Source: Fragum whitleyi (Eukaryota; Mollusca; Bivalvia; Cardiida; Cardiidae). From it: a DNA stretch of 64,000 nucleotides. How positions within the stretch are numbered: the stretch's first letter is position 1; the number at the start of each line of letters is the position of its first letter. The notes below the pieces were generated by a model that saw nothing but the letters and a program-made list of their open reading frames with translations, was not told where the DNA came from and searched no databases. Below are positions 1 through 64,000 of the stretch, one piece after another. A program made the position numbers and the translations under genes. The DNA is taken from contig OX411543.1 in assembly GCA_948146395.1 (NCBI GenBank), positions 20,748,026 through 20,812,025 of the forward strand, written 5' to 3'.

Positions 1-316
1 TACATACCAAATATGAAAGCTTTCTGCTTTCTGGTATCAGAGAAGATTTTTGAAGATCTTCCTATTTTCACCCTTTTTGTTAAGGGTAAAAGAAGAGTTA
101 AGGGTGGATTTCATTTATTTGACCAACTTTTGTAGAGCTTGATGCAAGGAACATCCCTGCAAAGTTTCATGAAGATGGCCCGCCGGTTTAGGAGGAGAAA
201 ATGTTTTAATAAATTGTGGACGACCTACGACGGACGACGCATGACGCACGATGCACGGCTGACGACGGACATTGTACGATTACAATAGCTCATCTTGAGT
301 TCTTCGTGAGCTAAAA
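1..316 (+). repeat. Dispersed molluscan-type repeat, 3' part, tail ending GTGAGCTAAAA
   Basis: The segment starts inside a repeat whose motifs (ATATGAAAGC, TTTCTGGT, GAGAAGA) recur at 31205-31795, 41380-41480 and 55545-55802. Its tail is a string of GACGACGG/GACGCAC-like short units (219-276), followed by a weak hairpin around CATCTTGAG/TTCTTCGTGAGC and the end TGAGCTAAAA. The copies share this order of blocks, which is why I call it one element family. No protein is encoded. The left edge lies outside the window. Confidence 0.6.
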
Positions 317-1167
317 TATCACGAATGTTGATGGACACAACTAAAGTTAAATTATTTTGAAATGTCTTCAAAAGTGAATTATATTTTTGAAAATCGCTGG
401 CCCGGCGCGAAACAGCTGTAAGTTCTCTAAACACACAGACAGTCAAAAATGTTCCGCGCCGAGCTATCGAAATTTAGCAAATTTGGAAACAATCGAATAA
501 AGTTTTTATTTCACGAGCCGAAAATGGAATCCCATCTTTAGTCAATTTTCTAACTTAAAGTTTGGTGATTTTTGTATTTTTTGAAACGATATTGAAAAAA
601 AACTGAAATCTATATTGAATCTAACATTAATGATATTATTTAAAAAAAGGGATTATGCGAAAGAAAATAATATTGAAAATAAAAATCATTTAAAATCGCG
701 TTATTCCTTGGGCATACTTATCCGTGGTCAAAAATACCTACCTATAAGGTATTTTCATTTGTTCAGCGTAATTCTTTACGTCAAATAAAGTGACGTCATA
801 TGTTTCGTTGAATTCTGTGTGATAGTAATAAAATGCCCCTGTAAAAAGAGGTTAATTCGTCGAAATGAAAGTAATACAATAGAAACAACAGTTACAATAG
901 AAGCAAAAAAAATCAACACTGCTGTAACATTTCTGTGAAGGGACATGGGATATATACCAGTGAGTATATACCTGAAAATATAGTATGAGACAGAGAAGAA
1001 TTTGTTTGAAAATTTTCGGGTTTTTTTTCTAACACTAAAGATGAATTTTATTTACTTTTCTTTTAAAGAGTCTTCCCAAATCCCCCCCCCCCCCCTTTCG
1101 TTGTAATCTGCACATTGTTTCAACAATTACTAGATACATTTGAGAGTGCAAACGCAATAATTTCATA

Positions 1168-1678
1168 GATTCAAGATTCAAGATTCAAGATTCTTTATTG
1201 AACAGATTTGATCTTTACAGATCTTCATCTCAGCAATTTACAAACAATATGATATGGTATTAGTACAGTCGAAATATTTCTTTGGAGTGTTAGTGAATAA
1301 GGTAGTATCAAATATGAAAATTAAATATGAAAATTAAATATCGTTGACGGAATTGCGTAAAATTTTGTCTGATATATAAGGAGAGCGATGCAACAACCAA
1401 TGAGCATAATTGATCTATCATGCTCATTCCTTGCCACAACAGCCCCGCTAATACAGGTCACCTATTTGTTGTATACTATCTATTGCCGATCGACAACCAC
1501 ACCATCACAGCCACGAAGTATTATCTTCGTGAATGTGTTGCTGCGCCAGCCCATCAACATTCTGGTACTTATAATGGTAAAGATACCAATGTAATGTATT
1601 GAATATTATTTTGAATAATCGGAGGGTGAACCCACAATGTTTACTTTTCAAACAAAGTTCCATAAGATAAGTTTGTTT
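1168..1678 (-). mobile_element. 3' untranslated region and terminal microsatellite of CR1/L2-like LINE
   Basis: Read on the minus strand, the stretch after the LINE stop codon (1678) runs about 500 bp. It contains an imperfect stem-loop (AGATCTGTAAAGATC, 1210-1225 region), then CAATAAAG, and ends in three or four head-to-tail copies of GAATCTT (1168-1194). LINEs of the CR1 and L2 groups typically end in a stem-loop plus a short tandem repeat instead of poly(A), so I take this as the true 3' end. I saw no clear target-site duplication. Confidence 0.55.
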
Positions 1679-4581
1679 TATGAATAATTATATGAGGAAC
1701 GGCGCAGATTAAACGCTTCAACAACAAACTTACTAAGGTTTTTCTGAATAGTACAGTTGTTAGTGCTCATAAGATCAACAAATTTATACATGTTTGGTCG
1801 TGTGTAATAGTATTTCTTAATATATTTATTTCTGATACCTGAGTACAGTGGACAGATAACGACAAAATGGTACTCATCCTCTATGTCATTCTTATCACAA
1901 AAAGTGCATTTTCTCTCATTTCGACTTAACCGTCGGTTCGCGTATCGCCCGGTTTCGATAAGAAGTTTGTGTGATGAAAGTCGGAGACGCGATAAAGCCG
2001 TTCGTTGTCTAAACGGAAGAATATCGAGGTACCTTTCAATTTCAATTTCTGCCTTTATTTCGATATAAAGTCTTAAGCTACTTTTAGATTTAATGCCATT
2101 AAACCACGATTGCTTAAAGACATCAATAACCCTGTTTTTAAAAACTTGATGAAAACTTTTCAAATTTACGCTTGATGGATTTTGGAATACAATTGAGAAA
2201 CCGTAATTATCCAATAAACTTTTAACATCTCTTAACCAATTTTGATTGCCATTATAATAATGTTTTAGCATATCGGTGTATATGCATTGAATAATAAAAT
2301 TATCTGTTTGTATCAATTTACACCAATACTTGATAATGCGCGTGTAACGATTTACATAAAGCGGGTAGCGTCCAAGTTCGCTATATACGGCCAAGGAACA
2401 GGTAGATTGTTTAACATTTAATAATCTTTTGCAAAATTTCAGATGTACTCTCTCTATTTCCTTACACTTGCTAAATCCTGTAACTTCTACGGCATAGTTC
2501 ATAGTAGAGCTAACAAATGAATCGAATAATTGACACTGAACAGACGGTTTCACATGTAAATTGCGCAATTTATTCATTAAAACATTTAATGCTTTCAAAC
2601 CCTTGCCTGCTAGAGTCTCATTATTGACAGAGAACGAACCATTAGAACTAAATACAGTCCCTAAATAATTAAAACACTGAACTACTTCAAGTTGTATATT
2701 ATCATATGACCAAGTATACGTTGACAATGTGTTGGCTCGTTTTTGGAATACCATCACTTTGGTTTTTTCGGTGTTAACTCGTAACCCCCATTTCCTACAA
2801 TATTCATACAATAAATCAAGACGCCGTTGCAGATCAAACTGACTGTTGCCCAGAATGACCATATCATCCACAAACAAAAGTATAATCATTAATATATCAT
2901 CAATGGTTATACCACAATTTGCGTCATCCTGCAAAAACAACTCCAAGTCATCTACAAAGAGTGAAAATAAGATAGGGGAGATAACCTCGCCTTGTTTCAA
3001 ACCTACTACGCATTCAAAATAATCCGAGTACGAGTTGCATCCCTTGACACATGATTTTACCGAGCTATACATGCTTTTGATAATCTTAAAAATTTTCCCA
3101 TTTAATCCTTTGTGAAAAATTTTGTAACACATATTGTTCAGGTTAATACTATCGAATGCTTTTTGCAGATCGACAAAACAGCAAAAAAGTTTTTTATTTT
3201 CATTTAATATTTTATCGATTATTGATTTGAGAATAAATATCGCATCTACTGTAGATCTTCCTGAACGAAATCCACACTGCGCATCACTTAAAATCTCGCA
3301 ACTTTCTATCCATTTAGTAATTCTATTATTTAAAATACCGGTAAATATTTTTGAGAAACAACTGACTAATGTGATACCACGATAATTGCTTGCTTCGCAG
3401 GGGTCATTTTTCTTATGCAAAGGCACAATAACGCCTCTTGTCCAAGAATCTGGAAAGTGCCCAGAATCTAAAATAGCGTTAAATATATCGACTAAATAAG
3501 GGCAAAGAATATCAATCGATTCTACGAAATATTCATTTATAAGACCGTCTAGAGCACAAGATTTATTACTCTTTAGGGATCGTACCACCTTAAAAACCTC
3601 ATCCGCATTTATACGCGCGTTTAACTCCGGCGTTTCATAATCATCGGCACTCATTTGAAAATTATCGCAAAAATCGTTTGCTTCTGTCACGCCAGGGGTA
3701 ATTAGGTCGTTTTGTAAACCTGAAAAGTATTCGCAAAAAGACTCGACGTCAATACTTTCATTACGTTTTGCTCGTTTATTCGAGAATAATTGCCAAAACG
3801 CTCTTGGTTGAGAATGTCGTAAGTTTACAAGTTCGGTACACTTCTGTTTTTGATACAATCGTTTTTTACGTTTAATTAGACGTTTATAGATAATTTTCTT
3901 ATCGCACATAGCAATTCTATTGGCGTTACTTTTACGTTTATTGAAATTATTTCTGCACGTTATATATTCCGACTGAGCTTTACGGCACTCGTTATCGAAC
4001 CACTTGTTCTTATTGCACAGCGGACTCGGATCAGCATAATCAAATTTGAATATCTTATTTTTTGCGGCTACCTTAAAAAGAGGATCCGCGATTTCTGTAA
4101 TTAAGCTTGAAAAATTGTTAACGACAGTGTCAATAGAATTGCTATCATTCGAATTTAAATTTAAAACTAATCTGTTTAAAACTGGGAGCTGCCCAATTAT
4201 GTTTCGCCGAAAGTCATCTCTAAACTCAGATTTCCATTTCACGCTCGACAAACTAGATTCCACGTCTAGATCATTGACTGAAGTACAGCAGTAAATACTT
4301 AAGGACAATAACGCATGATCGGACCACTCATTAAATGGGTGAATCTTAAAGTCATTGATACAAAACATTTCATCGTGACTAACGAGTAGATAGTCAATCA
4401 CACTTGAGCCGTTGCGACTTGCAAATGTATACTCGGCTGTGCTTTGCAGACGCCCATTAGCTATACGTAATGAGGTAGATTTACAAAGGTCAATCAATTT
4501 ACTACCGAATGAGTTACACACTAAATCGGGTGTGTCACGTGACAATGGAATGTCCGCACGATAATTGTGATCATCTATCAA
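1678..4581 (-). pseudogene. Non-LTR retrotransposon (CR1/L2-like) polyprotein: end of endonuclease domain, reverse transcriptase, C-terminal zinc knuckle
   Basis: The open frame of 967 codons holds the C-terminal part of an apurinic-type endonuclease (SSVIDYLL, WSDHALL near residues 60-90), then a reverse transcriptase at about residues 330-600. Visible RT motifs are DGLINEYF, NYRGITL, the catalytic CFVDLQKAFDS, GLKQGEVISP and LLFVDDMVILG, where FVDD replaces the common FADD. A CxxC...HxxxxC knuckle (CTFCDKN...HFVVIC) lies near the C-terminus. Such proteins nick target DNA and copy their own RNA into it. A single in-frame TAA (about 4591-4593) separates this frame from the upstream endonuclease frame, so the copy is inactive as it stands. 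The first codon listed (TTG) is not a real start. Exact clade placement within the jockey/CR1/L2 group is inferred. Confidence 0.9.
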
Positions 4582-4587
4582 AACATT

Positions 4588-5190
4588 TTAACGGTCATAC
4601 TCTATGAAATCTTTACGTTTGCCCGTGCGAGCATTAAAATCCCCACAAACCAAAACCCTACCTAAACTAGAATATTCCAAAATATCATTTTCTAACAATG
4701 AAAAGAAATCAACGTCATTAGTATTATAAAGTGGCGAATTTTCAGGCCAGATATAAACACCTGCTATATAAATATCATTTTCTATTTGGAAAAAATATTT
4801 GTCCAATTTTAACCAAATAATGCTTTCCAGCTCTGATTTAATAACAGTTACCCCTTTTCCAACATTGTTTTTAACATACAAACAAATCCCGCCGCTAGAG
4901 CGTTTTGCACGCCTATTTAAGACCTTACGAAAAAAATTATATGATGTGTAACCATTAATATTGATTTTGGAATTTACATTTGTCCAGCTTTCAAATAAAA
5001 AGCAAATATCATAAGAAGTGATTATTTTCACAAAATTTGGGTCTTCAAGTTTATGCCTAGTAAGCCAAGTGAACCAATTTCATTTAAGTAAACTGATTTA
5101 TATTCACTCGACCATCGTGTAATATTTTTGCATGTTACTTCAACATTATTTTTATCATAGTGAAAATGTTTTAACATTGTCGGCGGAGTG
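4588..5190 (-). pseudogene. Same LINE: N-terminal endonuclease portion, with stop and probable frameshift
   Basis: Codons 5031-4588 encode the N-terminal half of the endonuclease (SYDICFLFESW, RSSGGICLYVK, RVLVCGDFNARTG), with the conserved E of FESW and the GDFNARTG motif visible. The frame ends at a TAA that lies in phase with the RT frame downstream, so the break is one nonsense codon. Upstream, an ATG near 5180 opens about 45 codons in another frame that end near 5030. A one-base frameshift around 5050-5060 would connect them. This suggests an old, mutated full-length or nearly full-length insertion. Confidence 0.75.
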
Positions 5191-6618
5191 CCCTTGTTTT
5201 TTTCTGTTTTGTATGTTTATACATTTATAGTAGGCTTCATAGCCTCACTACAGAAAACGTAGCTATTATTAACAAAAGTACCGCCTACAGATGCCAATGC
5301 TCGGCTGCGAGTGCTTGATCATGTAAAAAAAACTAAGAAGGGTTATAAAACTATTTTACACCCAGAAAAAATATAATAAAACTCATTTCAGAATATTAAT
5401 CGTGTCATAATGGATATAATTTCATCTTCGCCTTGATGTATCCACATGAATATATCTGATGGGGGAAGTAGTTATATGCAAAGCAAAATCCTCCGGCTCC
5501 GCCCTTGGATTTTACATTTTGAATGTAAATCCTCCTCATCAATGCCAAAATGAACCAATTTTATTTATACGAGGGAGAGTTAAAAGTTGCGTAGATTTGC
5601 TCTACAAAAAATTTGATTTCAAAGATTTTGAAAAAAAAAAAAAAATCACTGTTATTAAATTGCGGTATTTTTTCTTTTTGTCTTGTAAATTTGGATGCAA
5701 TCCAAACAATTGGTCACATGAAGAAACCATTCTAAAACATTTTGTACCGGCGCACGGTTAAAACGTCAACATGACGCTACGGTAATGATAACTTCCGATT
5801 GAAAGTCAGCACTTTTCAAAATTCTCAACTCAACAATAAAAATAATTTCTGTATCGCCTATTTATTGGATAAGTGCTATTTTCATATCCATTTGATCAAA
5901 AATGATAAACTTATATGTGTAATGTGTCTTTAAGATACTGAACTGATGTTTATCTGTGACAATTACCGGTCAAACGTCGACGAGCCGTTTTCCATTCTCC
6001 GAGTTTCATCCTTCAGAAACGCTCACCATTCATAAACAAACCTTTTAAACCATTTAAAAAGAATGTATCTGTATACAATTGAAGACCTTTTAGCATATTT
6101 TATCATTTTAACCTCCCGATTAGGTTTTCCATAGGTACAGTAGAACTTTATTATTGCCCGGTTGTCTATACCTGCGCCGGTGCCGTCATTTCGAGGTTCG
6201 AAAATTGATGCGTACCCCCAGCTTACTGACTTTGAATCCGAAAATACCAAATGTATCATGCTCAAATTTTAAACATCCTAACATATTACGGCAACGCGTA
6301 AATAGGCGAAGTTTGGAAGGGTTTGGTCCAAATTGAGTGGACAATTACGGGTAGTAACAGCAGGAAGTAACATTACAAAATGGGTTACGCCGGTAGAACC
6401 TATTCAGGAACTTCAAATAATGGATTTTTTACATCAAAGACATAGTAGACTCCTATAAATTAAGTACTATGATGACATTCAAAGGTTTGAGACGTGTTCA
6501 AAATTTCATTCATTTCCGTTGGGAAATTTCAAAGTTATAGTAAAAGTCCACATAATTTTTTATCTATCCTCGTGTATATAATTAATGAAAGTGTATATGG
6601 GTGTTCAATCTTTCTTTT
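5191..6618. other. Interval without recognisable gene
   Basis: AT-rich DNA with a poly(A) run near 5632-5645. A 100-codon plus-strand open frame (5459-5761) and short frames on both strands show no family motif or coding pattern I recognise. No repeat shared with the rest of the window was found. Confidence 0.4.
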
Positions 6619-6619
6619 A

Positions 6620-6783
6620 AGGTAGTGGACCCGTAATAGTTTCGCAATGTTTAGCAAGTAATGAACTTTATCAGTGTTAACAAGGGTTTCCTAATGATTT
6701 TCATTTTGATACCTTGGTCAACATTGTGAAAGATCATGTGTTCCGAAATGTTGCGGAACTATCATGTTCTCACTACCTTAAAT
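6620..6783. mobile_element. TTAA-flanked palindromic MITE, family 1 (copy a)
   Basis: A roughly 160-bp element begins TTAAGGTAGTGGACCCGTAA and ends with CTCACTACCTTAA, so the two ends are inverted copies. The middle (GTGTTAACAAGGGTTTCCTAATG / CCTTGGTCAACATTG) also pairs. Four more copies lie at 20914-21056 (partial), 22378-22541, 44005-44164 and 49041-49206. Each complete copy is bounded by TTAA, the target duplicated by piggyBac-type transposases. No transposase is present. Confidence 0.8.
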
Positions 6784-7506
6784 ATTATAATCGCTACCAC
6801 TAAATGGTAATATGCTTTATTATCGTCATTAAATTATAATTGAATCCCACTGTCTCTATCAGTAAATAATTGTCTTACCATTATCGGTGTAATATCCTAA
6901 TTGTGTTATGGTTAAATCTTTCTGCTGTAGAGACGGATTTTTACCATAGTAGGACCGCAATAATTCTCCCCAACCATGGAAAGCCTATAGGAAAAAACTT
7001 AAATAAGAACATTTATATATGCAAAAAAGATTAATTCGAGATATTGTGAAGAAAAGTCTGCCAACTTTATGATTTAAAACATATCACATTCAATTCATAA
7101 AATCTATACTTTTCAGCTTAACTCAACTGACAAAAAGAAATAAAATACCTGATATTACTTTGCTTTAAAAGAAGCGAAACAGATGTGGATAAGAATTAAG
7201 TACGATGCGATTAATTATTTATTTGCTAATATTCAGTATTTGGCTTCACTTTGTTTACCAAGTAAAAACAAAATCCATACGCGATTAATTCCTGGTGCAT
7301 AATACATGAAAAATGACTGTGAATACATGGCTGGTATGGTAGAAATACCTTTGGAAATAAAAGGTAAAAATTTTAACACTTCCAGTTATCCGCCAATAGG
7401 CGTAAAAGGAAAGCAGTTTTGCATTTAACATAAAATTGTATCTCTACAGCGCAAATCCAAAAGATAGTACTTATATCCAAATTAGATTGTTGTCTCTGAA
7501 GTCCTG

Positions 7507-7716
7507 GGGCCCGTTTTACTTAACAACTTACGAAAAAAACTAATCGACAGTCAAAATCAATAATCGTACCTGGTGTTTTCAGTCATTGTTAGATTCTGCT
7601 TTGCAATATCTCATTGGAATCGTTTTTAGAAATTCATATTAAGTTACTACCGTAGAAGCAACTTTATTTTTGACTAACGCAAAAAATGATCGTAAGATGT
7701 TTAGTTAAACGGGCCC
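7507..7716. mobile_element. Harbinger-like MITE with GGGCCCGTTT ends and CTG target duplication
   Basis: The left end GGGCCCGTTTTACTTAAC and right end GTTTAGTTAAACGGGCCC are inverted copies, and TTACGA/TCGTAA continues the pairing inside. CTG flanks both sides (7504-7506 and 7717-7719). A 3-bp duplication and GGGCC-type ends are typical of PIF/Harbinger elements; the superfamily is inferred. At 210 bp it is non-autonomous. Confidence 0.7.
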
Positions 7717-7719
7717 CTG

Positions 7720-8211
7720 CTGTCGATCCCGAAAACTTTTTACCATCAACTTGACCTTGACCATGAATAAAGGCAATTGACAAACTCTGACCTTGACTTT
7801 TGATTGATATGAACATAAATTTATCCTATAACTATACAAATATCCGTGTGTATAAAGTGTAGCAGGGTCGTGTTTGACCTTTAAACCAGGGTTTTGACCC
7901 CCAGAAATATGGAAATATCCTAATTTGACCCCTAGAAATTTCTCCCAAGGGGGTCATTTGACCCCCTTGAGATGTATTACTAGGGGTAAAACATGGTTAA
8001 TTTCCGTTGATTTTCATAAAATTACTATTACTAAAAGTTCTAAAAATTAATAACTTGTTTCATAAAATTACAAAAAAATGCTTTTTCTCCTTTGACTCCT
8101 TTAAATTCAGATTTGACCCCCAGAATTTCTTAGGTGAGGAGTCAATGACTCCCCGATATAAATAACTAACGTGAGCCCTGTGTAAGTGTGGTTAATGTTT
8201 GTGAGGCAACA
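7720..8211. other. Non-coding flank left of the duplicated segment
   Basis: Contains short repeated phrases (TTTGACCCCC/CCCAGAA, 7870-8160) that look like a small internal tandem repeat. No exon of gene 2 was recognised here, although later exons of that gene would be expected at or beyond this side. Confidence 0.35.
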
Positions 8212-8684
8212 ACATTGCCACCAAAAGTCAACACTAGCTAATATTCCGCCGATAGCGTGGACGTCATATCTTCAACTCCAAAGACAAATTTGTGATCACA
8301 TAACCTCGACGTTTTTCTCAAAAACCGCCAACATTAGAATAAGCAAAATTTTCTTTTTTTCAATAACCTTTTTTCATTATGGTTCTTCGTCTTATTGTCA
8401 TAATGCTGTTTCTGCATTGATGCAGACAGTACAAGAACTTCACTTTGAAATAAAACTAAAATAGACGACACGTGACTCTTTACCCACAAAAGAATACTGA
8501 CTCTGAAATTATACGTAATTAGTCGATATATTTTCCTATGCTTAAAAGAATAGTCATTTTTCGATCTAACATTCTGAACAGTACACACTACACACTGTAG
8601 TTTTTTAAAGTTATAATTTCAACATAAGTGTTTCAGAGATCTCTTTTGAAAATCGTACTTCATTTAGCTCAGAACAATATTTAC

Positions 8685-8854
8685 CTCCCATTATACCTCC
8701 GTAAAAAGACTTGTCGTTCTTCGTGTCACGCATGAATGACGCAGACATAAAGTTATTGAAGGGTGACAATATTATGGCATTTCCTTTACGATCGAATATG
8801 GTCAATGGCCCTGCTTGTATACCGTAGTTTATTTTTGCGCTCCTGTTGAAGAGC
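8685..8854 (-). CDS. Gene 2 (unrecognised secreted protein), exon 4, duplicate copy A
   Basis: Identical to the exon at 15885-16054, with both splice sites intact (CACTTCAG before it, GGGAG/GTAAAT after). The 170-nt exon opens in phase 2 and closes in phase 1, encoding about 56 residues including AGPLTIFDRKGNAIILSP, NNFMSASF and FYGGIMG. It lies on the far (3') side of the LINE from the rest of the gene. If both copies were spliced in sequence, the frame would shift, so at most one copy can be used productively. No later exon was identified inside the window. Confidence 0.7.
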
Positions 8855-8914
8855 CTGAAGTGGATAGTTATGGCACAGCCCTCCTGTTGCTTTATCTGGA
8901 TTTTTAACATAAAG

Positions 8915-9148
8915 TTAACCCTTTCCTATTTTACAAAATTTTGGACCTGTCCAAATTCAAAGGTTTTGCAGACGAAAATTAAAAATGGATTTAATTTGAA
9001 AAATAACCATTCAGTATGGTAGAAAATAGTGTGAAAAGAAGAAATTGCTTGTCAGAAGCAATTTCTTCTTTTTTCACAATGTTTTCTCAATGATAATATT
9101 ACAGGCACGTAAAAAGCAGGGATTAAATAGCAAATGGTTAAATGGCAT
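8915..9148. mobile_element. TTAA-flanked MITE, family 2 (copy a, inside duplication copy A)
   Basis: Begins TTAACCCTTTCCTATTTTAC and ends GCAAATGGTTAA, with inner sequences GGACCTGTCC and AAAGCAGGGATTAAA. It contains a hairpin AGAAGAAATTGCTT/AAGCAATTTCTTCT (9039-9072). Relatives lie at 16115-16348, 19497-19711, 46797-46985 and 57177-57410. The TTAA flanks again suggest piggyBac-type mobilisation. It is identical in both copies of the 1.96-kb duplication because it was carried along with it. Confidence 0.75.
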
Positions 9149-10192
9149 ACTGTGGTAGCTTTATGAATGAAAGACACAAGACGACATTTTCAGTGAACCT
9201 TTAAAACGGTAACAAAACTGAAATAGAGTTGTTGTTTTCTTCAAATTGAGCTTCTTCATGCACCCTATTATCTTTATAAAAAGAATATATTTTAGATCGA
9301 GCATTCGAACCTGATAAACTATGTCTGCACCGAATATACTAGATTCGGTGCATTGAACCCCTGGTGAAGAAACATTGAGTTTCGAAAGCGCTAGGGATAT
9401 TTATGCTTTTGGCAAAAATCCAAACTACATACACTGTTTGAATACATTTAAATTCAATAACCTTTTTATTGTATACTTTGATATTGTTAGACGATATTCA
9501 CTTTTTATTTATTATTTTTTTACATCACCTATACTTCAAGAACGGTTTTGAAGTTAAATTTAAACCGCTTTTAAATAACAGTTACGCAATAGACCTTTTC
9601 CCGCAAAATCCTTTCCGTTATATTTTTACGTTCGGATGAATACATCCGTTGCTATGAAGTGTAAACAAAAAAGACGGCGGACATTTTTTGTGTCGATTCT
9701 CATTTTCGATCTTTAAATACGCGTCGATTTCGACTTACTTTGAATAAAAATGAAATAAAGATATTTATAAAAACTTGTTCATATGTTATTCTTACCAGTT
9801 ACACGTTCCAGAACTGACTAAATCGGCGTACTTGATTCCGGAGCAGACTAGCGATAGTCATGAAGGACGTGATGGAGTGAAAGACGAAATAAAGAGAAAG
9901 ATAGGGAGGAAGAGAGATAGACACTAGAATAATGGTAGGCACAAAAGGATGTGCATGAAATAGTTTTGAAAGAATTATGTTATAAAATATCAAAAGAAAA
10001 GAGAAACAAAAACAGTGATTTGGAAGAAATTTGAGGGGGCGGGGGGGGGGCATCTGAGTCGACGGAGATGGGGAGGGGATGAAGTGGTATATTTCTCGGA
10101 AAATGTTTCAAATAGATGAAAACAAACACTGGTGAATTAACCTTTAGGCATTCAAAGAACTTGAAACGTTTTTTTTTTTTTTTTTTTTTTTT

Positions 10193-11338
10193 CATATATA
10201 TATTTTATTCAACCAAGTTTACATTATCATATTATTTTAGATGTCTATATCTACATTTTATAATATGTCACTTGTTTTATTTGGTTTGTTTGAACCGCGA
10301 TATTGTGACCTTTGGGAAAAAATGGTCTTAAGTCCGAATCAGTAATATTCAAAGTAATATTTTTGTTTTTGTTTTTTATCTTAAACAGAAAAGTCCCCCA
10401 AAGTGATTGAAAGATGTTATTGTTTAGAATAACCGATATTTCGAAAGCGTTAATTTGGCGCGTTCTTTTAGAACGTCATAGTCCCAATTTGGTCATTTAT
10501 TTTTATTTATTTATTTATTTTTTGTAAGCAAGTGACATATTATATTTGACGAATTATATATAAACATAATATCATATAGACAAACAGTTCATATTTGATA
10601 ACCCATTTACATTTTTAAAAGTTGATTTAAAGATGAAAGAATACTCTAATTAAACGTTTTAGTAAAGAGGAAAAGGTCAATTTAAACGATTCTTTTTCGT
10701 ATATTTATTTTCGATTATTCGGTGTATTAAACATAATGTCGATTCTAAACTGAAACTCTGCAACTACACCCTAAATCAAGCCATAGTTACAAGCTTCCGA
10801 ACAAATACGACGATATGTTTATCTATTTCTTTTTGTGTAGATTGATGACAGATATTATTGCGTAAAATAAATATATGAATTGTAGAACTTATATTGCTAA
10901 CGCTATTTTAATAAACCTTACAACTACAGCGTTTGTATTTACAAGATTCTAGAACAATCGTTATCCATTATCCATTAATTGCTTTGTATATGAACTGTTA
11001 ATTATCAACATTAATCTATACTGATGAACAAAAAGGTTTCAGTTTGTGTTTTCGGTAAAATGGCAATTGTAGATGGGTTATCAACTTTCAATGTGGAAGA
11101 ATAAAATATATCATTTAAACATATTAACAACATAAACAGTATAAAATAACAAAAAAAATGGTTCTAACGGTGTAAATAGAAAGAAAAAAGGAAAGATATA
11201 TGTGAAGATGTTACTACAGAAAGTAAGTACATCACTTCTTTTACATCATAAGGTGTTCTTGGTGTTTGTTACTAACATTATGTATTTAGCGTAGGTCAGT
11301 TTAGATATTTGAAGATTTCTTATTCTTTTTTCTTTGTC
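10193..11338 (-). other. 3' UTR of the L1/Tx1-type LINE
   Basis: AT-rich, non-coding. It contains an inverted repeat ATAATATGTCACTTG (10258-10272) / CAAGTGACATATTAT (10529-10543), a TTTA microsatellite (10501-10520), and AATAAA close to the tail on the minus strand. Confidence 0.6.
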
Positions 11339-13297
11339 TTAATTACTGACTCGAGTGATGCTTTTGACAATTGCCCAATATTTTTCAAAGTTTTTGTTAG
11401 TTTTTGTTTGAATATTTATTTCGTATGACAGTTTTATATTTTTAGTAAATCCTCGTATGGATGGTTTTATTTGTTTCATTTTACACGTATAAATGTATCT
11501 CTTAAAGTACAGGCATATTAAGTCTATATCTAGTTTCGTATTTGTACCAAATAGAATATTAAAGCTATTTAAATCAAAATTTCCATGGATAGTTTGTATT
11601 TGTCGTTGAATGTATTCTATTAATGGTTTTACATTTTCACATCCGTAAAATAGGTGGATTAGTGTTTCATCGTCTTTATTACAAAAAGAGCATTGTTTAC
11701 TTTCTGATATATTCATTTTATATAGGAGAGAATTAGTTGGCAAAATTCGATGTACGATTCTTGTTTGGAGCCATTGTAGATACGTATCCGGGGTAACTTT
11801 ATATACAGAGGTGTACACTCGATTCCAGTTAAATTCAAAATTGTGAAACGATTCCATCCATTTTTGTTGACTTGTTGGAGTATAATCATTGTTGGAAAGT
11901 GTTGAATATATAAATCTGTTAGGTTGTTTTTTTGAAAGTATCGGAAAGAAATAGCAGTTAACACATGGATTGTGTACTTGCATTAACAAAGAATTATCTG
12001 TCTCAATATTCTGTTTATTTAGAAATGTTGAAACTGCATTGCGTAGACTATAATAGTTCAAAAAGTTAATGTTGACGTGACCAAATTGTTGTATTTCCTG
12101 TAAGTTTTTAAAAGTTCCATTCTTATGTAATATATCTTTAACGTATCGTATTCCTCCATCAAACATTGCTTGATTTCTAACGCATTTTGATCCAATAATA
12201 ATATTTTCATTGTAAAAGAGAGGAGCATGTAGTATTTGATTCCATTTTTCGAATTTGAACTTGGAAATATATTCTATGTAAGAATTGATAACATCTACCC
12301 AGAAGTCATTCTTTAGACTTTTCACAATTATTTCGCAATGCTTTTTTCCATAATTTAATAGCTTGTTTATATCTAAAAAGTTATATACAAGTTTAAAAGT
12401 TGAGCTATATGGATTTGATACCAATTGCTTTAACCATTTAATTTTCATGCTGCTTGAAAAGTATTCGACATCTGGGATTTTTAGGCCTCCTTCTTGAATT
12501 GGTTTAATTCCTACCGAGGTTTTAATCTTTGGTCGACCGTCCCAAATAAAAGTTTGGAAGGTTTCATTAATCTTTTTCATTAAATCGTTTTTCGGTGAGG
12601 GCAAACTAATAAATAAGTGATTTAATATTGGCAATAAAAGTGTTTTAGTGACAACTATTCTACCAAGTGGCGTTAGTTTCCTCTTTTTCCAGAAGGAGAT
12701 CGACTTGTCTATACTTTTAATTTTACTTTCAAAATTGAGACAATTCATTCTTTCTAGATTTACATCAAATAGTATTCCTAGGAGTTTAAATTGCGTTTCA
12801 CCCCATGAAAGTTTCCATCGTGTTTTAATTGAACGTGTACTATATTTTAGTGAACCAATCCATACGAGTTTTGTCTTATCAAAATTAATCTTTAAACCTG
12901 ACCATTCTGAAAATGTATGCAAAGTATCTAAAACTGCGTTAAGAGACTGACTTGTTCCGTCCATTAAGAGAGTAGTGTCGTCTGCAAATTGTGAAATTAT
13001 ATATTCTTCTCCACCTATTTTGATTCCAGATATGTTTTTAGAATTTTTTATTTTCATATTTAGTATCTGAGCGCAAAGAATAAAAATATAAGAAGAAATA
13101 GGATCACCCTGTCTGCAGCCTCTTTTTATTTTAAAATATTCTGACATGTAACCGTTAAGTTGAACACAAACTTCGGTATCATATAGAAAGAGTTTAATCC
13201 ATTTTTGAAGCATTTCCCCAAAATTAAAAAAAGTTAAAGTTTTTTCAATGAACTGAAAGGACAATGAGTCAAATGCTTTTTCAAAGTCGATGAGCAT
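11339..13297 (-). pseudogene. L1/Tx1-like ORF2, second part: RT catalytic half and C-terminal domain
   Basis: Continues the RT begun upstream: LIDFEKAFDS (first catalytic Asp), RGCRQGDPISSYIF, and SQFADDTTLL with the FADD catalytic pair. It ends with a CxxC...HxxxxC knuckle (CSFCNKDDETLIHLFYGC). The join to 15136-13325 is in frame and broken only by one TGA at 13325-13327; nine further codons precede the first Met of this part. This is the L1-group arrangement, with endonuclease and RT in one long ORF. One nonsense mutation makes it a nearly intact but dead copy, unless the TGA is a sequencing error. Confidence 0.9.
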
Positions 13298-13324
13298 TAA
13301 TAGACCTGGAATGTTATTTTCTTC

Positions 13325-15136
13325 TCAATATTTCATTATGTCGTATACTAATCGTGTATTTTCTCCAATATACCTGCCTTTAATAAATCCTGTTTGGTCT
13401 GTTGATATCAACTTATCGAGAATATTTTTTAGTCTGTTGGCTATTGTTCCTGACGCTAATTTATACAAAACATTTAACAAGGTAATAGGTCTCCAATTTT
13501 TCAGAAATTGTTTGGGCTTATTTTCTTTTGGAATACATATTATTGTTCCAAGTTTTGTGTTTCTAGAAAGTGAACCATTTATGTATGAAAAATTTAATGC
13601 TCTAACTACAAAATGTCCTATTTTTGTCCAAAACATTTTATAAAAGTTTGATGTGAATCCGTCTATTCCAGGACTTTTATCGTTTTTCATTTGCTTTAGT
13701 GTTTCAGTAACTTCTTTGTACGTTAAAAGACCTTCTAGACTGCCAGATTCTTCCGAGCTTAATTTATCATATTGAAATTTTGAAAACTCCTTTGCTAAAT
13801 CAATATTCTTTTCAAAGTTATGGCGTTCATCGTATAATAATTCATAATATGTTTTCATTTCATTTAATATACCTTTTTGTGAGAATATTTGATTGCCATT
13901 TTCAGTCTCTAAAAATGGAATATTCTTATTTAAAGAATTTTGTTTTTCAAGATGACAAAAAAATTCAGTAGATTTTTCGCCTTCATCTATCCATTTTGCT
14001 TTTGATCTTATAAAAGAACCCTTTAATTTTGTTTCTCTTATTTCTTTTAGCTCTGTTTCAAGTTCAAAAAGTTGTTCTTTATTCTGGTCATTTATGTTAT
14101 TTTGCAAATTATTTATTTCTGTGATTAGTGACTGTTCTCTTTTATTTCTTTGCTTTTGTTTAAAAGATGAATAAGAAATAGTTTTTCCTCGAATCTCCAT
14201 CATTAGTGTTTCTAGGAAAAGTTGGTCATTTATAACGAATTGCAATTCGTCTTTTTCTAGATACAAAACATTATTTACATCGTAAACTGGAATGCAGTAC
14301 TGGATAATTATTTCATCGATTTTTTTATTTATGCATTCAATATAATTTTTGTCATTTAAAAGTGAATTGTTGAATTTCCAAAAACCTTTCCCATGTTGGC
14401 ATATCGAGAATTTTAGATCTAAGACTACAATCGAATGATCTGACTTATAACTTAAATTGATATCACAGTTTTTAACAAATTCGTTAAGATTAGTTGTTAT
14501 TAAAAAGAAATCTAATCTTCCTTGTTGAATAGGATTATTTCTTCTCCATGTGTACTTTCTTGTTTCACCATTAATGTTTCGAAAGGGATCTATTAATTGT
14601 CGATCAGATATGAAAGAAAGTAACACATTTCTGCTATTTAAATTGTGGTTATTCAATTTATAGTTTTTATAATCTAGAACTGGATCCAACACCAGATTGA
14701 AGTCACCACATACGATATATTTATCATTTATAGCCATTGAATCTATAGCTTCAAATATATTCATAAAGAAATTAGGAGTGTCATTGTTGGGGGCATATAT
14801 ATTAACTAGAAGGAAGTCTGAGTCTTGAAACGAAAGTTCCAATATAAGAAATTGCCCGACGTCATCTGGTTTAATGCGATTGACCTTTATTCCCGACTCT
14901 TTGCGAATTAAAATGCCCACCCCTTTTGCATTGGATTTACCATGACTAAAGTAACAATCCCCATTCCAATCGGAATATACAGATTTTTCTAATTCAGCAG
15001 TAAAGTGGGTTTCTTGTAAACAAATTATATCGGCAGATTTTTCTTTAAAAAGGGAAAATAAGTCATGACGTTTTTTGGTATTGTTCAAGCCTCGGCAATT
15101 GTAAGAGATTATTTTTAAATTATCGACGATAATGTT
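13325..15136 (-). pseudogene. L1/Tx1-like ORF2, first part: endonuclease and RT fingers
   Basis: The frame extends upstream of the first recognised residues to a stop near 15137 and reads IISYNCRGLNNTKKR, the usual start of an apurinic-type endonuclease. ICLQETHF, GVGILI, YIVCGDFN, RLDFFLI and KSDHSIVVLD follow as endonuclease motifs. RT motifs are DKSPGIDGFTSNFYK, NWRPITLLN and DQTGFIKGRYIGENTR. No ATG precedes the endonuclease within the frame, which fits a truncated or mutated 5' end. It ends at an in-frame TGA (13325-13327) and continues as the 13297-11339 part. Confidence 0.88.
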
Positions 15137-15884
15137 TTAAATATTTTTTTATATCCTACGCTTTTATTATTCTTAAATAACAATATTTGCTGAGTGCAAT
15201 TCATTTTCGAGTAAAATAGTCTTAAGGTTCTATTTTCTGAAGTGATGTACTGCTTTCTACACATCTTTCCTATAAAAGAATCAAGTAAGAATACCATTTT
15301 AATTGAGCTTAGAATACACGTCTATTTTTAGTGTAATAGTTGGGTATGAAATGTATTTCTAGACAAACTTTACGTGTATATACATACATATACATGCACA
15401 CTTATGCATACACATTGCCACCAAAAGTCAACACTAGCTAATATTCCGCCGATAGCGTGGACGTCATATCTTCAACTCCAAAGACAAATTTGTGATCACA
15501 TAACCTCGACGTTTTTCTCAAAAACCGCCAACATTAGAATAAGCAAAATTTTCTTTTTTTCAATAACCTTTTTTCATTATGGTTCTTCGTCTTATTGTCA
15601 TAATGCTGTTTCTGCATTGATGCAGACAGTACAAGAACTTCACTTTGAAATAAAACTAAAATAGACGACACGTGACTCTTTACCCACAAAAGAATACTGA
15701 CTCTGAAATTATACGTAATTAGTCGATATATTTTCCTATGCTTAAAAGAATAGTCATTTTTCGATCTAACATTCTGAACAGTACACACTACACACTGTAG
15801 TTTTTTAAAGTTATAATTTCAACATAAGTGTTTCAGAGATCTCTTTTGAAAATCGTACTTCATTTAGCTCAGAACAATATTTAC

Positions 15885-16054
15885 CTCCCATTATACCTCC
15901 GTAAAAAGACTTGTCGTTCTTCGTGTCACGCATGAATGACGCAGACATAAAGTTATTGAAGGGTGACAATATTATGGCATTTCCTTTACGATCGAATATG
16001 GTCAATGGCCCTGCTTGTATACCGTAGTTTATTTTTGCGCTCCTGTTGAAGAGC
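15885..16054 (-). CDS. Gene 2 (unrecognised secreted protein), exon 4, copy B
   Basis: Acceptor CCACTTCAG/G and donor GGGAG/GTAAAT bound 170 nt. The preceding exon (17946-18100) ends with AG in phase 2, and the first G here completes AGG (Arg). The residues then run LFNRSAKINYG, AGPLTIFDRKG, ILSPFNNFM and GGIMG. The phase match is the main evidence that this is a real exon. I do not recognise the product with certainty; the block order faintly recalls a large uncharacterised invertebrate family of secreted glycosidase-like proteins, and I do not rely on this. Confidence 0.75.
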
Positions 16055-16114
16055 CTGAAGTGGATAGTTATGGCACAGCCCTCCTGTTGCTTTATCTGGA
16101 TTTTTAACATAAAG

Positions 16115-16348
16115 TTAACCCTTTCCTATTTTACAAAATTTTGGACCTGTCCAAATTCAAAGGTTTTGCAGACGAAAATTAAAAATGGATTTAATTTGAA
16201 AAATAACCATTCAGTATGGTAGAAAATAGTGTGAAAAGAAGAAATTGCTTGTCAGAAGCAATTTCTTCTTTTTTCACAATGTTTTCTCAATGATAATATT
16301 ACAGGCACGTAAAAAGCAGGGATTAAATAGCAAATGGTTAAATGGCAT
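16115..16348. mobile_element. TTAA-flanked MITE, family 2 (copy b, inside duplication copy B)
   Basis: Duplicate of 8915-9148, identical in sequence: same TTAACCCTTTCC and GGTTAA ends and same inner hairpin. Confidence 0.75.
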
Positions 16349-17373
16349 ACTGTGGTAGCTTTATGAATGAAAGACACAAGACGACATTTTCAGTGAACCT
16401 TTAAAACGGTAACAAAACTGAAATAGAGTTGTTGTTTTCTTCAAATTGAGCTTCTTCATGCACCCTATTATCTTTATAAAAAGAATATATTTTAGATCGA
16501 GCATTCGAACCTGATAAACTATGTCTGCACCGAATATACTAGATTCGGTGCATTGAACCCCTGGTGAAGAAACATTGAGTTTCGAAAGCGCTAGGGATAT
16601 TTATGCTTTTGGCAAAAATCCAAACTACATACACTGTTTGAATACATTTAAATTCAATAACCTTTTTATTGTATACTTTGATATTGTTAGACGATATTCA
16701 CTTTTTATTTATTATTTTTTTACATCACCTATACTTCAAGAACGGTTTTGAAGTTAAATTTAAACCGCTTTTAAATAACAGTTACGCAATAGACCTTTTC
16801 CCGCAAAATCCTTTCCGTTATATTTTTACGTTCGGATGAATACATCCGTTGCTATGAAGTGTAAACAAAAAAGACGGCGGACATTTTTTGTGTCGATTCT
16901 CATTTTCGATCTTTAAATACGCGTCGATTTCGACTTACTTTGAATAAAAATGAAATAAAGATATTTATAAAAACTTGTTCATATGTTATTCTTACCAGTT
17001 ACACGTTCCAGAACTGACTAAATCGGCGTACTTGATTCCGGAGCAGACTAGCGATAGTCATGAAGGACGTGACGGAGTGAAAGACGAAATAAAGAGAAAG
17101 ATAGGGAGGAAGAGAGATAGACACTAGAATAATGGTAGGCACAAAAGGATGTGCATGAAATAGTTTTGAAAGAATTATGTTAAAAAATATCAAAAGAAAA
17201 GAGAAACAAAAACAGTGATTTGGAAGAAATTTGAGGGGGCGGGGGGGGGGGGGGCATCTGAGTCGACGGAGATGGGGAGGGGATGAAGTGGTATATTTCT
17301 CGGAAAATGTTTCAAATAGATGAAAACAAACACTGGTGAATTAACCTTTAGGCATTCAAAGAACTTGAAACGT

Positions 17374-17945
17374 ATTTCTTTACTCTGACAAAAATATTTC
17401 TCGAATATTGAACGCAAAAAGAAAGCATTGATAATGTTATTTTATGTTAACTTATGGCGAGGTAGCAATCAAAACGTAGTCCAGTCCATTTGTGCACGTG
17501 AAAATAATCTTAGTGCAATATCAAAGTATGCAATATCAAAAAATATTGCACACTTTTCTCCCGTTCAAATACATAAAGACAATATCAAAGTATATATTAA
17601 GTGAGTATACTTTTTTTTCTTTGTGAATATTTGACCGGTTCAAATTCAACAACAAAGTAAATCTTTTTAATACATAAAACAGTACATAAGTGACTTATCA
17701 TTTCTCGATAACTAAAATAGATAGCTTGAATTCTTTTCAAGCCTATCAACTATATATGACATTCCTTTTTGGTTTTATCTTTGTCTTCTTATTCACTTTC
17801 AAATTCATCCAAGTCATTCGTATAGTCATTTAAATGATATTTTTGTCAATTTATAATAATTGAGCAACAAATTCTTCTTAAATAAAACACAAAAAAGCAG
17901 TATTTACGTTGCTTTTGGTAGTCTTCAAATGCTATTTAGGCCTAC
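17374..17945 (-). other. Gene 2 intron, between exons 3 and 4
   Basis: AT-rich sequence between the donor at 17945 and copy B of the duplication. A short inverted repeat around CAATATC...AATATTGCAC (17516-17560) is the only structure noted. Confidence 0.5.
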
Positions 17946-18100
17946 CTTCCCATTGCCAAATCTATGTATCCAAATTGTCCGCCTCCAATAGATAGATATC
18001 CAAGCATGTCTTGTGGTCCATCTAACATAAACCCAGGAAACCCACCGCAAATATCATCAACACTTCTGCCTTGTGTTCCATTCATAGTAGTTGGAAAACT
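17946..18100 (-). CDS. Gene 2, exon 3
   Basis: The 155-nt exon is bounded by TTTTTTTTAG/AG and GGAAG/GTAGGC. It opens in phase 0, after the CAA codon that closes the 18587-18905 exon, and closes in phase 2. It encodes FPTTMNGTQGRS, DDICGGFPGFMLDGP and LGYLSIGGGQFGYID, a Gly-rich block with one Cys. Its phases fit exons on both sides, so I treat it as part of one transcript. Function unknown. Confidence 0.75.
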
Positions 18101-18586
18101 CTAAAAAAAACGAAGGGTCAATAAGCAAACACGATATCGCTATTACAGTTTCAAATTGCTTGAAGCTTTGTTAGATTGACAATTTAAATCAAAAGATTAC
18201 ATTTTTATGTTTGCACATATGTTTTCTTCTTCTTCTTTTCTTACAAAAATGAAATAGCAAGTATATAGTTAATGAAGAAATGTTTTTGGGTTTTTTTTGT
18301 TCAGTGGGCGACAAAAAGTTTTGACCCTTTCTTATTTCTTTTGATTGGTATGAGTACAACAGTTAAACCTGCATTCATTAATTTGGCCATTACAGCGTTA
18401 ACAAATCTATTAAGTCCCAAAACGAATCGATGACAAAGTTTCATTCCTTTTTTATAAAATATTATTTTCATTTCGTTTTCCTTAAATAAATTTATACGTT
18501 TTGGATGCCTACTACAATAGATATAAAAAACTAAGTAAAATTCATTATGATGATTGGTATAAGTTTTTTCAGGTGAAATCTCTTAC

Positions 18587-18905
18587 TTGAGTGAACATGA
18601 TTACGGGTAAATCATCATGAACTTTAATATCGGCATTAACAACAGAAACAGTCCCGTCAGGATTTTTGATTAGATAGATGAATGTCCACATTTGGTATTT
18701 TCCGACTGTATTCAAGCCACTTGACGTTGTTGTTTTCAGGAGTTCTAAGCTTCCATCTCTTGCTGTGTAAGTTCTGTTGTTGGCATTGAAAAATGTGGGC
18801 GCGTTACGCAGCCAAACGACGCCATTAACGGAAATGAAGTAACTTCCGTTAGTTGATATCGAAACGGAAAGTCCATTACTGGTGGTTTTGAATTGAATTG
18901 CTCTT
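18587..18905 (-). CDS. Gene 2, exon 2: beta-rich extracellular-type segment
   Basis: The 319-nt exon sits between AATTTCAG/A and CACTCAA/GTAAGA and encodes 106 residues with alternating hydrophobic and polar positions (GLSVSISTNGSYFISVNG, VVWLRNAPTFF, YQMWTFIYLIKNPDG, DLPVIMFTQ). No Cys is present, and NGS and NRT are possible N-glycosylation sites. This fits a secreted beta-sheet domain. It opens in phase 2, which does not fit the phase-1 donor of the proposed first exon, so a small exon is probably missing between them. Confidence 0.7.
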
Positions 18906-19496
18906 CTGAAATTTTGTGGTTTTCATATTTTAGTCAATTATTCATGTTGTGATATCGGTTGGTGAGGAACGATAGCAAGTGGTTTATAAGTATTTTGGCA
19001 TTCAAATTGTCTCGCACAAACTTCTAAATTTAGCCACATCTCGATATTCGTCAATCTTCAAACCCCCTTCGGTTGTTTATCTAGAAAACCAAATCTAGGG
19101 GTATCAAAGGTTTTGTTTACACTATCAAGCAACCGAATGTGTGTAATGCTATTTCGTTTTCTTAAATTGGAAAAAAATAGATTATATTTATCCGATACCG
19201 AGATAAAACTACATTTCAAACCAGCTGTCATTCATTAATATGAACAAAACATTAACTATCGCTATCCTTCTCGGTTTAAAATAGTACTAAAGTAAGCCCT
19301 TAAAATACTCTGCCTATATAGACTTATCAATTGATCAGCAATGTGGGCCCATGCACAATCGATGATTTTGATATTTCAAATTGACAATTTATTTTCAATA
19401 TCGAACATACATAAAAGTGCCTCATAAAATGAAAGTATTAAAATGCCCGTTTAATAGTTATTTAAAGCGAGTTCGAAGCCCGGACCATGGCCCTCT

Positions 19497-19711
19497 TTAA
19501 CCCTTTCCTGTTTTACAAAATTTTGGACCTGTCCAAATTCAAAGGTTTAGCAGACGAAAATTTAAAGTGGATTTAATTTGAAAAATAACCATTCAGTAGG
19601 GTAGAAAATAGTGTGGAAAAAGAAGAAATTGCTTTCTTCTTTTTTCACAATATTTCTCAATCATAAAATCACAGGCACGTAAAAAGCAGGGATTAAACAG
19701 CAAAGGGTTAA
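19497..19711. mobile_element. TTAA-flanked MITE, family 2 (copy c)
   Basis: Starts TTAACCCTTTCCTGTTTTAC and ends AAAGGGTTAA. It shares GGACCTGTCCAAATTC and AAAAAGCAGGGATTAAAC with the other copies. The inner hairpin is shorter than in copies a and b. Confidence 0.75.
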
Positions 19712-20102
19712 ACAACTCAATAGTTATTTAAATGAGACGTTTCTCAGAGCACCCCTGTACGGTGTATGGTAAAGAATGATATATATTGCTCAGAAGCTTA
19801 ATCCTTTCACCCCCTTATCAACCATTTTTCGTTTACTTATAGTGACACATATAGATTGTCGTTTTTTCTACTAAAACCTCGTAACCAAAGCTTTATAGAA
19901 GCTCTAGTTACGGGGTTTTAGAAGAAAATAAACGACTTATGAAAATACTACGAATATACGAACTAAAAAATACTAAATGATGACAAAGAAACTCGGGGGG
20001 GGGGGGGGATAATTGCAAAACTAGCATTCTTGCTTAAAGATACAATATATAGTCTTGCACTGACCCCTCGGACTGGTAAAGGGGAAGAAATTTGAAACAT
20101 AC

Positions 20103-20184
20103 CTGAAAATGACCGATATCCATTTATCCAGTTTACAAAACCTACAATGATAGCTATTTTGATTGCTGTTTGTAGTTGTAACAT
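20103..20184 (-). CDS. Gene 2, probable first exon with signal peptide
   Basis: An ATG at 20184 opens 27 codons (MLQLQTAIKIAIIVGFVNWINGYRSFS, given here in part as IKIAIIVGFVNWI) ending at a clean donor TTTTCAG/GTATGT. A Lys before a 10-residue hydrophobic core and NG-Y as a possible cleavage region fit a signal peptide. The exon closes in phase 1, while the next recognised exon opens in phase 2. Either a small exon of 3n+1 bases lies in 18906-20102 or this exon belongs to another transcript. Confidence 0.45.
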
Positions 20185-20260
20185 TTTGTGTTGAACTGCC
20201 GACTTGTTTATCTACTACATGTAGTGAAGATACACGTAATATAATCTATGATTTTTCACT

Positions 20261-20594
20261 TGGCAGGTTGGAGTCTAAGTAACAGGTCGATGCGCTTAAG
20301 GTTAAGGTAATTCAGCTTTCATATATAATTACTTAATTCGACATAAATAACTTTAACCCTTAAATCGTAGTCTGGTAGCCAAACCCTCGTAATTATAGCT
20401 TGTCCTATCTGAAGTTACGTGGTTTTGGTTCCGTCAAACGATAAAATGTGTTCTCTTTTTCTAAGCAAGTGAATCCTTTTGTTTTTGGACACAGTCATTT
20501 GTACGCGTTAATGATAATTGCGGACTAACTTTTTAAAGAACCCATGATATTGAAAAGTAAAATTACGTCACTGCTAAGCCACGTCCTACCAGTT
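20261..20594. mobile_element. GGCAGGGCGG-ended MITE (copy a)
   Basis: Left end TGGCAGGTTGGAGTCTAAG and right end CTAAGCCACGTCCTACCAG are inverted relatives of the ends at 50781-51122 and 57563-58208. The middle shows the decayed hairpin seen there (CTGAAGTTACG). About 335 bp, no coding capacity. Confidence 0.55.
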
Positions 20595-20757
20595 GAATAA
20601 AATTGCAAAATACTTTTATGTTATTACCCGAGATTTCTTATTTCGCAGGTGACCGGTTTAATCGAAATCACAAAGTTTCTTGGTCAGTCAGTGTCTTTTT
20701 ATAGAAAAATCAAAATTCGTGTTTAAGTATGTTCATGAGACGTAGAATTCATACATG

Positions 20758-20825
20758 ATTGATACATGATTGATTGTTTAACGCCGCTTTCAACATTATT
20801 TCAGTTATATCGCGGCGGCTGGAAT
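20758..20825 (-). mobile_element. tRNA-derived SINE fragment, 3' end
   Basis: GATTGATTG followed by TTTAACGCCGCTTTCAACATT and ATATCGCGGCGGCTGGA match the 3' part of the full SINEs at 21649-21929 and 41540-41816. The tRNA head is absent. Confidence 0.65.
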
Positions 20826-20913
20826 TCATAATCATATCTTTTACTTCTATTGATTCTGTATACTTTTGGCATTCTTCTTCGGACAAGCAAATGATGAGAA
20901 ACATTGAAAACGA

Positions 20914-21056
20914 ATTTAAGATAATAGTTCCGCAACATTTCGGAACTCATGAACTTTCACAATGTTGGCCGAGGTTTCCTAATGAAAATCATTAGGAAAC
21001 CTCGGTTAACACTGTTAAAGTTCATTACTTGCGGAACTATTACGGGTCAACTTTCT
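20914..21056. mobile_element. TTAA-type palindromic MITE, family 1 (copy b, ends eroded)
   Basis: The two arms TAGTTCCGCAACATTTCGG and the inner GAGGTTTCCTAATG/CATTAGGAAACCTC pair almost perfectly around 20985. The outermost TTAAGGTAGTGG is degraded. Confidence 0.7.
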
Positions 21057-21648
21057 AAAGTACGACATTTCGATAGTTTTACTGTGATGTTACAAAATCG
21101 TTGGTAAACTTACCTTTTCGACGACAAACATCAAATCATCATAACTATAGACAAACAATGTCAAGTGAGTGATCAAAGACCAATTCTGCATTGAAAATAG
21201 CAGGAGATAACGGTTTCTCGAATCCCACTATTGCTTGCTGACCTATACAGCTACCCTTTATATAGGATAAGATGTTTTGGCTACCACCTACGATATTGAA
21301 CTATACAAGAAGGTATGGATAAATCGTACCTTGAGGTTATTCTGATCAAATTTACAATGTTTGTCAGCTAATCTTGAATCAAAATATTGTTATAAAGTCC
21401 TTTTACTTGCCTGTGCTGAAGACGTCAACGAGCGAGCAAATCAGGTTTTTTTGTCAAAGTTTTTTCCCCGCTAATTTAACCGAATCAATGAAATCGCGAA
21501 ATAAAGAATTGAATAAGTTGTAGTTTCGAAATTATGATCATTTATCTACTAGATCTATATGTTTTAACAGATGATTATTTCTTTTATGCACATGCGTAAA
21601 TTGAGTAATTGGAGTAATGCCCTTGGTCAGCACCAAAAGGGGTATAGA

Positions 21649-21929
21649 TTGATTGATTGATTGAATGGAGTTTAACGCCGCTTTCAACATTATTTTTAGT
21701 TATATCGCGGCGGCTGGAGCACCTAACAACGGATTCCTGGTATTTCTATCACCAGTACAACCATTACATTCTTTCCTAGCCTCCAGCTACTATCTCACAT
21801 AGGTCTACGATTATCAACCCATTGGTGAGAGACAAATAGTCGGAAAGAATGAGTGCCGCCGTCGGGGATCGAACCCGGGACCTCTAGATTGTAAGTCCGA
21901 CGCGCTACCAACTGCGCTATGACGGCGGC
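21649..21929 (-). mobile_element. Full-length tRNA-derived SINE with target-site duplication
   Basis: On the minus strand it opens with a tRNA-like head (21929-21854): GCCGCCG/CGGCGGC acceptor arms, A-box TAGCGCAGTTGGTAGCGCG and B-box GGGTTCGATCCC. Five bases instead of two separate acceptor and D arms, so it is not a working tRNA gene. A body of about 200 bp and a TTGA/TCAA tail repeat follow. Imperfect direct repeats CACCAAAAGGGGTATAGA (21631-21648) and CACCAAAGGGGTATAGA (21929-21945) flank it as the insertion duplication. Confidence 0.88.
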
Positions 21930-21945
21930 ACCAAAGGGGTATAGA

Positions 21946-22377
21946 CTACAGTTATTAACATCATGTAAGTGATAAGCTGAATTATTTTGGAATGATATTG
22001 AATGAGATTATTTGGTTCGGATTGAATGCAGTTTGCCGCCGCTTTTAGCATTCAGTTATATCGCGGCGGCTGGAGCACATAACAATGGATTCCTGGTATT
22101 TCCAGTACAACCATCACATCCATTCTTAACCTCCAGCTGCCGTCTGACATAGGTCTACGATTATCAACCCATTGGTAAAGACAAATAGTCGGAAAAGAAT
22201 GAGTGCCGCCGTCGGGAATCGAACCCGGGACCTATAGATTGACAGTCCGACGCGCTACCAACTGCGCTATGACGACGGCCAGTGCGTGGAGCGAGTTTTA
22301 AATGAAATTTAAGGGAAATACAAGATCGTTGATTCCGTCCGAATTGGTCGAGATCATGGAGAGTTGAAACATACCTT
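21946..22377 (+). mobile_element. TACAGTTA-type MITE, decayed copy interrupted by a SINE
   Basis: TACAGTTATTAACATCATG opens the element as in the full copy at 34512-34949. GGAATGATATTGAATGAG and then, after the SINE, GTGCGTGGAGCGAGTTTTAAATG continue its body. The right end is missing or replaced by the TTAA MITE at 22378. Confidence 0.5.
22022..22279 (-). mobile_element. tRNA-derived SINE, nested in MITE
   Basis: Same layout as 21649-21929: tRNA-like head (22279-22205, B-box GGGTTCGATTCC, A-box TAGCGCAGTTGGTAGC), body, and TTGAATGCAGTTTGCCGCCGC 3' end. It lies inside the TACAGTTA-type element and is shorter than the neighbour by about 20 bp of body. Confidence 0.82.
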
Positions 22378-22541
22378 AAGGTAGTGGACCCGTAATGGTT
22401 TTGCAACATCTCGGAAGAAATAAACTTTAACAGTGTTAACCGAGGTTTCCTAATGATTCTCATTAGGAAACCTCAGTCAAAATTGTGAAAGACCATGAGT
22501 CCCGAAAGGTTGCGGAACTATTACGGGTCCACTACCTTAAT
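22378..22541. mobile_element. TTAA-flanked palindromic MITE, family 1 (copy c)
   Basis: TTAAGGTAGTGGACCCGTAA at the left and TTACGGGTCCACTACCTTAA at the right are exact inverted copies. The centre CGAGGTTTCCTAATGA/TCATTAGGAAACCTC forms the loop region. This is the best-preserved copy of the family. Confidence 0.85.
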
Positions 22542-23139
22542 ACGTCTATATAATATGACATTATTTTAATATAATATTATTCAAGCTGTAGTTACGATGT
22601 TTTGATTATTCACCAACGCTATTTTCACAAAAAAAGCGCGGGCGGAGGGCATTAATTTTTTGTCACAGTTTACCTATCACCTTTATTCTATATATTATTT
22701 GTTTGTTGCCTTCTGAGTGCGTATACATTTCAAAGTCCTAGATAGTCTGACCAGGTCAGAATTCACTATCTTCCGATTGCCAGCGAGCTATTGTCTTGGC
22801 ACAAAATGAAATAACATAAAATTTTATTCAGCATAAAACAGCACCTTGCATGTTTATACATGTAGATTACATATAAATCAAATTTATGAAACAAACATAC
22901 GTACAAAAATGACACAAATTCTGATCTGATAAACTCGTATTTTTGATTTTCAAAGAAGTAGAAAGTTACGAATATTATTTTTTATGAGCGAGTATAATTT
23001 ATACGAGTATAAATGTATATGATCCCTTAAGTCAAGTCGATCGAAATCATTCGTTATCTTAATCATTAGTTCTTGCTTTAAAAGCATTATAGAGAAATTA
23101 AGCTGAGTTATCGTGTAATTTTGGAGATGTCGAATTCAT
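22542..23139. other. Intergenic interval without recognised feature
   Basis: AT-rich sequence. A degenerate hairpin relative (TAGTTACGATGTTTTGATTA, 22590) and no convincing reading frame. Confidence 0.35.
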
Positions 23140-24145
23140 AAGACGGACAAAATGTGCGTCGTGCGTAGTCCGTCGCTCGTCGCCTGTCGGAAGTCGTCAA
23201 CAAATCTTAAACACCTTCTTTACAGTAACCGATGGGCGGATTTCAACCAAACTTGGAAGAAATGCTACTTGGTAGACCCCTCTCAAAACTTGTTCGAGGA
23301 TTATTTTATTGACCCCCAAATATGGGCGTGGCAGGGCGGAGCTTATTTTAGCCCGAATCTATAACATCTTCTCATCAGTAAGCAATGGGCGGATTCAGCC
23401 AAACTTGGCAGTAATGTTCCTTGGGTGACCCTTCTCAATCTTTGTTCGTGGACTTTTGAATGACCCCCAATTATGGGCGTGGCAGGGCGGGGTTAATTTT
23501 GAACCTTAAATCTTTGAACGTCATATCCCCCTGGACCACTAAACCGATTTCATTGAAACGTTTCCAGAATGTTCCGTGGGTGACCCTCTTCAAATAAAAG
23601 TTCGCGAAATTTTGATTGGCCAATAAATATGGGCGAAGCAGGGCGGGGCTTATTTTGAACCCGAAATCTCTCCCCCTGAACCACTGGGCTTATTTTCATG
23701 AAACTTTGCCAGAATGTCCTTGGTTGACCCTTTTCAAAAATTGATCGCGAAATTTTTATTTGGCCCATAATTTTGGCGTGGCAGGGCGGGGCTTATTTAG
23801 AGCCCAAAATCTTTGAACGACATCTCCTCCTTAACCACATTGCCAATTTCAATGAAACTCCGTAGAATGTCCCTTTGATGATCCTCTTCAAAGATTGATC
23901 GTAAAAAATTTGATTGGCCTATTAATATAGGCGCGGCAGGACACGGCGGGGCTTATTTTGATTCTCCTCAGTAATAAACGAGTGGGAGGGTTTTATAATC
24001 TCTTTAAATTCTTGGAATAACATCTCCTTTTCAACAATTAGGCAAATGACAATGAAAACTTTGCCAGAAAGATACTTGGATGATATCAACTTGACCAATT
24101 AAATTCAGGTGAGCGGTTTAGAGCCATTCTGGTCCTCTTGTTTTA
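23140..24145 (+). repeat. Dispersed element with five internal units of about 150 bp
   Basis: The head has short GTCG/CGTC-rich units (23140-23200). Five units follow, each with GGGCG(T)GGCAGGGCGG(G)GCTTATTTT at about 23323, 23474, 23629, 23776 and 23930, each preceded by AAACTTNGCNAGAATG-like and GACCCNCTTCAAA-like blocks. It closes with GGTGAGCGGTTTAGAGCCA...CCTCTTGTTTTA. Units are diverged by roughly a fifth of positions, judged by eye. No protein is encoded; the open frames inside follow the units. Confidence 0.75.
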
Positions 24146-24699
24146 ATTGTAAAACCAGAAGACAGAAAGCGCTGATATTTTGTACCGGTATTTGGACTCA
24201 TCTAGGAGACCTCTTATAAGTTTGTTCTCATCATGCCCCTGGGATTATATTTAGGTTCAACTCATGCACACCAAACTTTGGACTCTCTTTATTAAAAGAG
24301 AAACAAAGATGGAAACTCTAAAATCTTTTGCTCAAAAAAGGAAGTGAGCTTGGGGTTTGATGTGTATGAGGGACTGAAATCCTTCAATATCTTCTCTGTG
24401 ATGTGAAGACTAGATAGAAAGGAAACTCAATTGAGCGATGTAGTGTCTGCTAGTATTTATTTATGACGAGCCACAAAGGGTATCAATTCAGGAAGTTTAT
24501 TCTTCCTGTTTCTGGTTGTACACACATGCGGCCCTTCTTAAAATCAAATAAAGGTATTTATTATTTCAATGAAAAGGCAGTACAACGAATAGACCTTTTT
24601 ATTATTATTTTTTATCTTTATATGTGCTATTCCTGAATGTAATAACATACAGACCACATACTTGTATAGTACAAAACAGATACAGTTAATAATGAATTT

Positions 24700-24725
24700 A
24701 AATTCTCTCTCTCTTTCTCTCTACC

Positions 24726-24778
<53 letters not shown>

Positions 24779-24804
24779 CACGCTCTCTCTCTCTCTCGCT
24801 CTCG

Positions 24805-24880
<76 letters not shown>

Positions 24881-24896
24881 CTTTCTCTCGCGTTTC
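24700..24896. repeat. Compound microsatellite (TC)n and (AC)n
   Basis: About 130 bases of TC repeats with interruptions, then 13 AC units (24849-24876), then TC again. Long Ser/Leu or Arg/Glu reading frames over it are artefacts of the repeat. Confidence 0.95.
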
Positions 24897-25035
24897 TCTC
24901 AACGCCAATGGGAAGATAAGACTTTCTCATTTTTGACCAGTCAAGCCTTACTATCAGGGTTTTGCGTGAAATAACTACAATGTATTTGAAAAAGGACATG
25001 GTTCACGTAGAGGCCAACATTATTTCGCATTTCAA

Positions 25036-25165
25036 AAATTCTTATACAGGAAGGTAGATTGACCATTCTAGATTCAGAAAAAAGTTTCGATCTTAGTCAG
25101 ACTGGGCAGTCCGCGCAAGCTGGCTCGGGTCGACACTTAACGCACTACCAAAAAGGTTCCTATAA
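25036..25165 (-). mobile_element. Partial GTGACCCGTCACG-type MITE (ends lost)
   Basis: TAGATTGACCATTCTAGATTC, then the hairpin TTAGTCAGACTGGGCAGTCC...GGGTCGACACTTAACGCAC match the inner part of the family at 56297-56559, in inverse orientation. Neither terminal inverted repeat is present. Confidence 0.6.
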
Positions 25166-25443
25166 GCTTGGAAGGTCATACTATCATTTTTTTATGATTG
25201 TCGCACTTGTATTCTTCTGGTCTCGCTGTTTATATCTTGTTAAATGTCTGTAAAAATCAATTTCTCAAAGTCGTACTTATGTTGCTATTAGTATCTCGTT
25301 TTCTGGTCGTCACTTTTGTGACATTCTCCTTTAAACTTGTTGTTCAATTTGACAATAACCTGTACGTTATTATTACTTCTGACTGTATGATTCCTTACTA
25401 GGACCGATAACGGTCCTGGCTGATAACCTCTGAATATTAAAAT

Positions 25444-25707
25444 TGTGACCCGTGTGACGCGGAAAGAGACCGTCTCGGTAGTGCGTAAAGTGTCGACTCA
25501 AGTCAGACTGCGCAGACTGCGCAGACTGACTTGGGTCGAAACTTTTCGCACTTTACTAATTTTCTGAATCTATTATAATCAATCTACCTTCCTGTGAAAG
25601 ATCTTGAGAAATGCGCCCTCTGGATGGCCTGTACTAGGAGCAATCTCTTTTTCGAATGATTATTTTACGGAGTTTTCAGATGGTCCCTTGTCGTGTGATG
25701 GGTCACA
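25444..25707 (+). mobile_element. GTGACCCGTCACG-type MITE (copy 1)
   Basis: TGTGACCCGTGTGACGCGG at the left and CGTGTGATGGGTCACA at the right. The internal hairpin AAGTCAGACTGCGCAG / CTGCGCAGACTGACTT lies at 25499-25538, flanked by GTGCGTAAAGTGTCGA/TCGAAACTTTTCGCAC. About 264 bp. It lies 230 bp downstream of gene 1. Confidence 0.8.
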
Positions 25708-25887
25708 TTATTTCAAAGACATAAGAGTATCCTTTTGAATCGCATTTTACGTGATTGGTTCTTTTCTTAATAGAGACAAAGTAAATAGGTGCTTTGATGT
25801 TAAAGCCAGTATTTGGCTTCTATCTCGATAAATAATTTGAAATTTTGTTTCTTTAACATGTATATATTCATTATTTTATGGAAATAT

Positions 25888-25893
25888 TTTAAT
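25888..25893 (-). terminator. Possible poly(A) signal of gene 1 (ATTAAA)
   Basis: ATTAAA on the minus strand about 47 bases after the stop codon of gene 1. It is a common variant of AATAAA; no better signal lies close by. Inferred only from position. Confidence 0.35.
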
Positions 25894-25939
25894 GGTAAGA
25901 ATGATAAGACAATGTTTTTGATGGATAATAAAGAAGTTT

Positions 25940-26510
25940 TCACGATGATTTAAATTCTGCTGCCAGTAAAAATGTTAAAAATATATAGAAAAAGTTTTCG
26001 AGGCACTTGAATATGCTAGCACCATTGTTCAAACCACAGTCTCTTAGTGCGTTGACCACTAACTGTCCGTTTGGACTCAAGCTCATTTTGTGTTTGACCC
26101 AGTCCCCAATATCCCCTCGAAGACACGGATTTGTCAACAGTTTACTCGCGAGACGTGTACAGTTCTCATGGCACATCCGGTTTTTGACGTAGTACCCACA
26201 ATTCTCCAAGGCATAAAATTCAGAGTATATCCGTTGTGTTTCAGGGTCCTTTGCATCTAACAATTTTCTCCACTCACAATCGCCAATCATTCCTTCATAC
26301 TTCGGTAAATACCTTCGACATCTTTGCACTGATTTCCAGCTTGCACAAAATGTCGGACCGATGTGGTGTACCGGATAGTAAGTGAGAAACCCATAACACA
26401 TTTCGTCTGAAGTCCCTTCACCGTATATAACTGGCCGTGAACTATTTGAACTGTATTTACAGGTTGTCCTGATTTCATCACCTGGTTTAACTTCTATTGG
26501 AGGGTCAAAA
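25940..26510 (-). CDS. Gene 1 (temptin/DBH-like copper monooxygenase), last exon
   Basis: Acceptor TTTTGCAG/T; the preceding exon supplies CA to complete a His codon. The frame reads FDPPIEVKPGDEIRTTCKY and SDEMCYGFLTYYP, which match the end of the DBH/PHM catalytic core; the Met of EMC is the expected ligand of the second copper. A Cys-rich tail of about 110 residues follows, then a hydrophobic end (FFYIFLTFLLAAEF) and stop. DBH-like MOXD proteins often carry such a C-terminal anchor, so the enzyme is probably luminal or cell-surface, held by a GPI or single membrane anchor. Confidence 0.88.
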
Positions 26511-27098
26511 CTGCAAAAGAATATTTTCTTGAACGTGTAGCTTTATTCTTAACAAATTGTCAATCTCAACCCGCATTGTTCAAGTTTTACGCATACCATA
26601 CCTAATCAAGTACAAATTAGGCAGAGTAGGCTAAGATCAGACTGCACGTCTGTACAGGTCTTAGTCCATACTGTCTGCCAAAGCTTTCTATATGACATGA
26701 AGAGGCATGTAAAGGGTGAATTTTACTGAAAACGATCTTCGGGGAATATTTTAAGCTTTAAATAATCAAAACGCACCCAATATTAATTAAAAAGCCGGGC
26801 TGCGTTCAGGATTCAAACACGGTTGCAACGATTTAAAGTGGCATCCCGCTTCGCGCGTCAGTGTGTTGGGAAAATATTACGTTTTGAAGTTATCCAACTA
26901 TTTTTGTTAAATCATTTTTTTTTTTTTTTTGCACTTTTAAGATCTTATCTTATTACTCTTACTTCATTTTCTATACACAAAGAATAACATCATTGCAAAA
27001 TTCCGATTACAGGTGACCAAATACTGATGAAAATTATGTTAAATGTTATTTTTTTATATCCCTACGTCAAATGATGTAGAATATTAGAATACACTTAC

Positions 27099-27195
27099 TG
27101 ATAAAACCTTGGACTATCGTAGTTGTATTTCTGATCATTTGTAAAATCCCTGAGTTTTTTGCCATTCCTGAAATGGCTTACTGTCTGAGATTTTC
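27099..27195 (-). CDS. Gene 1, copper monooxygenase C-domain exon
   Basis: A 97-nt exon between CTATTTTCAG/G and TTATCA/GTAAGT, phase 1 to phase 2. It encodes KSQTVSHFRNGKKLRDF and NDQKYNYDSPRFY, corresponding to the stretch after the HMHYLG site in DBH relatives (RNGK, YDF-type motif). Phases agree with both neighbours. Confidence 0.85.
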
Positions 27196-28239
27196 CTGAA
27201 AATAGTTAAGGGAAATAATCACCAGAAAATATCATTTGAAAATTGAAGGAGTACACTGACTTTATAAAATATAAACCGTAGTTCAAACTTAAATGGAAAA
27301 CTTTGAATACTTTTAAAACTCACAAAATTTCAAAAATGCCATCGCAGGGTTTCAGTGCTTGTTCAAATATAGGCATTGTCACCAGTATTGTATAAAACCC
27401 AAGACCCTCTGTTGAATTTAGGATTACACAATCAACAATTCAACTTTAAAAGGTAGAATGCAAGACTAAATGTTTTCTTAACTACAACATTCTTTAACAG
27501 AATCGCCAGCGGGTCCATGAAGCTCGGATGTTGATTGCTGGTTTAGGCAAAACATTGTTGTTAAGGATGATTTTGTTCAAAACTTGCAAATGCACAAAGT
27601 TGCGTTAAAAATGGATTATAATTGAACAATGTATATTAAAAAGTACTACTACTGTCGTAGATATTAAACTAGGATCGAAAAACGACGTTTAGAAAGCCAT
27701 CCACTTTGACCTATCTTTAAAACATATATGTCATTCCAATTTGGATTTGTGTACAGACCTGTATAAATATGGTGTATTATCACAACAAAAATTGGTGTTT
27801 TTGGTATATATTTGTAAGTTGCTTACATTTTGAACCTTTGGTTCATAGAAGTACCTAGTAAGTACTTTCGTCTACGTTCAGTTCAAATTCCGGCAAATTC
27901 TATCCAGACGTCATAGAGTTGCTTTGTTTGGAACATCACGTTACATTTCCGTGATGTTTTGGCTATAAATGTATGAGATTTGGGTCTCTGATGTTGTATT
28001 ATTGCCTGTACTAATCAAAGCTGCTATTTGATGTCTTATTAAGCTGGACAAGATTCCTTTTTCGGCAACTAGAAGATTAATGAAATTGGATAAAAACCTT
28101 TGCATGTATCTTTAAATATTTATGTGTTGGGGGTTTTGTTGTATTGTTTTCTTAAAGTAAATACATGACATTGTTTTATCTCTTTTTCGTGAAAAAATAC
28201 GAAATTAAGAATTATTCAAGCTTTTAGTAAGGAATTATT

Positions 28240-28368
28240 TTAGTGATTTGAATGATATTTCCTGTATTTCGAACGATTAGAATTTGTATTGAGAATGATG
28301 TGAATGAAGCGCTAAGCGATGATTTAGAATGGTTTCGAGTTTGATGTCGATTTCACGATAATATGAAC
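28240..28368 (+). mobile_element. TACAGTTA-type MITE, right-half fragment
   Basis: GAATGAAGCGCTAAGCGATGATTTAGAATGG and GTCGATTTCACGAT match the right part of 34512-34949; the left half is absent. Lies in an intron of gene 1 just 3' of the HMH exon. Confidence 0.5.
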
Positions 28369-28467
28369 AGTTTTTGCAGGAAACCAACGCTGACGATGAA
28401 GCCTACGACAAACATGTGGCAATAACCTGGGCCAAAAAAGGAGCTTACATAAAGATTGTTGACTCAC

Positions 28468-28711
28468 CCATATAATGCATATGATTGACCGCCCTTGTAA
28501 TAAAAATGCTGTTGGGAAACATGTCTTCTGTACAGTCGGACGGACACTCTGACCGAAAGGTGATGTCTTTTGCGTATGGCGGTATCATCAAATATTCTTG
28601 TCCCACCATAAAGATGGCGGCGTCATACGTACGTCTATTTTCTGTGTAATATATAGTCAGACCCGAGCTGTCTTTTTGATCCTTCAATCGGTCTGGATTA
28701 TTCCAATGTAT
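28468..28711 (-). CDS. Gene 1, copper monooxygenase exon with CuA third His and CuB His pair
   Basis: A 244-nt exon between a poly-pyrimidine tract ending CAG and ATGG/GTGAGT. It begins IHWNNPDRL, whose His is the third ligand of the first copper in this family. It continues SSGLTIYYTENRRTYDA, IPPYAKDI, CPSDCTEDMF and ends VNHMHYMG, whose two His residues are ligands of the second copper. Four of the six expected copper ligands therefore come from this exon and the last one, all unchanged. This argues for an active enzyme that hydroxylates a substrate with O2 and ascorbate; the substrate cannot be told. Confidence 0.9.
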
Positions 28712-29954
28712 CTGAAAAAAAAAAAAAAGATTCTGTCATTATCAGATGAAGACAATATTACACTTTAAATATATCTTGATATGGTAAAAAAAAACTTTAT
28801 CATAGTTATGTTATGCCGTGCTAATATACAGTAGGTAGCGATCCTATATTTCAATCAAGCAAAAAGACCTAATTACACTTATGCCCGATTCAGATTCATA
28901 CATCTAAAGATAATAATTAATATAAATTCTTCTTCATTCTTTTATGTTTGGCTGATAAATTTATAAATGAAATATATAACTTTTCTATTTATTGATAAAT
29001 TAAGATAACAATGCAATGTTTTATCTGTTCAAATGAAGGGTTTTATAAATTGATGATTTAGTGAGCACAAATTTGATATTCTATAAATAAAACGACATGA
29101 TCTTTTCGATTAATCGATGGAATTCCAGAAATTTTTCTTTTCAAGTAATTCAATGAATCATATTACGCCGTTTGCGAAATGACGTCAACAAATGCATTAT
29201 ACTCGTAACGTTATTTCCACAACAAAATATAACGTTTCTAAACGTTCTTATCTTATTTCCATAATTATTCCACTAGTTCAATAACACCCATGTAATATCA
29301 AAAATATTCTACGGGATTATTTCACACCCGCGACGTAGGTCATTTTATAATTCAATTTAAAAATGCATGATTTTTGATGCGTGCAATTCTAAAAAATTCA
29401 TTTATTAAGCGACATTTAACCTGAAGAAACAGTTGTTTTATGAATATTATTCAATTCAATGGACTAGGAACCCTATTTTTTATCTTGATTTCGGGTCATT
29501 TTTTCTACTTTCTATCTCTATATTTATAATAAAAAAAAGACTTAATATGGGCAAAGGTCCTGCGTAGATGATAAGTTTATTGTATATTTATGCAGTTTGT
29601 ATTCAGTTAACATATCCTGTCTTTGCAAAGATGCTGCAGGTCCTTGTGATCAGGGCCTAGAAACTAACATAGATGCAGAAAAGCAATTTTTAATTTTGAT
29701 TGATATTAAGAAACAACTTCACTTTTCCTGCCCCATATCAAGCTTTTTTGCTTTTCTTTTTTTCTTATTTTTATACGTAGAGCTATGTCACTGTTTTTCT
29801 TCCAGGTCAAGACTTTGAAAGCTACAAGTTTTGAAAAAAAGGTGAGGAATAACCACAGAAGACACATCACACGAATTTATCTGTGAGGACACCTTTTTAT
29901 GACCCTTACATTGAAACATTTAAAGCAGATATATCATAACCTTGAAATTCATAC

Positions 29955-30100
29955 CTGTAAAGCAACTATCTTGTAACCCTGACTTCCCGCCCTGAATCCC
30001 GAGTCTCGTGACGTACAATCTCCGTCGGACCCCACAGTCCATGTACCAATCACTTGTTGACAATTAGGATGGGCGGACATGCCACATTTATATGGGGCAG
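29955..30100 (-). CDS. Gene 1, copper monooxygenase N-domain exon
   Basis: A 146-nt exon bounded by AAATTCCAG/CT and TTTACAG/GTATGA, phase 1 to phase 0. It encodes PYKCGMSAHPNCQQVIGTW, GSDGDCTSRDSGF and QGYKIVALQ. The Cys pattern and W-x-x-G-(x)n-G-Y-x-(x)n-LQ order match the segment just before the LQIHYNNP motif of DBH and MOXD proteins. Confidence 0.85.
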
Positions 30101-31204
30101 CTGGAATTTTGTAGATTTTTTAAATCTTGCAATTAGAGTTGTATATCTTTAAAGAATGGCAAATGTATTGCTATTTACAAGCAAAATGTACCAAAACTTC
30201 AAGCGATTTTAATCACGTTGTGTTTTAAAAAAAACTGCATCAATTCTTGATATCATTCTATACTCTATATAAATGAACAGGAGGATCGTGATGGACCTAT
30301 ATCGCTCACCGGTGAACGTGAGTTCAATTTCATAAGTCATTTATTCAATTTCTCTATAATATAGTCGTATACAGGATCAAACAACACAGGGCTTTTACTT
30401 CCAATATTAGAATGAAAGGTACGGTGAATTGTTTTGCAAGATCAATGATAAATAAATACCACTTTTTTGGAAATGATATTTCTAATGATTAAGAATTCCT
30501 ATCACCTCTTTCTGAAATGTGGCCCTACAGCATGGCGCTTAAATCGATTTTAAAGTAGCAATTTCAGTCAATTTTGCAGAAAAACTGATTCATAGTTCAA
30601 AGAAAAAATGAAAAGTATCAGGCCTTAATGTAATAGAGGAAAATATTTTAAGAATGTCCTTTAGAAAAAAGATTTTAAGAATGTCCTTTAGAAAAAAATC
30701 CCAACAACAAAGGCTTAATTTTTTATCTGAAAACAATTTACAGTGTTTTTGTCTTGACCATATGGAAATTCTCAAGGCCAAATTTGAAAAATGGATGCCT
30801 TGTTGTGTAGACGGAGAAGATTATCGACACTTTTTCTGTTATGTAAAATTAGGACCCCCACAATACAGGGCTTTTTTTCAAGTTGGTTCACTCATTTCAC
30901 AAATTCCAGCTAAATAGTCCTAGGATTATAGGTAATGGCAATTATCAGAGTTTTAAGCTAAATAGTTTGGAAAAAGAACATTGGTAAAGATTTTGTTTTA
31001 TTTTTTATGTTGAATCAGGGATTTCACAACATAGGTCAAAAAGTGCAATCATTTGTATTTTTTGTTATATGGTCTCCGGAAAATGTCTCATGAATGCCAA
31101 ACAAATCAGTTTACTCTTCTGGTTTGAGAAAGAGATTTTAAATTATTTTTGTGCATTATTTCGATGTAAAATCCGGGATCCTAAAACATAGGGTTAATAT
31201 CTTT

Positions 31205-31795
31205 TTAGATTTTTGGTAGACATGCATTGGACAATGCACCATATCAAATATGAAAGCTCTAGTCCTTACAGTTTGTGAGGAGAAGATTTCTTTTAAGTTT
31301 TTTTTTAACTCCGTTGCCATGGAAACCGGGGTTCTTCATGGATTCTAATTCCATGAAGAATTTTGAAACTCCTTGTCCTAAGGATCATTTCTGTAAAGTT
31401 AAATTGAAATCTGATGGATAGTTCGGGAGGAGAACATTTCTGGCCCGTCACGCGAAAAGCGACCATCTGGATAGTGCGTAAAGTGTCGACCCTAGTCAGG
31501 CTGCGCAGAGTGCACAGACTGACCAGGGTCGAAATCTTTGGCACATTGCTTATTTTCTGAATCTAGAATGATCAATCTACCTTCCAGTAAAAGAATTTTT
31601 GAAATGCGACTTCTGGTTGACCTTTGCTGGATCAAATCTCTTTTTAATAACTCATTTTACAGAATTCCCGGATGGTCCCTTTTCGCCGGACGGGTCACTT
31701 TTTTTAAAAAATTGTGGACGGACGGACGGAAGTCGTACATTGATCCATCACAATAGATCACATCGAGCACTTCGTGCCCAGGTAAGCTAAAAAAG
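31205..31795 (+). repeat. Dispersed GTGAGCTAAAA-tailed repeat interrupted by a MITE
   Basis: CATATCAAATATGAAAGCTC, GAGGAGAAG and GGGAGGAGAACATTTC (to about 31440) resume after the MITE as TTTAAAAAATTGTGGACGG (31702) and end with CACTTCGTGCCCAGGTAAGCT. The order matches 1-316 and 55545-55802, so the MITE at 31441-31698 split an existing copy. Confidence 0.65.
31441..31698 (+). mobile_element. GTGACCCGTCACG-type MITE (copy 2), nested in the dispersed repeat
   Basis: TGGCCCGTCACGCGAAAAGC left end; TCCCTTTTCGCCGGACGGGTCAC right end. Core hairpin CCCTAGTCAGGCTGCGCAG/TGCACAGACTGACCAGGG at 31490-31529. It lies within the intron that follows the 39-nt exon. Confidence 0.78.
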
Positions 31796-31941
31796 AAAAT
31801 ACACTTATAAATGGATTTGATTAGTCACATTTTTTAAAGAAACAGAAGTGCATTTTTAACATTGATACTTGGAAAAGTATGCAATTATCGACCTTACTAA
31901 TTCATTGGTATAAAATTACGATCTGATAGCTTACTGTTTAC

Positions 31942-31980
31942 CTTTTAGCTGTTCAGTTGTTTCATGATCAAGTTCATTTT
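31942..31980 (-). CDS. Gene 1, 39-nt micro-exon
   Basis: TTTTTCAG/AA and CTAAAAG/GTAAAC bound 39 nt that open and close in phase 1, so it could be skipped without a frame change. It encodes ENELDHETTEQLK, an acidic linker directly after the VHHIILFGC block. A variable insertion at this point is normal in DBH relatives. The small size makes it less certain than its neighbours. Confidence 0.6.
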
Positions 31981-32414
31981 CTGAAAAACAATGAAAGAGA
32001 TAGAAGTTCGTACCATATATTTCTTTTCATATATTTTGTAAAATATTCGTTTTTTATTCAACAAATACTATTAAAGAAAATATCTTTTTTGTGTTGCAAC
32101 AAAAGTAGAAAAACAGTCAAACAAACACGCACTAAGACGATTTCGACGACCCTATTCCATTTAAATTTTAACTATACGAATATACTTTTTGATTACAAAA
32201 TGTGCACTTATTCTGTAATTCGTGTACGTATTCAAAAGAATTGAATGAAAGTCCATCAAATACTTGAAATTGTAAAATAATGTTATCAAATGAAACTCGA
32301 CCGACGTTTAATTTAAGAAGAGCATATTGAATGAGTGGTCATTGAATACCGAATTTATTTAACAAGTTACTATGGAGTATCCGAATTAAAGGTTAATTTC
32401 GTTTACATTTATAC

Positions 32415-32594
32415 CTGGAATATCACAGCCAAACAAAATGATATGATGTACAATGGCTGTATTATTTATGATGGGTGTCGTAGCGACAATATGGTAATCG
32501 CCTGTGGTTGGGATGTCGTATAGCATACAATGATAGTTGGTTTCTTCACTAGGGATTGGCGTGTCCGGAAATCGTAGATCCTTTTTGATGATCC
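32415..32594 (-). CDS. Gene 1, copper monooxygenase N-domain exon with CuA HH pair
   Basis: A 180-nt exon bounded by TTTTTTAAG/GG and TTCCAG/GTATAA, phase 1 to 1. It encodes LRFPDTPIPSEETNYHC, DIPTTGDYHIVATTP and AIVHHIILFGC. The adjacent His pair is the first two ligands of the first copper, and the following Cys is the conserved disulfide partner. Its 5' phase matches the temptin-like exon at 44263-44373, 11.7 kb upstream; an undetected exon in between is possible. Confidence 0.88.
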
Positions 32595-33562
32595 CTTAAA
32601 AAATATTTTCATTTCATTAAGTTTGTGTAGATTTTCATCATTATCATTCATTATCATTATTTTAGACGTTTTGAAATACTAGATATATATAAGCGCATAT
32701 GCCAGGCATATAGCTAAAAAATAAAAACTTGATAGCATCAGCAAATACACGAAAATTCGTCCTTAAATTAATGGCATTCTGGTGACCTTTCACCTTTCCC
32801 GTCATGCCCCATGTTATTTATCTGCAGGATATTCGGCCATGGTCATGACCACAGTGGGCGCCGTGAACATCGTAACAAAGGCTAATCAAACTGTTGTATC
32901 GATGTTTTAGCCTCCGTCAACATTTGAAATTACGATTAACTTATGATAAGAGGTAATTTAGGACGTCGACATAAAATTATTTTATGTGGTATAAAAATGA
33001 GTTTAATATTTTTAGGTTGACCTGCATACTTGCACTTTGCAAGCGAATCTTCAATGTTAAGAACGCTTACTACGATGATCGTGCAAAGGTTGAAGCAGAC
33101 TTATAGTCGCGAATTTTGTAATATTTTATTATTTATATCAATATCACCGGAAACATAACATCAGATTATAATAAATAAATGATTGTTGCTGTTAAAGCGA
33201 TATTTTTACTACTTTTATTACATTTTTGGGTGTAACTTAATTGTCGCAATTAATGTGAACAGCAATTATTGAATAATTATGTCGACACAAAAGTTATTTG
33301 ATATTCATATTTACAATTGAACCAAAGGTCATGGTTTAAAAGCATCGTGAGAAAAGTGTTGAAAATTTTTAATTGCCGAACCAATTTCCTGTCCCGTTTT
33401 ACGGAATTGTAGGAACAACCAGCGTATACAGTTGCTGTTCAAAGTATTTTTGAGAGGTCAGACGTAAAGGTCAAAATGTTGTCCGGACCATATCCATACA
33501 ATTCACGAATGTATCTAAAATACTTTGGCGTACTCATTTACCATTGTCAGAAGATACATATA

Positions 33563-33823
33563 TGTGACCCGTCGCGCAAAAAGGAACAATCTGGGGACTC
33601 TGTAATATAAATATTTGAAAAAGCGATTGGGACCAGCATAGGTCAACCAGAGGTCGCATTAAAAATCCATCACGGGAGGGTAGATTGATCATTCTATATT
33701 CAGGAAATAAGCGAAATGCGAAAAGTTTCGAACCTAGTCAGTCTGCGGACTCCGCGCAGTCTGACTAAGGTCGACACTTTACGCACTATCCTGACTGTCC
33801 CTTTTCGTGTGACGGGTCACATA
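33563..33823 (-). mobile_element. GTGACCCGTCACG-type MITE (copy 3)
   Basis: TGTGACCCGTCGCGCAAAAAGG and CTTTTCGTGTGACGGGTCACA ends. The hairpin core lies near the right end (CCTAGTCAGTCTGCGGAC...GCGCAGTCTGACTAAGG), so orientation is opposite to copies 1, 2, 4 and 6. Confidence 0.8.
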
Positions 33824-34511
33824 CTATTTAAAACTTGTTGGCTTCAAGGTCAGAGTCACAGGTCAAGGTAAAAATGGCCATAAATGAGCACTTAATGACC
33901 ATATCTCCTGCATTGATATGCTGTTTTTTTCTTCCAAAATAATTTTGCAAACTCTTTCTCAATTATGAGTAGTAGTGCTATTTAAAACAAATTTTCAGAT
34001 CTGACAGATCCACTGCCAAGTTTACCGATCAGAGTTGAATGTTCAAAATGAGCTTTAACAGACCATCGCTCAATTATTTACTGGCAGATTTCGAATTAAT
34101 TTGACACACAAACTTTAAATAGGGACTTGATATTCCATTTTAAACAAAGTTTCAGATCGCTTGAAGGTCGATTCCGCTTTTCAATGCCAAATGGTACAGC
34201 GAATGAGGGCTCGATACAAGTTCTCTTCAATTCTAGTTTCTATAGTTTCTTACACAAATCATCAAAGTAGTGGATAACAATAGATTTGAGCTTTTCATTT
34301 TGCAATAGAAAACTTTTTTCTCGTCTAAAGAATAGGATAGCTATTTGGAATTTGTTAACATCAGCTTGTGCCAATAAATATTCCGTGCGTACGTGACTAT
34401 CTATCTGTACAATAAGGCTGTCTCGGATCGCCCTTTTGTCGCCATTTATTTTAGAATCATTGCATAAATCGTCTAATCATAATGTTTTAGAAGTATACAA
34501 GACTCTTGTAG

Positions 34512-34949
34512 TACAGTTAACAACATCGTGAAATTGACAAGATGAATGATTTTGGAATGATTAAGGAATGAAATTGAATGAGTGTGTTGAGCGAATTTTG
34601 AGTGAATTTACTGGGAGGTAATCCTATATAGTAAATTTTGTTCAGGATGAACAAAATTTGCAATATTGATTACCTCCCTTAAATAAAAAATAAATTCATC
34701 TTTTATACATGGCTTCCTTTTTCTTCAAGAACCTATTTGACGAAAACAATTTGAATCATGTCAGTGAACGCAATTTTTTCTATCAAAATTAATTTTGAAT
34801 GACGTTGGTTATTCTATATTTTTCAATGGGTTTGAGCGTTTTTGAATGGTTTGAGTGAGTGTTTGAAATGGATGAATGGAGCGCTGAGTTAGCGATTTAG
34901 AATGGTTTTGATTGAGACGAATGTCAATTTCACGATGTAACTAACTGTA
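34512..34949. mobile_element. TACAGTTA-type MITE, complete copy (Tc1/mariner-like ends)
   Basis: The left end CAGTTA..ACATCGTGAAATTGACA and right end TGTCAATTTCACGATGT..TAACTG are inverted copies for about 28 bp with three mismatches, flanked by TA on both sides, as with Tc1/mariner transposition. Inside are a nested inverted repeat GGGAGGTAATC (34613) / GATTACCTCCC (34668) and a palindrome AAATTTTGTTC...GAACAAAATTT. Diverged relatives lie at 21946, 28240-28368, 54822-55172, 56979-57160 and 60270-60370. No transposase frame. Confidence 0.75.
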
Positions 34950-36025
34950 CATGTCCTGAAGCAACCTCTTTGAATTTGGACTGGTCTAAAATTTCGAAAA
35001 ACGGGACTCTTCAATATTCATTTATCATTATTCAACCAACCAGCACGAAAAAGAGTGAACTTTAATGTTTCAACGCATGAGCTTTAATCTACTTCATGAG
35101 AAATAACATTTTATAGAACAAAAATAGCCCCTTGTTCAAAGAGATCTGTAGGAAGCCATTTACGCAATTAATAACACAGAAAAAATATCTGTGAATAAAG
35201 ATGATTAATTGACTTTTCTACTGAAAATTCGAGTTCATCGACAAGAAGTTGATGTGATACATTTCGATCTATTCCCGTTGATAGTATGATCGCTCTATTG
35301 ATGAAGAAAGCAAGTGCAAAGTTGAAGAAAATATCTTGAATAATAACTGACATATCGCCAGATGTCAAAGTGTGTCACGCCGCCAGGGTCTATGCCTAGA
35401 TCTATTTATAGATGACGAATGTCGTGACAATAACCGGGCATTTTGAGCCAAAACATTATAGCTTTAAATGCAACAGGTTTTGCTCGTATTTGATACAGTA
35501 TAAAATCACTGGAATGTTTAGTCCAGCGACAATGTAGAAAATGGTTGTAGCATACAGCTGGTGGCACCAAAAGGAAGTATAAACTTAAGAAGAAAAAAAG
35601 GTAATATAAAAGCAAACATCGCAAAAACCTGGCCTTCTTTAATGATGAACCAGAAAACGTTAAGGAAATGTTATCCCGCTTTGTGTACGTACATAAAGGC
35701 ACAGCGGGATATTGTTAAAAAAGCTTTTGCAAAAGTTTTGCATCCTGACCGCCGTGATTATAAATAAAATGCGGCGCAATTCAAACTCGAGTTGGGATGT
35801 AACAGTCCCTCTAAGACATTATAATGACTCGCAAGATAAATATATATATATATAAAATGGTGGAAAGCAAAGGGTATATTGAAGCATTCATATTGCTGTG
35901 CTAAATAGTTTCTGATAAGCTTAATAGATTTATCAAATCGCTCCATGTCTACTGAAGACGCCAAAGATATTATTAATTTGCATATCATAAATATTGATAA
36001 CATCGTTGTTAAGTAAAAATCCATT

Positions 36026-36455
36026 CCATAGAGGATAATCGTTTGTTTCAGTGTAAGATAGATTTATATTTTATTGAGTGAACAAGAAAAGCTATATGTT
36101 CACGAGTGGCAGAGCCACGAGTGAAAATATAGCTTTTGTTGTTCACGAAATGAAATATTAATCGATCTTGCACGAAAAACAAACGATTATTCTATTTCTT
36201 TAATGCAAAAAAGAGACAAAATGTGAAATTTCTAGGACAATTTTTTCGTGAATCGCGTCATTTTGCACGTGATTGCTATGCAACGTTCATTGTGACGTCA
36301 CTTATTTCGCCCCGCATAGATGACGTCAGATAGGATGAAATGAACAAAAGCAGGGTATAAGTTTTTAATAATTTCACTGATTTTGCGGTTAGATTATCAT
36401 GTGATAATCTACCGATATTTCTCGATAAACCATCGAAAAGCATTAAAGAAATTAC
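36026..36455. mobile_element. Hairpin element with GATAATCGTTTGT arms and CRE motifs (copy a)
   Basis: A palindrome of about 160 bp (GATAATCGTTTGTTT at 36032 pairs with AAACAAACGATTAT at 36178-36191; centre ACGAGTGGCAGAGCCACGAG) is joined to about 260 bp bounded by TTTCTTTAATGC (36196) and GCATTAAAGAAA (36440). The second part holds two TGACGTCA motifs (36292 and 36321). Two head-to-tail relatives are at 59022-59825. Confidence 0.7.
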
Positions 36456-36580
36456 ATTAATTATGTAGTTTCGCTCTATTTAGTAAAGATATAGAATAGA
36501 CACGATGATGGTATAATTTATTGACAGAAATTCGTACTGCTAATTTATGGCCCACATTCGCTAACATTGACTACAATACA

Positions 36581-36755
36581 TTTGTGACCCGTCACGCAAA
36601 ACAATCTTAGAAATATACATAATATATTAATTTGAAAATAGATTTGGTCCAATAGAGGTCAACCACGGATAGCATTTAAAAATTCTTACACAGGCAAGTA
36701 GACTGTTCATAAAAGTTTCAGAAGATCTGTAAAGTGCGAAAAGTTTCGAACAAAA
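36581..36755 (-). mobile_element. Partial GTGACCCGTCACG-type MITE
   Basis: TTTGTGACCCGTCACGCAAAA end is present, then GAGGTCAACCACGGATAGCAT and GTGCGAAAAGTTTCGAAC as in copy 3, but the hairpin's second arm and the other end are lost. Confidence 0.6.
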
Positions 36756-37127
36756 TCCTGTATCATTTATGTAAACAACTCTACAAGCGTAATATCAAAC
36801 ACAGCTTTATAACGAGGAGCGTTTTAAAGGGGTTTAAGATCATATTTAAAACATTAATACAATCAGTTTCAGACTACAAACTTTTACATTTGACAAGTTT
36901 TGTTCTAGACTGCATTTAAACCCTGTCTATGACTTTTATTTTATCTTATAACTTTGCAGATAATCTTGTTATAACACCCCACGTGGTAATTTTATGGTAT
37001 CACATGGATATTTATTAGAACTTTGACATAATGCGGTTATTTTTAGAAACATGCCAAAAAACTTGTATTTCTGTTAGAACCATCGAAAAAAAAACAAGGC
37101 TAACAAAATTATAAGATAAATATAAAA

Positions 37128-37260
37128 CGATCAAAGTGTATTTATTGTATGAAAAAAAATATCTAACGAGGTTGTGGGAATTGATAATCGTCTCGGCAGA
37201 GCCTCGACATTTATCAATTCCTCAACCTCGTTAGACAGATTTTATACAAAACACTAAGTA
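37128..37260. repeat. Fold-back inverted repeat
   Basis: ATCTAACGAGGTTG..GGAATTGATAA (37164-37189) pairs with TTATCAATTCC.CAACCTCGTTAGA (37211-37236) over a 20-base loop. AAAGTGTATTTATTGTAT/TTATACAAAACACT extends the arms loosely. Probably a small fold-back transposon. Confidence 0.65.
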
Positions 37261-37513
37261 CGTTTTATGTATTTACAACCATATTGTAGCGTAACAAAAT
37301 GGTTATTAAAACATGGAACCACGTGTTTTTGAATGACTAAGAATGTAGGACGAAACTGTTTTTTTTTTTTTTTTTTTCAATTGACGATTGAGACGAATGT
37401 CTCATTTAAGACGAGTCATTCTCGAAATTTCGAAATAAAACCTCTGTTGGACTCGATCTATTCCCCTTATGTTTCAGTAATGGAATTAATTGATGATTTT
37501 AAATTTGTCATAT

Positions 37514-37697
37514 ACAGTCAAACCTGTCTTAGCGGCCACCTGTATTCAGCAAGCAACCTGTCTTAAGCAAGCGGCCACCAAGTTCCCAAATGAACCATTT
37601 GCACTGAAATTGACCTGTATTAAGCAAGCACCTGTCTTAAGCAAGCGCTAGTTTAATGTCCCTTGGGTGCTTGCTTAAGACAGGTTTGACTGTATTT
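37514..37697. mobile_element. TACAGTCAAACC-type MITE (Tc1/mariner-like)
   Basis: TACAGTCAAACCTGTCTTA and TAAGACAGGTTTGACTGTA are inverted ends. The interior repeats CTTAAGCAAGCGGCCACC / GGTGCTTGCTTAAG and GCAAGCACCTGTCTTAAGC. Terminal TA fits a Tc1/mariner target. A relative with ACAGTCGACC ends is at 49287-49641. Confidence 0.75.
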
Positions 37698-37929
37698 AAC
37701 GCTCTTAAATTTTGAATCGTCACGCGAAAAGGGGTCATCTGTGATAATCGACTCGACTTTCAGAGAACACATCAATCTGGGAACTTTTTGAAATTAGAGC
37801 TCTCAGAAGTAAACTTAACGTCTGTATTTAAAATACTGATCTATGAGGGTAGAATAATCGTACAAGATTTAGAAAATCAAGGTTTTTGTTGAATGGTGTT
37901 AGATGCAAATCTTGTGTTCTTAAGTCAAA

Positions 37930-38090
37930 TTGCGGCGAATGGGGCACCTACGCATGAATTCTTGGTATTTCCACCCCCAGGACTACAATTACATCACTTC
38001 CTATCCAACAGCTTTTTATCCCATGCATTGGAGGGTAGCATGTTTTGAAAAAGATATCTGACATGACTTAGAATTGAACCCGGGGGCCTT
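37930..38090 (-). mobile_element. Degenerate tRNA-derived SINE
   Basis: GGGGCACCTACGCATGAATTCTTGGTATTTCCA and GAATTGAACCCGGG keep the order of the SINE at 21649-21929, with many substitutions; the tRNA head is broken after the B-box. Confidence 0.5.
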
Positions 38091-38187
38091 CAAAAAAACT
38101 AAAAGCGAAAACTTTCGAACAGAAATGATACTTTTCCATCTTCAAAAAATAGTCTCTTTACGCGAGACGGAATACAATTATAATATA

Positions 38188-38448
38188 TGTGACCCGTCAC
38201 GAAAAAACGGACCATCTGGGTAGTGCATAAAGTGTCGACCCTAGTCAGACTGCGCGGATTGCGCAGACTGACTAGGTGCGAAACTTTTCACACTTTGCTT
38301 ATTTTCCGAATCTAAAATAAATAAACTATTTTCCAGTGAAAGAATATTAAATTGCGACCTCTGGTCGACCAATGCTGCACCAAATCTCTTCTTCAAATAT
38401 TTATTTTACAAAGTTCCCAGATGGTCCCATTTTGCATGACGGGTCACA
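38188..38448 (+). mobile_element. GTGACCCGTCACG-type MITE (copy 4)
   Basis: TGTGACCCGTCACGAAAAAAC and GCATGACGGGTCACA ends with GGACCATCTGGG/TCCCAGATGGTCCC inside. Core hairpin CCTAGTCAGACTGCGC/GCGCAGACTGACTAGG at 38240-38276. Flanked by ATATA on both sides. Confidence 0.82.
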
Positions 38449-38734
38449 TATATTATTTATGACATGCTCATTGCTTGAAATAGTGACGATCCTAATTTAA
38501 TAACTTACAATCACTTATAGAAAAAACAGGTATCTATTAAATGTATTCTTGGTGTTATAGACCCTATAAAATGTCGATTTGAAATTGATAACTCAAGTAT
38601 CATGTTAAAGTTTATCGGAATTCAAATTTGCATCTGGCAAACGGAAGATATACTCCATGGTTTTCAAGCTGTGCAATATCCCGATAAAAAATAACGCAAT
38701 CTTAAACTAATAACATTTTTTTTTGCTTAGCACA

Positions 38735-39255
38735 GTGAGCTCAATCGGTAAAGCATTGGGCTGTCTAGTTATATTGAAAACGTGGATTCGAGCCCTAGCC
38801 GCTTACTCTTTTATCGACATTTGACAAATGTCCTTGTGATACGTGGTATCCCCCCCCACACACACACACAACCAAAGAACAAAACAAATGGGCAAATGGC
38901 AGTTAGCTGAAGCAGGATGGAGAGCTGGTTGTTAGGATTAAACGTTTTTGGTTATATTGGTATTACAAACAGCAAGAAACCATGGGTAGGTGCTCCTACC
39001 TCCGTAATATAACAACGAGACTCTTGAATGCGTTTTTAAGGAGAGTAAGCTCAATCGGTAAAGCATTGGGTTCTCTAGTTATATTGAGAACGTGGATTCG
39101 AACCCTAGCCCACTTACTTTTTTTCTGACATTTGGCAATGTCTTTGTGATACGATAAAACGTTTTTGGTTATATAAGTATAACAAACAACAAGAAACCAT
39201 GGTTAGGTGCTCCTACCTCCGTTATATAACTGCGAGACTCTTGAAGGCGTTTTTT
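38735..39255 (+). mobile_element. Two tandem tRNA-like SINE units of a second family
   Basis: Both units (38735 and 39044) open with AGCTCAATCGGTAAAGCATTGGG, a D-arm-like A-box, and carry GTGGATTCGA(G/A)CCCTAGCC, a B-box-like T-arm, about 30 bp later. Each ends with AACAAACA(G)CAAGAAACCATGG and GGTGCTCCTACCTCCGT.ATATAAC. The first unit has an extra poly(C)/(CA)n insert (38850-38870). No acceptor stem can be folded, so these are SINE units, not tRNA genes. Confidence 0.65.
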
Positions 39256-40734
39256 AATTAAAAACAAACATATTTTGGAAGTATCTTTTCGTCGAATATG
39301 ATCAAGTCAAATGTAAAGTTTACGGGTTCACCATTATGATTAATGCGCGCATTCATTTATCGGACTCGCTTGCACTATCTGGAGAGGGTTTTGACCAGTA
39401 AAGAACATGCTAATGGCCAGACGGTTAAAAATAGCATGCGTATCGATGCACACACTGTGTCCCACAACCCCGAATTTCTACTCCAAATTGAGGCCACGGT
39501 AAATCTGACTGTCTGACAGGTTATCTGTTCCATTATCTATTAAAATGCTATTAATTACTGGGTCTGTTTGGATGCCCCTCTTGACCCAGGCGATTTACTG
39601 ACCCCAGAGTGTTATTTTAAGATTTTTGATAAGCCATCCTCGCAGAGTACAGCTTGCGCTGAATTATCTCTCTGGATACATTCACAGTAAATATTGAAAG
39701 AGGGATTGAATGCCATTGGTAACTGTAGTAAATATCTTTATAAAATACTAACAAACACTGCAGTCTTGAACGGAAAATTTGATTAGAAATCTTTTCTGCT
39801 GACTATCTGTATTGTAAGCACATAATTTGAGGTTTGTCTATATATAACCATTCCATCACAGGTAATTGTTTCATAATGGAGTTTAGTGACAAAGGTGAAG
39901 ACAACCATAATAATGTGAAACAATCGGCTATGGATTTTAAAATACATAAAAAGATGACAGAAACCAAGTCAAAATTCAATGCAGTTGGAGACGACAAATT
40001 TTGGTTTCTGAAATTCTAAAAAGAAGACGAATAAGATTAATACAACTTTGTATATTTTGGGTAGAAAACAATATTGAAAATGAAGAATCGTTTTTATAGT
40101 TTCTTCTTTTACACTATGTTTTCCTAATATTTATAGTGTCTTATCATACTCACAAAAATGACGCCATTTTATTTTAATTAATTCCAAGAAGAACAGCAAG
40201 AGTATTCTTATTAAGATATTTCTTAACATCTGTGATAGCAAAATCCTATCCGACAAATCTTGAATATTCTGAAAACTTTTTTGTAAACCACTTAGAATTT
40301 CATTAAGAGCTGAACAGATTTTCTTAAGACATGGAGTTATGAAACTAAAAACATAATTAGCCTGTATGGTTTCACGAAATGGATTTAATCTTAAGTATGA
40401 TTGTGTTTTTAGTCACATACCACCATGAATTGGAAAATATATGTGCATGTCTGTGTGAGATTTTCAACAATTACATATATGTACATAGCAAAGCCTGTAA
40501 CCAGCCTGTGCATCCGCACAGTCTGACAAGAATCTTCACTATGCGTTTGGTAAATAGATAAGGGTTCAATGTACATGAGCACAGTCAGGTTACCTTATAT
40601 TCACAGTAGGTGGCTGTTTATGCTGCTCAATTTTTGCACCTCACACACATTTCAAATTGAAAATGAAATATTACATTGCACCATGAAGAATCTTTTTTAC
40701 ATATATTATTTCATACATTTTTTCCAAATCATTT

Positions 40735-40802
40735 CTCACACACACACACGCGAGCATAGACAAACAGAGTGAGTGAGTGAGTGAGAGAGAGAGAGAGCGA
40801 GC

Positions 40803-40859
<57 letters not shown>

Positions 40860-40895
40860 CGAGAGAGAAAGAGCGAGAGAGAAAGAGCGAGGGTG
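40735..40895. repeat. Compound microsatellite (CA)n, (GAGT)n, (GA)n
   Basis: CACACACACACGCG, then GTGAGTGAGTGAGTGA, then about 100 bases of GA units with GAGC and GATA interruptions. Confidence 0.95.
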
Positions 40896-41379
40896 GGAGA
40901 GAATCTATGCATTTCGTGCAAATTATGCCCCTCTTTTGACTTAGATTTTTTCATCATATAGCAGTCAACAGCCGAGCGTAGGCACCCATAGGCGGTGTTC
41001 TTTAATTTACTTTATATCTCTTCAGGATATAGTTTTTAGACACAAATACAGTTATATATAGATATAATTATTTAAATCATTTAACTATATTTATTGTTTA
41101 ATTCAAAACCCTATTTGGATTTTTTCTAAAATGTTTCAGTGTCAGTTCATGTGTTTAAAGATATGCAGCTTGATATGAAATATTTGAAAGCGGTCAACAA
41201 GATGAAATTGCATACCATAAAATAAAGATGTCTGTCTTCTGGTTTCAGAGAATTTAATTTTTATTAAGACTTTTTATTCTTATTTCTTTCTATGTACCGG
41301 TAATATAAGAGTGCCAGGGTGGAGCCAAAATAAGATTGATTCCAGGTGCATGATATGACCAAACTTGGAAAAGGTCCAC

Positions 41380-41535
41380 TAGATGAGGCTATATACTAGT
41401 TTCAATTATGAAAGCTGTCTTCCTCCTGGTTTCAGGGAAGAAGATCTTTGAAGATTTTCATATTTTTCCCTTTAAGTTGCCGTGTCAACTGGAGTTTGGG
41501 CTCGATTTTATTTATATATATTTCTTTATGATAAT
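41380..41535 (+). repeat. Fragment of the GAGAAGATTT dispersed repeat
   Basis: ATTATGAAAGCTGTCTTCC, CTGGTTTCAGGGAAGAAGAT and TTTGAAGATTTTCATATTTTTCCC match 1-80 and 55555-55620. A SINE follows directly at 41540, and ATCTAGCCAAGTTTCATCGGGTT and GGAGGAGATGTTTAGAGAATTTGTGGATG continue the repeat after it (41828-41895), so the SINE interrupted it. Confidence 0.6.
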
Positions 41536-41539
41536 TTGA

Positions 41540-41816
41540 GCCGCTGTCATAGCGCAGTTGGTAGCGCGTCGAACTGTTAATTTAAAGGTCCCGGGTTCGA
41601 ACCCCGACGGTGGCACTCATTCTTTCTGACTACGTGTCTCTCACCAATGGGTTGATAATCGTAGACATATGTGAGATAGCAGCTGGATGCTAGGAAAGGA
41701 TGTGATGGTTGTACTGGTGAGAGAAATACCAGGAATCCATTGTTGGGTGCTCCAGCCGCCGCAATATAACTGAAAAATGTTGAAAGCGGCTTAAAACTCC
41801 ATTCAATCAATCAATC
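41540..41816 (+). mobile_element. tRNA-derived SINE, full length, plus orientation
   Basis: The head (41540-41614) has acceptor arms GCCGCTG/CGGTGGC, A-box TAGCGCAGTTGGTAGCGCG and B-box GGGTTCGAACCCC. The anticodon region is not paired well and the D arm is displaced by three bases. Body blocks (CAATGGGTTGATAATCGTAGA, ATACCAGGAATCC) are the reverse of those at 21649-21929. The tail is CAATCAATCAATC. Confidence 0.88.
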
Positions 41817-42404
41817 TTTAATCAAGGAATGATCTAGCCAAGTTTCATCGGGTTAGCCTACTTGGCTAGGAGGAGATGTTTAGAGAATTTGTGGATGTAG
41901 GATGACGCACCTTAAAAAAAATTCAAATTGTTGCCCCAACCTTAATGAACTTGAACTTCCTATGCTACGGGATCCTAGATTTTACACAGAAACAATAAAA
42001 GAACAAAATGCTTGAAAATCTTCTCTCAAAAGTATCATATCCCGGATATAAAATTGAGAAGGATGCACCAACAATCTTCTCTTTCTAAATAACAAAGCAT
42101 AAATCTTTCAAATTTCTCCTATAACCCCTTTCTCTTTCAGATCAAATTTAGGCATAGGTAATTTAAAGTCGCATGAGCAATATTGGACTATCAATATCCT
42201 TTTGTCGAATTTGATTGAAATACTATTTATTTTGTAAACATAAAAAATCTGACCGTATCATACTTAGAAAAAATTAATTTATTTCTGATGAAAGAAAAGC
42301 ATGCAAACATATGCTGAAAGCCCAGAATGAAAAAAATACCCAAGGTATTAAGCATGGAGAGGAAGAGGATGTTTTTGGTTTTTTTTTATTATTTCCATAC
42401 TTAA

Positions 42405-43130
42405 CCGATTTGCCATTCTTATGATTTCTAATCAAGACCGTAACTGATTTGTCATTCTTAGTATTTCTTTACCAGGGCTGTGGAAATATGAATTTTCTCA
42501 ACTTGTCCATGAACAAGTAAAAGTCAAATTTCTACTTGTCCAGGGTGAAAATGAACTTGTCAGCAAAAAACAATAAGTGTTGAGAAAACATTGTTTTTAA
42601 TGAAGAAAATGCTGTAACCCAGCATTTTCTTCATTAAAAACAATATTTCCTATCCTTTGATACAAACACTAGGATGTTTTATTTTTCTCCTTGATCTTTT
42701 GAGTACTGTTCCAAGATTTGCTCTGGTATTTAGTTGTCCACTTGTCCGTGGCCTAGAAAAAACTATTTGCCACTCTTATGATTTCTAAGCAAGAATGTAA
42801 CTGATTTGTCATTCTTAATATTTCTTTACCAGGTCTGTGAAATACGAATTTTCTCAACTTGTCCATGGACAAGTAAGACTCGATTTTCTACATGTCCGGG
42901 ATGAAAATGAACTTGTCTGCAAAAAAAATAAATATTGAGAAAACATTGCTTTTAATGAAGAAAATGCTGTAACCCAGCATTTTCTTCATTAAAAACAATA
43001 CTTCCTATCATTTGATGCTAACACTATGTTTTTTCTCCTAGATCTTTTGAGTACTGTTTAAAGATTTGCTCTGGTATTTAGTTGTCCACGGACAAGTGGC
43101 CTAGAAAAATGTACTTGCCCACAAGGGGAA
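42405..43130 (+). repeat. Two head-to-tail 360-bp units, each with a long hairpin
   Basis: Units start TTGCCATTCTTATGATTTCTA (42410) and CCACTCTTATGATTTCTAAGC (42765). Both include TTCTCAACTTGTCCATG(G)ACAAG and end TGGTATTTAGTTGTCCAC. Each has TTTTTAATGAAGAAAATGCTG paired with CAGCATTTTCTTCATTAAAAA over a five-base loop (42597-42642; 42951-42998). The units differ by small indels. A third, more diverged piece is at 49215-49785. Confidence 0.75.
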
Positions 43131-44004
43131 AAGAGGCTGTGTCGGACAAGTCGGGTAAGGGAATTCCACACCCGTCTTCAAATGAAAAAATGCTCTTATG
43201 GTGATGGATTGATAACATGAGCATGACATTTCTTTGTGGTTTGAGAGGAACACGTTTTACAGATAAAATTCAGGATTCCACAACACAGGGATAAGTAGTT
43301 TTCGATATCAATCAAGATATAATATAATGATTTATTATCAATAAAACAAGCCTTTCTGTTTATAAATGCAATTTACTTATGTCCACAGGTAAGCCATGCA
43401 CACACCATCTCAATCATAAGGTCTTAGTAAGATATGCGTAAAGTATTCAAAAAGATATGCAAAACTTAGTACATGTATAAAGATATGTCTATTTCATTTT
43501 CAAAAATTACAAAATAATAACATTTTAAGAAGATGTACATTTCAATTTCTATTTCTCTTTTACTATTGTTGTTATAATTTTAATCGTTATTTTTTACAAA
43601 AGAAACAAATTTTTCAGGATTTAGATAACTTATCAAGCAATTGTCATTTTAAATACTGTCTTGGGAAGAAATTCATTTAAACCGGTTCTTACAGTATGAA
43701 TTGAAGAAAAAGAAATATTCAGTTGAAATTTATCAGAATGTCCATTGACCCAGAACAAATAAACAATCCAGGGGTCTGCTGCCAGTGCTTTGGGTAATCA
43801 AGACATTATAAATCAGAAACATGCTGGGCAGTTTGTCGTTTTAACTGTACATCTTATCTGCTGGATTTGGAGGAAAAAATCTCAGATCCAGGGTTGAAGG
43901 CTACACTGCACAAGTGAACGGGCCGGACTACGTTAGCTCTTTGAAAATGTGATTTACATTCAAAACATAAGAGCTCCACTTCTAATAATGAAAGTTGTCA
44001 AGTT

Positions 44005-44164
44005 AAGGTAGTGGACACGTTTTAGTTACGCAGTATTTCGGAACTTCTGATCTTTTGCAATGTTAATCGAGGTTTCCTAATGAAATCATTAGGAAACCTT
44101 GGTTAACATTTTTTATAACATGACTTTCGAAATTTGGCGGAACTGTTACGGTCCACTACCTTAA
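44005..44164. mobile_element. TTAA-flanked palindromic MITE, family 1 (copy d)
   Basis: TTAAGGTAGTGGACACGTTTT and GTCCACTACCTTAA ends; centre GAGGTTTCCTAATGA/TCATTAGGAAACCTT. Lies 100 bp outside the temptin-like exon of gene 1. Confidence 0.82.
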
Positions 44165-44262
44165 GATTCGCAACATGTACTTTTCTTAAGGCAAGTGGTC
44201 GAATACACGGATACTTGGAAACAATCGTGCTCTAATCTATTGAGGGTCAAACGATTGCGTAC

Positions 44263-44373
44263 CTGGTTCCGTTATTGCGCTGCAGGTCTTTGAAAAATCT
44301 GTACATTCAAGATGGGAACCAAACTTCGTATTCTTTTCAACACAATTTTGTGAGTCAATAGGTTCGCAAATAC
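44263..44373 (-). CDS. Gene 1, temptin-like exon (C-terminal part of module)
   Basis: A 111-nt exon between TTTACAG/G and GGAACCAG/GTACGC, phase 1 to 1. It joins the 48548-48680 exon as HPG-ICEPIDSQNC and continues EKNTKFGSHLECTDFSKTC, ending AITEPG. Four Cys are spaced as in the second half of temptin-type modules. Because both ends are phase 1, the exon can be gained or lost as a module. Confidence 0.82.
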
Positions 44374-44550
44374 CTGTAAATGAAAAAATGATTGTAGCAA
44401 TCTGAAAAAAGGGGATAAGCAACGAATATTTAAATGGATAAATTACTACATGCTTCAATCTAGTAATCTTTCACGACCCTTGATGCATCTTAATTTTGAT
44501 CTTTCCAATTTCTTCTATTGTAGTTTTTGATGTCCAAACAATATCCTTAA

Positions 44551-45020
44551 TTAGACCACTCTTGAAGCGAATTGGCCAATCAGAGAACAGTATTTCAAAC
44601 GTATAAATCACAGATACAACTCCTAGCCTTGTATTTACAGATATACGATGGTATAGTATAACGTGCACGAGAATCGCGACATGTTTGTGTGCTGCGTCAT
44701 TGCAAAAATATGTCGTGTTTCTTATATGAGCGCCTGTTTCCAAAAGACTTTTTACAGTTTCAAAAAATACAAAAGGTCTGCAAAGAGTATCGGAAATAGA
44801 TTCATAAGTTACTTCAGCATTATTGCACGTTTTTACAGTAATATCAAAGCGAGCTTTACTCTTTTTTTATTGTACAGAGGTTTGGGTTAAAAATACAGTC
44901 AATGATAGAAAAGCGTGGTCTAAGTCAGATAGAAAATCTCGTGTCGCGGTATATGGGAAATAGACACTCGCTGTCGCTCGTGTCTATTTCCCATATACCA
45001 CGGCACTCGTTTTCTATCCT
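44551..45020 (+). mobile_element. TTAGACCAC-ended element plus hairpin (unit 1)
   Basis: TTAGACCACTCTTGAAGC (44551) and AAGCGTGGTCTAA (44911) are inverted ends of a 374-bp segment. A palindrome follows directly: GATAGAAAATCTCG..GCGGTATATGGGAAATAGACAC pairs with GTGTCTATTTCCCATATACC..CGTTTTCTATC (44928-45018). Unit 2 at 45178 repeats both parts. The short plus-strand frames across it are not conserved. Confidence 0.65.
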
Positions 45021-45177
45021 ATACTAATAGTTTAAGATTATAAATATATCTCCCATATTCATTCCAGATATTCAATCAAATTCTTAAATTCTAGATTTTC
45101 AAACAATGTAATAAATTCTAGTTTTAGATATCAAACCAATTTAAGTTTTGGACATCCGATCCAAACTGAATGATTCA

Positions 45178-45635
45178 TTAGACCACGCTTTAAGCTAATT
45201 GGCCAATCAGAGAACAGTATTTCAAAAGTATATATCAAAGATACAACTTCGTGCGTTGTAATTACAGATATAGGATGGTATTGTGTCGTGCACGTGAATC
45301 TCGACAGGTTTTGCGTGCAGAGTCATTTCAAAAAGATAACGAACATTCTACATGAGCGCTCTTTCAAAAAGACTTTCTACAGTGGCAAAATTGCAAAAGA
45401 TCTGCAAAATAGATTTATAAGTATTTTCAGCGTAATTACACATAGTAACAGAAATACTACAGCGAGTTTTATCCTTTTTTCATTGTTAAGAGGTTTTGTA
45501 AAAAAAAACCAGACAATGTTAGAAAAGCGAGGTCTAAGTCAGATAGAAAATCTCGTGCCGCGGTATATGGGAAATAGACACTCGCTAAAGCTCGTGTCTA
45601 TTTCCCATATACCACGACTCTCGTTTTCTATCCTA
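45178..45635 (+). mobile_element. TTAGACCAC-ended element plus hairpin (unit 2)
   Basis: Direct repeat of 44551-45020 starting TTAGACCACGCTTTAAGC, with AATTGGCCAATCAGAGAACAG in both. The second end is AAAGCGAGGTCTAAG (45525-45539), followed by the same 90-bp palindrome (45545-45632). The 158-codon frame across it (45288-45764) reads through the hairpin and is not a gene. Confidence 0.65.
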
Positions 45636-45769
45636 TACATAATGTGTGTCCGACTTTTAATGTCATGCATTGTATGCAATATTTCGATTTCCAGTTGCTG
45701 TAAAAGAAAGATATTTCATAGGCCAATGATCGATAACCAAGATAACTTAACCAAGTTAATTTAACCAAT

Positions 45770-46011
45770 TGACGCGTCACGCGGAAAGGAAACATCTGGG
45801 AATTCTGTAAAATAATATTTGAAAAAGAGATAAGTTCTAGCACAGGCCCACAAGGGGTCGCATTTCGAAAATTCTTTCACAGAATGGTAGAATGATTATT
45901 CTAGATCCAGAAAATGAGCAAAAACCGAAGAGTTTCGACCCAGGTCAGTCTGTGCAGTCCGCGCAGTCTGACAAGGATCGACACTTTACGCACTACCCAG
46001 ATGGTAACATA
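45770..46011 (-). mobile_element. GTGACCCGTCACG-type MITE (copy 5, one end lost)
   Basis: GACGCGTCACGCGGAAAGGAAACATCTGGG start; TTCGACCCAGGTCAGTCTGTGC hairpin at 45936-45983; ends at ACTACCCAGATGGTAAC without the final GTGACGGGTCACA. Confidence 0.7.
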
Positions 46012-46796
46012 ACAGATGAACTACAAAAATATATAATGAAAAAAGTGTGTTTCTTCATTAGATTTTGATATATTACACAAAATGACACGTTCATTATTTA
46101 ATCTATCATTTTCTCTATCTCTTCTTCTGTCAGTTTGTCGGTCTATCTCAAAATGCATTATTCACGCCACACTTTACCTCCAGTCTACTACAACTAGGTA
46201 TTTCGATTAACAATTTAAAAATACCTAATGCTTCTATCTTTATCTGACAAAGCATCAATAAAACTGGCAGCCATCTCAATATGTTATTCTTATATGAAGT
46301 GAACTAAGTAAACCATTAATGGGAAAGTTTGAAGCAATATAGGTAGAATTCGCTACTTTGACTCGTCGATTGTTTATAAATACATTGGAATAACATGTCA
46401 CAATAACGTATTCGAGTTATACTGACAAAGGGATTGATTTAGGGGTGTCCTTACATTTTGGTATTGTTTCTTTGGTGCTATGGGGCCCTTGTGCTTCGCA
46501 TTTGGGCGTGAAACCGTTTTTCGAAACTCTGAAAATATTAACGCTCTCCTATATACAAATATTTTTTAACAATTCTCTTAACATGGTAACAAGAGTTTTT
46601 GACACAATTAAATTCCTTTGACAACTTTTGTATGCGTCGATCTGAGGGGCAACGCTGTTTAGTTTCAGCTTGGACAGCTGATTTCAAAAGAGAAGATTAT
46701 TAAAGAAACTGTGAGCGGGATTTCAGACAATCTTACAGACGGACTTCGAATAGATAGAGGGTATTGATATAGTGGTCATGGAATACCGAGTTTATT

Positions 46797-46985
46797 AACC
46801 CTTTGCTGTTTAATCCCTGCTTTTTACGTGCCCGTGATTTTATAATTGAGAAATTCTTCTTTTTCCACACTATTTTCTACTCTACTAAATGGTTATTTTT
46901 CAAATTAAATCCGCTTTTAATTTTTGTCTGCAAAACCTTTGAATTTGGACAGGTCTAAAATTTTGTAAAACAGGAATGGGTTAAA
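46797..46985. mobile_element. TTAA-flanked MITE, family 2 (copy d, inverted)
   Basis: TTAACCCTTTGCTGTTTAATC start and ACAGGAATGGGTTAA end; the inner GGACAGGTCTAAAATTTTG is the reverse of copies a-c. The central hairpin is mostly deleted. Confidence 0.75.
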
Positions 46986-47989
46986 CGAGTAATCAATAAA
47001 CATATTTAAAAAACGAGACTGGGCCTCTGTATTTTATTAGCGTAAATTTTATATTCTATTTATAATATGACCGAATTTTTGCGAAAATCGTCAAAATTCT
47101 TGAAAATTGATATTTAAGTTTCCCGCGTAACTTATAACGCCGTTTAAAACTGACGTCACAATATATGCAAAATGCAATTTTCGCAAAATAGCAATGCTGT
47201 TCGCCCTGGGTCCATTTGCATAGGTATTCAACTAGTTTAATAACATCATAGCAATATAAAAAATATTCAACACCAAATTTAAATAATTTAAAAATTAAAA
47301 AGAAAAAAAAAGAATTGTGTGTATCTCGGGTGAGAATGGGATAGGGATTTAATGAGCAGTCGGAAATGGAATAAAATCTTAAATTTCGGTATGTGGCTTT
47401 ATCTATGTTAGAAATGTCTGTCCATTTTGCGATAATAACCAATTTAAAATTTATTTTTACCTCACGCTAGGAATTTAACAAGATTTTGCGAGTCAATTAA
47501 GATAGGAAATCCGTTTTTATTGCAACTTTTAACTGTCTATTGCAACTTATCAATTTTTATTGTATCTTCCACTAGGATTTTTTACATTCATCGATTGCAT
47601 CTAATAATAGTTCATAGCTCTGTTGTTTAATATCCAGCTAGATATAAATCTTCGAATATATTCAGTTCTAGAGATTATACAGTTATTAATCAAATATATA
47701 TTTACGCAAAAAGAAAGTGCATTTAGATTTATTATGATTTATGTGAAAGGTGAGTATTTTACGATCGTATAAGGAAATTCTAGTCGATACTATCAAATTT
47801 CGCGCATTCTGATAAGTCGAGAAATTGCTTTTATTTCTCGATAAAATAAATTTTGATTACGCAGCTATTTTGTAAGCTTCCGAAAAAGTAGTCTCAAGGG
47901 AAAACTGCTTTAATGTTGAGAAATCTTAACATTTTTGCTTAATGATATTAAATTGTAAGAAATGAAGATAATATTTTGTTGATTTCATA

Positions 47990-48110
47990 GAGGAATGAGA
48001 CTAGAAAACCTAATCACACTCATGTATGAATCTGCTTGGCGTATTCATACAGTGTGATAAGGTTTTTAGTTTCACACCTGTATGAAATCAACAAATACTC
48101 TCTTCGTCTC
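47990..48110. repeat. Fold-back inverted repeat
   Basis: AAAACCTAATCACACTCATGTATGAAT pairs with ATTCATACAGTGTGATAAGGTTTT around 48035; TTTGTTGATTTCATA/ATGAAATCAACAAAT extends the arms. The arm GTGATAAGGTTTTTAGT recurs at 56163-56180. Confidence 0.6.
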
Positions 48111-48547
48111 TAAATATTGTTTGGGTCGCGTAGAAATCCATATAAGTCCTTATTTGCTGATCTTGAGCTTTGAAAAATAAGAACATCGTAACTACAGCTT
48201 TAATCTATTTGTAGATAAGGTTTTCAGAGTTAAATCGACATGATGATCATTGCACATCGTCAGTGAGCGACGAAAACCTAGAAAATACAGTCCACAGAAG
48301 CCCACAGAAAATGACAGACGGCGATTCGATTCCTTATTTCATAGAATTATTCTAAAATATTCTTCTTTCTCGTCAGATGCCCTTGGAATTCAAAGTCATA
48401 TCATTGAAAGCCACGGTATACATGCAATTTATGGGCAATATATCTTGAATAGGGTTTTCTAAGTATTTTTGTTACATTTGCCTATTTTTAACTTGATAGA
48501 TGGCATGAACCTTGATTCACGTTGGGTTTCAATGAGATATGTTATAC

Positions 48548-48680
48548 CTGGGTGTGAAAGCCCGGTTGTTCTGCTTGGCGTGTTTCCTTTGCTCCATTTG
48601 CAGCCTGGATCCCCGAGTTCTTCTCCGTTTGTCCGACCGTCCCCATCAGAATCTGTCATACACAATTCTTTGGTCCATTT
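48548..48680 (-). CDS. Gene 1, temptin-like exon (first recognised exon)
   Basis: A 133-nt exon bounded by TTTCCCAG/AAATGG and CACCCAG/GTATAA, phase 0 to 1. It encodes KWTKELCMTDSDGDGRTNG, EELGDPGCKW and TPSRTTGLSHPG. The DSDGDGxTNGxELGDPxCxW block with TT-LSHPG is characteristic of temptin, a secreted molluscan Cys-rich protein first known as a mating-attraction pheromone component in Aplysia. The N-terminal exon or exons (signal peptide and the rest of the module) should lie above 48680; I could not find them. Confidence 0.85.
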
Positions 48681-49040
48681 CTGGGAAAATACAACGTTTT
48701 ATCAAGTTATTATAATTATTATCATTATTTTTTTTTAGTATTATTTTAGTGCCAAATAAAACAACAAGTTGAAAAAAATGATTAAGCTAAGCTATCATCA
48801 AAATTCACACATTTTGTGTCAAATCTAATCGAGTTAAGCCTATCTTTATTGACGATAAACCCATTAAAATAATTCACTTTTCAAGATTACTATGTTTAAA
48901 CTGCTGGAGAATCGCTATTAATACGAGATTCCTTTCAAAGTATCAACATGACTAAGTAGTCATGATAAGATTAACAAAACTTTTTAGTATCGAATAAATT
49001 GAATTTATAGATGTAGGGAAAGATAGATGCTCGGGCCTAC

Positions 49041-49206
49041 TTAAGGTAGCGGACCCGTAACAGTTCCGCAACATTTCGGACAACATATTCTTTCACAATG
49101 TTAACCGAGGTTTCCAAATGAAAATCATTTGGAAACCTCGGTTAACACTGTTAAAGTTCAATACTTATGAGATGTTGCAAAACTATTACAGGTCCACTAC
49201 CTTAAA
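49041..49206. mobile_element. TTAA-flanked palindromic MITE, family 1 (copy e)
   Basis: TTAAGGTAGCGGACCCGTAAC and TTACAGGTCCACTACCTTAA ends; centre AACCGAGGTTTCCAAATGA/TCATTTGGAAACCTCGGTT is a perfect 19-bp stem. Confidence 0.85.
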
Positions 49207-49214
49207 ATGCTGAT

Positions 49215-49785
49215 GCCAGGGGTGTGGAAGTCCCTTGTCTGTCTTGTCAGATATGTGCTTTTCTGGACAAGTACATTTTCTAGATTACAGTCGACCTTGC
49301 TCAAGCGACCACGTCTTATCTATAAAGCGACCATGTTAATTAAGGGACCGTTTTCAAAATCCCATTCTTAAAATCAGAATATCTTATAAAGTAGATATTA
49401 TTGGTCTTAAAAAATCTTTGTAAATGAATCTTATGTTGATAAAACACATTACAATCGTCTCATTGAGACGATTCTTTTGAGTTTAAACAACATAGGATGA
49501 TCGAGAAATGCCAAAAAGCATAGACATTCAATCAAAATAATGTGTCTGATTTGGTAACACAACGTGTACTAAGCGACCATTTTCTTTAACGACCGCGTTT
49601 CGGTGGACCCATTCGTGGTCGTTTAAAACAAGTTTTACTGTTCTTGTACGTGGACAAGTAAAAACATGAGTAAATCTTTGAATGATAAATGATCACTTTT
49701 TCTACGGACAAGTTCATTTTGATCTTGGACAAATAGACTAACAATTTACTTGTCCTAGGACAAGTGAAGAACATCTTTTTTCAAT
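49215..49785 (+). repeat. Third copy of ACTTGTCC repeat, split by a MITE
   Basis: CAGGGGTGTGGAAG and CTGGACAAGTACATTTTCTAGA (to 49286) resume as TCTTGTACGTGGACAAGTAAAA (49642) and CTTGTCCTAGGACAAGTGAAG. These match blocks of 42405-43130, with the MITE at 49287-49641 inserted between them. Confidence 0.55.
49287..49641. mobile_element. TACAGTCGACC-type MITE (Tc1/mariner-like)
   Basis: TACAGTCGACCTTGCTCAAGC with GCGACCACG at the left; CGTGGTCGTTTAAAACAAG and TTTTACTGT at the right. The inner GTCTCATTGAGACGATTC palindrome lies near 49457-49472. About 355 bp, no frame. Confidence 0.65.
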
Positions 49786-50780
49786 ATCGCCGCTGATGCT
49801 AAACCTAGGGCTATCTAAACCGGTGTCCAAATAAAAAAATCCATCAAGTCTTTAAATTTCATAGAATAAAATCACATGCGATTGTGTCATATTTATGTCT
49901 TATAAAAAAAACCTACAAGACGTAAATTGGACGATGTTATCTTATTGATAATACAATCGCCTGTGAATAATATTTATAAATATATTTATCAAACATCAAG
50001 GACAAGATCGCCAAAGTATCCAAATGAGTGATTTCAAAAGTGATGCACAAATACTGTAGAATTTTAGAAATTTTAAGATAAAACATATTTTGGTTTGTGA
50101 AACAGAATTTTGGGGTAATCACTGGCATATCTACACTGAAACGAACTTCTAAACGGCCACCTTGCATTTTCCACACTTTGACATATCTATAGTGATTAAA
50201 TAAAGTATCTTTTATTTCCAAATAAAAGGCCGTTCAATTTGGCGTATTCTCAAAGAAAGATGGATTAGAATTTTTGTCCTTGGTGTCTGTAGCAAACGAT
50301 CAAACACAAGAACCCTCCATTACGAAATTCACAAAAGTTACACATTTTCGAAGAATTTCAAATTTTCGGTCTTAGAATTACTCGGCGATTAATCCTATAC
50401 ATGACAAATATCGATGGCCATTGTGTGTCAGATACGAAATCACTGAAGAAAATAACATTCAGACTCTTTTGTTTCTCACAAAAGGATAAAATGCTAAAAT
50501 TACCCCACCCACCAATGTTAATTTTGAAATCAGGGGTACCCTTGAATTCCCGCCAAATTCGATTCTTTCCTCGCATTCTTTCAAGTCGATGTTGATGAAA
50601 GATTCTCAATTGATGATTTTTTTAAGAGATTTCACCAACTTCCCATTTCAGATACCAAAGAAAATATTATTTTTTCAGCAAAAACCAAGTGACCGTTTAG
50701 AAGTTCGTTTCAGTGTAGTATTACTTTTAAAAGGTGTACATATGTATTACTTTTTAAGGAGTATTCTGCGTAATTAATGA

Positions 50781-51122
50781 ACTGGCAAGGCGGGGCTTAA
50801 CCGTGACGTAATTAGGCGAGTATACTTTTCAAAAGTTTGGGTTCTTTCAAATTTTAGTCGGTAATTATCGTTAACGCGTGCAAATAACTGTATCCTAAAA
50901 CCTGAGGAATCACGTGCTTTGAGAGAGTGAACACATTTCATCGTTTGGTTACCAAGGTCTCGTAACTTCAGCTTGGTTAAGCTGAAGTTACGAGGATTTG
51001 ATTACCAATCTACGATTTATGGCCTCGAGTTATTTATGTCGAAACAGGTTATTTTAGACAAAAGCTGATTTCCCTTAACCTTAAGTGCAACGACCCGTTA
51101 CTTCGACTCCGCCCCGCCAGGG
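50781..51122. mobile_element. GGCAGGGCGG-ended MITE (copy b) with central hairpin
   Basis: CTGGCAAGGCGGGGCTTAACCGTGACG and CGTTACTTCGACTCCGCCCCGCCAG are inverted ends (each shown in parts: CTGGCAAGGCGGGGCTTA, TCCGCCCCGCCAG). The centre has TCGTAACTTCAGCTT/AAGCTGAAGTTACGA (50960-50996) inside GTTTGGTTACCAA/TTGATTACCAAT arms. Confidence 0.7.
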
Positions 51123-51197
51123 CATTAATCATGGATAATAAATACGCTTTAAGTCGGTTTTTTCTAGACATTATCTTCGAATGTGTCTCCATTTTTT

Positions 51198-51310
51198 TAA
51201 CTGAATGGAGTTGAACACCGCTTTCAATTAGTTTTCCATCATATCTAGGCGACTGGTACACCTAACAATCGATTCCTGCTATTTTCTACTTCAGCACTAC
51301 CACAACTCTC
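51198..51310 (-). mobile_element. Degenerate tRNA-derived SINE, 3' part
   Basis: TGAATGGAGTTGAACACCGC, GGCGACTGGTACACCTAACAA and GATTCCTGCTATTTTC follow the body order of the full SINEs with many substitutions; no tRNA head. Confidence 0.5.
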
Positions 51311-52620
51311 CCATTTCGTATCTAAAGTGATGATTCCTTTCTGATTCGAAAAGCATGATCAATTTCCTATAAAAAATCGTCTTTTGTAAGATCTCTGGTT
51401 ATATAATCAAACATCAATTTATTATGATACAATCTTTGAGAGTTTACAATTCTTTCTATAACGTCAAAACTGTTTTAACAGTATGTGTTAAACAAAAATT
51501 TGACCACACAGCGTTTTTCCTAAGAAAAATGGAAAATGTCAAAAAATCTCGAAGTGAGTGATTTATTTACAAAATAATTACCCGAAGGGTAGAAGTCGGT
51601 TTGACCTAAATGCCACTTAACTATCCAGAAAATCTGAAGAAAAAAGTCTAAGTACGTCAATTCTTATTATGAAATAAGCGCTACATGATGTATGAACAAT
51701 TATTTTACATCATTATAACCGTAAAGATTCTAATAGATCCTCATGCTTTGAGACGCCGCAGTAACGGGGGTTATTTTATGAAAATCAGTCATATTTTTAT
51801 TTAATTCTAAAATAAAAACGCTGTATAGGCTAAAACAGCAAATTATTGTACATCATTTTAAAGCGTTTGAATAGCTCTATCTTATAGACATTAAATTCTG
51901 ATACCCATGGCTGTGATGGAAAAATATTATCCAGTTTATCATTTAAAAAAAAATCGCCAAAAAAGCGCTTGCAACGCGTGACATGCTTCTCTTTCAATAC
52001 ATGTTCAAAATGCCTTAAAATTGCGGATACGCTCTTTATCATCCTGACATTTTACACACAAATACCTAGAATACTAGTCCTTATGCAGAGTGAATTTTGA
52101 AAGTCTCAGATAAAATTTTCCGAAATCTCTTCACGTAAAAAAATAGCGGAAAGTGTAACGCTGCTAAAAATCAAGCAAAAATGAAGACTAAAAATTTCAA
52201 CGAAAAAATAACCATACAAAACAAAGGGAATTGTCAAATCTAAACACATTACAGAAAAACGGTCAGATTTTTATTTCTTCAGTTTGAATTTGGGTTATTT
52301 TTGTTTCCAACTTAAATACAGAATTGTTGCGTGAAAAAGTCTGAAAAAATGTAACGCTTTTTGAAATTACGTCATTTTTTGCGCACCATTTTTGCGAGGC
52401 GTTACCAAAATCTTATTAAATGTCGATTAAATTTAATAAAAAATAAACTAGAAAAAATGGTCAGTCCATTATTTTCAAAAATATGTAACTATCTATATTT
52501 TGGGAATTAAACGCTAAATACGAGAAAGCTTAAAAAGTCTGAAAAAATGTCATGCTTTCTCATTTTAATGACATTTTACGTTGCGTGTTTCGCATTTTAA
52601 CGATTATTTCGAAATTACTG
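51311..52620. other. Intergenic interval without recognised feature
   Basis: AT-rich, with related phrases AAGTCTGAAAAAATGTAACGC (52340) and AAGTCTGAAAAAATGTCATGC (52535) suggesting an old diverged tandem repeat of about 195 bp between 52130 and 52610. No coding frame of note. Confidence 0.35.
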
Positions 52621-52624
52621 AAAC

Positions 52625-54165
52625 AAGAGCCGTCAGAGACGGATTATGCTCCCCGAATAAGGCATTGTCACAAAAACAAGAGCCATGTTGGACATGGACA
52701 TCCCCCGCCAAGAAAGCCTAATAGATAAAAGATTCTTTTGTACTGTCAAAGATTTGCCTCCTATAAAATCTAAGTAATAAAAATAACAAAGGGCAATAAC
52801 TCCAAAATTATGCAAGCAAGAGTTGTAGTTCAGGTGTATTGCACTTCTTCTCCATGAGATCTATCCACCCATAAAGATTCAAGTTAATACCTATTATACT
52901 CCAGAAGATATGCTCTAGACAAAATCTAGGTAGCAAAAATAACAAAGGGCAATAACTCCAAAATTATGCAAGCAAGAGTTGCAGTTCTTGTACACTGCAC
53001 TTCTCCTCTATGAGATCTATCCACCCATGAAGTTTCATGTTGATAGCTATTATACTTTAGGAGATATGCTCCAGACATAATCTAAGTATCAAAAATAACA
53101 AAGGGCAATAACTCCAAAATTATGCAAGCAAGAGTTGTTGTTCTTGTGCATAGCACTTCTCCTCTATAAGATCTATCCACCCATAAAGTTTCAAGTTGAT
53201 AGCTATTATACTTTAGGAGATATGCTCTGTGGTCAGATTGCAAGTACTCAAATAAGGTGTTATCTTATACAGCAAACATAAAGGTAACAAACATTAAACC
53301 CCCTTTTTGCATGACATATTTTAAGACACAAATTTCAAATAGTTTATGGTAAAGGGCATCTTATTTGCTACTGAAATATGAAATTTCATCAAATTTTGAG
53401 CATAAGACTAGGAGAAATGAAAGAATAACTGTATTTTACGCGCTAGCATAAAGGTAACAAACATTTAGCCCCCTTTTTCCATGATATATTTTTTTACGTT
53501 AATTTCAAATCGTTTATAGTAAAGGGCATCAGATTTGCTACTCAAATATGAAATTCCACTAAATTCTGACTGTTAGACTAGGAAAATTTGGGGAAAACTG
53601 TTTTTTTACCCTAAGTCCCCTTTTCCCGTGACGAGGCCTCAAATCCAAAAACGGTCACAGATGCATCAACACTATATCATAGGAAGTTCACATGGTAAGT
53701 TTCATTTGATTTGGCCAAAGGGTTATGGAGAAATAGGTGGGGACGGAACGACGGATGGAATAACTTTTTTACATGCTAACGTAAAGGTAACAAACATTTA
53801 GCCCCCTTTTTCGATGATATATTTTTTTACGTTAATTTCAAATTGTTTATAGTAAAGGGCATCTGATTTGCTACTCAAATATGAAATTTCACTAAATTCT
53901 GACAGTAAGACTAGGAGAAATTTGGAAAAAGCTATTTTTTACCCTAAGTCCCCTTTTCCCGTGACGAGGCCTCAAATCCAAAAACCGTCACAGATGCATC
54001 ATCACTATATCATAAAGAGTTCACATGGTAAGTTTCATTTGATTTGGCCCAAGGGTCATGGAGAAATAGGTGGGGACGGACGGACGGACGGAATTACGGA
54101 CGAACGGACGGATGGACAGACAAAGCGGTGGCTATATGCTCTCCCTTCGGGGAGCATAAAAAATG
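52625..54165 (+). repeat. Composite dispersed element with two kinds of internal repeat
   Basis: The first part has three units of about 160 bp (52788, 52939, 53096) with AACAAAGGGCAATAACTCC, ATTATGCAAGCAAGAGTTG and GAGATCTATCCACCCATAAAG. The second part has three units starting AAAGGTAACAAACATT (53281, 53452, 53786), the last two long and including GACGAGGCCTCAAATCCAAAA. The end is a GGACGGAC run, then a short GCTCTCCCTTCGGGGAGCATAAAA hairpin. The start TCAGAGACGGATTATGCTCCCCG is complementary to that end. Confidence 0.75.
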
Positions 54166-54821
54166 AAAAACTAAACAGAATAAGTTGATTAATAAATTTT
54201 CCTTGATTTTGACGAGTTTATAGTAAAGCAAGACCAACAATACCAAGTCTTTTATCTTTTTTATATGCCCTTTTTAGTTTGTAGGAAATTCAAATCTTTT
54301 GTTTATATAGAATTGGTTTTGTTTCGTAATTACAGAGATTCTACACCCTGAAAATATTTGATACTCCGCTGAACATGGTAGTTACATTTTTAATCACCTC
54401 TTTTGATATAATTCAGAATATGGTATTTGGTTGTTTCAAATGAAACGCGTTCGTTTTTCTCCAATTTTACGCTTCAAAATAATGTCAAATTACATTATGA
54501 TAGATATACCCCCAGTTCGCTGCGACGTCTCTCTGGAATAGCCAAAACCCCATCTTTTTTCGCGTGGTTTTCAGAAAACTAAACTTTTAATAAATCCCAC
54601 CCAGGAAATCAATGCCAGAATGATAAAGTAAGGTCAATATAACCTTTCTCATAAAAAATGTTATAATTAAATGCTTAAATACGTAGATGATTTGCTTTAC
54701 AATTTTCTCTGATTCTCTGTATTCGGCCTAGGTTATTCAAAAGTCATGTAAATCCCTTCAACAATGGTAAATTGTACGAGAATCACCTTTGCATTTGATC
54801 TCGATTTTGTCGTCGAAGTAA

Positions 54822-55172
54822 ATTAACAATTGCATGAATTTGAATGATTTCGGAATGATATTGTATGAGTGTAAGGAACGAGTTTTAAATTAGATAAATG
54901 GAGGGGGGAATAAATAATATCGATAATTTTGTCCACTGGAGGATATTTTTACCTCCCTTTAATAAGATTTACGTACTTTTTACTGTTTAGTGTCTTCACG
55001 CACAATACAGACGCTTAAAAATCAATACCGGCAAAATAAAATTGTACAGTTAAAATGTTAACCATTTTGAACGATTCGAAGCATTTCTTTTGATTTGGAA
55101 TGAATGTTTGTAGAGTTGGGCGAGAGATTTGGAATGGTTTTGATCGAGGTATTTCATTTTTACGATGTTCAA
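54822..55172 (+). mobile_element. TACAGTTA-type MITE (diverged copy)
   Basis: TGCATGAATTTGAATGATTTCGGAATGATATTG, TACCTCCCTTTAATAAG and GGCGAGAGATTTGGAATGG..TTTTTACGATGTTC keep the internal order of 34512-34949; ends are eroded. Confidence 0.55.
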
Positions 55173-55309
55173 AACTGAATGACATGCCTGTCCATTTCAA
55201 CCATCATACATGTACTGATAACGAGTAACAAAGTTGATTCGAATATATCTTGAGAATCTTAATGTTTGTCTTTTCGCTTTTAGCAGTTTTTCACTGGAGT
55301 ATCAAACTA

Positions 55310-55485
55310 TAGATTTATGGTATTTCTCTCAACAGTACTTCCTTTCGGGGAGTCAAGCTCTCGCCCAACTTAGGTTTACAAATCATATCACCCTATTGGT
55401 AGAATACAAATGACAATAAGGATATGTGCCGAAATCGAGGATCGAACCGGGAACTCCTTGACTGGCATGGCCACCTATGACAGCG
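55310..55485 (-). mobile_element. Degenerate tRNA-derived SINE
   Basis: TATGGTATTTCTCTCAACAGTA, TCATATCACCCTATTGGTAGAA and GATCGAACCGGGAACTCC mirror the SINE body and B-box; the A-box side reads ACCTATGACAGCGTG and is broken. Confidence 0.5.
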
Positions 55486-55544
55486 TGACATCGCCTTTGA
55501 ATATTGTATGATATAAGTGAAATACGTGTTTATCATATTTCACA

Positions 55545-55802
55545 TATCATAAAAGATATGTTGGCAGCCAGCCTTCTGGTTTCAGAGAAGAAGATTTATA
55601 AAGTTTATCACATTTCCCCTTTTCAGTTTCCGTGGCAATCAGACAACACAAGGAATATTCCTGTCGAGTTTCATCAAGATTTACCAACCGGTTCATGAGG
55701 AGAATATCTTTTATGAAATTGTGGACGACGCACACTGAGGCCAGACATTGGACGAACTAAACAGCTCAGCTTTGGCACTTCGTGTTTATGTGAGCTAAAA
55801 AG
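55545..55802 (+). repeat. GTGAGCTAAAA-tailed dispersed repeat
   Basis: GCCTTCTGGTTTCAGAGAAGAAGATTT, CAATCAGACAACACAAGGAAT, GAGTTTCATCAAGATTTACC, AAATTGTGGACGACGCAC and the end CACTTCGTGTTTATGTGAGCTAAAA. Same block order as 1-316, here with the 5' part as well. Confidence 0.65.
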
Positions 55803-56067
55803 AAATAGAACCGTCAACATCGCGAAGTACCGGATTGTTATACACAATGTATATTTTTTAGAAATAATGTATCAGGGTTTATCAAACCAAAAAACTACTT
55901 TTTAATGTTTGAATGAGAAAAAAAGAGTATCCAGAACATATCAAGAGTGTATATGACGTTTTCCTAAATAATTTAAATTCAGCAATATCTGTCAAGGTTC
56001 TTGTATTGTGATTGACTAAAAATTTCAAAATTGACGGTATCAGTTTTTAAGATTAGAAAATATGGGG

Positions 56068-56212
56068 GTTCGGGGGGGGGGGGGGGGGGGAGGGGTATGG
56101 TTGGCTACATCATAGGATTATGAAGCTTGAATTCAAGACAATATGTTTAGCTATTCATATAATGTGATAAGGTTTTTAGTATCATACACCCCCACCCCCA
56201 CCCCTACCCCCA
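56068..56212. repeat. G-tract and C-tract pair (quadruplex-prone)
   Basis: A run of about 20 G (56071-56091) is followed 100 bp later by four C-runs (CACCCCCACCCCCACCCC and TACCCCCAG, 56186-56212). Either could form a G-quadruplex, on opposite strands. Confidence 0.7.
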
Positions 56213-56296
56213 GAAATGTCTTTTCATCCCTTAAATGTTTCTTAATATTCTTTCAAATAGATATTAATTGCGGTTGGCAATGACAAATATAAACAT

Positions 56297-56559
56297 ATGC
56301 GACCTGTCACGCGAAAAGGGACCATCTGGGAAGTGCGTAAAGTGTCGACCCTTGTCAGACTGCGCGGATTGCGCAGACTGACTAGGGTCGATACTTTTCG
56401 CACTTAACTAATTTCTGAATCTAGAATAATCAATCTACCTTTTCGTGAAAGAATTTTTAAAATGGGACCTATGACTGACCTATTCTAGAGCCAATCTCTT
56501 TTTCAAAAATTTTATTTGACGGAGTTCCCAGATGGTCCATTTTCGTGTGACGGGTCACA
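56297..56559 (+). mobile_element. GTGACCCGTCACG-type MITE (copy 6, reference copy)
   Basis: ACCTGTCACGCGAAAAGGGACCATCTGGGA at the left (parts: CGAAAAGGGACCATCTGG) pairs with TCCCAGATGGTCC..TTTTCGTGTGACGGGTCACA at the right. Between 56331 and 56405 a second inverted repeat, AAGTGCGTAAAGTGTCGACCC / GGGTCGATACTTTTCGCACTT, closes on TGTCAGACTGCGC/GCGCAGACTGACT with a five-base loop. No reading frame; 263 bp. Confidence 0.85.
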
Positions 56560-56978
56560 TATATAAAATCAATATGTACTGTTAATCAACTGTATAACTG
56601 CAAAAAATTTGAAATAATTCATTTAAACTCTCAGAAATTTGAAATCAGCTTTTCAGCGGTAATTCCCCGGAAATGACCAAATTATAGGTCTGCAAAGCTT
56701 TCCATTATAAATTTTCCTACCAAAAAAATAATATTCCCTGAAAGCGAAGGTTCATTTTTGTGATAATAAATCGTTTTCATTACTCTATAAGAAGTTTTTG
56801 TTAGGCAAATCATGGTCAAGAACCTGTTCCGGTACACTATCCGGCTAATTTAGAGCACTTCCAAATGTTTTCCTCGTAAAATAATAATAAATCTGTTCAG
56901 TGAACTGTCTTGTTTTGTAGGATAATGAAACGCTTACGACTACCGTCTCATTAAAACGAGCATTATGTAAAGTTAAAA

Positions 56979-57160
56979 ATGGTGAAATTGATCATAATCC
57001 CAATTTAAAACATTTTAAATCGCTCGCTCAGCTCTCAATTCATTGCATTCTACCATTCGACCAGTCATTCGAATACTTCAAAATCTTTAAAAACGTTCCA
57101 TATATTCATTCGAATCGATTGCTCTCTTTCAGCACACCGTGTGTTCAATTACTACAGTCT
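56979..57160 (-). mobile_element. TACAGTTA-type MITE fragment, inverted
   Basis: ATGGTGAAATTGATC then AAACATTTTAAATCGCTCGCTCAGC are the reverse of the right end of 34512-34949; CATTCGAACAG-like repeats follow. Confidence 0.45.
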
Positions 57161-57176
57161 GCTTATGCACTTTAAA

Positions 57177-57410
57177 CCTTTGCTGTTTAATTCCTGCTTT
57201 TTACGTGCCTATGAATTTATGATTGAGAAAACATTATGAAAAAAAGAAGAAATTGTTTCTGACAAGCAATTTCTTCTTTTTCCACACTATTTTCTACCCT
57301 ACTGAATGTTTTTTGTCTTTTTTTTCAATTTAAATCCACATTAACATATGGTTTACAAAACCTTTGAATTCGGACAGGTCTAAAATTTTGTAAAACAGGA
57401 AATGGTTTAT
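57177..57410. mobile_element. TTAA-type MITE, family 2 (copy e, inverted)
   Basis: AAACCTTTGCTGTTTAATTCC start; hairpin AAGAAGAAATTG/CAATTTCTTCTT at 57245-57280; AAAACAGGAAATGGTTTA end. The TTAA flanks have mutated. Confidence 0.7.
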
Positions 57411-57562
57411 AAGTCCTCTTACATAAGGAAAACAGTCAATTGTTCGGCATGAATGTTTGAAATGAATAAGCGTTAGAAGAGACGAGAAAATATAATTCGA
57501 TGAACCATTATCCTAGAAAAGAATTCGGTTGGTTATAATGTCACATAATCCATGATTATTGC

Positions 57563-58208
57563 CTTGGCAGGGCGGAGCCTAAGTAACGAGTCATTGCATT
57601 TAAGGTTGAGGTAAATCAATTTTTATTTACAATCACTTATTTCTATAGATATAGGTGTATTTTCAAAGCTGAGCCATGACGTAGGCGCCGAGTCCATGAC
57701 CATAGGTAAATCGGATATAAATCAAAATCAAACGATAGGAATTTAACCTGGTCCCTTCACTGAAATTGTGAAACTACATGTTTGGGTGAACCTTATGTTG
57801 TAAGACAAACAATAACGTTGGTTTAAAAGGTAAACTTTAATCTTTCTTAATATATTATTTTAACCTGGTTTATCTATTTCGAACAAATGGCACAATAATC
57901 TAACGGTAATAAGTTGATTTCACGGCTCACCGCGAAAAATCCAACAATAGTCGTCTTAGAAAGCGTGTGACATTAAATCGTAGTTTGGTTACCAAAGCCT
58001 CTTAACTTCAGCATGTCTAAGCTGAAGTTACGAGGCTTTGGTAACCAAACGATGTTCACTTTCCGGTATGCACGTAAATCCTTTTGGTTTAAGGGTACAG
58101 TTATTTGCTCGCGTTTACGATAATTGCGATATAACCTTTGAAAGAACACATAATACTGAAAAATAAACTCGCCAAATTACGTCTCGGCTAAGCCACACCC
58201 TGACAGTT
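57563..58208. mobile_element. GGCAGGGCGG-ended MITE (copy c) with extra internal sequence
   Basis: CTTGGCAGGGCGGAGCCTAAG left and GGCTAAGCCACACCCTGACAG right ends. The centre TAACTTCAGC/GCTGAAGTTA (58009-58033) is in TTTGGTTACCAAAGCC/GGCTTTGGTAACCAAA arms. About 300 bp longer than copy b, between 57650 and 57950. Confidence 0.65.
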
Positions 58209-59020
58209 GAATTATAACGCAGAATACATAATAAAACAATTGCACAAACAACCATTGAAAATAAGCCAATTTGGTAAAAATATTTTCTGATATAGGTGAA
58301 CCGAGCTTCTTACACAGATCCATCATAGATCATAGAAACCTATATTTCATTACCTTGTAAACAAAACATTCTTAAAATAAACGATTGTAAATACCAGATA
58401 AACATTTAGGTTAGACAGTTAATTAGGGGGTCAAATGGTCCAGGAAAGGTTCACATGTGTCAATATTCGGAGAGGTTTCAGAATGCAAGTAAGTAAGAGC
58501 AAACAACCAAAAAAAGTTACATATATGCGATGATCTTCCCGAAAACAAACTCCGCATTCTGGGAAATAAATCATAGTCATTGACAAATAATCAATACACT
58601 CGGTTTCGTAAGTTATAATGTTGGAACGTAGCTCTTTTGTTTATTTCAAGTTTCGAAGGATCGTGCATTCATTACTTTTACAATTCTTAGTCTAAGTTTC
58701 AATAGTGTATCGTTACAGAAGGCAATATCGGAAATATTTTAGATTTTGACCATATAAAACCTTTGTCCTGACGTAATTGGTTTAACTCGTAGGTAGCACT
58801 GAATCGAAACATAGAACACCAGTAAATCTAAATCGAATCCATGAAATGGTCGAACAACTCCATTTACAAAATACGTATTTCGACTGCCTTTTTTTTTTTG
58901 TTTGGAATTTTTTCAACTGATATCATTTCTCTCCCTCTTGAACAGAACTCAAGGTCTACAGACAGAACATCGTTCTGTTTCTTGTCAAAGAATGTCAAAA
59001 CAAAGGATTGTACATGGGTA
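58209..59020. other. Intergenic interval without recognised feature
   Basis: AT-rich; no repeat shared with the rest of the window and no coding pattern recognised. Confidence 0.35.
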
Positions 59021-59021
59021 A

Positions 59022-59395
59022 ATAAATAGAGGATAATCGTTTGTCAAAATGTAAGATCGATTTATATTTCATTAAATGACCAACAAAAGCTATATTCATA
59101 TAGCTTTTGTAGTTCACGAAATAAAATATCAATCGATCTTTCTCAAAAGACAAGCGATTATTATATTTCTTTAACGCAAAAATGAGACAAGGTGCTAGAA
59201 TTTTAGTACAAAGCGCATCATTTTGCACGCAAATGTAAGATGACGTCACTAATTTGGTTCCGCTTAGACAACGTCAGATAGGGAGAAATGAATGAAAGCG
59301 TGTTAATTTTCAATGTACTTCAACTGGTTAGGCTGTGAGTTTAACAAATGATAATCTGTGGTTATTTCAAGATAATCCACCGAAAAGCATTAAAG
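59022..59395 (+). mobile_element. Hairpin/CRE element, tandem unit 1
   Basis: AATAGAGGATAATCGTTTGT opens; a shortened palindrome centre AAAGCTATATTCATATAGCTTTT follows; TTTCTTTAACGC and GCATTAAAGAAATAG bound the second part. TGACGTCA is at 59241. The end of this unit is the start of the next one. Confidence 0.68.
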
Positions 59396-59825
59396 AAATA
59401 GAGGATAATCGTTTGTTTGAGTGTAAGATCGATTTATATTTCATTGAGTGGACAACAAAAGCTATATTTTCACGAGTGGCGGAGCCACGAATGGAAATAT
59501 AGCTTTTGTTGTTCACGAAATGATATATAAATCTATCCTACTCGAAAAACCAACGATTATTCCATTTCTTTAATGCAAAAATGAAACAAAATGTGACATT
59601 TCTAGGACATATTTTCGTAAAGCGTGTCATTTTGCACGTGCTTGCTATGCAACGTACATTGTGACGTCACTTTCTTCACCCCGCATATATAACGTCAGAT
59701 AGAATGAAATGCACAAAAGCAGGGTATAAGCTTGTGGTAATTTCACTGCTATTGCGGTGAGATTATCAAGTGATAATCTACCGTTATTTTTCGATAAACC
59801 ACCGAAAAGCATTAAAGAATATGTT
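59396..59825 (+). mobile_element. Hairpin/CRE element, tandem unit 2
   Basis: GAGGATAATCGTTTGTTTG, palindrome centre CACGAGTGGCGGAGCCACGA as at 36026-36455, TTTCTTTAATGC and GCATTAAAGAA. TGACGTCA at 59662; the second CRE is mutated to AACGTCAG. Shares its first bases with the last bases of unit 1. Confidence 0.68.
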
Positions 59826-60473
59826 GATCCTTGTCATGTTGAACCCGGAATATTCCTGCCTTGCTAAGAGGTATATACAAAGATCTGCCTGCACCTATGT
59901 GCAGTCTGATCTTAGTCTACATCACCTGTTTGTCTTCTTTCAAGCAGAGTTGTTCATTTGATAAACTTTCAACCAATGAGGGCAAGAAAAATTGCCCTTC
60001 ACCCTTGGATTTCAGTGCTTTTGGTACTTTGATATGAGTGCAATTTTGAAAGAGGATTTTAACTGAGCATGACATGGGTTAATATCTACCCTTATCTCTA
60101 ACTCAGCATTTGAATCTATAACTGTATAATATTTACCAAAATTTAAAAGGGATCAATAACTAAAATTAATATAACTGAAGTTGTTATTATTGAAGTATAT
60201 GGAATGAGCAACTTCGCTAGTTATTCATTATGCCTTTTTCTACAGTTAAGAAGATCTGGACATTGACTTTCTTTCCGATCAAAATCATTCGAAATCGCCC
60301 AATCTTCGATCCATTCATTTATTTCTACCACTCACTCAGACAATTAAAAAACGCTCCAAAATCAACAAAAAGTGTACTATCAACAACAACATTCAAAATG
60401 TAAATTAAAATATTTATCGCTAGAAAAAAATACAAAATTCTATAAGTGTCTGATTAGTTCGTGAAGAATAATA

Positions 60474-60731
60474 AGGTACTGACCAGATAGAAATAGATAA
60501 TTTCAGCAACGTTTATAGCTTTACTTGACCTTGTACTATGGTCTGTATTCTGTTCAAAGATACATACAAATTATAAAGAACAGGCCAGATAACGCTAGAT
60601 ATTTTTAGCTGCGTTTATAGTATTACTTGGTGAGGACATTATACTATAGTCTGTATTCTGTTCAAATATACATACAAATTATAAAGCACTGACCAGATTC
60701 TGATAGATGATTTTAGCACCGCTTATAGTAT
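60474..60731 (+). repeat. 108-bp tandem repeat, about 2.4 units
   Basis: GTCTGTATTCTGTTCAAA(G/T)ATACATAC starts units at 60541 and 60649; ACTGACCAGAT and TTATAG(C/T) lie at the unit ends. The next unit start appears at 61604 after a retroelement fragment and continues at 63277 after a DNA transposon. Confidence 0.75.
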
Positions 60732-61605
60732 GTTTTACTGTTGTCACCGATCATAAGCCATTGACAACTATTTGGACAAAGAAACAAACGCCGTTACGCA
60801 TTGAACGTTGGGGATTACTTTTACAATCGTTCAAACTAAAAATTGAATATAGGCCTGGAAAAGACAATCCATCAGATTACATCATACGTCACCCTTTGAA
60901 AATCGATCAGGATACTCGAAATCTTGCCGAGGAATATGTGGAATTGTTTGCGAGGAGTCGGTTCCAAATGCGATGACTATGGACGAAATAAAAAATGCGT
61001 CAATCAATGATCAAACAATACTAAAAGCTATTGAATACACGAAATCTTGGAAATGGTACGAATAAGAGACACCTGAGGTCAACGATGACATTAATTTGGA
61101 GGAATTACTTTCTTTGAAAAATGTTAAAGACGAACTAACCGTTCATTGTGACACTGTTCTTTTGAAAAAAGACAAAGTCGTTACAATCAAAAGCAAATAA
61201 ATTAGGCCACGAGGGGCATCAAGGAACATCACGAACAAACGTTTTATACAATGAAAGGTATGGTATCCTAATCGCAATGCTAACATCGAACACGCGATTC
61301 AGGGATGCATGGCGTGTCAGGCAAATAAAAAGGAGTCGAAGCCGAAGGAGCCGCTTAGATTGTCTGAAATGCCTTCTGGTCCCTGACATAAGCTCATTGC
61401 CGACTTCTGTGATCCGTTAGATACAGGAGAATATCTGATGGTGATAATAGATGTATATTCGCGATATCCAGTTGCGGAAATTATTAAATCAGTTTCTGCT
61501 AATTCTGTGAATTCGGTGATAGATAAGGTTTTATCTGTGTTTGGTGTGCCGGAAGTGATGAAAACGGATAACGGTTGCCCGTTCAATAGCCATAAGTATA
61601 CACAT
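60732..61605 (+). pseudogene. Decayed Ty3/gypsy pol fragment: RNase H to integrase
   Basis: RNase H end: VVTDHKPLTTIW, RIERWGLLLQSF, KIEYRPGKDNPSDY (60740-60905). The linker is broken by frameshifts and stops. The integrase Zn-finger is seen as GHEGHQGTSRTN and CMACQAN, then the core with ADFCDPLDTGEYL, VIIDVYSRYP and MKTDNGCPFNS, giving two of the three catalytic acids. A stop replaces the usual Trp before HKLIADF (61385). RT, the third catalytic Glu and LTRs are absent. It sits within the 108-bp tandem repeat on both sides. Confidence 0.85.
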
Positions 61606-61626
61606 TGTACTATAGTCTGTATTCTG

Positions 61627-63273
61627 GGGCCTCTTTCAAGAAAGGTTCTACGATTGAAATTTGGTCGTATCGCAATCGTACGATAAAAATTGGCTTTCAA
61701 GAAACTTTTTGGCTTTCAAGAAAGGCGTCGTATCGTGAAATCTACGATAATATATACGACAACTTCAGACCAGTCGTAAATTTTACGATTTTGTCTCTAT
61801 GAGCCTTGAATGTTTTCGGATTCCTTTCAAGCTCTCGCGGATGTTAGAACAATTATTTAGCTATGCACATGCCAAATTTCCAAGTACAATATAGTGTAAT
61901 AAACGAGATATATTGAAAACAACAGATGCACCATCATTTCGATGTTTGATTTTACCCTGCGATAATAATCGTACGATTGTCGCAGAATGTTTTTATAGTG
62001 GTATTCATTTGTTTATTTACCGTAAGAATCGACCCTTTTGTGATCATCACTGAAAACGTTTGCCTATCCCTCCTTGTGACACAGAAAGTGGGAGATACCA
62101 AATCAAAAGATTTTTACGTTTTTACTTACTTTTTTTAAAAAAACAAACTACTCTCACATTATGCAATATGGATTCCTGTGTTTCATGCTTCAAGTATGAC
62201 ATAAATTAAAAGGAAAATTCCACAGCCTCTTGTCAAAACCATACAATTCTAAATAGGAGGATTTCTTATTAACAACAACAACAACATCATCATCATCACC
62301 ATCATCATAAACAACAAAATCGCCGCACTCGATATTTTTTCTCTCTCTGTTCGTCAAAGATGAAGTGAGCAAATAATCAAGCAGATACAATAATTGAACG
62401 GCGACATTGAGCCTGATGAAACATGTCTAAGCTTCATGTAACTGTTGTAGTAACACGGATACGACAACGAGCATTGTACTAGAACCGAAGTTAGAGTAAT
62501 CGGTGATTTTGAACTAAAGCGATTGAATATAATATCCATCTAAAGTTCATTTCGATACTACCCCTCTATAGTTCGTTTCAATACCTTCCATATAGGCACA
62601 GAACTATACGATTTGAACAATTACATAACAAATACATACAAGAAAAATGGATGAGCCATTTACATTTTTTCATCTTACCCTTTTAAAAATGTTTTATTCT
62701 TATACTTCACCAGAAAACAACCAACCAACCAAACAACAATGATAATACAATATAATGATAATAAAGTCATACACCGAAAACTTAGTGCAGATGATCATTA
62801 ACTAGAACATGTGCATTTTACAATGCTCCACATTCGGAGCGACAGTCGGATTACTTTCATGGACTTGAATCGACAGTGTAAACTAAAATAACTATGCAAT
62901 TATGAGCACTTGCACTATTATAATGACAAAGATATTTAGATTTCGATGAGAAATGTGTAGTTCGACGAATTATGTTTTAATAATCCTCGTTAAATATGCA
63001 TTAATATACAAGTAAATGGATTTTCCACGGTCAGTTTGCTGATTTACCCTTTTTGGTAGTTTACAAAGCGGACAATTTACCCACTAACGCGGAAGTTTTT
63101 ATCATATGATCAGCACGTGCAGATGTGAAAGATCAACTTTACGATAATCTTATGAGGTCGTATAGTCTGCGATTTTCAACGATATTTTTGTGAAAGCCGT
63201 ATACGACCGTCTTAAATATAATCGTACGATATTTATAAGATAAATCGTACGATGTTTTTCTTGAAAGAGGCCC
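61627..63273. mobile_element. Harbinger-like element, 1.65 kb, non-autonomous
   Basis: GGGCCTCTTTCAAGAAA and TTTCTTGAAAGAGGCCC are exact inverted ends; CTG flanks both sides (61624-61626, 63274-63276). The palindrome ATCGTACGAT recurs near both ends (61673, 61967, 63222, 63246), as expected of transposase-binding subterminal repeats. The middle has AAC/ATC microsatellite (62273-62320) but no transposase or Myb-like frame. The 108-bp unit is split cleanly by it. Confidence 0.78.
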
Positions 63274-63656
63274 CTGTTCAAATATACATACAAATTAAAT
63301 CCAGTCATCACGAAGTTGTTGTTTTATATATACTCAGAACAAGAAGTTAAGCGCCACCAGTTTTTAGACAGAAGATTTTTAAAGGCAGGGAGCCTGCATT
63401 AATTCAAAATAACAGAGATGTTAATATTGAGTTCCAATGCTGAAAATGGTATGTTGACTTAACAATTTCACAACAATACATGGGTGGTGATAAATTTGAT
63501 TGACTTTGTACCTTGAAATGTAAATGACGTATTTTCACCTTTTTTTAAAACATGAAAAAACTATTGTCAAAGCCGACTTACGGTGTTGTCTATGACACGC
63601 AACTTGCAATTAGAAGTCAGATAACACAAATGCGATTTATTCCAGTCACATCTTAG
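63274..63656. other. Flank between Harbinger-like element and Tc1 transposase
   Basis: Starts with the rest of the split 108-bp unit (TTCAAATATACATACAAATT, 63277). The rest is unassigned; the Tc1 element's 3' inverted repeat should lie here but was not identified. Confidence 0.35.
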
Positions 63657-64000
63657 TCAGTAGCGTTTGTAAGATCCGTGAGCATTGGTCACTGCGCGCA
63701 TCCTCCTCGGTGTGCCACAAATCAGCCTCTGGATGATGTGCTGAGGGATTTGCTGCCACTTCTGGTGCAGTGCTGCTTCTAACTCAACCACATTTGGTAC
63801 AGGAGGCTCTCTCCGACGTATACGGCGCCCTAAAATGTCCCACAGGTGCTCGATGGGGTTAAGATCGGGACTACAAGCTAGCCATGGAATGGTGGTGATG
63901 GCTTCACGTTGGATTACGTCCGCCATGACTCTTGCTCTGTGGGGTCTGGCGTTATCATCCATGTACACTGGTCTTGTTCGAAGAGGGTGATTGTCAAAAT
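63657..64000 (-). CDS. Tc1/mariner transposase, C-terminal part, cut by window end
   Basis: The frame enters from beyond 64000 (RTRPVYMDDNARPHRARV) and ends at 63657 with no break. MDDNARPH carries the second catalytic Asp and SPDLNPIEHLWDILGRRI the third acidic position of the DDE/DDD core. About 113 residues are visible of the roughly 340 usual for Tc1 transposases. The enzyme cuts and inserts the element at TA sites. The open frame over this part suggests a fairly young copy; the rest is needed to tell whether it is intact. Confidence 0.88.
   Translation of the reverse strand, partial: FDNHPLRTRPVYMDDNARPHRARVMADVIQREAITTIPWLACSPDLNPIEHLWDILGRRIRRREPPVPNVVELEAALHQKWQQIPQHIIQRLICGTPRRMRAVTNAHGSYKRY

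Follow-up and report, generated by a model that had tools for sequence, protein, structure and literature searches.

A 5'-truncated LINE in the window (the whole 64-kb stretch of DNA analyzed here) lies between two direct copies of a 1.96-kb target segment, and we put at roughly 0.84 the probability that insertion and duplication come from one retrotransposition event, in which a nick would have primed a truncated cDNA whose end was joined by microhomology to a DNA end 1.96 kb away. The anatomy supports a one-step origin: the repeat brackets the LINE exactly, and tail, AATAAA signal, truncation and microhomology are all present. The duplication exceeds 1 kb, is unusual for its LINE family and was apparently made with the insertion, which places it among aberrantly long target duplications.

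The duplicated segment

The two copies form a direct repeat with a 99.9% match (1958 bp at 8212-10169, 1962 bp at 15412-17373), which excludes chance by a wide margin. Alignment confirms the differences named in an earlier sequence-only reading of this DNA, two bases and one G-tract, as substitutions at 9873/17073 and 9983/17183 and a single 4 bp difference in G-tract length.

8212..10169, plus strand: duplicated target segment, copy 1; right end cut by the LINE tail, left 1233 bp matched at the two copies only among the candidates scored
15412..17373, plus strand: duplicated target segment, copy 2; continues rightward into the original chromosome
8915..9149, strand not assigned: older dispersed repeat (~230 bp) carried inside the duplication; second copy at 16115-16349

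The genome searched with the segment comprises 1.22 Gb in 38 contigs, and the best 40 of 5266 first-look candidates were scored. Among those 40 the left 1233 bp of the segment match the two copies only, an 84% inverted match of this part falling inside the segment itself, and neither a third placement nor a second haplotype copy of the segment appears among the best 40 of the 5266 candidates from the 38 contigs.

The LINE between the copies

10170..15411, minus strand: 5'-truncated LINE with L1-like ORF2, 5242 bp including tail
10170..10192, minus strand: 23-A poly(A) tail, reading as T on the plus strand; position 10169 (T) could belong to tail or target
10204..10209, minus strand: AATAAA polyadenylation signal, read directly from the sequence
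13328..15136, minus strand: ORF2 first part, APE-type endonuclease and start of reverse transcriptase (Pfam PF03372, PF14529, PF00078)
13325..13327, minus strand: single in-frame stop codon that breaks ORF2 in this copy
11342..13324, minus strand: ORF2 second part, remainder of reverse transcriptase and zinc-binding domain (Pfam PF00078, PF13966)

The AATAAA signal stands 11 nt before the 23-A tail, so the 3' end is RNA-derived, as the sequence-only reading had held. Among solved proteins, both parts of ORF2 match human LINE-1 ORF2p (8.6e-55 for the first, 6.5e-29 for the second), which ranks above R2 proteins; candidate names for the clade, presumably, would be L1 or Tx1. The frame is open over 1265-1266 codons in five of the eight other copies compared. 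The 1.2-Gb genome yields 610 first-look candidates and 54 listed matches for this family, which is young and multi-copy. The closest protein relative found outside is 56% identical, and with a 56% relative as query no relatives were confirmed in viral contigs.

A second, different LINE occupies 1678-5079 on the minus strand, with a reverse transcriptase in a 969-aa frame and an endonuclease in a 163-aa frame, and has only ~23-28% identity to relatives of the LINE at 10170..15411. Elsewhere in the window three tRNA genes (Val, Asp, Asn) are predicted at 21853-22276 (minus strand) and 41543-41616 (plus strand); their surroundings are repeated too, as 242-nt arms at 90%, and they are perhaps tRNA-like repeats instead of plain tRNA genes. 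An open frame at 25943-26542 (minus strand) matches the copper type II ascorbate-dependent monooxygenase C-terminal domain (PF03712) and is probably an exon.

Right edge: insertion into an older repeat

9445..10169, plus strand: dispersed repeat T, copy cut by the LINE; 725 bp, the last part of the segment
16645..17600, plus strand: dispersed repeat T, complete, 956 bp; spans the insertion point

Besides these two, 38 matches to repeat T are listed at 93-96%, along with three more divergent or broken copies. Fetching 28 loci out of these 41 gave 30 alignments of at least 900 columns, two shorter pieces at one locus (L006) being excluded, and every one of the 30 crosses the insertion point without a LINE, one of them with an 11-bp gap 4 nt past that point. 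Because repeat T is uninterrupted both there and beyond copy 2, the right flank of copy 2 represents the original chromosome; and since the repeat elsewhere runs through the insertion point with no LINE in it, the LINE went into a repeat that was already there. These alignments also polarize the two substitutions: at 9873/17073 the base of copy 2 is found in 30/30, and at 9983/17183 that of copy 1 in 28/30, and therefore one substitution arose in each segment copy. All three differences between the copies lie toward the right end of the segment, inside repeat T; with a polarity of one substitution per copy, this clustering was set aside as a signal. The last base of the segment (T, 10169/17373) is indistinguishable from the LINE tail, leaving the edge ambiguous by 1 bp.

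Repeat T carries a short inverted motif at its ends, on account of which it may be a non-autonomous DNA transposon, and at three places it forms tandem pairs ~1.05-1.09 kb apart.

Left edge: truncation and microhomology

15412..15415, strand not assigned: ATGT (minus-strand reading) shared by LINE family and target at the 5' junction, a 4-bp microhomology; also present at 8212-8215

Homology between the segment copies ends at the T-run of the tail and, at the far end of the LINE, at 15411/15412; it extends past neither LINE end. To this extent the earlier claim of exact ends stands, but the edges are ambiguous by 1 and 4 bp. The boundary at 15411/15412, which had been taken for the LINE's own end, is a truncation point: all 13 other copies that reach it continue upstream, sharing family sequence over at least 2 kb in 10 of the 13 and over 99 bp in the shortest case, and of 11 full-length copies retrieved with 2 kb of upstream sequence, 9 have their 5' end at or past the limit of that sequence. 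The 4 bp ambiguity exists because ATGT is common to the LINE family and the target, and this shared motif would fit joining by microhomology, as in the L1-mediated deletions for which PMC7058536 gives 1-5 bp of microhomology (median 3) at the 5' junctions of 47/63.

The left edge itself lies in unique sequence, the repeat in the adjoining flank (about 7861-8181) stopping ~25-30 bp short of it. Among best-scored matches, that repeat recurs at 38 other places with 73-86% identity. A post hoc resemblance between the two nick sites (p ~0.02), at which both cut strands read AAYGT/, was dropped, the second edge being ambiguous by ATGT.

With both junctions described, the possibility can be weighed that haplotypes or contigs were wrongly joined in assembly, so that one segment is shown twice. 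The near-identity of the copies is what this would predict, but the 64-kb window contains no N, the segment has no third placement among the candidates scored, and each copy carries a derived substitution of its own. The junctions also speak against an artefact, since at one of them the poly(A) end is intact and sits in repeat T, which is found uninterrupted after copy 2, and the other bears 4 bp of microhomology. We regard a misassembly as distinctly improbable.

Target duplications in the rest of the family

Exact direct repeats of at least 9 bp occur near the junctions of 9/18 other copies of the LINE read at both ends, as against 3/306 mispaired flanks, and are about 10-18 bp long where present; for canonical human insertions PMC12350158 gives a median target duplication of 21 bp. 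Two of the nine positives are less tidy: at C8:15154372 a gap of 17 bases separates the end of the repeat from the matched start of the LINE, and at C11:34504530 the longest match, of 11 bp, lies off the junction, with a 10-bp match near it. A further copy, C16:6769448, was read but is outside the 18, its 3' end not being at a tail.

Five of the nine copies lacking a 9-bp repeat were searched further upstream, over ~4 kb, the other four (C6:24125413, where 8 bp was found, C17:38083978, C5:11525740 and C16:4072813) falling outside this search. Upstream of four copies it returned chance matches only over the ~4 kb, and the same search recovers the window's own duplication as a positive control. 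In two further copies no short repeat was seen within left flanks of just 1478 and 329 bases. The sequence-only reading had proposed looking for long flanking duplications in other family copies; carried out in part, this yielded no LINE-made one in the seven copies examined beyond their junctions (5 + 2).

The fifth copy belongs to a duplication of another sort, at C15:37302194-37321302, in which each unit combines several kilobases of flank with the 3' part of a same-family LINE. The LINE parts are 99.6% identical (4097 columns) and the flanks 99.2% (2550 columns) and 96.5% (a further 1616). It was revealed by the alike 3' flanks and missed by the 4-kb search alone, because the stretch searched began ~0.5 kb past the end of the first LINE. 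As a second long target duplication this pair is ruled out; it is a tandem duplication of LINE part and flank.

The C15 case gives real substance to the idea that in the window, too, an ordinary tandem duplication came first or carried the LINE along as a passenger. At C15, however, a same-family LINE lies left of the duplicated flank, whereas none lies left of 8212 in the window, for which reason the window's duplication is not a LINE-carrying tandem duplication; and a LINE landing exactly on a pre-existing duplication junction would be a coincidence. We give this explanation only a very slight chance, the smallest of any considered. An LTR retrotransposon or Penelope-like element with long terminal repeats is ruled out, as the repeats do not travel with the LINE: the left 1233 bp of the segment matched at this locus only among the candidates scored, and other LINE copies have other flanks.

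By the copies read, then, long duplication is not a habit of the family, and the 1.96-kb duplication is exceptional among the copies examined. The ordinary copies share with the window's LINE a tail, AATAAA and 5' truncation, and differ from it in the length of the direct repeat, about 10-18 bp where found against 1.96 kb.

Age and origin of insertion and duplication

Private substitutions in the window's LINE number 8 over 5158 columns, fewer than in any other of the nine copies compared, which together with one substitution per segment copy speaks for youth. Divergence between the segment copies predicts only ~2.6 by simple arithmetic, a point against the one-step reading, although private substitutions also include changes in the source lineage and in copying; the rates of LINE and segment are not detectably different (binomial p 0.12), in a comparison that is weak as a guide to age. 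Judging from these counts, insertion and duplication may be of one age, and we infer that they were made together.

The same anatomy, clean LINE edges included, is predicted by unequal crossing-over between two same-family LINEs in the same orientation, sitting at the two segment ends on different alleles, which would leave one hybrid LINE between the copies; and the family, being young and multi-copy, could supply such elements. The main objection is rarity, two same-orientation insertions within 2 kb on opposite alleles of a 1.2-Gb genome being required, with odds that we roughly estimate at ~1e-3 or less. Segment-wise comparison with 8 copies gave no clear hybrid, weak evidence with just 10 informative sites. 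We consider crossing-over improbable, if by a little the best placed of the rival explanations.

The preferred reading, a single retrotransposition event, would run as follows. With the LINE on the minus strand, the primer comes from the plus strand, which the LINE endonuclease would have nicked at 5'-GAAACGT/ATTTC-3', inside the older dispersed repeat, where the opposite strand reads AAAGAAAT/ACGTTTC. The sequence-only reading had given this latter, minus-strand sequence as the target, which is the wrong strand. The LINE RNA tail would prime first-strand synthesis at the plus-strand nick, and reverse transcription would halt 5.2 kb into the RNA, short of its 5' part. The free cDNA end would then join, through the ~4 bp of ATGT, a DNA end ~1.96 kb downstream in the LINE sense, with the consequence that the intervening sequence is retained twice. 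That second end would be an independent nick or break, placed most probably on the sister chromatid while the DNA was being replicated or later; we prefer the sister chromatid because two opposite nicks at such a distance on a single duplex would require 2 kb of DNA to be unwound. Where the second end came from, and that a sister chromatid took part, are postulates, and sister-chromatid joining and distant nicks on one duplex would each account for this locus, which does not distinguish them.

An RNA-templated insertion with an exceptionally long duplication made along with it is what the sequence-only reading had proposed, and that core survives; it now has a 5' end truncated with microhomology and a nick on the strand opposite to the one chosen there. 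The site does depart from TTTT/AA, as had been remarked, but this has little force, the family's short-duplication sites lacking that rule as well (by eye).

Comparison with known systems

What this locus offers is a natural case resolved to the base, in which ordinary insertions of its own family act as internal controls, comparable outcomes in the papers cited here coming from cell lines and tumors. If the one-step origin is true, a LINE in nature can generate a kilobase duplication in a single step. Its signature, a direct duplication with a truncated, tail-bearing LINE at the joint, is countable across genomes, and counts could serve to ask how often repair choice at LINE insertions yields segmental duplications. 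That germline insertions in this lineage sometimes bridge sister chromatids, as a regular source of kilobase tandem duplications each marked at its junction by a truncated LINE, is a doubtful extension at present. In the literature searched, no kilobase duplication made by a LINE in a natural germline was conspicuous, and we do not claim its absence from print.

The earlier statement that L1-linked kilobase duplications have been reported only rarely was too low an estimate: in NER-deficient human cells L1 target duplications measured between 5 bp and 5.3 kb (median 1495 bp), and a distant second nick was proposed (PMC5223499). Those insertions, mostly tail-bearing and flanked by duplications reaching kilobases, resemble the present one, but came from an engineered L1 in cultured cells, where ours is natural, presumably germline, and of another LINE family. 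A 5' truncation combined with radical change at the target site is likewise shared with HeLa insertions of human L1 in cell culture, in which 5'-truncated elements were often accompanied by such changes, extremely long duplications included (Gilbert et al., as cited in PMC2912911).

In tumors, L1-mediated tandem duplication by bridging of sister chromatids has been described (PMC7058536). There, as here, a LINE lies at the junction of a direct duplication and the second break is downstream of the integration site, and the direction of the window's duplication agrees with the sister-chromatid scheme of that paper (its Fig. 7 legend); the tumor duplication spans 22.6 Mb and is somatic, whereas ours measures 1.96 kb. 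The event is therefore not new in kind, and is a clean natural example of a known outcome.
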